This document shows, one piece after another, positions 1 through 37,713 of a stretch of DNA of 37,713 bases (the first letter of the stretch is position 1; each line of letters begins with the position of its first letter). The stretch spans positions 1 through 37,713 of IMG/VR virus record IMGVR_UViG_3300047667_000080. One strand, 5' to 3'. The position numbers were made by a program, and so were the translations under genes. Source of the DNA: a virus. The notes beneath the pieces were generated by a model. The model saw only the letters and a program-made list of their open reading frames with translations. It did no database searches and was not told where the DNA came from.

Positions 1-2
1 GC

Positions 3-149
3 TTTTTAGGTAAAAAAATCATGGGTAAAAATATTGGTGTAATTAATTTAACACTTAATACAACTCAGAAAGATTTAAAAAAGCTTAATAACAACGGTTT
101 TGCACACATTTTAGACGTAGTAATAGATGAGCCAAAAGAAGATAAATAA
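3..149 (+). CDS. Partial or small protein upstream of portal
   Basis: An open frame enters from the left edge and ends with TAA at 147-149. The first ATG inside the window is at 21, which would give a 42-residue protein starting MGKNIGVINL and ending DEPKEDK. The frame stays open upstream of that ATG, so this may be the C-terminal end of a longer gene. The stop overlaps the portal start (127) by 23 bases, the tight coupling seen throughout this phage. I do not recognise the family. Its place just before the portal suggests a small head or late protein, but that rests on position only. Confidence 0.5.
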   Translation, partial: FLGKKIMGKNIGVINLTLNTTQKDLKKLNNNGFAHILDVVIDEPKEDK

Positions 150-1458
150 GATAAAAGGTTCTACTGTTAAGCCTAAAGCTGATCCAGTTACTACTCCTAT
201 CATTGATAAGGAGAAAGAACCAAATCAGGATATATTACAAAATTGGATTCCATTTTTTCAAGACTCCGATAATATATATGTAAATGATTTAGCTAAAAGG
301 GCTAGACGTTCAAGTACTCATAGTTCTATAATTAATCAAAAGATAACTTTTGCACTAGGTAAACAGTTTCTTTTTAAAGTAGATGGTGAGGAGAAAACTT
401 TTGAGGATCTAGATAATGGCTTTCAAGAGTGGTACATGGAGGTTAACCCTGAAGGTGATACGCTTAGAGATGTGTTTAAAGAGCTTATGCAGTCTTTTGT
501 AATTACTGGTAATTGTTACCCTCATGTTAAAAAAGTAGGTGATTACACCGCTTTATATTGTGAGGATGCTACAACAGTACGAAAGTCTAAGGATAAGAAA
601 AGAGCATACATTTCTAACTTTTGGAGAGATATTTTAAATAGTAACGCTCCGACTAGTCAATACCCAATTAATAGTAAGCTTACTTTTTACGATGGAAGTC
701 AAAAAAGTGAATACTTATTACACATAATGAGAAAGTACCCTGAGTTTAATTACTACGGTTTACCTGATTATGTAGGTGCTTTAAATTGGATTGATATAGA
801 ATATAGAATACCTAAATACAATATTGATAAATTTGATAACGGTTTTTTTCCTAGTGTATTAATGCAGATGTTTGGTGAAGTACCTGACGGTATGAATGCA
901 CAAGAATACGTTAATAAGATTAAAGATACTTATGTAGGTGAGGGTAAAAATGACAAGATATTAATCGAGTTATTAGACTCACCTGAGCAAGCAGCAGTAA
1001 TACAACAGCTAGAGAATGAAAGAGAGGGAGAGTTTTTAACTTTATCTAATCTATCAGAGAAAGCTATTATTGTAGCTCACCGTATCACTCCTGGTATTGC
1101 TGGTTTAGAAACAGCTGGAAAGTTAGGAAGTAACCAACAAGTAAAAGATGAGTACGACAAGTTTATGAACTCTGTAGTAATTCCTGATTATCAAGAGCCT
1201 TTATTAAGAGCTGTTAATAGAATTATTAAAAGAGATACTAAATGGAATAATATAGAGATTAGTATTTTAAATGTAGCTCCAGTTGGCAACTCAGGTAGTT
1301 TAGATATAAACGCTGTAACAACTATTAACGAGGGTAGATCAATGTTAGGATTAAAACCTTTGGAGGATGATTTAAGAGGTGAGAATTTTATTAATCAAAA
1401 CTCTGTAGGGAATATAGAAACTACGGAAGGTAAAGAGGAGGATAAAGATGGCATTTAA
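127..1458 (+). CDS. Phage portal protein
   Basis: 443 residues, normal size for a siphophage portal, the dodecameric ring at the capsid vertex through which DNA is packaged and ejected. After a basic, low-complexity N-terminus (1-35), the sequence has the usual portal pattern: a segment before residue 60 with aromatic and acidic residues, an ARRSSTHSSIINQK segment, an FVITGNCYPHV strand near 165, and a C-terminal part with IAGLETAGKLGSNQQVKDEY. The C-terminus (about 415-443) is acidic. It is followed by an overlapping connector gene (11-base overlap). The portal is separated in this window from terminase and capsid genes, which lie far to the right. Family recognised from overall pattern; no catalytic residue to check. 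Confidence 0.85.
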   Translation: MSQKKINKIKGSTVKPKADPVTTPIIDKEKEPNQDILQNWIPFFQDSDNIYVNDLAKRARRSSTHSSIINQKITFALGKQFLFKVDGEEKTFEDLDNGFQEWYMEVNPEGDTLRDVFKELMQSFVITGNCYPHVKKVGDYTALYCEDATTVRKSKDKKRAYISNFWRDILNSNAPTSQYPINSKLTFYDGSQKSEYLLHIMRKYPEFNYYGLPDYVGALNWIDIEYRIPKYNIDKFDNGFFPSVLMQMFGEVPDGMNAQEYVNKIKDTYVGEGKNDKILIELLDSPEQAAVIQQLENEREGEFLTLSNLSEKAIIVAHRITPGIAGLETAGKLGSNQQVKDEYDKFMNSVVIPDYQEPLLRAVNRIIKRDTKWNNIEISILNVAPVGNSGSLDINAVTTINEGRSMLGLKPLEDDLRGENFINQNSVGNIETTEGKEEDKDGI

Positions 1459-1954
1459 TACTAATATAATGACCTCAACAGAGGTTAAAAATTTAGCGGT
1501 TGATGATTTAGCTTTTGATCAAACATACTTTGATAATTACATAATTACAAGTCAGCGTAAATATGTAAGAAGTGTATTAGGTAAAAAGTTTTACAATGAA
1601 ATATTAACTCAGATTGAGGGAAATACTTTAACTACTGATAACTCTACATTACTAGAAAGCTTTATTAAGCCTATGTTAGCTCATTACATAGTTTATGAGT
1701 GCTACTCAAAGGTACATACTCAGCTAACTAATCAGGGAGCTATGAGTAATGATACAGAGTTCACCGATCAAACTAAGAGCTTTGAATATTCACAAAGTAG
1801 AGATTTCTACATGAATAAAGCAGACTTTTGGAGAAAAGATATGGTTAGCTATGTTGATGAGATAAAAGACAATGATAGTACTAAATTTCCTTTATTTAAT
1901 GAGTGTGCTGATGTACCACAAGTTAATAAGAAAGGATTAATATTTTATAGTTAA
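1448..1954 (+). CDS. Head-tail connector (gp6-like adaptor)
   Basis: 168 residues, beginning 11 bases before the portal stop and ending in a TAATG overlap with the fibre gene. The N-terminal half is largely helical, with a pattern like gp6-type connectors (a segment YFDNYIITSQRKYVRSVLG, then LLESFIKPMLAHYIVYE). Such proteins form the ring below the portal. Position right after the portal supports this. I saw no signature motif, so a different head-completion role is possible. Confidence 0.6.
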   Translation: MAFNTNIMTSTEVKNLAVDDLAFDQTYFDNYIITSQRKYVRSVLGKKFYNEILTQIEGNTLTTDNSTLLESFIKPMLAHYIVYECYSKVHTQLTNQGAMSNDTEFTDQTKSFEYSQSRDFYMNKADFWRKDMVSYVDEIKDNDSTKFPLFNECADVPQVNKKGLIFYS

Positions 1955-3537
1955 TGGCAATTTTACATAAAAATATAAGTGCAGAGGGTGATATACATAA
2001 TCCTAAATGGTTTAGCGGTGCTAATAATGGTGATGTAGCTTGGAGAAATGAATTAGGGGTTTTAGAATCTACTGACGAATTAATTTTACCAGCTGCTTTA
2101 GACTTTGTAGATGGTAGTGTATCACCTCCAACTAGTAATAGTGGTGATATTTATGTGATATCTAGTGGTGGTAGTGTTAACGCTGGATGGGGTACGGTTG
2201 CTTTAGGTGATTGGGTTAGGTATGACGGTACTACTTGGAACGTAATTACACCGCAAAAAAGTACTTTATGTTATGATGAGGATAGTGATACTTTACATTC
2301 TTATGATGGTACTACCTGGAATCCAATAGGGGCAGCATCTGTAAATATTTTAGGTATTTCAGATTCTTTAGGAGTTTATACATATTATTCTAGTTTTAGT
2401 AGTGCTATTACTTCGGCTAGTGCTGGAGATACTATAGAGCAGTTTTCGGATATAGTAGAATCTAGTAACACTATTATAACTATTGACAAAGAGCTAACTA
2501 TTAATATGAACGGTTATACGTATAGTTGTACTAGTACAGGTACTACGGATGGGGTATATGTTAATACAACTAATAAAGTAAAAATATTAAACGGAACTAT
2601 TAAAAGAAGTGGAGGTACTTATGGAAGCACTTCAAACAGGGCTGTAGTCTTAACTGCTGGTGGAGATTTAGAATTGACAGGTACTGACGTAATTAATACT
2701 ACTGGTATGTCTTTATACAGTACAGGGTCTAGTACAAATATTTTAAACGGTAGATTCACTACAACAAGCCAAACAATAAATCAAGTATCTGTACAATCGG
2801 TTGCGAATATTACAGGTTCTGTTTTTGAAAGTTCTGCATATAACAATTTTAACGGTGTTATTTTTAACGTAAAAGCAACATCAACAAGTACAAACGTATT
2901 AAAAGGGGGTTACGCTAATTTTTGTGAATTTAGACAAACTAACTCAAGCGGTTACGATGCAATACTTTTAACTAACGGTTCTAAGGGTGTACACTGTAAG
3001 GCTTATAATGTTGCAACTAATTACCCAGCAATTAGAATAAGCGGAACAAATACACAAATAAATTTTTGTTATGGTTATTCTACATTAGATAACGGTATTG
3101 AGGTAGCTAGTGGAATACCTAAAGGTATATATAATTGCATAGGTGTAAATGTTTCAGGTGCTGACAAATACGGCGGGTTATTCGGTTCATTAGAAGATGG
3201 GGTTTATAATAGTTCGTTTACAGGTTTGGGAGGTTATGGTGCTGTAAGAAATACGGGCGTGGATGGTTTGTTCGTAAAATGTAACTTTATAAACAAAAAC
3301 GCAGCCATCTCGAACGCAGCTTTTTACGATACGTCAGCAGGAACGGTAAGGGTATACGATTGTTATTCAGAACAAGCAGACCCAGGAAAGCCTAATTTAA
3401 GATTTACAAGCGCTTCGAAAGTTGTTTATTTAGCTGGTAATAAAATACAAGGAGGTACTGGTATATCAATAGCACACGCAAGCGGAAACAGTCAAACAAC
3501 TGCTTCAGATTCAACAGGAAATATAATTTTAGATTAA
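1954..3537 (+). CDS. Tail fibre / receptor-binding protein with beta-helix
   Basis: 527 residues, rich in Ser, Thr, Gly and Asn. Residues 1-130 form a head domain with repeated W-plus-acid motifs (YDGTTWNVITP near 89-99, YDGTTWNPIG near 117-126), the kind seen in phage fibre N-terminal or chaperone-like repeats. From about 135 onward there are short, regular strands (SFSSAITSASAGDTIE, ITIDKELTINMNGYTY, ILNGTIKRSGGTYG) typical of a right-handed parallel beta-helix of the pectate-lyase type. I infer a host-surface binding or polysaccharide-cleaving spike. No catalytic residues could be assigned. It sits directly after the connector gene. Confidence 0.65.
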   Translation: MAILHKNISAEGDIHNPKWFSGANNGDVAWRNELGVLESTDELILPAALDFVDGSVSPPTSNSGDIYVISSGGSVNAGWGTVALGDWVRYDGTTWNVITPQKSTLCYDEDSDTLHSYDGTTWNPIGAASVNILGISDSLGVYTYYSSFSSAITSASAGDTIEQFSDIVESSNTIITIDKELTINMNGYTYSCTSTGTTDGVYVNTTNKVKILNGTIKRSGGTYGSTSNRAVVLTAGGDLELTGTDVINTTGMSLYSTGSSTNILNGRFTTTSQTINQVSVQSVANITGSVFESSAYNNFNGVIFNVKATSTSTNVLKGGYANFCEFRQTNSSGYDAILLTNGSKGVHCKAYNVATNYPAIRISGTNTQINFCYGYSTLDNGIEVASGIPKGIYNCIGVNVSGADKYGGLFGSLEDGVYNSSFTGLGGYGAVRNTGVDGLFVKCNFINKNAAISNAAFYDTSAGTVRVYDCYSEQADPGKPNLRFTSASKVVYLAGNKIQGGTGISIAHASGNSQTTASDSTGNIILD

Positions 3538-3538
3538 T

Positions 3539-3946
3539 ATGATTAAGATAGTAACAACAGAGGAAATACAATTGACTAAAATAGAGTTTAGCGATTTTGG
3601 AGATGTATTACAAACAGTTTTACCAATAGGTACAGAGTTAACAATATGGTTAACAGCTCCTACGGATATTGGCGGCGGTTTATCGTTAAAATGGGAAATT
3701 AATTTAATGATGTGGGTAGGTGGTGAATCACAAAAAGACACTAGCCCTAGCGTAATAATTAAAGAAGTATCTAAGAAATATAAGATAGCTTTATTTAATG
3801 CTGATGGTAGCTTTAAATACCCTTTTGTAAGGTCAGAAAAGGACTATATATTAGGAATGGTAGAAGATCAAAATAGGCTAGTAGTTCAATTCTTTTATGA
3901 TAACGGTATCTTTCCACAGGGCTCACTTGAAATAGTAGGTATTTAG
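3539..3946 (+). CDS. Hypothetical late protein after the fibre
   Basis: 135 residues. The ATG lies one base after the fibre stop, and the stop overlaps the next gene's GTG by one base, so it is in one operon with both. The protein is beta-rich with alternating hydrophobic residues (TELTIWLTAPTDIGGGLSLKWEINLMMWVG) and has no signal peptide or membrane segment. It may be a small structural protein or a chaperone for the fibre. I do not recognise the family. Confidence 0.7.
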   Translation: MIKIVTTEEIQLTKIEFSDFGDVLQTVLPIGTELTIWLTAPTDIGGGLSLKWEINLMMWVGGESQKDTSPSVIIKEVSKKYKIALFNADGSFKYPFVRSEKDYILGMVEDQNRLVVQFFYDNGIFPQGSLEIVGI

Positions 3947-4302
3947 TGTTAGGCTTTATATTATTAATAATATCAATTTTACTTTCAGTCATCCTATTAC
4001 CTTTAGGATGGCTGTATTCTTTGGTAACTTTGAGATTAAGTGTTAAAAGGTTAGGAGCTTATTTTAAAACTATAGCAATAGCAGTTGACCAACTAGGTAA
4101 TGTAGTACTATCTAATTTATTAAATGATGTGCTAATAAACAAAAACGGTTATAAGTTTGGAGATGAGGATGAAACTATAAGTAAAGTGCTAGGTATTAAC
4201 AAAGCTAACAATACGCTATTAAAAACAGGGAAAATAATATCTAGTATACTTAACAGGATTGATAAAAACCACGTAGAAAAGGCTAGTAAATCAGATAATT
4301 GA
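3946..4302 (+). CDS. Membrane-anchored lysis-region protein
   Basis: 118 residues from a GTG start that overlaps the preceding TAG by one base; no upstream ATG exists in this frame. Residues 1-29 (LGFILLIISILLSVILLPLGWLY) form one strong membrane segment, followed by a cytosolic-looking domain with the motif AIAVDQLGNVVLSNLLNDVL and KNGYKFGDEDETISKVLG. I know this arrangement from Bacteroidota phages, where it lies beside endolysin genes, but its role (holin, spanin-like or other) is not settled. The next gene, DUF5675, supports a lysis context. Confidence 0.65.
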   Translation: MLGFILLIISILLSVILLPLGWLYSLVTLRLSVKRLGAYFKTIAIAVDQLGNVVLSNLLNDVLINKNGYKFGDEDETISKVLGINKANNTLLKTGKIISSILNRIDKNHVEKASKSDN

Positions 4303-4303
4303 T

Positions 4304-4311
4304 TATATTTG
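4304..4311 (+). promoter_or_regulatory. Leaderless-type promoter -7 box before the DUF5675 gene
   Basis: TATATTTG matches the Bacteroidota TAnnTTTG element, and TAAA (4 nt) separates it from the ATG at 4316. A transcript from it would start at or next to the ATG. No clear TTTG lies about 20 nt upstream. Confidence 0.6.
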
Positions 4312-4315
4312 TAAA

Positions 4316-4753
4316 ATGAAGCTTACTCTAATTAGAGATATTTATACAAGTAAAAGTACTATAGGTAGACTTTTTATTGATGGTGTTGAGTTCTGCTATA
4401 CATTGGAGGACATTGCAAGACCAAAAGGAGTTAAAGTCTATGGAGAAACGGCTATACCTTGTGGTAAATACTCAGTTACTTTAAGCTACTCTAATAGGTT
4501 CAAAGAGTTAATGCCTTTAGTTTATAATAAACCTGATTTAACGGTAAGAGATGACAACGGTATAAGTTTCTCAGGTATTAGAATACACTCAGGTAATACG
4601 GATAAAGATACTCATGGTTGTATATTGTTAGGTAGAACTAAAAGCGAAAACTTTATAGGTCATTCAAAAACAACTTATAAAGAGCTTTTAAATATATTAG
4701 GAGATTTTGATATATTAGAGCTTGAGATAATTAACGAAATACAAAAGAAATGA
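4316..4753 (+). CDS. DUF5675 family protein (putative endolysin-region protein)
   Basis: 145 residues with the DUF5675 pattern: N-terminal MKLTLIRDIYTSKSTIGRLFIDGVEFCYTLED split by short strands, then IPCGKYSVTLSYSNRF, then the signature region RIHSGNTDKDTHGCILLGR at about 98-116. The conserved His and Cys there resemble an L,D-transpeptidase-type active site, so a peptidoglycan-acting role is plausible; this is inference. It lies between two membrane proteins, a typical lysis arrangement, and has its own promoter 4 nt upstream. The stop overlaps the next ATG (ATGA). Confidence 0.75.
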   Translation: MKLTLIRDIYTSKSTIGRLFIDGVEFCYTLEDIARPKGVKVYGETAIPCGKYSVTLSYSNRFKELMPLVYNKPDLTVRDDNGISFSGIRIHSGNTDKDTHGCILLGRTKSENFIGHSKTTYKELLNILGDFDILELEIINEIQKK

Positions 4754-4956
4754 AAAAAGTAATAGGATTAGTAGGAAATTGGTTAATGAGTTCTAAAGGT
4801 GCTAAAACAATCGTAGACGGTGTTGAGGTAATTGGAAAGAACAAATTAAATAAAATGAAATTAACAGCGGTTATAGTAGCGGTATTAGGTTTATTGCTAT
4901 TAACTGGTGCTATCTCAGAGGAAACATTTATAATGTTATTTAACGAGGTAAATTAA
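4750..4956 (+). CDS. Small membrane protein, holin candidate
   Basis: 68 residues. The start overlaps the DUF5675 stop (ATGA). Residues 1-36 are basic and amphipathic (MKKVIGLVGNWLMSSKGAKTIVDG), and residues 37-60 (LTAVIVAVLGLLLLTGAISEE) form one membrane segment. Size, a basic stretch before the membrane segment and position after DUF5675 fit a small holin. It is the last gene before a strong terminator. No family signature was seen. Confidence 0.6.
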   Translation: MKKVIGLVGNWLMSSKGAKTIVDGVEVIGKNKLNKMKLTAVIVAVLGLLLLTGAISEETFIMLFNEVN

Positions 4957-5003
4957 GAGTCTATACCCTTTCTATAGGGGTGTGTTTTTTTGTTTGTGTT
5001 TAT

Positions 5004-5032
5004 GAGGGGCTGTTGTGGGCTCCTCTTTTTTT
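5004..5032 (+). terminator. Rho-independent terminator ending the left late block
   Basis: GAGGGGC (5004-5010) pairs with GCTCCTC (5019-5025) with one G-U pair, around an 8-nt loop, followed by seven T. A weaker hairpin with its own T run lies just upstream (about 4964-4991), so termination may be doubled. Confidence 0.85.
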
Positions 5033-5065
5033 ATGCCTTATTTTGAAATAATATTAATTTAATAG

Positions 5066-5095
5066 TTTGTATTAACAAAATAATACATATATTTG
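5066..5095 (+). promoter_or_regulatory. Promoter before the SH3-fold gene
   Basis: TTTG (5066-5069), 18 nt, then TATATTTG (5088-5095), the best full match in the window to the Bacteroidota -33/-7 pattern. The sequence TATATTTGTAAAACACA recurs unchanged at 6643 and 13729. The ATG is 28 nt downstream. Confidence 0.8.
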
Positions 5096-5123
5096 TAAAA
5101 CACAATTACTAAAACACAATATT

Positions 5124-5387
5124 ATGAAAGATTTTACTACAGTATTAGCACAGATTCAAACAGCAGAAAACACTATTTTCTCTATTGAGTTCATTAAGAA
5201 AGACGGAACAGTTAGAAACATGGTAGCTAGATTGAATGTTAAAAAAGGGGTTAACGGTAACGGTATGGCATACGATCCAATCGCTAAAGGTTTACTACCT
5301 GTTTGGGATTTAAAAGCTAACAATTTTCGTATGATAAATTTAAAAACAGTAACTAAACTTAAAGTTCGTAAAGAGCAAATTATTTAG
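5124..5387 (+). CDS. SH3-like beta-barrel phage protein
   Basis: 87 residues, first gene of the early region, behind the best promoter in the window. The pattern of five short strands (IFSIEFIKKDGTVRNMVARL, then a Gly-rich turn, AYDPIAKGLLPVWDLKANNFRMINLKTVTKLKV) resembles the small SH3-fold proteins common in Bacteroidota phages, which often have a WRxINLxTV-type ending. Function unknown; such proteins may modulate host processes early in infection. The stop is followed at once by a palindrome (5386-5400) and the structured leader of the HNH gene. Confidence 0.65.
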   Translation: MKDFTTVLAQIQTAENTIFSIEFIKKDGTVRNMVARLNVKKGVNGNGMAYDPIAKGLLPVWDLKANNFRMINLKTVTKLKVRKEQII

Positions 5388-5477
5388 TATATTGTATACT
5401 CAGATAGGTGAGATTATCTAAAAAATTTATTAATAAGAGTTTAAAAGGCAGGTGTTCTATCTCACCTATTACCTGCC
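5386..5477 (+). promoter_or_regulatory. Structured leader of the HNH gene: competing RNA hairpins
   Basis: Segment a (ATAGGTGAGAT, 5404-5414) pairs perfectly with a' (ATCTCACCTAT, 5459-5469). Segment b (GGCAGGT, 5447-5453) pairs perfectly with b' (ACCTGCC, 5471-5477). The order is a-b-a'-b', so both stems cannot easily form together: only 1 nt lies between a' and b'. The b/b' hairpin is followed by a T-rich run and could act as a terminator. A separate palindrome AGTATA-TTG-TATACT lies at 5386-5400. I infer a leader that limits expression of the endonuclease. Confidence 0.6.
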
Positions 5478-5497
5478 CCTCTTTTATTTTTTATATT

Positions 5498-5950
5498 ATG
5501 AATAAAGAAAATCACGGTATGTCTAAAACAGCTGAGTATAATATATGGTTACTCATGAGGTGTAGATGTTATAAAAAATACTCTAGTAGTTATAAATATT
5601 ATGGCGCTAAAGGTATTGGTGTTTGTGAAGATTGGAACAATTCTTTTTTATCTTTTTATAAAGATATGGGGCGTAAGCCAAAAGGTATGAGTTTAGACAG
5701 GGTAGATCCAAGTGGTGATTATAGCCCTGATAATTGTAGATGGTCTAATAACACAACTCAAAGTAGAAACCAAGCCACTAGAAAGGATAATAAATTAGGG
5801 GTTAAGGGTGTTTGTTTTAAAGGTGGTAAGTATGTTTCTTATATACATATTAATAGAAAGCAAATAACACTAGGTAGGTTTGATGATTTAGAACAAGCAA
5901 TTAAATCAAGAAAAGAAGGAGAAGAAAAATATTTCAAGGAGCTTGTTTAG
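5498..5950 (+). CDS. HNH endonuclease with AP2-type DNA-binding domain
   Basis: 150 residues from ATG 5498; an in-frame GTG at 5408 would add 30 residues but lies inside the structured leader, so I reject it. The HNH part has the classic pattern YYGAKGIGVCEDW (33-45), DMGRKPKGMSLDRVDPSGDYSPDNCRW (56-82) with the conserved Asp-Arg, Asn-Cys-Arg-Trp and following TQSRNQ. The C-terminal GVKGVCFKGGKYVSYIHINRKQITLGRFDDLEQAIKSR block is an AP2-like DNA-binding domain. This is the architecture of free-standing homing endonucleases. It lies between unrelated small genes and is preceded by RNA structure, as for several phage homing endonucleases. Confidence 0.88.
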   Translation: MNKENHGMSKTAEYNIWLLMRCRCYKKYSSSYKYYGAKGIGVCEDWNNSFLSFYKDMGRKPKGMSLDRVDPSGDYSPDNCRWSNNTTQSRNQATRKDNKLGVKGVCFKGGKYVSYIHINRKQITLGRFDDLEQAIKSRKEGEEKYFKELV

Positions 5951-5985
5951 CCCTCACTTTTTTACTAACTATTAAATTATATACA

Positions 5986-6192
5986 ATGAAAAAATTAACA
6001 ATTATTTACGGTAGTATTTCAATAATCTTTTTAGGTTTTTTAGCTTACTACATTACAGACTTAGAAGTAATTGCAGACATTACAACAGTATTAGTAATTC
6101 TATTTTTATTAGTAGCTGTACTTTTAATGATGGTTGTACCAGTTTACGGATGGCTTAAAGAATTAACCGAAAAAGAGGATAAGAGAAAATGA
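5986..6192 (+). CDS. Small two-span membrane protein
   Basis: 68 residues with two hydrophobic segments: 4-25 (LTIIYGSISIIFLGFLAYYI) and 32-57 (ITTVLVILFLLVAVLLMMVV), and a charged tail ending EKEDKRK. Probably an inner-membrane protein; the early position argues against a holin. The stop overlaps the next ATG (ATGA at 6189). No family recognised. Confidence 0.65.
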   Translation: MKKLTIIYGSISIIFLGFLAYYITDLEVIADITTVLVILFLLVAVLLMMVVPVYGWLKELTEKEDKRK

Positions 6193-6620
6193 GCCGTTTT
6201 AAGACGTTTAAAATAAAAAAGGGGTGTCATTACTCAGGTTTTAGATTTAGACCGTTTATATATAAGCGTAGTATGGTTGCTGATGTTGTATTTACTCCTA
6301 GCTGTAGGTATGATGGTAGTTACCAACTAGAAACACAAATAAATAAGCTTTTCGGTTTTGGTGATATTAACCACCATAACAATAGCCATAGATTAGGCTG
6401 GAGATATAACGAGGACTTAGATAGGGTTTTGATCTTTGAGTATTTCTATATAAAAGGTAATAGACATGAAAAGCAAATATTAAAAGTTTGCATAAGTCAA
6501 AACATTAGATTGAAGTTAAAAGCTAATAAGGGTTATTGGTTTGGTAAAAGGCTATACCCTTACTTTGGAGGTAAAGAACCAGCTCCACATGATTTAAAAA
6601 TAAAAATTAATTTTTTGTAG
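6189..6620 (+). CDS. Hypothetical early protein, basic and aromatic-rich
   Basis: 143 residues beginning in an ATGA overlap with the membrane protein. Basic (many Lys/Arg) with scattered Tyr, Phe, Trp and His (GCHYSGFRFRPFIYKRS, GDINHHNNSHRLGWRY). The ending KGYWFGKRLYPYFGGKEPAPHD looks like a conserved tail. No membrane segment and no Cys cluster. I do not recognise the family; a nucleic-acid-binding role would be compatible with the charge but is unsupported. Confidence 0.6.
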   Translation: MSRFKTFKIKKGCHYSGFRFRPFIYKRSMVADVVFTPSCRYDGSYQLETQINKLFGFGDINHHNNSHRLGWRYNEDLDRVLIFEYFYIKGNRHEKQILKVCISQNIRLKLKANKGYWFGKRLYPYFGGKEPAPHDLKIKINFL

Positions 6621-6650
6621 TTGTATATTAGAATTTTATTACTATATTTG
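6620..6650 (+). promoter_or_regulatory. Early promoter before 6680
   Basis: GTTG (6620-6623), 19 nt, TATATTTG (6643-6650). The block from 6638 is identical over 22 nt to the one at 13724. The ATG is 29 nt downstream in an A-rich leader. Confidence 0.75.
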
Positions 6651-6679
6651 TAAAACACAAACGCAAAAAGCTAAACATT

Positions 6680-6910
6680 ATGACAACTCAAACAGCAGTA
6701 ACAATCGCATTAGGATCTAACTTAACAACTTTTACAGCTGACATAGAAACAAGTTACTGTGATGGTGATTACAATACACCTAGTCAATCAGTAGTAGAAA
6801 GTATTATTTACTTTGATGCTGATGGTAACGACGCTAACGACCTAATAAATAAATATGAGTCTATTACTGGTGTAGATGTTTCAGAAATTGCATTAGACGA
6901 ATTAACTTAA
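6680..6910 (+). CDS. Small acidic early protein
   Basis: 76 residues, strongly acidic, opening the early recombination operon (6680-9092). The C-terminal half, DADGNDANDLINKYESITGVDVSEIALDELT, is a helical acidic segment. No known domain. Acidic small early proteins often act as inhibitors or DNA mimics, but nothing here proves this. It sits 10 bases ahead of the next gene. Confidence 0.6.
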   Translation: MTTQTAVTIALGSNLTTFTADIETSYCDGDYNTPSQSVVESIIYFDADGNDANDLINKYESITGVDVSEIALDELT

Positions 6911-6920
6911 AACAAAAACA

Positions 6921-7166
6921 ATGAGTAAACCAACAAATGACTTAGGAGCGTTTTTACACGCTCAAACTAAGAAAAGTAATGAAGAGTTAGCCGAAAGTAT
7001 TAGAACGTCTAAAAAGCTAAGTAACAAACATAATAACGTAGTAATCTTTCAAGAGAAACGTAGTGTATGTGGGACGGCTACAAAACTATTACAAGCTATC
7101 CATGACTTTGACAGTACAGCAGAATTAATAATCAAAACAAAAAACGGAACATGGAAGCAAAAGTAG
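6921..7166 (+). CDS. Small basic early protein
   Basis: 81 residues, rich in Lys, with SNEELAESIRTSKKLSNKHNNVVIFQEKRS and the ending LIIKTKNGTWKQK. Its last 16 bases overlap the ERF gene start, so it is co-translated with it. It may assist DNA handling, judging only from charge and position. No family recognised. Confidence 0.6.
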   Translation: MSKPTNDLGAFLHAQTKKSNEELAESIRTSKKLSNKHNNVVIFQEKRSVCGTATKLLQAIHDFDSTAELIIKTKNGTWKQK

Positions 7167-7714
7167 AACTTTACAAAGCATTAGCAGCTTTTCAAAATGA
7201 AGTACCAACAATACACAAAGGTACTAAAGGCTATGGTTATTCCTATGCGGATTTACCTACAATATTTAACGTAATCAATCCGCTTTTAAGTAAACATGGT
7301 TTAGGAGTAACTCAATTACTTAATTCAGATGATATAGGTGATTCAATTAAAACTATAGTTTTCCATAGTGAATCAGGACAAACTTTAGAATCTAATACTA
7401 GAATACCTAAAATAACAATGAAGGGAATGAATGACTATCAATCTTTTGGTAGTGGTTGCACTTACTATAGACGTTATGCTATCTCAAATATTTTACGCTT
7501 AGTTACTGATGTTGATGCAGATGCAACAGGTACACAAGTAGCTCCTAAACCAGTTAAAACAGAAGTTAAACAGTTAATGACTGATAGTAAGTTTGAGAAA
7601 GCTAAAGAGTGTAATCTTGATCAGATAAACAAAGTTCTTAGTACATTTAAGTTTATGAAACCTCAGCAAAGAAAAGAATTAGAGGATATTAGAGATAACC
7701 TAAATAAAAAGTAA
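7151..7714 (+). CDS. erf: ERF-family single-strand annealing protein
   Basis: 187 residues, typical for an ERF (essential recombination function) annealing protein, which pairs complementary single strands during phage recombination and genome circularisation. The ERF pattern is plain: LYKALAAFQNEVPTIHKGTKGYGYSYADLPTIFNVINPLLSKHGL, then ESGQTLES, then FGSGCTYYRRYAISNILRLVTD with the invariant Arg-Arg-Tyr. The C-terminus after about 135 is a charged helical tail. It is followed by the DUF3127 SSB-like gene and RusA, forming a complete recombination module. Confidence 0.9.
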   Translation: MEAKVELYKALAAFQNEVPTIHKGTKGYGYSYADLPTIFNVINPLLSKHGLGVTQLLNSDDIGDSIKTIVFHSESGQTLESNTRIPKITMKGMNDYQSFGSGCTYYRRYAISNILRLVTDVDADATGTQVAPKPVKTEVKQLMTDSKFEKAKECNLDQINKVLSTFKFMKPQQRKELEDIRDNLNKK

Positions 7715-7717
7715 GTT

Positions 7718-7951
7718 ATGAGCTATGACAATAATGTAGAGTATTGCGATTTAAACACCGCTATTATGCTAGAAACAATGTTACTAACTAATAATTTCGC
7801 TATTCAGATGGAAGAGATGGAATACATAGAAAGAGAGATATTTGACACATCACTAACTCAGGATAGAGCTGTAGAGTTAATAAGTTATTTAAAACAAAAT
7901 GAGGTATCAACTGACCTTGACCAACAGTTTGACAATATAAACTTTAAGTAA
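7718..7951 (+). CDS. Small acidic protein of the recombination operon
   Basis: 77 residues, acidic and largely helical (YCDLNTAIMLETMLLTNN, EMEYIEREIFDTSLTQDRAVELISYLKQ). Starts 3 bases after erf and ends one base before the DUF3127 gene. A role with recombination proteins follows from position only. No domain recognised. Confidence 0.6.
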   Translation: MSYDNNVEYCDLNTAIMLETMLLTNNFAIQMEEMEYIEREIFDTSLTQDRAVELISYLKQNEVSTDLDQQFDNINFK

Positions 7952-7952
7952 A

Positions 7953-8327
7953 ATGTACGAATTAAAAGGAAGTGTAAAAGTAGTAAGCGAAACTAATGTA
8001 ATTAGTGATAAGTTTAAAAAAAGAGAGTTTGTTATTACTGATGACTCTAGCCAATATCCTCAGGATATCGCAATGCAATTAACACAAGATAACTGTGATA
8101 AGTTAAACGGTGTAAATGTAGGTGATAGACTATTAGTAAAGTTTAATCTAAGAGGTAGAGCCTGGAATGATCCAAAAACTGGAAAGGATAGATATTTTAA
8201 CTCTTTAGATGCTTGGTTTATCCAAAAGGAAAGCGCAGATTCACCCGTAAAAATAAAAGGCGGTATAGAAAGTAACTTTATGGAGGATGCTGTAGCTAGT
8301 AATGTTAGTGATGATCTACCGTTTTAA
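7953..8327 (+). CDS. DUF3127 protein, SSB-like single-strand binding protein
   Basis: 124 residues. The N-terminal fold follows the DUF3127 pattern (GSVKVVSETNVISDKFKKREFVITDDSSQYPQDIAMQLT then VGDRLLVKFNLRGRAW and a Tyr-Phe-Asn-Ser-Leu-Asp-Ala-Trp block). The C-terminus ends DDLPF, the acidic tip typical of SSB proteins, which recruits partner proteins. It probably binds single-stranded DNA made during replication and recombination and works with ERF upstream. Confidence 0.8.
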   Translation: MYELKGSVKVVSETNVISDKFKKREFVITDDSSQYPQDIAMQLTQDNCDKLNGVNVGDRLLVKFNLRGRAWNDPKTGKDRYFNSLDAWFIQKESADSPVKIKGGIESNFMEDAVASNVSDDLPF

Positions 8328-8329
8328 TT

Positions 8330-8761
8330 ATGGATAGTAAAGAGTTAGACATATTAATAGAGGGTATCAGCAAAGTAATTAGCTGGTACTCTTCTAATTC
8401 TCACAAAGATGGTGAGTTGTTGACATCTGCAAAGCAAAAGTTATGCGGTTATTCTTTTACGTTTAGTTCTTTAGTTGGTGATGCTTTAAGTGAATATAAT
8501 AAAGCCTACAATTTTAGAAAGAGAAACTTAGCAGTAAAGAAGCTAGAATATATTAAAGAGGGTGAAACAGCTGGTAAAGCTGAAATGAAATCAGAACTTA
8601 AGAACTATCATTTTAGAGTTGATGAGGGAGAAGCTGAGGCACTTTATAGAAAGGTTAAGAGCCAGTTTGATATAATGAGAGATATTATAAGCTCTATGCA
8701 GCAAGATTTATCTATTTTAAGAAAAGAGAAAGAAGATGCAAAAGTTCATAATAACGGGTAA
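8330..8761 (+). CDS. Hypothetical helical protein between SSB-like and RusA genes
   Basis: 143 residues, mostly helical. Residues 55-85 are basic (YNKAYNFRKRNLAVKKLEYIKEG), and the C-terminal half is coiled-coil-like (YRKVKSQFDIMRDIISSMQQDLSILRKEKED). It overlaps the RusA gene by 26 bases. I have seen similar proteins of this size beside ERF or Rus genes in Bacteroidota phages, but no function is known to me. Confidence 0.65.
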   Translation: MDSKELDILIEGISKVISWYSSNSHKDGELLTSAKQKLCGYSFTFSSLVGDALSEYNKAYNFRKRNLAVKKLEYIKEGETAGKAEMKSELKNYHFRVDEGEAEALYRKVKSQFDIMRDIISSMQQDLSILRKEKEDAKVHNNG

Positions 8762-9092
8762 TACACCATCTAAAAGTAATTGCTATAAAGTTATTAGACT
8801 AGGTAATAGATGTGGATTAGGTAAACAAAAAAAGCTTTATGATTATGAAAAGAGTTTTTTATATCAGATGCTGCAATACGATTACGAAATAATAGAGGGT
8901 AACTTTAAATTCATTATTGATGTGTTTTACGATTCTAGGCGACCTGATTTAGATAATAGTTTAAAAGTGGTGCTGGATTGTTTACAGAAAGCTAAAGCTA
9001 TAAAAAACGATAACAAATGTTTAGAGATTAACGCTTACAAGCATTTAGATAAGTTAAAACCTAGAATAGAGTTTAGTATTGTATCACTATAA
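8736..9092 (+). CDS. rusA: RusA-like Holliday junction resolvase
   Basis: 118 residues. The catalytic cluster RRPDLDNSLKVVLDCLQKAKAIKNDNKC (68-95) carries the RusA Asp71, Asp73-Asn74, Lys77 and Asp81 pattern. RusA proteins are dimeric metal-dependent nucleases that resolve four-way junctions, here ending the erf-SSB recombination module. The start overlaps the previous gene by 26 bases, and the N-terminal FIITGNTPSKSN strand is normal for the family. A palindrome and terminator follow. Confidence 0.88.
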   Translation: MQKFIITGNTPSKSNCYKVIRLGNRCGLGKQKKLYDYEKSFLYQMLQYDYEIIEGNFKFIIDVFYDSRRPDLDNSLKVVLDCLQKAKAIKNDNKCLEINAYKHLDKLKPRIEFSIVSL

Positions 9093-9097
9093 CACTA

Positions 9098-9114
9098 TTT
9101 AGAATCATTCTAAA
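9098..9114. promoter_or_regulatory. Perfect 17-bp palindrome, operator candidate
   Basis: TTTAGAATCATTCTAAA, perfect around a central C, 5 bases after the rusA stop and ahead of the promoter at 9182. A near-identical element lies at 25342-25360, again just after a stop and ahead of a promoter. The two occurrences fit a shared protein-binding site. Confidence 0.5.
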
Positions 9115-9115
9115 C

Positions 9116-9147
9116 AAGCCTTGTAATTAATTTTATAGGGCTTTTTT
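9116..9147 (+). terminator. Terminator after the recombination operon
   Basis: AAGCC (9116-9120) pairs with GGCTT (9139-9143) around an 18-nt AT-rich loop, followed by a T run (to 9147). A modest stem, so efficiency is uncertain. Confidence 0.55.
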
Positions 9148-9181
9148 GTGTTTTGATAGTTTAGTATTAGAAAATTAATAT

Positions 9182-9189
9182 TACATTTA
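9182..9189 (+). promoter_or_regulatory. Promoter -7 box before 9211
   Basis: TACATTTA, one base off TAnnTTTG, 21 nt before the ATG at 9211 and after a terminator. A weak -33 match only. Confidence 0.45.
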
Positions 9190-9210
9190 CGTATCACTAA
9201 ACTAAAAGAC

Positions 9211-9375
9211 ATGAATTTAACACTAACAAAGGAATTAATTGAGGCTATTGATTCAGTAGATCCAAACTTAGAGGTAAATGAGTTAGCTGGTAGTATAGCT
9301 TTTATACTTAATGAGTATTATAACGAAAAAAACAAAAACCAATTTTTAGAAACACTTAAAACTAAATTAAAATGA
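9211..9375 (+). CDS. Small protein at the head of the DnaA-like operon
   Basis: 54 residues: MNLTLTKELIEAIDSVDP at the start, two predicted helices, acidic then basic end (KNQFLETLKTKLK). Follows the promoter at 9182 and ends in an ATGA overlap with the next gene at 9372. The tight overlap supports it being real. No family known to me. Confidence 0.55.
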   Translation: MNLTLTKELIEAIDSVDPNLEVNELAGSIAFILNEYYNEKNKNQFLETLKTKLK

Positions 9376-9566
9376 ACGAGCAAACAAAATTACTAATAGG
9401 AGTATTAGACTTAACTAAAAAGTATCAAGACTTATTCCATGAAGCTAAAGAAAATAGAGATACGTCTGTAAGTGATGAAAGTAGAGCTTATTGGACTAAA
9501 GAGGCTCAGATTAGATTAAACCAAATGGATGTAATGACTGAGGTGTGTAAACTTGTAAATAAATAA
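9372..9566 (+). CDS. Small helical hypothetical protein
   Basis: 64 residues in ATGA overlap with the upstream gene and 2 bases before the next. It looks like a single helical hairpin (KLLIGVLDLTKKYQDLFHEAKENRD, YWTKEAQIRLNQMDVMTEVCKLV). Nothing indicates a function. Confidence 0.55.
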   Translation: MNEQTKLLIGVLDLTKKYQDLFHEAKENRDTSVSDESRAYWTKEAQIRLNQMDVMTEVCKLVNK

Positions 9567-9568
9567 TT

Positions 9569-9763
9569 ATGACTAAGCAACAGGAAATAGAAAATATTGA
9601 AACTCATTTAATGATATTTGCACAAAATTTAGGTGAGTACGGAAGTACTTTAAACATTAAAGATGCTGTAAGTGGTGAGGTTAAAACCGCCTTTATGAGT
9701 ATGCAAAGAGTGTTAACAGATGCTTTTAATGAATTAGAAAAACAAGTAAACCTATTAAAATGA
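9569..9763 (+). CDS. Small helical hypothetical protein
   Basis: 64 residues, helical (QEIENIETHLMIFAQNLGEYG, TAFMSMQRVLTDAFNELEKQVNLLK) and ending in an ATGA overlap with the first DnaA-like gene. Probably part of the same replication operon. No domain recognised. Confidence 0.55.
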   Translation: MTKQQEIENIETHLMIFAQNLGEYGSTLNIKDAVSGEVKTAFMSMQRVLTDAFNELEKQVNLLK

Positions 9764-10209
9764 AATATAACGAAACTGATTTATATAAAATTCACTCACT
9801 AGCTTTAAAAGGATTTACCTTAAGAGAGTCCATAGCTACCCTGAGAAGTGAAAAGGACATACCATTTAACGAGGATAAGTTAAAGATGTTAGGTGATGCT
9901 GTATCTATTTATACTGGTGTTAGCATTGATGAAATATCTAAAGAGAATAGACTGTTAAATGTATCTACGGCTAGAAGTGCTTATTTATACTTAGCTTGTT
10001 TAATGACTAGCTTACCACTTACTAGAATAGCTAATAGCGTTAAAAAGCATCATGCTACAGTTATCCACAATAAAAACAAAATACAAAACCTTTTAGATAT
10101 TGGTGATAAACAAACAAAGCAGCTTATAAATGATATAGTAGATATTTATGATAAGGCTTTAAGATGGTACAATGTAGAACAGTTAAAAGAATTAGAAGAT
10201 GTACACTAA
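9760..10209 (+). CDS. DnaA domain IV-like protein (copy 1)
   Basis: 149 residues. The central part (about 52-112) reads like the DNA-binding domain IV of DnaA: a helix around VSIDEISKENR, then TARSAYLYLACLMTSLPLTRIANSV and the signature KKHHATVIHNKNKI, comparable to the DnaA box-recognition motif with its His-Thr-Thr-Val block. There is no AAA+ ATPase domain, so it is not a full DnaA. It probably binds DNA at an origin or regulates host DnaA; this is inference. The next gene is a second version. The stop overlaps the next ATG by 11 bases. Confidence 0.7.
   Translation: MKYNETDLYKIHSLALKGFTLRESIATLRSEKDIPFNEDKLKMLGDAVSIYTGVSIDEISKENRLLNVSTARSAYLYLACLMTSLPLTRIANSVKKHHATVIHNKNKIQNLLDIGDKQTKQLINDIVDIYDKALRWYNVEQLKELEDVH
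10071..10079. other. DnaA-box consensus inside the DnaA-like gene
   Basis: TTATCCACA, the exact consensus DnaA box, encodes Val-Ile-His of the signature of copy 1. It is the only exact match I found. It may be chance, since the codons for this motif allow it. Confidence 0.35.
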
Positions 10210-10615
10210 AAAAGATTTGTTAATAGCCTTTAGAATGGGTGTAAAGGGTTTAAGTTTTCCAATGGTTGAGGAGATGTTAGGAGATTATGAAGATACCAGC
10301 TCCTTCACTTTAGAAAAACTTCTTAGGATAGTTTGTAATTATTACAAGGTAGATGTTAAAGAGGTTGTAAGCGATTCAAGAAAACAACCTTTAATAAATG
10401 CTCGTGCTATGTATAGTTATTTTGCTACTGAGGTTTATGGAGCTATCCAGGAGGATGCTAGTAAGCTACTAGGAAAGGATCGTACTACTTTAATACATTA
10501 TAAGAGAAAGGTAAAAGGCTACCTAGATATAAATGATGAATCTACGTTAATGGACTTTAACCACCTTAAAGAAAAACTAGAGAATATATTTTATTTTAGA
10601 ATAGAAGAGGAATAA
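10199..10615 (+). CDS. DnaA domain IV-like protein (copy 2)
   Basis: 138 residues with the same layout as its neighbour: N-terminal helices, a helix at VDVKEVVSDSRKQPLINARAMYSYFATEV (51-79), and the signature LGKDRTTLIHYKRKVKGYLDI (91-111), which is closer to the DnaA His-Thr-Thr-Val pattern than copy 1. No ATPase domain. The two proteins look like an ancient tandem duplication that has diverged strongly. They may act as a pair at an origin. A promoter follows. Confidence 0.7.
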   Translation: MYTKKDLLIAFRMGVKGLSFPMVEEMLGDYEDTSSFTLEKLLRIVCNYYKVDVKEVVSDSRKQPLINARAMYSYFATEVYGAIQEDASKLLGKDRTTLIHYKRKVKGYLDINDESTLMDFNHLKEKLENIFYFRIEEE

Positions 10616-10650
10616 ATAAAGAATAATTTTTTTAAATAAACTAAATAGTG

Positions 10651-10658
10651 TAAATTAG
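10651..10658 (+). promoter_or_regulatory. Leaderless-type promoter before the HTH gene
   Basis: TAAATTAG, then CGTT, then ATG 10663. A T run (10627-10631) sits about 20 nt upstream. Same 4-nt spacing as six other promoters in this window. Confidence 0.6.
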
Positions 10659-10662
10659 CGTT

Positions 10663-10830
10663 ATGATCGAAATAAAAGATATTGAAAATCAGATAAAAAG
10701 CAGAGGATTAAAGAAAAGTTTTATTATTGAAAAGCTTAAAATTAGTAAGAAAACTTTTTATAGTAGAATGAAAACCAAATCATTTAAAGCCGAAGAAGTT
10801 AGTGTTTTAAAAAGCTTAGGTTTAGGGTAA
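10663..10830 (+). CDS. Small helix-turn-helix DNA-binding protein
   Basis: 55 residues: MIEIKDIENQIKSRGLKKSFIIEKLKISKKTFYSRM and onward fits a minimal Cro/XRE-type HTH. Ser-Phe-Ile-Ile-Glu-Lys-Leu followed by Ile-Ser-Lys-Lys-Thr-Phe-Tyr gives the two helices of the motif. It is a good candidate for a phage regulator. It has its own promoter 4 nt upstream and lies between the DnaA-like pair and the replication operon. A nearby operator was not identified with certainty. Confidence 0.72.
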   Translation: MIEIKDIENQIKSRGLKKSFIIEKLKISKKTFYSRMKTKSFKAEEVSVLKSLGLG

Positions 10831-10867
10831 AAAAATTTAATTAATAAGTAAACTAAAAAGTAAAATT

Positions 10868-11059
10868 ATGATTGTAAAACTAATTCAAAACGTAGAAAAC
10901 GAAACATTTTTAAAAGCATACGAAAACAAAAATGACAGGTTTTATTTAAATATCGGTTTTGATTCGGATTATGAAATTGAAACTAGATTCACAACTTTAG
11001 ACGTTGAAGATGCTCAATTTCTTATTGAAGAATTAACTAACTTTGTAAAAAATAAGTAA
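10868..11059 (+). CDS. Small acidic hypothetical protein
   Basis: 63 residues, acidic, predicted beta-alpha (VKLIQNVENETFLKAYENK, RFYLNIGFDSDYEIETRF, EDAQFLIEELTNFVKNK). The stop overlaps the ATG of the replication protein (TAATG), so it is translationally coupled to it. No function recognised. Confidence 0.6.
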   Translation: MIVKLIQNVENETFLKAYENKNDRFYLNIGFDSDYEIETRFTTLDVEDAQFLIEELTNFVKNK

Positions 11060-11844
11060 TGGAAGGCTGGATTAAATTACACAGACAGCTATTAGAATGG
11101 GAGTGGTATGATGAACCTGATACCTTTAGATTGTTTCTACATTGTTTGTTAAAAGCTAACCATAAAGATAACAACTATAGAGGGCAAATAGTCAAGGCTG
11201 GTTCGTTTTTAACTTCAAGGGAATTGTTAAGTAATGAAACTGGTTTGAGTATTCAGAAAGTTAGAACGTCTTTAGAGCGTTTAGAGTTAACCAAGGAAAT
11301 AACCACTAAAAAAAGCAAGAAAGGTACTGTTTTACAGATAGTTAAGTATAAAAACTACCAAGGCGCTAACCAAGAGGATAACCAACAGAATAACCAGCAT
11401 TCTAACCAGATAGTAACCAACAAGCAACCAACAGTTAACCAGATAGTAACCACTAACAATAATGATAAGAAGGAAAAGAATGAAAATAATGAAAAGAATA
11501 ATTTAAAAGACAGAGAATATAAACCTAATTTTGATAAACTTTTTTTCAAGATAAAAGGCAGACCAAATCAAGAGTGGATCACTGAAGTATACGAGCAAAG
11601 AAAACAAGAAACTGAAACTTGTGGAGATAATGCAAGTTTGTTTATAGAGAAAACTTTAAAACCTAGTTTATACGAGTTTTGTTCTAGTTGTAGAAAATAT
11701 GATTTAGACTTCTTTAATGAGACAGCTTGTTTAAATTACTACAAGAAAGCTAGTAAGGGTTATATCGATGATGTTGATACGTGGAGAAAGTTATTAAAGG
11801 CTTTTAAAAAGAGAATTGAAGATAAATTAATAGATAAATATTAA
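11059..11844 (+). CDS. Replication protein with winged-helix N-terminus and internal iterons
   Basis: 261 residues. The N-terminus (1-95) resembles the winged-helix domain of phage replisome or DnaD-like proteins: GWIKLHRQLLEWEWYDEPDTFRLFLHCLLKANHKD, SFLTSRELLSNETGLSIQKVRTSLERLE, GTVLQIVKYKNYQ. Residues 98-150 are an Asn/Gln/Lys-rich linker whose DNA contains an array of TAACCA repeats. The C-terminus (150-261) is helical (FIEKTLKPSLYEFCSSC, YYKKASKGYIDDVDTWRKLLKAFKKR). Placed directly before the primase-helicase, so it probably starts replication and loads the helicase, as phage lambda O does. The start follows a TAATG overlap. Confidence 0.7.
   Translation: MEGWIKLHRQLLEWEWYDEPDTFRLFLHCLLKANHKDNNYRGQIVKAGSFLTSRELLSNETGLSIQKVRTSLERLELTKEITTKKSKKGTVLQIVKYKNYQGANQEDNQQNNQHSNQIVTNKQPTVNQIVTTNNNDKKEKNENNEKNNLKDREYKPNFDKLFFKIKGRPNQEWITEVYEQRKQETETCGDNASLFIEKTLKPSLYEFCSSCRKYDLDFFNETACLNYYKKASKGYIDDVDTWRKLLKAFKKRIEDKLIDKY
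11288..11452. repeat. Phased TAACCA iterons, candidate replication origin
   Basis: TAACCA occurs at 11288, 11300, 11367, 11379, 11391, 11403, 11414, 11436 and 11447, with CAACCA at 11425. Spacings in the main block are 12, 12, 12, 11, 11, 11 and 11 bases, about one helical turn. The hexamer falls in all three reading frames (Asn-Gln, Val-Thr, Gln-Pro), which is evidence for DNA-level selection. An A-rich stretch follows (11453-11530), a likely unwinding region. Similar to iterons inside the lambda O gene. Confidence 0.65.
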
Positions 11845-11845
11845 G

Positions 11846-13717
11846 ATGGCTAAATTTAAAGATATAATCGTAAAAAGACCGAAAAGCGGATGGAGTAAAG
11901 CGGAATGCCCAAACTGTAAAGAAATGGGTAAGAGAGTAAAACCTGAAGCTTTAGGAGTTCACTTAGTTGAAGGGATAGCCAAATGTCATAAGTGTGATTG
12001 GGTTGCTTTTGATGATAATAAAAAAGGAGATAAAGCTAATTACGACAAACCAATAGTTACACCTCCACAGGATTGGGAAAATCACACAGCTTTAGGAGAT
12101 GAAGCGGTGAAATGGTTTAGAGGTAGAGGAATTGGTCAGCAAACTATAAAAGATTGTAAGGTAACTTTTGAAGTACCTAGTGTATTTAAGAAGGGAAGCG
12201 GTAAGTGGGTTACGTTTAATTATTTTCATGAAGGTAAAAGAGTTAATAGGAAGTACAGAACTGGTAAAAGTAAAAACTTTGTTCAAGATGCTAATTCAAA
12301 AAAAGTGTTTTACGGAATAGATGACATAGTAGGTTATAAAGAGTGTTACATTGTAGAGGGTGAGATGGATAAAATCGCAATGTGGGAAGCTGGAATTGTT
12401 AATTGTATTAGCGTACCTAATGGAGCTGGTGATTTAAATGACATCTTTGAAAATTGTGAGGAGGAGTTAAGTAAAATTAACAAATTTATACTTGCAGTAG
12501 ATAACGATTCAGCTGGGAAAGGTTTACGGGATAACTTAATACATAGGTTTGGGCGTTATAAGTGTGCTGAGGTGAGTTTTAAGCATGGTAAAGATGCAAA
12601 TGATGAACTAATGCATGGAGGAATTTTTAAGCTCCAAGAAGCTTGCGTTGATTATATTGAATTTCCAATAGAAAATGTATATGATTACGGAGATTTAACA
12701 GATGAGCAAATAATTGCAGAAAGAAACAAGCCAGCAAAGAAAACTTTAAAGCCATACGGTAAAAGATGGGATAGGTTGAATGATATATTTTCAGTCATTA
12801 GAGGTCAATTAACTGTGGTTACTGGTATTCCTTCAATGGGCAAAACTACACTTTTACATGATTATACATTAAGCTGTATAAGAAGCGACGAAAGTATTAT
12901 TGCTTCATATTACACGCCTGAATCAAACACTATGGAAGACCATAAGGAGCAACTATATGAGCAAATAGTTGGAAAGCCTTACGATAAAACAAAAGAAGGG
13001 TGCGCAACAAACACAGAGTTAATACAAGCTAGTAAATTTATGAAAGGTAGGTTTTACGGTTATTGGGTGGATAAGATGGTAACACTAGATGAAGTGATTG
13101 AAACCTTTGAAGCTCAAGTAATGAGATACGGGACTAACTTTTTTGTTATTGATGCTTACAATAAACTTAAAAAGACCGGTAATAATTCAATGAATGAATC
13201 TAGCCAGGATCTTGCAAAGTTAACTAGCTTCGCACAAAGAAGAGGGGTATTTGTTTTCTTAGTAGCTCATCCTCGTAAAATGGTAGATAGTGACGGGGAA
13301 ATGAAAGACGCTAGGATTCCTAACCTTTACGATGTTAAAGGAAATTCAGAGTTTTATGACCAAACTCATAACGGTTTTGCGGTACACTGTGAATATGACG
13401 ACCAAAACAAAAGGACTCAGGAGGTAACTTTTAAATTATTGAAAGCTAAATTTAAAGAGAATGGTTCGCAAAATATAGGTCAAGGAATTAAATTTAAGTT
13501 CGACTTAACTAATCAACGATACAGCGACCCTTTAGATGGTTATGATAGAATACCTATGTACGAGTCTAAAGATTCACCACAAACGACTATAGACATATTA
13601 GAAAGCGATATTGAACCCAGTAGACTAAATGCATTATCAAGACAAAGTGGTTATGCTGTTCAAGATGATAATAGTTTTGAAACATCTAACGGTGAAACTT
13701 TTGAATATCCATTTTAA
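11846..13717 (+). CDS. Bifunctional DNA primase-helicase (T7 gp4-like)
   Basis: 623 residues, usual size for a phage primase-helicase. A zinc-ribbon primase domain carries Cys21-Pro-Asn-Cys24 and Cys47-His-Lys-Cys50. A TOPRIM fold follows with Glu171 (IVEGEMDK) and Asp219 (LAVDND). The helicase half has Walker A at 327-335 (GIPSMGKTT), Walker B at 432-436 (FFVID) and an H-type loop FLVAHPRKM (471-479). The enzyme unwinds DNA and makes primers on the lagging strand. The start ATG is one base after the replication-protein stop, and both are probably transcribed together. Confidence 0.93.
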   Translation: MAKFKDIIVKRPKSGWSKAECPNCKEMGKRVKPEALGVHLVEGIAKCHKCDWVAFDDNKKGDKANYDKPIVTPPQDWENHTALGDEAVKWFRGRGIGQQTIKDCKVTFEVPSVFKKGSGKWVTFNYFHEGKRVNRKYRTGKSKNFVQDANSKKVFYGIDDIVGYKECYIVEGEMDKIAMWEAGIVNCISVPNGAGDLNDIFENCEEELSKINKFILAVDNDSAGKGLRDNLIHRFGRYKCAEVSFKHGKDANDELMHGGIFKLQEACVDYIEFPIENVYDYGDLTDEQIIAERNKPAKKTLKPYGKRWDRLNDIFSVIRGQLTVVTGIPSMGKTTLLHDYTLSCIRSDESIIASYYTPESNTMEDHKEQLYEQIVGKPYDKTKEGCATNTELIQASKFMKGRFYGYWVDKMVTLDEVIETFEAQVMRYGTNFFVIDAYNKLKKTGNNSMNESSQDLAKLTSFAQRRGVFVFLVAHPRKMVDSDGEMKDARIPNLYDVKGNSEFYDQTHNGFAVHCEYDDQNKRTQEVTFKLLKAKFKENGSQNIGQGIKFKFDLTNQRYSDPLDGYDRIPMYESKDSPQTTIDILESDIEPSRLNALSRQSGYAVQDDNSFETSNGETFEYPF

Positions 13718-13728
13718 ATAAATATTAC

Positions 13729-13736
13729 TATATTTG
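13729..13736 (+). promoter_or_regulatory. Promoter before 13753
   Basis: TATATTTG, 16 nt before the ATG. The sequence around it (from 13724) repeats 22 nt of the early promoter at 6643. Confidence 0.7.
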
Positions 13737-13752
13737 TAAAACACACAACAAG

Positions 13753-14058
13753 ATGATACAAAGAATTAAGAACATTAAGCCATTAGTAAAAAGTATATTA
13801 GAGAATTACCCAGCTACTAGAGATGATGATAATAAGCTTTTTTTAAAAGTTTGGGCTTTCCAAAACCCTAAATTAAGAGATAAAGATTTTTACTTTATAG
13901 ACTTTGCTATAGATTTAATGAAAGATAAATACGCTAACTCAGAAAGTGTAAGGAGGTCAAGGCAGAAACTACAGGAAGAGAATGAAGAGTTAAGAGGTAT
14001 TAGGTATAAGAGCCGTAGTAAAGCACAAGTAGAGGTTAGAAACAATATAAATGCCTAA
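13753..14058 (+). CDS. Small phage protein with conserved VRRxRQKLQE pattern
   Basis: 101 residues. The C-terminal part ESVRRSRQKLQEENEELRGIRYKSR (about 67-91) and the N-terminal LVKSILENYPATRDDDNKLFLKVW match a small protein found in many phages of diverse hosts, of unknown function. Helical and charged, so a DNA-binding role is possible. Own promoter upstream; overlaps the next small gene by 8 bases. Confidence 0.7.
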   Translation: MIQRIKNIKPLVKSILENYPATRDDDNKLFLKVWAFQNPKLRDKDFYFIDFAIDLMKDKYANSESVRRSRQKLQEENEELRGIRYKSRSKAQVEVRNNINA

Positions 14059-14194
14059 ACAAATAATACATCTTAGCTTGTTTCCTAATGATAATTGTGT
14101 AGTATGTGGCAAAGAGGTTAAAGATAACGCTATACACTGTGAGGAGTGTTTAGATGAATGGTTAAAAACAAAAGAACAAAATGAAGAAACATAA
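14051..14194 (+). CDS. Small zinc-ribbon-like protein
   Basis: 47 residues. Cys16 and Cys19 (CVVC) and Cys30 and Cys33 (CEEC) with a neighbouring His suggest one zinc site. It overlaps both neighbours (8 bases with 13753-14058, 14 bases with 14181-14456), which supports translation. A minimal metal-binding protein, role unknown. Confidence 0.55.
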   Translation: MPKQIIHLSLFPNDNCVVCGKEVKDNAIHCEECLDEWLKTKEQNEET

Positions 14195-14456
14195 AGATTA
14201 CTACAGATTTACAGCATTGAGATTTCTAGCTAACTCTATTGCATTGTTAGAGGATATTGAGGACTTAAAAGAAACTAAGTTATATTCAAAACAGTTAAAG
14301 CATTACGGTAATAAGTTTGTACAGGAGCTGGAAAGAATATCAGTACCTTTAGAGGATGAGTTAGCTAAAAATGGAGAGATTGAAATAGTAGATGAGATTA
14401 CAAAAGTAGTTAGAGAATTTAATAGGAGTGTGACAGATCAATACTTAGTAAAGTAA
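14181..14456 (+). CDS. Helical hypothetical protein
   Basis: 91 residues, mainly helices (YRFTALRFLANSIALLEDIEDLKETKLYSKQLKHYGNKF, EIVDEITKVVREFNRSV). It overlaps the zinc-ribbon gene by 14 bases and ends 2 bases before the next ATG. No known domain, probably soluble. Confidence 0.65.
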   Translation: MKKHKDYYRFTALRFLANSIALLEDIEDLKETKLYSKQLKHYGNKFVQELERISVPLEDELAKNGEIEIVDEITKVVREFNRSVTDQYLVK

Positions 14457-14458
14457 AT

Positions 14459-14620
14459 ATGAATATAAAACAAGCGATAGGAATATTACAAACTCATAAC
14501 AAATGGAGAAGAGGTTGTGATATAGAACCAATGACTAATCCAACTACTTTAGGAATTGCTATTGATACAGTTATTGAACACGTTAAAAATAATGTTGTTT
14601 CAGATGATGTTATAAAATGA
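14459..14620 (+). CDS. Small conserved phage protein
   Basis: 53 residues, MNIKQAIGILQTHNKWRRG followed by MTNPTTLGIAIDTVIEHVKN. I recognise this pattern from many Gram-negative and Bacteroidota phages, where it is a short hypothetical protein. The same frame continues past the stop for 23 codons (EQCKSQFSKAEFILCVRCS) without a start codon; this may be a decayed extension. Confidence 0.68.
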   Translation: MNIKQAIGILQTHNKWRRGCDIEPMTNPTTLGIAIDTVIEHVKNNVVSDDVIK

Positions 14621-14639
14621 GAACAATGTAAAAGCCAAT

Positions 14640-14692
14640 TTAGTAAGGCTGAATTTATATTATGTGTTAGATGTAGTGTAGCCGAATACTAA
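14640..14692. repeat. Large imperfect inverted repeat
   Basis: TTAGTA (14640-14645) pairs with TACTAA (14687-14692), and GGCT (14647-14650) with AGCC (14680-14683). A T run follows, so it may be a weak terminator. The rest of 14621-14759 contains the promoter of the next gene and a 15-bp palindrome (14713-14727). Confidence 0.4.
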
Positions 14693-14747
14693 GTTTTTTA
14701 TAATGATATAAGTTAAAAGCGTTTTAATGATTTTTAAATTAATGTTA

Positions 14748-14755
14748 TAAATTTA
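14748..14755 (+). promoter_or_regulatory. Leaderless-type promoter before the small membrane protein
   Basis: TAAATTTA, 4 nt (AATT) before the ATG at 14760. A palindrome TTAAAAGCGTTTTAA lies at 14713-14727, near the expected -33 region. Confidence 0.5.
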
Positions 14756-14759
14756 AATT

Positions 14760-14915
14760 ATGGAAGAAAGTACAGAGTTTGATAAAATAGCTACAATTAT
14801 ATTTTTTGGGATGTTGGGCATTATGTGTTTAGTAGTCCTAATAGGTTTGTTAATTGAGGATTTCGGAAAGAAAAACTATTATATAGATAAAGATGGTTAC
14901 TACAGAAATAAGTAA
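14760..14915 (+). CDS. Small single-span membrane protein
   Basis: 51 residues, one membrane segment at about 11-32 (ATIIFFGMLGIMCLVVLIGLL), acidic N-terminus, and a tail with YYIDKDGYYRNK. Own promoter 4 nt upstream. Function unknown; not near the lysis genes. Confidence 0.6.
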   Translation: MEESTEFDKIATIIFFGMLGIMCLVVLIGLLIEDFGKKNYYIDKDGYYRNK

Positions 14916-14965
14916 TAATTTTTATTTATAACTAATAGTAATAAGAACTTTTAATTTAAAACATT

Positions 14966-15121
14966 ATGAAAACAAAAACACAAATAGAAGACGAAATAGT
15001 TAATTTATATTATCAATTAGACAAGTTAAAGGAAGATGAAACGCATGGCTGGTCTAACAATACACAAGACATAGAGAAAGTGCAAACTAAAATTAAAATA
15101 CTCGAATGGGTTTTAAATTAA
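14966..15121 (+). CDS. Small hypothetical protein
   Basis: 51 residues, helical coiled-coil-like (TQIEDEIVNLYYQLDKLKEDE, QDIEKVQTKIKILEWVLN) with an ATG following an AT-rich stretch. Not recognised. The noncoding DNA right after it (15121-15201) is discussed as cassette-like. Confidence 0.5.
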   Translation: MKTKTQIEDEIVNLYYQLDKLKEDETHGWSNNTQDIEKVQTKIKILEWVLN

Positions 15122-15201
15122 TTGTTTTTATTACGTGTTATGTGCTTTTTTAATTGCATCATAATGCTACAACTAAACAATGTTATTAACGAATTAAAGA
15201 G
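15121..15201. other. Leader resembling right-end cassette sequences
   Basis: 15166-15201 matches the minus strand of 36868-36902 over about 36 nt with few differences, both copies ending just before a start codon. 15121-15138 shares a TTGTTT and an ACGTGTTAT block with the minus strand of site B (37193-37221). An imperfect hairpin (ATTGTTT with AAACAAT) spans 15121-15181. Confidence 0.5.
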
Positions 15202-15474
15202 ATGATTATGAAGATTAAAGAAGAAGATAAAGACCTTAATTATTGGAAAAAGAACTGTGAAGAAGATTATTTGCACACTCCAATTAGTGTACTGAGGTAT
15301 ATTACTAAACTTGAAGAAGCCGTTAATGATGTTGCTTTAGATGATGTTATGGATGAGTTACCTATTTTTTTATATAAAGATAAAGACGGTAAACTTTGGA
15401 ATGGTTACCACGGAGATACTGAAGTAACCGAAGAATGGAAAGAGTTTGTTAAAAAAATAGGTTATTCACTATAA
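15202..15474 (+). CDS. Hypothetical acidic protein, possibly cassette-borne
   Basis: 90 residues from ATG 15202 (ATG 15208 is also possible). Acidic, with IKEEDKDLNYWKKNCEEDYLHTPISVLRYITKLEE and a Trp-containing WNGYHGDTEVTEEWKEF end. Function unknown. The gene is flanked by sequence like that of the right-end array: a leader shared with the 36868-36902 region and, after its stop, a long palindrome (15470-15541). I treat a cassette origin as a hypothesis. Confidence 0.6.
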   Translation: MIMKIKEEDKDLNYWKKNCEEDYLHTPISVLRYITKLEEAVNDVALDDVMDELPIFLYKDKDGKLWNGYHGDTEVTEEWKEFVKKIGYSL

Positions 15475-15541
15475 CAACCTTGTAAAGAAAGCTTGAGCGT
15501 CGTTTTCTTTTTAGAAAATGTTCTTTTACAATACTGTTATA
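15470..15541. repeat. Long attC-like palindrome after 15202-15474
   Basis: TATAAC (15470-15475) pairs with GTTATA (15536-15541); TTGTAAAGAA (15480-15489) pairs with TTCTTTTACAA (15521-15531) with one bulged T. The spacers are both 4 nt. An inner hairpin TTTTCT / AGAAAA (15503-15518) sits in the loop. The left arm overlaps the stop codon. It resembles attC layout but its inner arms differ from the right-end sites, so a terminator or other RNA structure is possible. Confidence 0.5.
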
Positions 15542-15548
15542 TTTTTAG

Positions 15549-15556
15549 TATATTTA
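15549..15556 (+). promoter_or_regulatory. Promoter -7 box before 15564
   Basis: TATATTTA, 7 nt before the ATG, with TTTT at 15524-15527 about 21 nt upstream. Confidence 0.5.
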
Positions 15557-15563
15557 AATCACT

Positions 15564-15758
15564 ATGAAAGTTAATCAAGTTAAGGTAGGTGATAGGTTTT
15601 ATTATAAGAGTGAATGGTATAAAGTTCTTAAATCAGATGATACTTTTACCTTTAGTAACAAGATAGAGAATGACGGTTATAGATATTTACTTTTGAATGA
15701 TACCGAAGTAAGTATGGTAAAAGATGAGTATTTTAAAAAGAACCCTGATCATAAATAA
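15564..15758 (+). CDS. Small SH3-like hypothetical protein
   Basis: 64 residues: KVGDRFYYKSEWYKVLKSDDTFTFSN then YRYLLLNDTEVSMVKDEYFKKN, a pattern of five beta strands like the small SH3-fold phage proteins. First gene of the terminase unit; its stop is followed after one base by the TerS ATG. Function unknown. Confidence 0.6.
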   Translation: MKVNQVKVGDRFYYKSEWYKVLKSDDTFTFSNKIENDGYRYLLLNDTEVSMVKDEYFKKNPDHK

Positions 15759-15759
15759 G

Positions 15760-16209
15760 ATGGCTAAAAAAGTAGGTAGACCAAAATCAGAATTTGAAGA
15801 GTCAAAAAAAGACTTTCCAAAAGATTGGTACGATATAGTATTAAAAGAGTATAAAGAGGGGGCTAGTGATGTTGAAATAAAAGCAATGTTTTGGGAGTGG
15901 AGAAAGTCGTTTTCTAATGATTTATGGGATAGATGGTTACTAGAAGAAAAGGAGTTTTCGGAAACCATAAAAATGGGTAGAGCATTATCTCACTCATGGT
16001 GGCTTAAAAAAGGTCGTAAATCTTTAGATGATAGAGAGTTTTCATACACTGGTTGGTACATGAATATGAAGAACCGTTTTAATTGGGCTGATAAAAAAGA
16101 AATTAAAGAAGAGAAGAAAGTAGAAACAACTTTTGATTATAGTAACCTAGATGCAGAAACACTTAGAACAATTATTAAAGGGGTTAAACCTGACAAAGAT
16201 ACAGAGTGA
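15760..16209 (+). CDS. terS: Terminase small subunit
   Basis: 149 residues from ATG 15760. An in-frame ATG at 15724 would overlap the previous gene, so I prefer 15760. The N-terminus MAKKVGRPKSEFEESKK is typical of TerS proteins, with DWYDIVLKEYKEGASDVEIKAMFWEWRKSFS forming the HTH-like DNA-recognition part. A short basic and helical end follows (IKEEKKVE). TerS binds phage DNA at the packaging site and recruits TerL. It overlaps TerL by 59 bases. Confidence 0.75.
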   Translation: MAKKVGRPKSEFEESKKDFPKDWYDIVLKEYKEGASDVEIKAMFWEWRKSFSNDLWDRWLLEEKEFSETIKMGRALSHSWWLKKGRKSLDDREFSYTGWYMNMKNRFNWADKKEIKEEKKVETTFDYSNLDAETLRTIIKGVKPDKDTE

Positions 16210-17608
16210 GTTATATAAGAAGTCTTTCTATGATTTTAGCTTAGACGCTTTTAAAACACTTCACAATGGGCAAGAGCTTATACCTAATTGGCATATTAAA
16301 TTACTATGTGATAGGTTACAAGTAGAGGCTGAAAGAATAGTAAACGGAGGAGAAAGAGATAAACACCTTTTAATTAATGTACCACCTAGAACGCTAAAGA
16401 GTGAATTAGTAAATGTTTTCTTTTCTGTTTACTGTTGGATATTAAAAGACTCAATACAGTTTATTAGTTCAAGTTATTCAGCAAGTTTATCTATTGTACT
16501 TTCTACTCAGTCCAGGCGATTAATAGAGTCTGATTGGTTTATAGAGCATTTTCCTGATATTAAACTATCCAAAGATGAGAATACTAAAAGTAGATTTACA
16601 ACTACTAACGGTGGTTTAAGATACTCTACCTCAACAGGTGGAACGGTTACGGGAATGGGTGGAGATGTAATAGTAATAGATGACCCACAAAACCCACAGT
16701 TAGCACGATCAGAAGTAGAAAGAGATAATGCTAATAGATTCTTTAATGAAACTCTAAGAAGTAGATTAAACAATCCTGATAAAGGTATTTTTATTGTAAT
16801 TATGCAAAGGTTACATGAGAATGATATGACAGGAATGTTATTAGAGAAAGAACCGCATAACTGGGAGCATATTTGTTTACCAGCTGAGTTATCCGATAAT
16901 GTCAAACCAATTGAACTACAAGATCTTTATGTTGATGGGTTACTATTTCCACAAAGATTAAGTAAAAGCGTCTTAGATGGCTTTAAAACAGGTTTAGGTT
17001 CGTATGGTTATAGTGGTCAATACTCACAGTTGCCTAGTCCTAGTGAAGGAGGTATCTTTAAAGGTGCATGGTTTAACACTATTAAAGAATTACCTAATAA
17101 TCTTAAATTAGATCAATTAAAGTGGGATTTCTATTTAGATACTGCATACACTAATAAGCAAGAGAATGATGCGACAGCAATGTTATGTGCTGCTTTCCAT
17201 AATAACGAACTATACATAAGAGAGGTTAGATCCGTACGTATGGAATTTCCTGAGCTAATTAAAGAGATTCAAAACTTTACAATAGTAAACGGTTATAGTA
17301 ATAGGAGTAGAATATATGTAGAGCCTAAAGCAAGTGGTAAAAGTATTGTACAGATGCTTAAACGGTCTACAGGGTTAAACATAATGGAGGATAAGCCACC
17401 AACTCAGGATAAAATAAGTAGGGCTAGTAGTATCTCCGCTTTTGTTGAGAGTGGTAGGGTAAGTATGTTAGACGGTAGATATATAGATAACTTCTTAAAC
17501 GAGCTTAAAGGCTTTCCTAATGCTAAGCATGATGATATGGTAGACGTTTTAATAATGGCTATTGATAGGAATACAAACAGACGTAAAAAAGTTAGGGCTA
17601 TGTCTTAA
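16151..17608 (+). CDS. terL: Terminase large subunit
   Basis: 485 residues. The ATPase domain has a Walker A near 77-84 (VPPRTLKS) and a Walker B at 173-178 (VIVIDDP), with an IVIMQRLHENDMTG coupling motif at about 215-228. The C-terminal RNase H-like nuclease has FYLDTAYT at 327-334 (Asp330) and a closing KHDDMVDVLIMA block around 465-476 that supplies a further Asp. TerL cuts concatemers and pumps DNA into the prohead through the portal. The start is the only plausible one, overlapping TerS. Confidence 0.93.
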   Translation: MQKHLEQLLKGLNLTKIQSELYKKSFYDFSLDAFKTLHNGQELIPNWHIKLLCDRLQVEAERIVNGGERDKHLLINVPPRTLKSELVNVFFSVYCWILKDSIQFISSSYSASLSIVLSTQSRRLIESDWFIEHFPDIKLSKDENTKSRFTTTNGGLRYSTSTGGTVTGMGGDVIVIDDPQNPQLARSEVERDNANRFFNETLRSRLNNPDKGIFIVIMQRLHENDMTGMLLEKEPHNWEHICLPAELSDNVKPIELQDLYVDGLLFPQRLSKSVLDGFKTGLGSYGYSGQYSQLPSPSEGGIFKGAWFNTIKELPNNLKLDQLKWDFYLDTAYTNKQENDATAMLCAAFHNNELYIREVRSVRMEFPELIKEIQNFTIVNGYSNRSRIYVEPKASGKSIVQMLKRSTGLNIMEDKPPTQDKISRASSISAFVESGRVSMLDGRYIDNFLNELKGFPNAKHDDMVDVLIMAIDRNTNRRKKVRAMS

Positions 17609-17639
17609 TTCGCAAATCAAAAATAATTTATTACATTAG
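17609..17639 (+). promoter_or_regulatory. Promoter before the metallophosphoesterase-like gene
   Basis: TTCG (17609-17612), 19 nt, TACATTAG (17632-17639), ATG 15 nt downstream. The AATTTATTA block in front of ATTAG recurs at 20257 and 21655. Confidence 0.5.
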
Positions 17640-17654
17640 GGGCAAAACTAATAG

Positions 17655-18899
17655 ATGGGAGATAAGATTAGGGTTAGACTAAATAAATCAGAGGCTGAGT
17701 TTATAGGTTTAAAAGTTAAAGAAAACGAAAACGGTAGGAATACAGCTAGATACCAAATTACAGAAAAACAACATCAAGAAGTAATAACCCTTAGGACTAC
17801 ACCAAACAAAAGAAAGTTTGTAGAAACTATTAAGAAGTTAGACAAAAACGGTCGTACAATCTCCAGCACAGAAAAGCTACAAAGTAAACCAATTGACGTT
17901 CCTGATAACTTTGAGGTAATTAAGGTAAGCACATCTAAGACTACAGGTCAACAGTGGATACAATACGCTCCAAAGAAAGAAACAATAGAGGAGGCTGTAG
18001 AAAGCTTTGACTTTAAAAGTATCATAGAGAAGTACATTAACCCTTTAGATACTTATGGATCTGATACGGTTACATACAAAAGTACTAATCTTAAAGACTT
18101 TGATAAGCTTATTATAACAGATGTTCACATAGGTATGGATACTGACATAGATAACAACACTATGTATAAGTCTGAGTGGGATAAGAAAGAACTATTTAAA
18201 ACAGCTCAGATAGTAATAAATAAGACTTTAGAGGAGCAAGAGAGTGACGTTTTATATGTAGATGAGTTAGGGGATTTGTTAGACGGTTTTAACGCTCAGA
18301 CTACTAGAGGTGGTCATGCTTTACCTCAGAACATGACTAATGAGGAGGCTTTTGATTATGCACTAGAATTTAAGCTTAAAATACTTTACGGCTTAATAGG
18401 TAGTTATAAAGAAATACATTTTAATAATATCTGCAATGATAACCATAGTGGAGCTTTTGGCTACTTTGTTAATGAAGCTTTTAAACAGATTGCGGAGTTA
18501 CAATTTAAAAACGTAACGGTAACCAATCATAGAAAATTTATTAATCACTACTTTGTTAAAGACATTTGTTTTGTAATCACACATGGTAAAGATGATAAGA
18601 GTTTGAAGTTTGGTTTTAAACCTCACCTGGATTTGAAAGGAGCTGACAAGATAGACCAGTATTGTAAACAGAATAAGATTTATAAAGATGCTGAGTTAAT
18701 TATCTTTTGTAAAGGTGACTCACATCAATTATTATTTGATATGTGTTCTAGTGATGATTTCTATTACTTTAACTATCCAGCTTTAAGCCCATCTAGTAAC
18801 TGGATAAAGAACAACTTTAAGTTAGGGCGTAGAGGTTTTGTTAACGAGTCTTATAAAGGCTTAAAACATTATCAAAAGGTTCACTTTATTAAAAATTAA
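17655..18899 (+). CDS. Metallophosphoesterase-like phage protein
   Basis: 414 residues. The N-terminal 110 residues are basic with a helix-turn pattern (EKQHQEVITLRTTPNKRKFVETIKKLDKNG). From about 150, a calcineurin-like metallophosphoesterase order is visible: Asp156-Val-His158 (LIITDVHIG), Gly-Asp207 (DELGDLLDG), Asn263-His264 in NDNHSG where most members have GNHD, His310 (VITHGKD), and His357 (CKGDSHQ) where most have GHTH. Metal ligands are thus kept while motif wording deviates. Such proteins occur in phages near terminase genes; the substrate is unknown. The N-terminal part could bind DNA. Followed after 13 bases by a separate promoter. Confidence 0.75.
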   Translation: MGDKIRVRLNKSEAEFIGLKVKENENGRNTARYQITEKQHQEVITLRTTPNKRKFVETIKKLDKNGRTISSTEKLQSKPIDVPDNFEVIKVSTSKTTGQQWIQYAPKKETIEEAVESFDFKSIIEKYINPLDTYGSDTVTYKSTNLKDFDKLIITDVHIGMDTDIDNNTMYKSEWDKKELFKTAQIVINKTLEEQESDVLYVDELGDLLDGFNAQTTRGGHALPQNMTNEEAFDYALEFKLKILYGLIGSYKEIHFNNICNDNHSGAFGYFVNEAFKQIAELQFKNVTVTNHRKFINHYFVKDICFVITHGKDDKSLKFGFKPHLDLKGADKIDQYCKQNKIYKDAELIIFCKGDSHQLLFDMCSSDDFYYFNYPALSPSSNWIKNNFKLGRRGFVNESYKGLKHYQKVHFIKN

Positions 18900-18900
18900 T

Positions 18901-18908
18901 TATATTTA
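18901..18908 (+). promoter_or_regulatory. Leaderless-type promoter before 18913
   Basis: TATATTTA, AGAC, ATG: the same 4-nt spacing as the other leaderless-type promoters. Confidence 0.55.
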
Positions 18909-18912
18909 AGAC

Positions 18913-19116
18913 ATGGAAAAGAAAACAGTTAAAAAGAAAGTAGAAAAGAAAGCGGTAAAGCCTGTAAAGTTATCATTAAAAGATAAGTTAATTGAAACAG
19001 TTGTATTTATTGAGAACTCAGTAAAAGAAGAAAGAGGTAAAAGCCTTAATACTACATCATGTGCAAAACTTAACAAAGCAGCGTTTACTATTAACACTAT
19101 TATTAAGACCCTATAA
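18913..19116 (+). CDS. Small lysine-rich protein
   Basis: 67 residues, residues 1-20 nearly all Lys/Val/Glu (MEKKTVKKKVEKKAVKPVK), then helical. Its stop is directly followed by the ATG of the tail assembly chaperone. It may be a DNA- or RNA-binding or head protein; I do not recognise it. Its own promoter lies 4 nt upstream. Confidence 0.6.
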   Translation: MEKKTVKKKVEKKAVKPVKLSLKDKLIETVVFIENSVKEERGKSLNTTSCAKLNKAAFTINTIIKTL

Positions 19117-20039
19117 ATGATTATAGTAACTATCCTAAACAAAGAGTACCAATTACGTAATGAATGGGCTGATAACACTATTAAACAGATGTCTATAGCT
19201 CAAGATTATATTGACTCTATGCCTAAATGGTTAGAACAGTATATTTATTCAGACAAAGAAGATACACCAGTAAGCGAGGTTAAGTTATTAGAGTTCTATA
19301 TTGATTGGATATTAATATTTTCAGACATACCTAGAGATTATTTAGAGTCTGAGATAGAAATAAAGGACTCTAAAGATACTTCACTAATAGAACTGTTTAA
19401 CTTAGTAGGTAAGTTTTTAGGAGAACCTACAGAGGCTGAGGTAGGTTCGTCTGATACTATCAATTTTGAGGGTATAGACTATGTTTTTATAGAATCTGCT
19501 AAAACAGCTGGAGGAGTAGAGAAACTTTTAGGCGGTGCTACCTTTAAACACTTTGCAGAAAGTCAGGCATTATCTACGTTATTTCAAAAGAAACAGTATA
19601 GAAAGTGGGAGTACATTGCTAGAATCACAGCCATACTATTTAGAAAGCATCAGGATGAGGAATATAATGAGCTTAAAATAGATACACGATCTAAGAAGTT
19701 TTTAGACTTACCAGTATCAGAAGCATATAAAGCATATTTTTTTTTGGACTCGCATATCAACAAATTACAAAGTTCTACCCTAACATCTTTAACGGAAAGA
19801 GCGGTAAACCAATCGGATCAGCCTCGGAAACAATTGTTAAAAATGTTTATTGGCAAATTAAAGCCTATGAACTATCTGAGAAAGGTATTTACACGAAAGA
19901 CGGATTAAGTCCATTAGAAAGTGTTTATTATACTAATGTTTGGGATATAATGCAGTTTATAAGCATACAAACAGCTCAAGATACTTTAAAGTATGAATCA
20001 CAAGAGCTAGCACATAAAAACGCAAAACGTAGCAGATAA
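19117..20039 (+). CDS. Tail assembly chaperone with -1 frameshift
   Basis: Zero-frame product: 263 residues (19117-19908). The -1 product joins 19117-19743 to 19743-20039, about 307 residues. The slip site is T TTT TTG at 19740-19746, inside nine T. The -1 frame then encodes about 97 residues (GLAYQQITKFYPNIFNGKSG, then SPLESVYYTNVWDIMQF) and stops at 20037-20039, overlapping the next ATG. This G/GT-type arrangement is standard for siphophage tail assembly chaperones, which guide assembly around the tape measure protein. The tape measure lies almost 10 kb downstream, unusual for this gene pair. The homology of the extension is from pattern, not a search. Confidence 0.72.
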
Positions 20040-20254
20040 TGGATAGAACAATGTTTATAGATCAAGTACTAGAATCCTGTGAGCTTTATAGATATGATAT
20101 ATTAGGGCAGTATGTTAAATACTATTTACTTGGTGTATCTGATAACCTAGTAAGGGTTGAAATGCGATACTTTGATGAACATAGCGAGGTATGTACTACT
20201 TTAGAGTTTCAAAATGATGAGGAGTTAATAGATGCTTTAATAGATGAGTTATAA
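20039..20254 (+). CDS. Small acidic hypothetical protein
   Basis: 71 residues, acidic, starting in an overlap with the -1 frame stop of the tail chaperone (TAATG). Pattern MDRTMFIDQVLESCELYRYD, VEMRYFDEHSEVCTTLEFQNDEELIDAL. Unknown. Position suggests a late small protein. Confidence 0.6.
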   Translation: MDRTMFIDQVLESCELYRYDILGQYVKYYLLGVSDNLVRVEMRYFDEHSEVCTTLEFQNDEELIDALIDEL

Positions 20255-20265
20255 TAATTTATTAC

Positions 20266-20273
20266 TATATTAG
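20266..20273 (+). promoter_or_regulatory. Promoter before 20298
   Basis: TATATTAG, 24 nt before the ATG, within the same AATTTATTA context as the promoters at 17632 and 21662. Confidence 0.5.
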
Positions 20274-20297
20274 CACTTCACACTAAACAAAAACAAC

Positions 20298-20654
20298 ATG
20301 ACTATTAAGATTGAAAACAAACAGCAAGAGCAAATAACACTAGAAAACTTAGGTAATGAGGGTTATAGATGGTCTACTGATGTATACCCTATTGACTTCA
20401 AGCCTTCTTTAACTGAGAACTTTAATAAAATAGGCTTTCCTTATATTATGTATATAAGTAATAATGTTATTGATTGGGATTATAATCATAAAGTAGAGTA
20501 CATTAAAACAGATAATTCTAAGGTAAACGAAAACTTACTAAAAGAGAATGAACTTTTAAAAGTACAACTATCTAATATTGAGGATTGGTTAAGAACTAGT
20601 ATTAATGGTGTAGAGTCAGCAGAACATATATTAAACTTATTCTTTAACGATTAA
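20298..20654 (+). CDS. Hypothetical protein with coiled-coil end
   Basis: 118 residues. N-terminal part aromatic (YRWSTDVYPIDFKP), the end helical and coiled-coil-like (VNENLLKENELLKVQLSNIEDWLR). Followed after 2 bases by the next gene. No family recognised. Confidence 0.6.
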   Translation: MTIKIENKQQEQITLENLGNEGYRWSTDVYPIDFKPSLTENFNKIGFPYIMYISNNVIDWDYNHKVEYIKTDNSKVNENLLKENELLKVQLSNIEDWLRTSINGVESAEHILNLFFND

Positions 20655-20656
20655 CT

Positions 20657-20959
20657 ATGAAACACAAACAAACACAAAGCGAAGCAGATATTATTAGACA
20701 GTTTGACAAGCAAATACGGTATGAATTATACGAGTTTATGTATATGCATAAATGTCCATCATATTGGGGTAAAAAGTTATTTATAGAAACTAGAGATTTT
20801 AATGTTTACAATTGGAAAATAATACAAACAGATGAATATTTATTTAAAAAAAACAAACGTGAAGGGGCTGATATGTATAAATTTATGTATGAAACTGTAT
20901 TAGAACACAAAAAAAGATTAGTAAAAGTTGATAATGTAATGTATTATGATGTATCCTAG
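20657..20959 (+). CDS. Hypothetical protein before the glycosyltransferase
   Basis: 100 residues, basic and aromatic-rich (RYELYEFMYMHKCPSYWGKKL, NWKIIQTDEYLFKKNKREG). The last 14 bases overlap the glycosyltransferase start. Function unknown. Confidence 0.55.
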   Translation: MKHKQTQSEADIIRQFDKQIRYELYEFMYMHKCPSYWGKKLFIETRDFNVYNWKIIQTDEYLFKKNKREGADMYKFMYETVLEHKKRLVKVDNVMYYDVS

Positions 20960-21656
20960 AGTACTTGTTGCAATGCCTACAGCAGATAAGAAAGATTATT
21001 GCGTAGATGAGTTTATAGAGCAAATTAAGACGTTTACATATCCATTATACGACATCTTTGTATTAGATAATAGTAAAGACCCTAAACACGTTAAAAAGTT
21101 TTGGGAAAACGGTATAAAGGCAGTACACGAGCCTATCAATGGCAACTTTAAGTCTGAGTTAGCTAGACATCAAAACATAATTAGAAACTACTTTTTAAAT
21201 GGTGATTACGATTACCTGTTAATGTTAGAATCTGATGTATTTGCTGGTGAATGTATCATAGAAAACTTAGTTAGTTATGCTGATGTTTACGGTGCTAGTA
21301 TAGTTACCGCCACTTATGAGATTAGAAAGGAGGAGGATTTACTATGTTTAACCTCAACATCTGATAGGAGAGCTGTAAGAAGTGAGAAAATACTAACTAG
21401 AGAACATGGTTACAATATTATGGGGCAAGGTACTTTACCATTAAGACATTTATTAGTTGATCCTGATGCTAGAATAACCGCAACTGGAATAGGTTGTACT
21501 TTATTTGGTAGAGATGTATTAGAACAGGTAGAGTTTAGGGTAGACTTAGAATTAAATGCTAATGCTTTTAGTGATACATTTATTTTTACTGATGCTGAGA
21601 AATTAGGACATAAAATCTTAATTAATTCTAATCTTATATGCACTCATAACAAGTAA
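20946..21656 (+). CDS. GT-A type glycosyltransferase
   Basis: 236 residues with a family 2-like nucleotide-sugar fold: VLVAMPTADKK at the start, DIFVLDNSKDP (36-46), DYLLMLESDVFAG (89-101) with Glu-Ser-Asp at the place of the metal-binding DxD, and a later GIGCTLFGRDVLE plus AFSDTFIFTDAEKLGHKILIN. A membrane segment is absent, so it is cytosolic. In phages such enzymes modify phage DNA, capsid or host surface; here it lies among tail genes and its target cannot be told from sequence. Two adjacent ATGs (20946, 20949) are both possible. Confidence 0.75.
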   Translation: MMYPRVLVAMPTADKKDYCVDEFIEQIKTFTYPLYDIFVLDNSKDPKHVKKFWENGIKAVHEPINGNFKSELARHQNIIRNYFLNGDYDYLLMLESDVFAGECIIENLVSYADVYGASIVTATYEIRKEEDLLCLTSTSDRRAVRSEKILTREHGYNIMGQGTLPLRHLLVDPDARITATGIGCTLFGRDVLEQVEFRVDLELNANAFSDTFIFTDAEKLGHKILINSNLICTHNK

Positions 21657-21661
21657 TTTAT

Positions 21662-21669
21662 TAAATTAG
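21662..21669 (+). promoter_or_regulatory. Leaderless-type promoter before 21674
   Basis: TAAATTAG, TGTT, ATG: 4-nt spacing. Overlaps the end of the AATTTATTA block shared with two other promoters. Confidence 0.5.
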
Positions 21670-21673
21670 TGTT

Positions 21674-21823
21674 ATGGATGAGATTATAGGAATGGCATTA
21701 AACCCTGAGTACTTTGAAACTGAGGAGGAGATGGATGGATTAAGTGATGAAATAGCAATGATCCATATAGCAATTGGACATATACCAACCTCAACAAAAA
21801 TAGATTTTATAAAACAAAATTAA
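21674..21823 (+). CDS. Small acidic protein
   Basis: 49 residues, acidic, MDEIIGMALNPEYFETEEEMDGLSDEIAMIH. Own promoter 4 nt upstream and 11 bases before the next gene. No known domain. Confidence 0.5.
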   Translation: MDEIIGMALNPEYFETEEEMDGLSDEIAMIHIAIGHIPTSTKIDFIKQN

Positions 21824-21834
21824 CATTAAGCCAA

Positions 21835-22347
21835 ATGAGTTTAGCCACTAAAAAAGTACTAGAGAAAGAGTTAGAAGTATTTAAAAGCCGTATTGAGTTC
21901 TTAAATAAATGGATAACTGAGATTACAAAAAAACCCTATGAAACTGATTACGATAGTTTCTATGCATTAAACGAGGTTTACAAGCTAGAAAACGAAAGAG
22001 ATTTCAAAGTTACTTTAGTATCTCAAAGAGTTAGCCAAATAGAAACAATAAACCAGCAAGAGGAGTTAAAAACAAAAGCATCTAAAGAATTGCCCGATTT
22101 GATTAATAAGGCTGAAATCGTATTAGAGCAAGTAAGAGCGGATTTAATCGCTTTAAAGAGCTCTAAACCACTAAAGAAAGAGGCTAAAGAGCAAAGGTTA
22201 AACGGTATTAAAATGATTTCACTACAAATAGAGCAGATTGATACTATTATAATGGGTTGTATTGATAGATATAAGGTAAGTAACACACATACTCAGTTAT
22301 TATCAGACTTTAGAGTATTAAATGAGGTGCTAAAGCTAAAGAAATGA
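21835..22347 (+). CDS. Coiled-coil hypothetical protein
   Basis: 170 residues, almost wholly helical with charged heptad repeats (KKVLEKELEVFKSRIEFLNKWITEI, KLENERDFKVTLVSQRVSQIE, AEIVLEQVRADLIALKSSK). No membrane segment. A scaffold-like or tail-assembly role would be in keeping, but is unproven. Its stop overlaps a 25-residue membrane peptide. Confidence 0.6.
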   Translation: MSLATKKVLEKELEVFKSRIEFLNKWITEITKKPYETDYDSFYALNEVYKLENERDFKVTLVSQRVSQIETINQQEELKTKASKELPDLINKAEIVLEQVRADLIALKSSKPLKKEAKEQRLNGIKMISLQIEQIDTIIMGCIDRYKVSNTHTQLLSDFRVLNEVLKLKK

Positions 22348-22421
22348 GTTTAATAGGGTTATTGTTTACCTTGTTATTAATTAGAATAATAGTAAAGTTT
22401 ATACGGAATAATTTCCAATAA
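22344..22421 (+). CDS. Very small membrane peptide
   Basis: 25 residues, MSLIGLLFTLLLIRIIVKFIRNNFQ, one hydrophobic helix with a basic end; starts in an ATGA overlap. May be a real small membrane peptide or a chance frame. Confidence 0.3.
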   Translation: MSLIGLLFTLLLIRIIVKFIRNNFQ

Positions 22422-22437
22422 ACAAAATTTTTTACAG

Positions 22438-22466
22438 AAAGGGGGTTTAATTACCCTCTTTTTTTT
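22438..22466 (+). terminator. Terminator before the tail fibre genes
   Basis: AAAGGGGGT (22438-22446) pairs with ACCCTCTTT (22453-22461) with one G-U pair around a 6-nt loop, ending in a run of T. The following promoter box begins at 22468. Confidence 0.8.
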
Positions 22467-22467
22467 G

Positions 22468-22475
22468 TACATTAG
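22468..22475 (+). promoter_or_regulatory. Promoter before the fibre-like pair
   Basis: TACATTAG, 12 nt before the ATG at 22488, immediately after a terminator, so a new transcription unit starts here. Confidence 0.5.
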
Positions 22476-22487
22476 TTTTATCCAACT

Positions 22488-22748
22488 ATGAGTCGTATAT
22501 CTGAAAATATGGCTACAATAATAAATAATACAGACGGTATAGAAATCACTGATAACGGTGGTAGCGTCTATTTCATTAAGTATGAGAATTGTAAGCTCAT
22601 AAAATCAGCAACTACTTTAAGTATTTATGATAACTCTAAAAGGAGATTAGGAGCTAATGCTTTAAGGTTCTCAAGTGCTGAGGTATCAAACCCTTCTACA
22701 GTTAATGTAGATGCTCTTTATTTATCAATTAGAAACTTTATAGATTAA
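22488..22748 (+). CDS. Small structural protein, paralogue of the next gene's N-terminus
   Basis: 86 residues. From Met8 (22509) it aligns with the N-terminus of the next gene: MATIINNTDGIEIT versus MATITNLTSGIEVT, then TLSIYDNS versus NLNIYDNS, and a similar ending. So either ATG 22488 or ATG 22509 may be the start. A beta-rich small virion or tail protein. It ends in TAATG overlap with the next gene. Confidence 0.55.
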   Translation: MSRISENMATIINNTDGIEITDNGGSVYFIKYENCKLIKSATTLSIYDNSKRRLGANALRFSSAEVSNPSTVNVDALYLSIRNFID

Positions 22749-23650
22749 TGGCTACAATTACTAATTTAACTAGTGGTATTGAGGTAACTTTTGCTGGTGC
22801 AGTTACTTATATTAAACATAGTAATGTTAAACTTCTTAAAAGAGGTACTAACTTAAATATTTATGATAACTCTGATGATGATGGAAGTCAAAGAGGACAA
22901 GCTTACATAACAATACCTTATAGCGAAGTTACATCTCCAATAACTGCTAACATTAACGAACTTTATACAGCTGTTAAAGGTTACATAGATGTATCTAGTG
23001 GTGGTGGTGGTGGTAGTCAGCAACCTTTTACGTTTACAGCTGTTAATTACACAGATTTATTAACTAAAACGGGTATGTCATCAGGTGATGTAGCTTATGT
23101 AAATGATGCACAAGGTACTCAGTGGTTACCAGGTACAATAGGAGGTAACTACTACCCTAATGGAATATATCTTTATACTGGTGGGTCTTGGACTTCAGAC
23201 CGTAACGCTATATCTTATGAATTACATTTAGACGATGTTAGATTAGACGCTTTAGAAGCTAGGTTACAACTTACTGACGGAGATAAAGGAGATGTTACTG
23301 TATCTAGTTTCGGTACTGTTTGGGATGTTAATCCGCCATCAGTTAATAGCGTAGTAACCGCAACAACTTTAACGCCTAATGTAGACCAGTACGATCAAGA
23401 GGATATAACAGACTTAGCTAGTGATTTAACAATAGCAGCTCCAACAGGTACTCCATTAGTAGGAATGAAGTTAATAATTAGGTTAACAGATAACGGAACT
23501 AATAGAGCTTTAACATGGGATAATATTTATAGAGTTATTGGTGTTACATTACCAACAACAACAACAGCTGATAAGATTTTATACATTGGTTGTATTTATG
23601 ATGAGGCTGGTAGTAAATGGGATGTTATAGCTATTAAAGAAGAGGTTTAA
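22748..23650 (+). CDS. Tail fibre or appendage protein
   Basis: 300 residues. N-terminal domain (1-82) paralogous to the previous gene, then a Gly-rich hinge (SSGGGGGSQQ, 83-92), a domain with YVNDAQGTQWLPGTIGGNYYPNGIYLYTGGSW, a helix DVRLDALEARLQL, and a beta-rich end (DLTIAAPTGTPLVGMKLIIRLTDNG). Modular layout typical of tail fibres. Which receptor it binds is unknown. Confidence 0.6.
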   Translation: MATITNLTSGIEVTFAGAVTYIKHSNVKLLKRGTNLNIYDNSDDDGSQRGQAYITIPYSEVTSPITANINELYTAVKGYIDVSSGGGGGSQQPFTFTAVNYTDLLTKTGMSSGDVAYVNDAQGTQWLPGTIGGNYYPNGIYLYTGGSWTSDRNAISYELHLDDVRLDALEARLQLTDGDKGDVTVSSFGTVWDVNPPSVNSVVTATTLTPNVDQYDQEDITDLASDLTIAAPTGTPLVGMKLIIRLTDNGTNRALTWDNIYRVIGVTLPTTTTADKILYIGCIYDEAGSKWDVIAIKEEV

Positions 23651-23686
23651 AAAGTAGTAATAATAAGTATTAAAAATTAAAAAAAA

Positions 23687-23968
23687 GTGATAACAATAAT
23701 TACTAAAATAGAATTAGAGGGTACTGATAATTTAAACTATACTGATGTTGGTTACACTACAGATATAAGTATAATAAACGAGATTAACGAGGCTTATGAT
23801 GTTTCTTTAGGTGTTTTTTTAGGTGAGAATAGAACCAAACTAGAAATAGGTGAGGTATCAATAAGTACTTTTTTTAGTGGTGTTAGCTATGTTAATGAAG
23901 CTAGAACAGAAGTAGATACTATTGAAGGGTCAGGACTTACAGAAATAACCAATACAAATCAATTGTAA
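23687..23968 (+). CDS. Small hypothetical structural protein
   Basis: 93 residues from a GTG start at 23687; no ATG exists upstream. Beta-rich, acidic. Ends in a TAATG overlap with the following gene, supporting translation. No family recognised. Confidence 0.5.
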   Translation: MITIITKIELEGTDNLNYTDVGYTTDISIINEINEAYDVSLGVFLGENRTKLEIGEVSISTFFSGVSYVNEARTEVDTIEGSGLTEITNTNQL

Positions 23969-24636
23969 TGGCTGCACCTACTAAAGGAAATACAACCAAC
24001 GTAAATCCAACTCCAGGAGCAAGCTTTTACCAGTTTACGCATAATCAAAATACTGGTAATGATGGTATGGTTATAGTTCAGTTAACTATGGCTAACACTG
24101 TTACACCATCAACGGCTACTTATAACGGTGTAGCAATGACTAGATTGTACACTATTAACAGAGGTGGATTAAGTCAAAGGATGGCTTTCTATTACCTTTT
24201 AAACCCTCCTACAGGTAACAATACGTTAAGAGTTAACTTTAGTGGTAATCAATGGAACCCAATATCTTTGCACGCTAGAAGTTTTACTAATTCAGGCGGT
24301 ATTGGTGCATCTTTAAGGAGTGGAGGAAGTTCTAGCCCAAACACTAAAACATTGACAGTATCTCAAGATAGTCTAATAATGATAACGTCTTGTTCTGTTA
24401 ACCAAATACTATCTCAGCAGATACCAACGGGAGTAGCTCAGTTATTTACAACTCACAACACTAATAGACAAGTAGCTACAGGAGCTATATCAATTGATGT
24501 GGGTGAGAGTGCTGGATCTGTAAGTTTAACATCCGTTTGTACCTTTGGTAACATAACACTAGATAGAACAGAAATACTAGGATTAAATACACCTCCTACC
24601 GATACGTCAGGTGGTGACTTCTTCTTATTAATGTAA
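23968..24636 (+). CDS. Beta-sandwich structural protein
   Basis: 222 residues, Thr/Ser/Asn-rich with alternating strands: GMVIVQLTMANTVTPSTATYNGVAMTRLYT, RMAFYYLLNPPTGNNTLRVNFSGN, and SLIMITSCSVNQILSQQ. This is a common phage and viral decoration-like or fibre-like fold. The C-terminus SGGDFFLLM is short and hydrophobic. Probably an external virion component; role inferred from place and composition. Confidence 0.55.
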   Translation: MAAPTKGNTTNVNPTPGASFYQFTHNQNTGNDGMVIVQLTMANTVTPSTATYNGVAMTRLYTINRGGLSQRMAFYYLLNPPTGNNTLRVNFSGNQWNPISLHARSFTNSGGIGASLRSGGSSSPNTKTLTVSQDSLIMITSCSVNQILSQQIPTGVAQLFTTHNTNRQVATGAISIDVGESAGSVSLTSVCTFGNITLDRTEILGLNTPPTDTSGGDFFLLM

Positions 24637-24653
24637 ATAAATTAAATAATAAG

Positions 24654-25331
24654 ATGGAAAGTGTTTTAAAAGAGTTAGCAGAGAATTTAGAGGGGGGAGT
24701 AATAACAGCTTTAGTTATATTGGTTTTAGCTTTTATGTGGATATTTAAAAAGAATATACCTACATGGGTAAATACCATTTTAAGCGTAAAGAATAAGTTA
24801 ACTATTAAGTCATTAGAACATCATGACATTTTCAACACATGTGCAAGGGTAGAGAAAGAGGTATCTTTTATGAAGTTCTACACTCATGGAGAATATGACA
24901 TTTCTAAAAGTAAGATGTGTAAAGACTTTGTAAAGTATAAGATTAAATTATGTTCAGAAAGCTTTAATAACATACTTAAAGAGGATATTGAATCCATGAA
25001 ATCTGATGAGTTTAAAATGTATATAATAGAAGCTCAGACACAAATGCACGTTAATTATATTGGTGCTATTGTAGATGAGTGGAGGGGTAAAGGTATTGCT
25101 GAAGATGATATAAAGTACGTAGTTGAGTTATTTGAAAAGTTTAGGTATGATGTTGTAAAGGCTTTTGAATATAGAATCAATTCAATATTTAGTACAACTA
25201 GCCATAAAAACAATACAAGACGGCTATTAGCTATCTTTGAGATGTGGGCTTTTGGTATCGACATGTTGCCCAGGGATATGCAAACAACTTTTGAAACATT
25301 GAACGGTAGATTTAAAGAAATAAACTACTAA
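24654..25331 (+). CDS. N-terminal membrane-anchored helical protein
   Basis: 225 residues. Membrane segment at 16-32 (VITALVILVLAFMWIFK), followed by a helical soluble domain with several Cys (MCKDFVKYKIKLCSESFNNIL). No signal peptide cleavage site seen. A phage membrane protein of unknown role; it has no place in the usual tail gene order. Confidence 0.6.
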   Translation: MESVLKELAENLEGGVITALVILVLAFMWIFKKNIPTWVNTILSVKNKLTIKSLEHHDIFNTCARVEKEVSFMKFYTHGEYDISKSKMCKDFVKYKIKLCSESFNNILKEDIESMKSDEFKMYIIEAQTQMHVNYIGAIVDEWRGKGIAEDDIKYVVELFEKFRYDVVKAFEYRINSIFSTTSHKNNTRRLLAIFEMWAFGIDMLPRDMQTTFETLNGRFKEINY

Positions 25332-25341
25332 GTAAGTCCTT

Positions 25342-25360
25342 ATTTAGAATCAATCTAAAT
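25342..25360. promoter_or_regulatory. Inverted repeat like the one at 9098
   Basis: ATTTAGA (25342-25348), 5 nt, TCTAAAT (25354-25360). It differs from the 9098 element at two of 19 positions. It lies just ahead of the promoter box at 25369. Confidence 0.5.
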
Positions 25361-25368
25361 TATTTTAG

Positions 25369-25376
25369 TATATTTA
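25369..25376 (+). promoter_or_regulatory. Leaderless-type promoter before 25381
   Basis: TATATTTA, AACT, ATG: 4-nt spacing. TTAG (25344-25347) lies 21 nt upstream and overlaps the inverted repeat, so repeat-bound protein could control it. Confidence 0.6.
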
Positions 25377-25380
25377 AACT

Positions 25381-25863
25381 ATGGCTGATTACAGTAATAT
25401 AATAGACGAATTACAGATAATAGCTAATGCCTTTGATGATGTTAGCTATTTTCTTTATAACCGAGTTAGTGCTGTAAATGGTACTCAAAATGCTAAAGGT
25501 TATCCATTAATTCTAGTAAACTCTACTCCTAATACTATACGAGGTGATATTAATAATTCTTTTTTACCGAATAATAAGCGTTTTACCTTTGATATCTTTT
25601 GCTATAATTTGCGAAATAGAGATGTACAAGCGGTTAAGACGATGCAAAAAAGCCAAGCTGAGGTAGATGCAATCCTAGATAAATATATAGCTGAGGTAAT
25701 TAAAAGAAATATATCAGGATCTAATGGATTTAGTATCGTAGAGTTTAACACAATAGGCGGTTTTATGGCTCATGATGTACACAATGATAAGTTAGTGGCA
25801 TCTAAATACTCAATAACAATAGAATTAGACTCAAACTGTTTAACTGGTACATTTAACTATTAA
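25381..25863 (+). CDS. Head-tail or tail-terminator-like protein
   Basis: 160 residues, of the size and beta-alpha pattern of tail terminator or head-closure proteins (GYPLILVNSTPNTIRGD, KRFTFDIFCYNLRN, SKYSITIELDSNC). Position directly before the gp10-like gene supports a neck or tail role. Own promoter 4 nt upstream. Confidence 0.55.
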   Translation: MADYSNIIDELQIIANAFDDVSYFLYNRVSAVNGTQNAKGYPLILVNSTPNTIRGDINNSFLPNNKRFTFDIFCYNLRNRDVQAVKTMQKSQAEVDAILDKYIAEVIKRNISGSNGFSIVEFNTIGGFMAHDVHNDKLVASKYSITIELDSNCLTGTFNY

Positions 25864-26354
25864 TGCTAGACTTTTCTAAGGTAGAAAATATGATAATTAA
25901 GGCTTTGCAAACTGAGTTAATCGGGCAAGGTCATAAAGCTAGTGGTGAGTTAATTAGCACAATAGAGGGTAGAACTATGCAGTTACCTGACAATGTAGTT
26001 ATTGAGATACTAATGCAAGACTACTCAAGATATGTTAATGATGGTAGAAAGCCAGGATCAAAGAAAGTACCTATAAGTGTTTTAGTAGATTGGATAGAGC
26101 GTAAAGGAATAGCAAGTGGAGATAAGGACATAAAAAACTTAGCCTTTGCTATTCAGATGAGTATATTTAAAGAGGGCTCACCAACTCAAGGTAGTTTTAA
26201 GTTTAGTAATAACGGTCGTAGGGCTGGTTTTATAGACTTTGTAATACTTAATGAGATAAACCCAATAGTAGACGCTTTAGCTAAAGAAGTGTTTAGAAAT
26301 GTAGATGATATAGTAACTGATATAGTTCAAGACTATAATAAAGATAATAAGTAA
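25863..26354 (+). CDS. Neck/tail completion protein (HK97 gp10-like)
   Basis: 163 residues. The TAATG overlap with the previous gene and the pattern KALQTELIGQGHKASGELISTIEGR, YSRYVNDGRKPGSKK resemble gp10-like tail completion proteins. Such proteins link head and tail. It precedes the large tail genes. Confidence 0.6.
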   Translation: MLDFSKVENMIIKALQTELIGQGHKASGELISTIEGRTMQLPDNVVIEILMQDYSRYVNDGRKPGSKKVPISVLVDWIERKGIASGDKDIKNLAFAIQMSIFKEGSPTQGSFKFSNNGRRAGFIDFVILNEINPIVDALAKEVFRNVDDIVTDIVQDYNKDNK

Positions 26355-27580
26355 TGGCAATAACTTTAATAACAGCTCCAACATCTCCAGTACTAGCTTA
26401 TAGTCCTGTAATGTTTCAGTTAAATAGTAATAACGCTGATATAGTTCACTTAATAATTGAAACGGTAGTATCTTATGATGGTAGTGTTACAAGTATTAGA
26501 AAGTCAGCAACAAGCATACAACCTAATTTAACTACTACTAATGAGTTTACTTTTGACGTATCTGATATATTAAGTGCTAACCTTAGTTTTATTTTAAAGA
26601 CTTTAGGAGCTAGTGCAGTTATAAATGATACTGATAACTTACAGTTTAAAATAAAGGCTTATGAGGTTACTGAAAACCCAACAACTAAGCTATTAGAAAC
26701 TAACTACGATCCAGCAGATGCAAGTAATACTAATTTCAATTACCAAAGTTCTACTTTTGCTGCTTTCAATTGGAGTGAGAGTCATTTTAGCCTTAATAGT
26801 TTTAATTTGTCTGATTACTCAATGGTTTCAGATGATAAGATATTCCTTACTGAGGGTACTAACCCAAAAACTATAGAACTTAATCAAAATGAGTTCTTAG
26901 GTATGGCTTATGCTGTATCTAGTGGAGGTGTTAAGAACTATAAAATAGAGGTATTAACATACAATAGTGTTAACGCTTTATTAAACACTGATTTAATAGA
27001 TGTAACGCAATGGAATCAGGTTAACGTAAATTCATTAACTGACCCTTATTTAGACGCTCCTGTAGGTACTCAAAACCTTATTAACGCTGGTATTAGTTTA
27101 ACCAATGTTGCATACTATACAATTAGGTTAATTAATGATGATGGTGATAGGTCAGAATTAAGAAGATATAATATAATTGAAGGATGCCCAACAGATTTAA
27201 GAGTACATTTCGTTAATAAGTTTGGTAAACAAGATAGTATAACGCTAAAAGGTAATCAGATTGAGGGATATACAAACAAATCTACTAGATACCAAAAAGC
27301 GTTAAGTAGTACTTATAGTTCTAGTGATTATGGTAATGCTATTGTAAGAAATACAAAGGTTAAAAACTTTACGGCTTATTCTAAAACAATTGGTAGAGAT
27401 ACCCTAGCTTTTGCGCAAAGTATGTTAACTAATAACATGGCATGGATTGAGGTAGGTAGTAGTTACTTTAGTATCATTATTGATGATGGTAGTGGTGTAA
27501 AAGTTAATGAGCATAATATGCCTATACAATTTATTTTAAATTTTAGTTTAGCTAATAACGAAAGAGGTTTAAGAGGATGA
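26354..27580 (+). CDS. Tail-associated structural protein
   Basis: 408 residues, beta-rich, N-terminal domain ITLITAPTSPVLAYSPVMFQLNSNN resembling an Ig-like fold, later strands FNWSESHFSLNSFNLSDYSMV and VNEHNMPIQFILNFSLANNE. Overlaps the next gene by 4 bases (ATGA). Such proteins precede the large tail protein and tape measure in Bacteroidota phages, but I cannot name the component. Confidence 0.55.
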   Translation: MAITLITAPTSPVLAYSPVMFQLNSNNADIVHLIIETVVSYDGSVTSIRKSATSIQPNLTTTNEFTFDVSDILSANLSFILKTLGASAVINDTDNLQFKIKAYEVTENPTTKLLETNYDPADASNTNFNYQSSTFAAFNWSESHFSLNSFNLSDYSMVSDDKIFLTEGTNPKTIELNQNEFLGMAYAVSSGGVKNYKIEVLTYNSVNALLNTDLIDVTQWNQVNVNSLTDPYLDAPVGTQNLINAGISLTNVAYYTIRLINDDGDRSELRRYNIIEGCPTDLRVHFVNKFGKQDSITLKGNQIEGYTNKSTRYQKALSSTYSSSDYGNAIVRNTKVKNFTAYSKTIGRDTLAFAQSMLTNNMAWIEVGSSYFSIIIDDGSGVKVNEHNMPIQFILNFSLANNERGLRG

Positions 27581-29829
27581 ATGACGTAGTAATTAGAATA
27601 TTAGATACTAGTAACACTGTATTAGGTGATTTAGACTTAACTAGCTTTACTGACTTTCCTTTAGTACTTACTAAGGGTATTGTAAACCTAGATAATTTAA
27701 AAGCTCGTACTGGTACATTTTCAAAGACTTTTAAAGTACCTAATACTAAAAACAATGCTAATCTATTAAGTAATGTAGATAACATCAACAGTAGAAAGGA
27801 TTATAGAGATGCTTTAAACCGTAAACCTTGTGTTATAATAGTAAGTGGTACACAAATAGATAAAGGCTTTATTCAAGTAGGTAAAGTATTTGACGGATTT
27901 GAGTTAGATAGTTATGAGTTAGTTTTCTTTGGTAATAACATTGATTGGGTAAAGGGTGCTAGTGAGTTAAAGTTAAACAGTATTACGTACGCTAACAACT
28001 CTCAAGTTTATAACGAATTAGGAATAAATACAGCTAACGGTCTAAACTCAGATACTTACAATCATGCATACCCTTATATTAGTAGAGGTGGTAATGAGGA
28101 TGGGCAAAATGCCGAAGTTAGAGATTTTTATCCTGTGTTTTATTTAAGATCATTAATAAGAAAAGGGTTAAATAGTTTAGGTTGGAATATTGAAAGTAGT
28201 TTTTTAAATGATGTTAATGTAAAAAGATTAGTTTGTGATTTAAACCCTAATTTTACAATTAATGATGATACACTTAATGAAAGTATAACTAGAGCAGAGT
28301 CTACATCTAGTTCTACTATGGCTGCATCTTTTAACGCTAGGACACAAGTTTATTTTGCTGATGACTCTACACCACCTAACGAGGATGTAAACAATAATTA
28401 TAATAATTCAGACGGAACATATACAGCTCCATCAGATGGTACTTATATTTTTGATGTTAGTATTAATACTGGTAATTGGCTTGAAACTAGAACTGGAGTA
28501 ACATTAAATGCTGCAATATGTGTAGGTACTGGTAATACTTTTGGAGTAGATACTGTTGTAGCTGATAATGAATTAATTTCTGTTTCAACTACATCTAATG
28601 AAACATCTACGGCTAGGTTAACTGTTTCTATGACAACAGGTCAAAAAGCATCTGTTTTTTGTAGTTATTTTCCTTTTACGTTTGGGAGTGGAGCTGGTGA
28701 TATTCTTAGCGGTACTTTTTTTCATGCTCAAAGAAAAACCGAAATGGCTGATGGAGATTTATACTCTCTTAATGAAATCATACCAAACGGTATTACTTTA
28801 CTAGATGTTATTAATGACTTTACTAGAATGTTTAATATTTACTATTGGACTGATGTAAAGACTAAAACAATATACTTAGAGCCTAGAGATACTTTTTTTC
28901 AAAGCAAAACAAGTGCTTTAGATTGGACTAATAAGTTAGATATAGGAAAAGGTTATGAAGTAGACTACATAAGTAGCTATAAAAGAAATATAGAGTTTAA
29001 GTATAAAGACTTAAATAATGATGAATGGCTAAAGGGATGGCAAGACTTAAATAAAAGGACATACGCTAGATATAACTATGTTTTACCTGATCGTTTTGCA
29101 GAAGGTACAAATACAGTTGAGTTAGGTTTATTTAGTGCTAGTTATGCTCATAATGCGTATGAAGTTACACCAATAACAGGAACTTCTTTTAATGCTAATT
29201 TAGGGGCTGTTACTTTAAAGATATGGGATGAGTATTTAGTAGGTGGTAATATACCTACTAAAAGGATAACTGACTACAATCCTAAAATTTACCTATTTAA
29301 TAACGGTGTGCAAACTGGTAGAGAGATTAGCATATTTAATAATACTACTTCTATAATTCCTTATGGTATTTTTGAAACTTATAACAATACTACTAGTGAT
29401 ATTAACTTAAGTTTTACGGGTACTGATGGTTTGTTTTCTACCTATTATTCTAAGATGTTTAAAAACATTGAGGAGGGAGGTAGGTTAGTTGCTTATTTGA
29501 ATTTAACTAGTACAGATATAGACAATTTAGACTTTAGAAAGTTAGTGTATATTGATAGACCGAGTAAGGTTAGCGGTTACTACTTAATAGAGCAAGTAAT
29601 TGACTATAACCCATTAAGCGATGGATTAACAAAGGTTAGTTTATTTAAGTTTGAGAACTTAGGCAGTGTAGCTATTGATGGCTCACAAGAAGGTAATAAT
29701 AGTGATAACGAGGATAATGGTAACACACCAGCACCACTACAACCAATATACGTAGAGGACGGAAGTAATTTAATAGAGGTTTATATAGAAAACCCAGTAA
29801 CAGGATTAATAGAACCAGTTTATAGATAA
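27577..29829 (+). CDS. Large tail protein with inserted C1q/TNF-like jelly-roll domain
   Basis: 750 residues. N-terminal part 1-240 (LTKGIVNLDNLKARTGTFSKTFKVP, SYELVFFGNNIDWV) is tail-like. Residues 250-385 look like a C1q/TNF-like beta domain: a Gly-Thr-Tyr-Thr-Ala-Pro start, DGTYIFDVSINTG, and an end with GAGDILSGTFFHA. The rest (390-750) is rich in beta strands and ends with a variable tail. It probably forms part of the tail tip or a baseplate-like structure. It lies directly before the tape measure gene. Confidence 0.6.
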   Translation: MNDVVIRILDTSNTVLGDLDLTSFTDFPLVLTKGIVNLDNLKARTGTFSKTFKVPNTKNNANLLSNVDNINSRKDYRDALNRKPCVIIVSGTQIDKGFIQVGKVFDGFELDSYELVFFGNNIDWVKGASELKLNSITYANNSQVYNELGINTANGLNSDTYNHAYPYISRGGNEDGQNAEVRDFYPVFYLRSLIRKGLNSLGWNIESSFLNDVNVKRLVCDLNPNFTINDDTLNESITRAESTSSSTMAASFNARTQVYFADDSTPPNEDVNNNYNNSDGTYTAPSDGTYIFDVSINTGNWLETRTGVTLNAAICVGTGNTFGVDTVVADNELISVSTTSNETSTARLTVSMTTGQKASVFCSYFPFTFGSGAGDILSGTFFHAQRKTEMADGDLYSLNEIIPNGITLLDVINDFTRMFNIYYWTDVKTKTIYLEPRDTFFQSKTSALDWTNKLDIGKGYEVDYISSYKRNIEFKYKDLNNDEWLKGWQDLNKRTYARYNYVLPDRFAEGTNTVELGLFSASYAHNAYEVTPITGTSFNANLGAVTLKIWDEYLVGGNIPTKRITDYNPKIYLFNNGVQTGREISIFNNTTSIIPYGIFETYNNTTSDINLSFTGTDGLFSTYYSKMFKNIEEGGRLVAYLNLTSTDIDNLDFRKLVYIDRPSKVSGYYLIEQVIDYNPLSDGLTKVSLFKFENLGSVAIDGSQEGNNSDNEDNGNTPAPLQPIYVEDGSNLIEVYIENPVTGLIEPVYR

Positions 29830-29832
29830 GTC

Positions 29833-32808
29833 ATGGCAGATAAGGTAGTAGCAATTAAGATAGACGTACAAGGTACAGCAGATCAAAAAAAGAAACTAGA
29901 GGGTTTAGAAAAGTCTTTAAATACTTTAACTAAAGCCCGTAAAAGAGTTAACGACCAATTAAAAAACGGTAAGATAACTAGAGACCAATATGCTAAAAGC
30001 ATGGCTCAAATTAATTTAAAACTTAAAGGTACTAGAACAGAACTTTTAAAGACTAGACAGCAGATGCTAGGACTTGATAGTTTTACTAAAAAACTAGGAA
30101 AGAGCTTTAGTAAGTTAGGGACTTCTGTAGGTGCTGCTTTTGTTGGTTTGTTTGCGGCTCAAAAGTTGTTTCAAGTTGTAAGTGATGGTGTAAATACTAT
30201 TAAAGATTTTGAGCAACAAATGGCAAAAGTCAAAGCTATTACAGGAGCTACTAATGAAGAGTTTCAAGCTTTACAAGCATCCGCTAAAGACTTAGGGTCT
30301 ACTACTCAATTTACAGCTAGTCAAGTAGGGCAATTACAAGAGGAGTATGCTAAATTAGGTTTTACAACTCAAGAGATACTAGACGCTTCAGAAGCTACAT
30401 TAGAATTAGCAACCGCTACGGGTTCAGACTTAGCACAATCTGCTAAAGTTGCTGCATCTACTATTAAAGGTTTTGGATTAACAGCTAAAGACACTCAGAA
30501 AGTAGTGGATATAATGGCTAAATCTTTTACTAGCTCTGCTTTAGATATTAATAAGTTTGAAACTGCTATGAGTTCGGTAGCTCCTGTTGCTGCTGCTGTT
30601 GGTTTTAGTATTGAGCAAACTACGGCTAGTTTAGGTATCTTAACTGATGCTGGTTTTGATGCGAGTACAGCTGGAACGGCATTGAGAAATATACTTTTAG
30701 ATACTCAGAAAGCTGGTATATCAGTAACTGAGGCTTTTAGACAAGTTAGAGAAAGTACAGACCCAGCTACAAAAGCTTTAGATTTATTCGGGAAAAGAGG
30801 TGCGGCAGTTGGTTTAACACTTGCTAAAAATGAGGATAAAGCTAATGCATTTGCAAAGTCTTTAGAAAACGCTGGAGGTGCTGCTTCTGCAATGGCTAGA
30901 ATAGTAGGTGATACTTTAGATGGTGATTTAAAACGTCTAAGCTCAGCATGGGAGGGTTTAATACTTAACTTTTCTGAAACTGATTCATTAAGGGATATTG
31001 TACAGTTTACAACTGATTTAGTTAGTGGGATTAGTGGATTAACTAAAAATGTTTATGAGCAATCTGATGCTATGGAGGAGCAAAGGGCTACTATTAGCGT
31101 TTTAGTTGGTAGGATAACATCCCTTAACGAAGGTACTGAAGATAGAAAAAAGTTAATCAATGAGTTAAACGCTATTAGCCCTGATTTCCTAAAAGGCTTA
31201 GATCAAGAGAACTTAAAGAATGAAACTTTAGCTAAAAGACTTAAAACGGTTAATGACCAATTGGTTAATAAAATAATAATACAAAGAAAAACAGATGAAA
31301 TAGACGCACAAGCGGAGAAAACAACCGATAAAAAAATAGCAAACAGGGAAGCTTTAATAGAGCTAGAAAAAAGATTAGACGAGCGAAAAGCTAAAGGAGC
31401 TAAATCTATAGAAAGAGCTAGAAAAGGCGAGCTTAGCAGGCTTTTAACAACACAAGATGCCGTAGATAACTTTATAAAAAGTGAAGAAAAAAGACAAGCT
31501 ATTTATACTGATTTTAACAAAAGTACAGTTCAAAGGGCTCAAGCTATTAACGCACTATCTAAAGCAGAGAAAACTGCATCTATTTTCTCTGAAAACCTTA
31601 ACGCATTAATATCAAAAGCGTTTTTAGCAGAACAAGAGCTAAATGATGAAAAGAAAAAATCAGAAGTTTTAATAAGTGAAAGAATAAAATTAGAGGAGGA
31701 GTTAGGAATAACTACTGAAAAATCCACTGATGCTGATAAAGCTGCTGCTGCTGCTGCCTTGAATGCTGCTAATGCTAATAAAGAACTAGGTAAATCATTT
31801 AAGTTTATAGCTGAGGAGTTAGAGGATCTTGATGATGATAACGAAAAGTTTGAGGAGAATTTTGTAGACATTAATAAAGGTAAAGAAGAATCTCAACAAG
31901 CGTTTTTTGACTTTATAGATGAAGGTTATCAAGAAAGTTTTGACCTTAACCAAAAACTATTAGATCAGGATGTAGAAGCTTTTGGAAAGTCACTTTTAGA
32001 CAAACAAAAACTAGAGGAGGATAACGAAAAGCAAAAAGCTATAATTAAGCAAGAACTAATAAAAGGGGGTATAGAGGTTGCTAACGCTGCTGCTACTGCT
32101 TTAGTTGATGTAGCTGGTAGGAAAGCAGAAAGAGAAAAGGATATAGAACTTTCTAACTTAGACGCTAAATTAGAAAACGGTTTAATAACTCAGGAGGAGT
32201 TTGAGTCTAAAAAACTAGAGATAGAAAAGAAAGCTTTTAAACAGAAAAAAAAGCTAGAGTTAGCTAATATTGCTATAGCATTAGCTACTGAAATTGCTAG
32301 TATTCAAGCGGCTGCAGCGGCTAACCCATTAAACGCTGTTACTTTTGGTGGTGCTGGGTTAACACAATCTAGTGTTTTAACTGGTATTGCTATTGCTAAA
32401 AGTGCTGTTCAAGCTGGTATTGTCGCTAGTCAATCATTTGCTGAGGGTGGATATACAGGAGGTGGAGTTGGTTCTCCTGATGCTACAGGGTTTAGACAAG
32501 CTGGTGTAGTTCATGAGGGTGAGTATGTTGTACCTAAGAACGTATTAGAGTCTAACGGTGGTAGTAGATTAGTTGGTGCTTTAGAATCAATGAGAAACAA
32601 TAGACCACAACCGTATTTAGGTGCTGGATTTGCTAATGGTGGTTTTTCTAGTGGTGGTGGTAATTTAGATATTAACGGTCTTAGAGATGAAATAAGCTCC
32701 GCTGTTATTAGTAGTATTGGTTCTATTCAAGTTGTAAATGTTGCTACAGAAACAACTACACAAGCTAATAGAGTTAATAACATTCAAAGTGAGGCTACAT
32801 TTGGGTAA
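29833..32808 (+). CDS. Tail tape measure protein
   Basis: 991 residues, the longest gene. The N-terminal 1-100 is a helical basic region. Residues about 115-330 fit the tail tape measure domain (DFEQQMAKVKAITGATNEEFQAL, LGSTTQFTASQVGQ, TAGTALRNILLDTQ). A mid part (400-800) is coiled-coil-like with many Lys and Glu. The C-terminal quarter is Gly-rich and hydrophobic (TEIASIQAAAAANPL, GGYTGGGVGS). By the rule of about 0.15 nm per residue, a tail of roughly 150 nm is expected. Confidence 0.9.
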   Translation: MADKVVAIKIDVQGTADQKKKLEGLEKSLNTLTKARKRVNDQLKNGKITRDQYAKSMAQINLKLKGTRTELLKTRQQMLGLDSFTKKLGKSFSKLGTSVGAAFVGLFAAQKLFQVVSDGVNTIKDFEQQMAKVKAITGATNEEFQALQASAKDLGSTTQFTASQVGQLQEEYAKLGFTTQEILDASEATLELATATGSDLAQSAKVAASTIKGFGLTAKDTQKVVDIMAKSFTSSALDINKFETAMSSVAPVAAAVGFSIEQTTASLGILTDAGFDASTAGTALRNILLDTQKAGISVTEAFRQVRESTDPATKALDLFGKRGAAVGLTLAKNEDKANAFAKSLENAGGAASAMARIVGDTLDGDLKRLSSAWEGLILNFSETDSLRDIVQFTTDLVSGISGLTKNVYEQSDAMEEQRATISVLVGRITSLNEGTEDRKKLINELNAISPDFLKGLDQENLKNETLAKRLKTVNDQLVNKIIIQRKTDEIDAQAEKTTDKKIANREALIELEKRLDERKAKGAKSIERARKGELSRLLTTQDAVDNFIKSEEKRQAIYTDFNKSTVQRAQAINALSKAEKTASIFSENLNALISKAFLAEQELNDEKKKSEVLISERIKLEEELGITTEKSTDADKAAAAAALNAANANKELGKSFKFIAEELEDLDDDNEKFEENFVDINKGKEESQQAFFDFIDEGYQESFDLNQKLLDQDVEAFGKSLLDKQKLEEDNEKQKAIIKQELIKGGIEVANAAATALVDVAGRKAEREKDIELSNLDAKLENGLITQEEFESKKLEIEKKAFKQKKKLELANIAIALATEIASIQAAAAANPLNAVTFGGAGLTQSSVLTGIAIAKSAVQAGIVASQSFAEGGYTGGGVGSPDATGFRQAGVVHEGEYVVPKNVLESNGGSRLVGALESMRNNRPQPYLGAGFANGGFSSGGGNLDINGLRDEISSAVISSIGSIQVVNVATETTTQANRVNNIQSEATFG

Positions 32809-32814
32809 ATAAAA

Positions 32815-32839
32815 AAGGAGGGTGTTTTAAACCCTCCTT
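32815..32839. other. Perfect hairpin after the tape measure gene
   Basis: AAGGAGGGT (32815-32823) pairs perfectly with ACCCTCCTT (32831-32839) around a 7-nt loop. There is no T run after it on the plus strand. On the minus strand a run of T follows, so it is a better terminator for minus-strand transcription. Confidence 0.6.
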
Positions 32840-32910
32840 ATAACCTATCTACTAAACAATACTACTCGCAAAAGTGTTGCTAATATACTCTATTTTATTT
32901 AATAAATGGT

Positions 32911-32918
32911 TATATTTG
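32911..32918 (+). promoter_or_regulatory. Leaderless-type promoter before 32923
   Basis: TATATTTG, TTTT, ATG. 4-nt spacing again. Confidence 0.6.
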
Positions 32919-32922
32919 TTTT

Positions 32923-33156
32923 ATGCTACTAACTAAACTATTCGGCAAAGCTAAAAACTACACTAGTGACATACTAGATAGCAAATCAAAACAACAAAGA
33001 TTAGATACTTGTAAGTCATGCACTAAATACAGGAAAGACTTTACATTTTTACTAATATTTAAAAAGAAAAATATACCTCAGTGCGGTATCTGTAAATGTG
33101 CTATTAATGATAAAATAATATGGGAGGATGAAAAATGCCCTAGAGAATTATGGTAG
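32923..33156 (+). CDS. Small cysteine-rich protein
   Basis: 77 residues with Cys at the pairs CKSC (30-33) and CGIC-KC (54-59), plus a later Cys (EKCPRELW). This matches a small zinc-binding protein type (DUF6171-like) seen near phage tail genes. It may be a structural or regulatory metal protein. The next gene overlaps it by 7 bases. Confidence 0.65.
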   Translation: MLLTKLFGKAKNYTSDILDSKSKQQRLDTCKSCTKYRKDFTFLLIFKKKNIPQCGICKCAINDKIIWEDEKCPRELW

Positions 33157-33389
33157 ACTTTGACGTAAACGAGAATTTAAACAACATAACCCAGGAGGAA
33201 AGAGATAATATAAAAGAAGCTATTAAAAAGGTGCTAGGTAAAATGCGACCTGATTCAATAAGCTTAGATTATTTATTCCAAATGTTTAAAGATAATATAG
33301 ATCCAAAATTTGACGGTAAATGTGGAAAATGCAAAAAAAGAGTGATAGGTTATTGGAATCAGAGATTAAGGAGTTGGGAGATGTATTAA
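33150..33389 (+). CDS. Small zinc-knuckle-like protein
   Basis: 79 residues with a C-terminal CGKCKKRVIGYWNQRLRSWEMY: one CxxC pair followed by aromatic residues. Helical acidic first part (VNENLNNITQEERDNIKEAIKKV). Overlapped by the next frame for 70 bases; both are plausible, as the phage packs genes tightly. Confidence 0.55.
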   Translation: MVDFDVNENLNNITQEERDNIKEAIKKVLGKMRPDSISLDYLFQMFKDNIDPKFDGKCGKCKKRVIGYWNQRLRSWEMY

Positions 33390-33622
33390 CACATACTTTG
33401 TACTCTGTAATAGATAAGGCTTTAGATAGTAGACACGCAATAACAATACTACTAGACAAGGGTTTAATTAATGAAACAGCTATAAGAGATATAGCGGTAA
33501 TTAATGACTTTGATAAGATGTATAATATTCCATTAGCTAAAAACATGGATATATATTATAACCTATCTGTAAAGTATGATTTATCAGTAAATCACATCAG
33601 GAGAATAATAAGAGATAGATAA
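33320..33622 (+). CDS. Hypothetical HTH-ending protein
   Basis: 100 residues if ATG 33320 is used; ATG 33329 would reduce the overlap with the upstream gene slightly. The core (LGDVLTHTLYSVIDKALDSRHAITILLDKGLINETAIRDIAVINDF) and the ending LSVKYDLSVNHIRRIIRDR look like a helix-turn-helix. The correct start is uncertain because the 70-base overlap is long for this phage. Confidence 0.5.
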   Translation: MWKMQKKSDRLLESEIKELGDVLTHTLYSVIDKALDSRHAITILLDKGLINETAIRDIAVINDFDKMYNIPLAKNMDIYYNLSVKYDLSVNHIRRIIRDR

Positions 33623-33647
33623 CTATTTTAAGGAGGTAGTTTAATTG

Positions 33648-33675
33648 GGGTAGCTTAACGGTTACCCTTTTTTTT
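33648..33675 (+). terminator. Terminator before the protease/capsid unit
   Basis: GGGTA (33648-33652) pairs with TACCC (33663-33667) around a 10-nt loop, followed by eight T (33668-33675). The expected promoter for the protease gene was not clear in 33676-33725. Confidence 0.75.
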
Positions 33676-33725
33676 GTTCATTACTTAAACATTATGTTAA
33701 ACAGATTATTGTAATCATTGCATAG

Positions 33726-34775
33726 ATGAAATGGTATAACGTAAAAAATTCTATTAATAATCTTTCAATCTCTATTGATGAGGAGATAGGCTCGTTTGGT
33801 GTTAATGCTAAAGACTTCATAGAAGAGGTACAAAGCAATGGATCAAAAAACATTGAGTTAACTATAAATAGCGGTGGTGGTTCTGTATTTGAAGCCTTTG
33901 CAATTTATGACTATCTAAAAACATCTAATCTAAATGTAAATGTTAAAATAGTAGGTGTTGCGGCATCTGCTGCATCTGTTTTAGCTCTTGCTGGTGATAC
34001 TTTACCAACAATGACTGAGAATAGTGTAATAATGATACATAACGCTTGGATGCCTGTAATTAGTATGCAAGGTATGAATAGTGACGAGATTAGAGACTAT
34101 CAGAAAGAACTTGAGAAAGATGCTAAGTTAATGGACTCTTTAAATTTAAAGATTGCTAAGATTTACTCTAATGCTACTGGTTTAGATTTAGAAAGAGTTC
34201 AAAAGATGATGAGCGATGAAACTTGGATATTTTCAGAGGAGGCTTTGGAATTAGGTTTTGTTAGCGAAGTTAAAGAAGGTAAGAAAATAGCAGCTTTTGC
34301 AAGTGCTAAAGACTTAGCTAAAATGGGGTATAAAAACACTCCATCCAATTATGTAAATCAATTAAATAACGTGAATATGTCAGAGAAAAATGAGTCTATT
34401 TTAGACAAGTTAAAAGCTCTAATCTCTAATGAGGGTGCTAAAGAAGTATCTAAAGAGGTTGCAGAGCCAAAAGATGCTCTTGATATTGACGCTTTAAAAG
34501 CTGAATTATCGGCTAGTATTAAAGCTGAATTATCAGAAGAGTTAGAATTAGTTAAAGCTGAAAAGTTAGAACTAGAAGCAAAGTTAGAAGCTGAGAAAGC
34601 TGAGGTTTTAGCTAAAGCCGATGAGGTTGAGTTAGCTAAGAAAGAAGTAGAGAAAGCTAAAGCTAGCAGAGATGTATCAGAGGCTAAAGCTGATGTTACT
34701 GAGGAAATTAAGAAAGAAGTTATCGTAGATGAGTTGGGTAGTGCTATCATCAACGTGTTAAAATCAATGCACTAG
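33726..34775 (+). CDS. ClpP-type prohead protease with scaffold-like C-terminus
   Basis: 349 residues. Residues 1-200 are a ClpP-like serine protease: INSGGGSVFEAFAIYDYL (48-65), Ser81 in GVAASAASVLALAGD, and His105 in IMIHNAW. The C-terminal part (215-330) is Ala/Glu/Lys/Leu-rich coiled coil like a scaffolding protein (ELELVKAEKLELEAKLEAEK). Proteases of this kind cut scaffold and capsid during maturation. An in-frame ATG at 34377 (Met218, after NNVN) could start a separate nested scaffold, as in lambda C/Nu3. It precedes the capsid gene. Confidence 0.85.
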   Translation: MKWYNVKNSINNLSISIDEEIGSFGVNAKDFIEEVQSNGSKNIELTINSGGGSVFEAFAIYDYLKTSNLNVNVKIVGVAASAASVLALAGDTLPTMTENSVIMIHNAWMPVISMQGMNSDEIRDYQKELEKDAKLMDSLNLKIAKIYSNATGLDLERVQKMMSDETWIFSEEALELGFVSEVKEGKKIAAFASAKDLAKMGYKNTPSNYVNQLNNVNMSEKNESILDKLKALISNEGAKEVSKEVAEPKDALDIDALKAELSASIKAELSEELELVKAEKLELEAKLEAEKAEVLAKADEVELAKKEVEKAKASRDVSEAKADVTEEIKKEVIVDELGSAIINVLKSMH

Positions 34776-34797
34776 AAACTAAATTATTTAAAAAAGA

Positions 34798-35826
34798 ATG
34801 GCAAATTTTATTACACAATCAATTTCTAGTACGTATAGCGGAAAGGAATTTACAGAGATTTTATTCGCTCCACAAGAAGGTTCGGATGACTTACAAGGAA
34901 TTAGAGTAATTCCAAACATTAAAGTTAAGGCTAATATGTACCTTAACTCAACTTTAACTAAGATTGTACGATCTTATTCTACTTGTGGTTTTTCTGCTAC
35001 AGGTGGTGTTACTGATGTTTCTGATAGAACTTTAGAAGTATCTAAATTAAAGGTAAACCTTGAGGAGTGTGGAGATGCATTTTATGGTACTATCTTTGAA
35101 GAGTTTTACGGTGCTGGTACTGCTATTGATGACTTACTGCCTACTGTAGTTGGTGAAATCGCTAGAAAGAGAGTTGCTGAGGGTATTTCTGATGATAACG
35201 GAAGATTAGCATGGTTTGCTGCTTCATCTGCTGCATCTGCTGATTATAACCAATTTGATGGACTTATCCAGCACTTTGTAACTGATTCAGCTCAATTAGG
35301 TCAGTATGTTGAAATGACTGCAATCGCTAACGTTGAAGGTACTGACGGTGTTTTAGTTGCTGATGGAGCTTATGAGCTTATGAAATCTGCATACCAAAAC
35401 CAAACTAAAGTATTAAGACAAATGCCAAATGCGTCTAAATCTTTTAGAGTTACATCTACAATAGTTGATAACTTAATGACTACTTTCGAGCAGTTAGGAA
35501 CAGGAAACGCTTTAGGATTAGCTATGTTGAAAGAGGGTCAGTCTTTGACTTTTAGAGGTATTCCAGTTGTAGAAATTACTGGATGGGATACTCAATTAGC
35601 TGATGCTGCTAACCCTAACTCAGGTGGTTTAGGTGCTGATATTGGTGCTAACATGATGGTTTATACTGTTAACGATAACCTAGTATTAGGTACTGATGTT
35701 AATGATCCATCTGCTCAATTGAAATTCAGAAGTAATGATGATGATGATGAATTACTAAAAATTATTGCTAAGTACAAAATGGGTACTCAGTTTGTTTTTG
35801 GAGAATTAATCTCTTTCTACTTCTAA
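34798..35826 (+). CDS. Major capsid protein
   Basis: 342 residues. The protein lies directly after the protease/scaffold gene and before the tail tube-like gene. Sequence features fit a Bacteroidota phage major capsid protein: N-terminal strand-rich segment, VSKLKVNLEECGDAFYGTIFEEF, RKRVAEGISDDNGRLAWF, and a C-terminal block QFVFGELISFYF. No cleavage site can be assigned. A strong terminator follows, so the last late genes are in separate units. Confidence 0.8.
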   Translation: MANFITQSISSTYSGKEFTEILFAPQEGSDDLQGIRVIPNIKVKANMYLNSTLTKIVRSYSTCGFSATGGVTDVSDRTLEVSKLKVNLEECGDAFYGTIFEEFYGAGTAIDDLLPTVVGEIARKRVAEGISDDNGRLAWFAASSAASADYNQFDGLIQHFVTDSAQLGQYVEMTAIANVEGTDGVLVADGAYELMKSAYQNQTKVLRQMPNASKSFRVTSTIVDNLMTTFEQLGTGNALGLAMLKEGQSLTFRGIPVVEITGWDTQLADAANPNSGGLGADIGANMMVYTVNDNLVLGTDVNDPSAQLKFRSNDDDDELLKIIAKYKMGTQFVFGELISFYF

Positions 35827-35835
35827 GAAATAAAA

Positions 35836-35862
35836 GCCCCTCCTTAGTGGGGGGTATTTTTT
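35836..35862 (+). terminator. Terminator after the capsid gene
   Basis: GCCCCTC (35836-35842) pairs with GGGGGGT (35849-35855) with two G-U pairs around a 6-nt loop, then ATTTTTT. It may attenuate transcription into the tube gene rather than stop it fully. Confidence 0.75.
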
Positions 35863-35883
35863 AACTTATAATATTATATAAAA

Positions 35884-36459
35884 ATGGCAGAAATTACAAC
35901 AGATATTCTATTAGCTTGTGCTGATGAGAATAGACGAGGTGGTATAAAGTCTGTTTATGTTATCAATAAAGATGATATAACTAGCTTTACAGCTTCTACG
36001 GTTGCTGGAGAATACGCTTACACAGCGGTTACTTTATCTACTACAGATGATAAATTTTACGAAATTGAAGGAGAATTAGAGGGTAAATCTTATTCTAGTG
36101 AAGGATCAAGAGAGAACGGTTCTATAGCATACGAAACTACTTTAGAGGTGTTTTGTCCTAAAATGGAAAAGACTAAAGCTTTTGGGATTAACGAATATGT
36201 TGAGTCTTGTGGTTTAGTGGTAATCTTTGAAACTTATAACAAAGAAACAGCAGATAATAAAGCTTTTGTTTTAGGATTTGATGAGGTTATGGGTAAAGAT
36301 GCATCAGTTGATGCAATCGCTAACGAAGTATTAGAGGGTGAGTTACAAGGGCAAAACGGTTATACCGTTACATTTGCTGGTAAACAAGCTCAAATAGTAA
36401 GAGAATTTGTAGGAACAATTGAAACTAACAGTAATGGTACTGTTTCTTTTGGTTCATAA
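35884..36459 (+). CDS. Putative major tail tube protein
   Basis: 191 residues. N-terminus AEITTDILLACADENRRGGIKSVYVINKDDITS, then beta strands with a Gly/Ser-rich loop (EGELEGKSYSSEGSRENGS), ending TVTFAGKQAQIVREFVGTIETNSNGTVSFGS. Size and pattern suit a siphophage tube protein; the gene is in the usual region for one, though here after the capsid gene. It could instead be a decoration protein. It ends before a strong terminator. Confidence 0.6.
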   Translation: MAEITTDILLACADENRRGGIKSVYVINKDDITSFTASTVAGEYAYTAVTLSTTDDKFYEIEGELEGKSYSSEGSRENGSIAYETTLEVFCPKMEKTKAFGINEYVESCGLVVIFETYNKETADNKAFVLGFDEVMGKDASVDAIANEVLEGELQGQNGYTVTFAGKQAQIVREFVGTIETNSNGTVSFGS

Positions 36460-36498
36460 AAACTTTGGCTTATAGTGGATAGTTACGAGAGTAACGAG

Positions 36499-36530
36499 GG
36501 GTATAACTTGATTGTTATACCCTTTTTTTT
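36499..36530 (+). terminator. Strong terminator ending the late region
   Basis: GGGTATAAC (36499-36507) pairs perfectly with GTTATACCC (36514-36522) around 6 nt, followed by eight T. It separates the phage late block from the cassette-like region. Confidence 0.9.
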
Positions 36531-36533
36531 GTT

Positions 36534-36566
36534 GTTAAAAATAAACACATTAAAACGTGTTTTAAC
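36534..36566. other. Possible array entry: GTTAAAA box and hairpin
   Basis: GTTAAAA (36534-36540) is the exact complement of the TTTTAAC box (36560-36566) that opens site C. AAACAC (36543-36548) also pairs with GTGTTT (36557-36562), which with a T-rich run makes a minus-strand terminator candidate. Whether this is an attI-like start of the array or a terminator cannot be told. Confidence 0.4.
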
Positions 36567-36617
36567 ATTCTATAATAACAACCCTAAAAAGGGTAGTTTA
36601 TTATTTCAATGTTATAA
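36560..36617 (+). other. attC-like site C
   Basis: R' TTTTAAC (36560-36566), 6 nt, L' TAATAAC (36573-36579), 16-nt loop holding ACCCT-AAAA-AGGGT, L'' GTTTATTA (36596-36603, one extra T), 7 nt, R'' GTTATAA (36611-36617). The extra T resembles the extrahelical base of integron attC sites. Confidence 0.6.
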
Positions 36618-36618
36618 A

Positions 36619-36864
36619 TCATTTTTTCAAGCTATTAAGGTATTCTTCAAAGTCGTCACGCTTTAATGTTATATATCCTTTTTCTTTGTGCCAGTCATAA
36701 AAACCATTCATAACACCATCTAAAACAACATTATTAACTTGTTTATAGAGGTACTCTTCCATTAATTCAGACGTTGTTTTCCAATACTCAGATAAATCAT
36801 CACTGTTTATAACCCTATTATTAATTCCTAATTGTTTTAAAAACTCTTTTGCGTCCATTTTCAT
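36619..36864 (-). CDS. Cassette gene: small acidic protein
   Basis: 81 residues, MKMDAKEFLKQLGINNRVIN, then a helical acidic middle part and FYDWHKEKGYITLKRDDFEEYLNS. Resembles small phage hypothetical proteins. Its 3' end recurs in the partial copy at the window end. Met3 (MDAKEF) is another possible start. Its upstream leader (minus strand of 36868-36902) matches that of 15202-15474. Confidence 0.6.
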   Translation of the reverse strand: MKMDAKEFLKQLGINNRVINSDDLSEYWKTTSELMEEYLYKQVNNVVLDGVMNGFYDWHKEKGYITLKRDDFEEYLNSLKK

Positions 36865-36916
36865 TTTCCTTTAAATCGTTAATAACATTGTTTAGCTGTA
36901 TCGTTGTAAATAATAA

Positions 36917-37174
36917 TTAGCACCAAATACCGCTTCCGCTATCTAAGTCATGTGTAAACCTTTCTGTCATGTGTCTAGACATTTTAGATACGCTATGCGT
37001 TTTAGTAGATATAACTCCTTCATCTTCCTCTACGTTATCGCATGGCTTTTGTAAGTAATATTTATAACCTCTTTTATTAAACTCATGGTTCAACATTAAG
37101 GCTACTTCCTTTAAATCTTCTTCTGTTTGGTTTTTAAACCACTCCTTAAACTTATTCTTACTATCTTTTTTCAT
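36917..37174 (-). CDS. Cassette gene: small hypothetical protein
   Basis: 85 residues, basic N-terminus MKKDSKNKFKEWFKNQTEEDLKEVALML, then a middle with KRGYKYYLQKPCDNVEEDEG and an ending with HMTERFTHDLDSGSGIWC. Function unknown. The start lies 19 nt from the R' box of site B on the minus strand. Confidence 0.55.
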   Translation of the reverse strand: MKKDSKNKFKEWFKNQTEEDLKEVALMLNHEFNKRGYKYYLQKPCDNVEEDEGVISTKTHSVSKMSRHMTERFTHDLDSGSGIWC

Positions 37175-37192
37175 TTCGTTTGTTTTTAAAAT

Positions 37193-37255
37193 TTATAACA
37201 CGTATATAATAAACAACTACGCTACGCTTCACAGTTATTACTTTCAACGTTAGCA
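37193..37255 (+). other. attC-like site B
   Basis: R' TTATAAC (37193-37199), 7 nt, L' TAATAAAC (37207-37214, extra A), 19-nt loop, L'' GTTATTA (37234-37240), 8 nt, R'' GTTAGCA (37249-37255). R' complements R'' of site C, and R'' complements R' of site A. Confidence 0.6.
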
Positions 37256-37602
37256 TTAATACTACTTTTCTAATTCTTTTAATAAACTATCTGCTAATTC
37301 AACAGCGTATTTTGCGTCAGCTCCTGGTTGTTCATGTTCTGTTCTCCCCGAACAAAGTCCCTGCATTAAGGTAACAGCAAAATACTCTCTCTTTGTAAGT
37401 CCTGAATATTTTTTCTCATGACCAGTTATTGTGTTTCCTTTTTTAGGTTCATAATCATTAATACCCTCTCCTACCTTTGTAAATTCTTGAGGGTTAATTG
37501 GTTGTTTTCCGTTTTCCATTCTATTTAGTTTTTAAGTTTAATAATCCGTACAAATGCTAACAAGTATTAATAACAACCTATCGGCAGTTATTACACTAAC
37601 TG
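37250..37602 (+). mobile_element. Putative gene cassette Y
   Basis: Delimited by R'' GTTAGCA of site B and R' TGCTAAC of site A, exact complements. It holds one minus-strand gene (37262-37519). Cassettes X plus Y make a 991-base unit before the repeat of X starts. Confidence 0.5.
37262..37519 (-). CDS. Cassette gene: conserved phage-type small protein
   Basis: 85 residues. The C-terminal half, LTKREYFAVTLMQGLCSG, followed by KYAVELADSLLKELEK, matches a small protein found in many phages and prophages across bacteria, of unknown function. Minus-strand gene, opposite to the phage genes. The stop is 7 nt from the R'' box of site B. Confidence 0.7.
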   Translation of the reverse strand: MENGKQPINPQEFTKVGEGINDYEPKKGNTITGHEKKYSGLTKREYFAVTLMQGLCSGRTEHEQPGADAKYAVELADSLLKELEK

Positions 37603-37608
37603 TTATAA
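37555..37608 (+). other. attC-like site A
   Basis: R' TGCTAAC (37555-37561), 6 nt, L' TAATAAC (37568-37574), 12-nt loop, L'' GTTATTA (37587-37593), 8 nt, R'' GTTATAA (37602-37608). The two inner arms pair perfectly. The 113-base repeat starts one base before R''. Confidence 0.6.
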
Positions 37609-37713
37609 ATCATTTTTTCAAGCTATTAAGGTATTCTTCAAAGTCGTCACGCTTTAATGTTATATATCCTTTTTCTTTGTGCCAGTCATAAAAACCATTC
37701 ATAACACCATCTA
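37601..37713. repeat. 113-base exact direct repeat of 36610-36722 at the window end
   Basis: Identical to 36610-36722 with a 991-base offset, running to the last base of the window, so the true length may be greater. Upstream of the repeat the two sites differ. Confidence 0.95.
37610..37713 (-). CDS. Partial copy of the 36619-36864 gene
   Basis: C-terminal 33 residues plus stop, identical to the 36619-36864 protein. The gene continues beyond the window end. If the assembly is right, a second complete or altered copy of cassette X lies outside. Confidence 0.7.
   Translation of the reverse strand, partial: DGVMNGFYDWHKEKGYITLKRDDFEEYLNSLKK

Follow-up and report, generated by a model that had tools for sequence, protein, structure and literature searches.

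Integrase-less arrays of attC sites (CALINs) have already been found in phages. Qi et al. 2023 (PMC9892861) described 17 phage CALINs, including that of Polaribacter phage P12002L, which carries methyltransferase cassettes, and P12002L_attC2 recombines with attI1 via IntI1 (PMC9892861). On the bacterial side, earlier integron surveys demanded the IntI-specific domain (PMC2426708, PMC9668308), and almost no integrons were seen in Bacteroidetes in a survey (PMC9024848). In integrons generally, each cassette begins after G|TT and closes with an attC of its own, and the sequence at its beginning is complementary to the R' box of that same attC and not to the neighbouring R'' box. Here we analysed a viral DNA stretch of 37,713 nucleotides (IMG/VR record IMGVR_UViG_3300047667_000080, positions 1 to 37,713), which we call the window. 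The end of this genome is very likely (probability about 0.85) a CALIN whose docking locus is fixed and lies between the structural and portal operons, and whose cassettes turn over by structure-specific recombination in trans.

Compared with the published phage CALINs, of which P12002L is the nearest, the present case has several features in common: integrase-less attC arrays in virulent phages, methyltransferase cassettes, nearly identical attC sites and genes that run opposite to attC. For example, three of 51 positions distinguish the attC of the related phage L010 from P12002L_attC2, and a related methyltransferase cassette, again with this type of attC, is present in L134 (67% over 911 nt). 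By architecture, the window array therefore belongs to a known kind, and its recombination by an integron integrase can be proposed only by analogy to P12002L_attC2. The published CALINs were a few scattered, isolated cases, whereas here a whole, unrelated family of uncultured marine phages has fixed docking loci with turnover and exact natural excision, and the leader site is common to several phage types; the inverted gene polarity and a likely source of the sites are also new. With chromosomal integrons and superintegrons the phage array shares R'-L'-L''-R'' sites, the G|TT crossover, complementarity between each cassette start and its own R' box, and variable cargo, but it has no integrase in cis and its genes are inverted relative to attC.

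Table 1. Elements of the terminal array and of the probable second array, in window coordinates.
Feature	Position	Strand	Details
Terminator-like hairpin with T-run	36497..36532	+	GGGGTATAACTTGATTGTTATACCCTTTTTTT; closes the structural operon, left of the array; kept in relatives with and without the array
Docking (leader) element	36548..36617	+	Small hairpin CATTAAAACGTG and attC site C (R' 36560-36566, R'' from 36611); joining after G36611
Cassette 1	36612..36903	+	81-aa gene on the minus strand, 36619-36864; longest ORF antisense; start GTTATAAAT pairs with R' 36708-36714
attC site D	36708..36909	+	Long internal stretch; arms 36708-36738 (inside the 81-aa gene) and 36873-36909; chain finder
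Cassette 2	36904..37249	+	85-aa gene on the minus strand, 36917-37174; start GTTGTAAAT pairs with site B R' ATTTATAAC
attC site B	37193..37255	+	R1 match
Cassette 3	37250..37602	+	85-aa gene on the minus strand, 37262-37519; start GTTAGCATT pairs with site A R' AATGCTAAC
attC site A	37555..37608	+	R1 match
Cassette 4, cut by contig end	37603..37713	+	Start repeats cassette 1
Probable attC, second array, early region	14696..14752	-	R1 22.8 bits, E 0.011, outside the training set; chain finder
Probable second-array cassette with long attC	15160..15490	-	Arms near 15163-15199 and 15320-15350; gene 15202-15474 on the plus strand

An earlier sequence-only reading had pointed out three attC-like palindromes, C, B and A, whose outer boxes are AAC/GTT and whose inner arms are TAATAA(A)C / GTT(T)ATTA. 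Its coordinates and boxes held for all three (C being 36560-36617), as did the shared layout. As shown by their architecture, C, B and A are genuine attC-type sites with R'-L'-L''-R'' boxes, AAC/GTT cores and paired inner arms. Three checks had been suggested. First, for the covariance-model search we built model R1 from 20 phage attC sites, with the window's C, B and A among the training sites. R1 matched site A with 47.0 bits (E 1.8e-8), site B with 36.3 bits (E 6.6e-6) and site C with 31.3 bits, and the covariation score of the inner stem was 0.337 versus 0.105 in shuffled and at most 0.109 in slid alignments. Second, when the sites were folded alone as single-stranded DNA, C and A were stable (z about -2 to -4) and B was not (z +0.9); the poor folding of B alone is possible because the R' and R'' boxes of an arrayed site come from different cassettes. 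Third, the search for an integrase and for more sites gave no integrase in the phages, and yielded site D and a probable second array. Site D, this second array (about 14.6-15.5 kb, minus strand) and an exact 113-nt repeat had all been overlooked, and three points needed correction: phage CALINs were already published, no integrase was found in the phages, and the cassette genes run opposite to attC.

The sites were also evaluated as a chain. A first chain finder based on loose 8-nt matching was noisy, and its replacement also scores the arms. The chained attC/cassette score of positions 36530-37713 was 14.5, and none of 60 dinucleotide shuffles scored as high (mean 3.1 +/- 2.5, maximum 12.5), although one of the 62 control windows from the same phage also reached 14.5. 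Site D was detected by the chain finder (arms score 12, length 194), and the same arm pair was found in other cassettes. Three R1 sites and site D lie on one strand within 1.05 kb, which satisfies the density criterion for a CALIN (at least two attC sites in 4 kb). A scan with Rfam returned nothing, and INPHARED had nothing for the array by nucleotide search or for the capsid protein by protein search.

The cassettes follow the integron rule, as the sequence shows: each is about 0.25-0.75 kb long, with TT first after G|TT and attC last. In the window, the start/R' pairing is 7/8 for GTTATAAA with TTCATAAC at site D (one mismatch), 8/9 at site B (one G:T) and 9/9 at site A (exact). Many pairs in the relatives match at 10/10, for example GTTAGGTGTA/TACACCTAAC and GTTATGCGTA/TACGCATAAC. 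The count of such pairs is partly circular, since the chain finder itself uses the pairing; the evidence from junctions is independent of it. The 113-nt repeat (37601-37713, identical to 36610-36722) begins at the right-hand GTT of A and of C, which means that the cassettes following these two sites open alike. The contig ends within this repeated cassette, and the remaining array up to the portal gene is missing; the portal gene is entered at the first base of the window.

Evidence also comes from natural variants. When 80 relatives of the neighbouring 191-aa gene were retrieved, most had an empty locus with 260-300 nt between this gene and the portal gene, and about fifteen carried an array there, 0.6-2.6 kb long where complete. 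Ten contigs of the window's clade share docking site C as far as G|TT and then diverge: identity over 40 nt is 80% before this point and 37% beyond it. The contigs L055 and L056, which are 99.3% identical over 4.3 kb on the left and 100% identical over 6.65 kb on the right (the right-flank value being taken from BLAST), differ by a 648-nt deletion that runs exactly from G|TT to G|TT and removes two whole cassettes. A 342-nt cassette ending at GTT is 99.7% identical in L010 and in L089, which is a different phage, and L080 and L081 have a common backbone and diverge at GTT. A crossover at the G|TT of the R'' box fits the L055/L056 and L010/L089 comparisons as well as the docking site; these junctions, and the sharing of cassettes between phages, are shown by the sequences. 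One close relative has lost its array by an imprecise deletion that also took the terminator hairpin (L007:3675-3960), unlike the exact G|TT losses elsewhere.

The leader site was also found in four other phage contexts (L084/L085, L086, L089 and L090), among which L085 encodes a terminase and L089 a head-closure protein. A genome collection covering 84,980 species of bacteria and archaea had no exact match to its pattern, and thus the leader is known only from viral contigs. Relatives with an empty main locus (L034, L045 and L068) have R1 sites at other places in their sequence, and L014 and L081 have further loci.

The window itself likely has a second array, which we list as probable (Table 1). 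Its cassette has a 32-nt match to the site D arm, and its docking boundary lies at about 15476-15486, adjoining AGCTTGAGCG, where six phage sequences diverge. The genes of the second array also run opposite to attC although they lie on the other strand, which suggests that polarity goes with the cassettes rather than with the genome strand. In addition, the peptide NNVVLDDVM recurs in otherwise unlike small phage proteins (window 14588-14616, 15320-15350 and 36707-36740). This recurrence is likely best explained by an attC arm that lies within the genes and is read in frame.

None of the three cassette genes in the window has a known function; that of cassette 3 has a C-terminal match to phrog_2201. 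In the relatives, cassettes encode DNA methyltransferases, identified by PF00145 in L009 and L010 and by phrog_757 and phrog_799 in L014, L090 and L006. Genes of integron cassettes usually point the same way as attC, although this is not a defining feature. Among 31 phage cassettes, including those of P12002L, 29 have their longest ORF antisense to attC, as do all three of the window. In Flavobacteriaceae cassettes the longest ORF has the same direction as attC in 14/15 and the opposite direction in 1/15. The inverted polarity of the phage cassettes is a new regularity which remains unexplained. A contig binned as an Aequorivita MAG has about seven cassettes, including a methyltransferase, with all genes opposite to attC (L114:6501-11095), so this array may be phage-derived. 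P12002L has a further attC-like site near Mom-like and methyltransferase genes (L097:38874-38941) and, in another stretch (L097:40753-41007), shares 77% identity with an L016 cassette.

Three other explanations were considered. First, cassettes might be exchanged by homologous or annealing recombination at repeated attC sites, for example by the phage's own ERF protein, without a site-specific enzyme. The phage does encode an ERF-family annealase and a RusA-like resolvase (window 7151-7714 and 8736-9092), which could aid exchange between repeats, and some attC sites in one array are alike. However, the attC sites that are joined at G|TT otherwise have little in common, and each cassette start stays complementary to its own R' box, and we regard this explanation as unlikely. 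Second, the palindromes might simply be terminators, or hairpins with a regulatory role, that lie between small convergent genes. In favour of this, weak terminator activity has been ascribed to attC sites (PMC9892861); site C, moreover, comes after a real terminator. However, the sites, with a G+C content of 21-30% and poor folding of B, do not meet the criterion of a stable G+C-rich hairpin followed by a T-run. Terminators would also leave the start/R' pairing, the exact excision and the divergence at G|TT unexplained, and they are contradicted by the L055/L056 excision and by the cassette common to L010 and L089, which makes this reading very improbable. Third, a bacterial integron fragment misassembled onto a phage, for which the contig end inside a repeated cassette could speak, is all but ruled out, and refuted for the locus as such, because in relatives single contigs that include both flanks show the array between the 191-aa gene and the portal gene, as in the window's own phage, the arrays of L009, L010, L012, L013, L014, L018, L055 and L056 being bounded on both sides by phage genes.

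Returning to a CALIN recombined in trans, the question is which enzyme could act on it. The Phage_integrase domain PF00589 was not found in 22 phage records, namely the window and 21 related or leader-bearing records, five of which are array- or leader-bearing contigs of 37-41 kb. With no integrase detected in cis, the phage array is a CALIN and not a complete integron. The sequence-only reading had inferred an integron-type cassette array carried by, or joined to, a Bacteroidota phage: the array and "carried" held, and "joined", as a misassembly, failed. The link to Bacteroidota is supported by the P12002L-like cassettes and by arrays with the same type of attC in Flavobacteriaceae; the phage's own host was not identified.

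At E <= 0.01, the phage-trained R1 matches 50 of 249 Flavobacteriaceae genomes, where about 2.5 are expected by chance, often in same-strand clusters. These arrays look ordinary, with a gene and then attC, and one cassette common to two of the genomes ends at ACCG|TT. R1 is geared to a single type of attC, and other types in hosts, for example in the VCR-like array of L213, escape it. This is a clear Flavobacteriaceae array (L213:11800-17800); its VCR-like attC sites measure about 120 nt (GGCTATAA...CATAGCC), and its cassette starts pair exactly with R'.

At the head of one Flavobacteriaceae array is a 391-aa tyrosine recombinase, with a broken copy at the head of another, and relatives of this protein occur in 154 of the 249 genomes. 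Where recombinase and attC lie within 20 kb of each other, attC is downstream on the same strand in 15 of 16 pairs (10 genomes). Contig starts within 5 kb (<=5 kb) of a recombinase were on its 3' side in 41/145 cases versus 5 on the 5' side, and possibly these breaks arose where arrays interrupted the assemblies. Among 20 recombinases not chosen for attC, six have contigs ending <=2.7 kb downstream, and the other 14 have higher array scores downstream than upstream (p 0.011). An attI-like sequence, ATATAACNAG|TT, lies 3' of the recombinase gene in 20/22 cases versus 8.4% of background windows, and unrelated sequence follows it. The succession of a recombinase of about 390 aa, then the conserved attI-like site and then attC arrays, in many cases where a contig breaks off, is seen in L167:6986-8934 and in L201-L220. 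The existence in a bacterial family of a candidate enzyme with an attI-like site and matching attC is thus shown by sequence comparison.

The recombinase is homologous to IntI (TIGR02249, 209 bits; VchIntIA, PDB 2a3v, E 4.4e-35), and like IntI it heads attC arrays and adjoins an attI-like site. It differs in that it scores below the curated cut-off of 265 bits, has no IntI-specific insertion and is encoded by a gene that points into the array. Residues 174-244 of VchIntIA face only 28 residues of the recombinase, and the TIGR02249 match is split; the IntI-specific insertion is therefore missing. Over the catalytic part, its best matches are of the XerA/XerD type (NF040815; PDB 5hxy and 4a8e), from which it differs by an N-terminal extension of about 115 aa, without a significant Pfam match, and by its association with attI and attC arrays. 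TIGR02249 did not work as a marker for integrons in the hosts. Standard IntI at E 1e-45 was found in 0 of 397 genomes; control genomes also gave no match in that search.

In the literature searched, which excluded preprints and contained few subscription papers, we found no description of this Flavobacteriaceae recombinase/attI/attC system. We infer that it is an apparently unrecognised integron class and a likely source of the phage-type attC; that its recombinase moves the phage cassettes is likewise an inference and was not shown. A bolder joint reading is that Flavobacteriaceae have a widespread, unrecognised class of chromosomal integrons with an XerA-like recombinase of about 390 aa, lacking the IntI-specific insertion, and an attI 3' of its gene, and that marine phages of these bacteria are specialised carriers which would use this enzyme in trans at fixed docking sites and keep their own cassette pool with inverted genes. 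The balance of the evidence tips only slightly towards this combination.

In the proposed mechanism, the bottom strands of attC would fold when the phage DNA passes through a single-stranded state in the cell. A host tyrosine recombinase, most likely of a Flavobacteriaceae host during infection, would then cut at the G|TT of the R'' box, and cassettes would leave as circles or enter at the docking site, so that they could be gained, lost and exchanged in trans. The cargo would be small phage-adaptive genes, and the methyltransferases present in relatives would mask phage DNA from restriction. Recombination through single-stranded hairpins, the acting enzyme and the anti-restriction role are all inferred, and no recombination was observed directly. 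The folding of B, the inverted genes, the one control window with an equal score and the circularity of the start/R' count weigh against this explanation.

In conclusion, cassettes that turn over by exact G|TT exchange would make these phages active in cassette traffic and able to collect anti-restriction genes. The host side may matter more, as a recombinase without the IntI-specific domain heads attC arrays in many Flavobacteriaceae. If this enzyme recombines attC, the IntI-specific domain, which has been held essential for integron function, would be dispensable.
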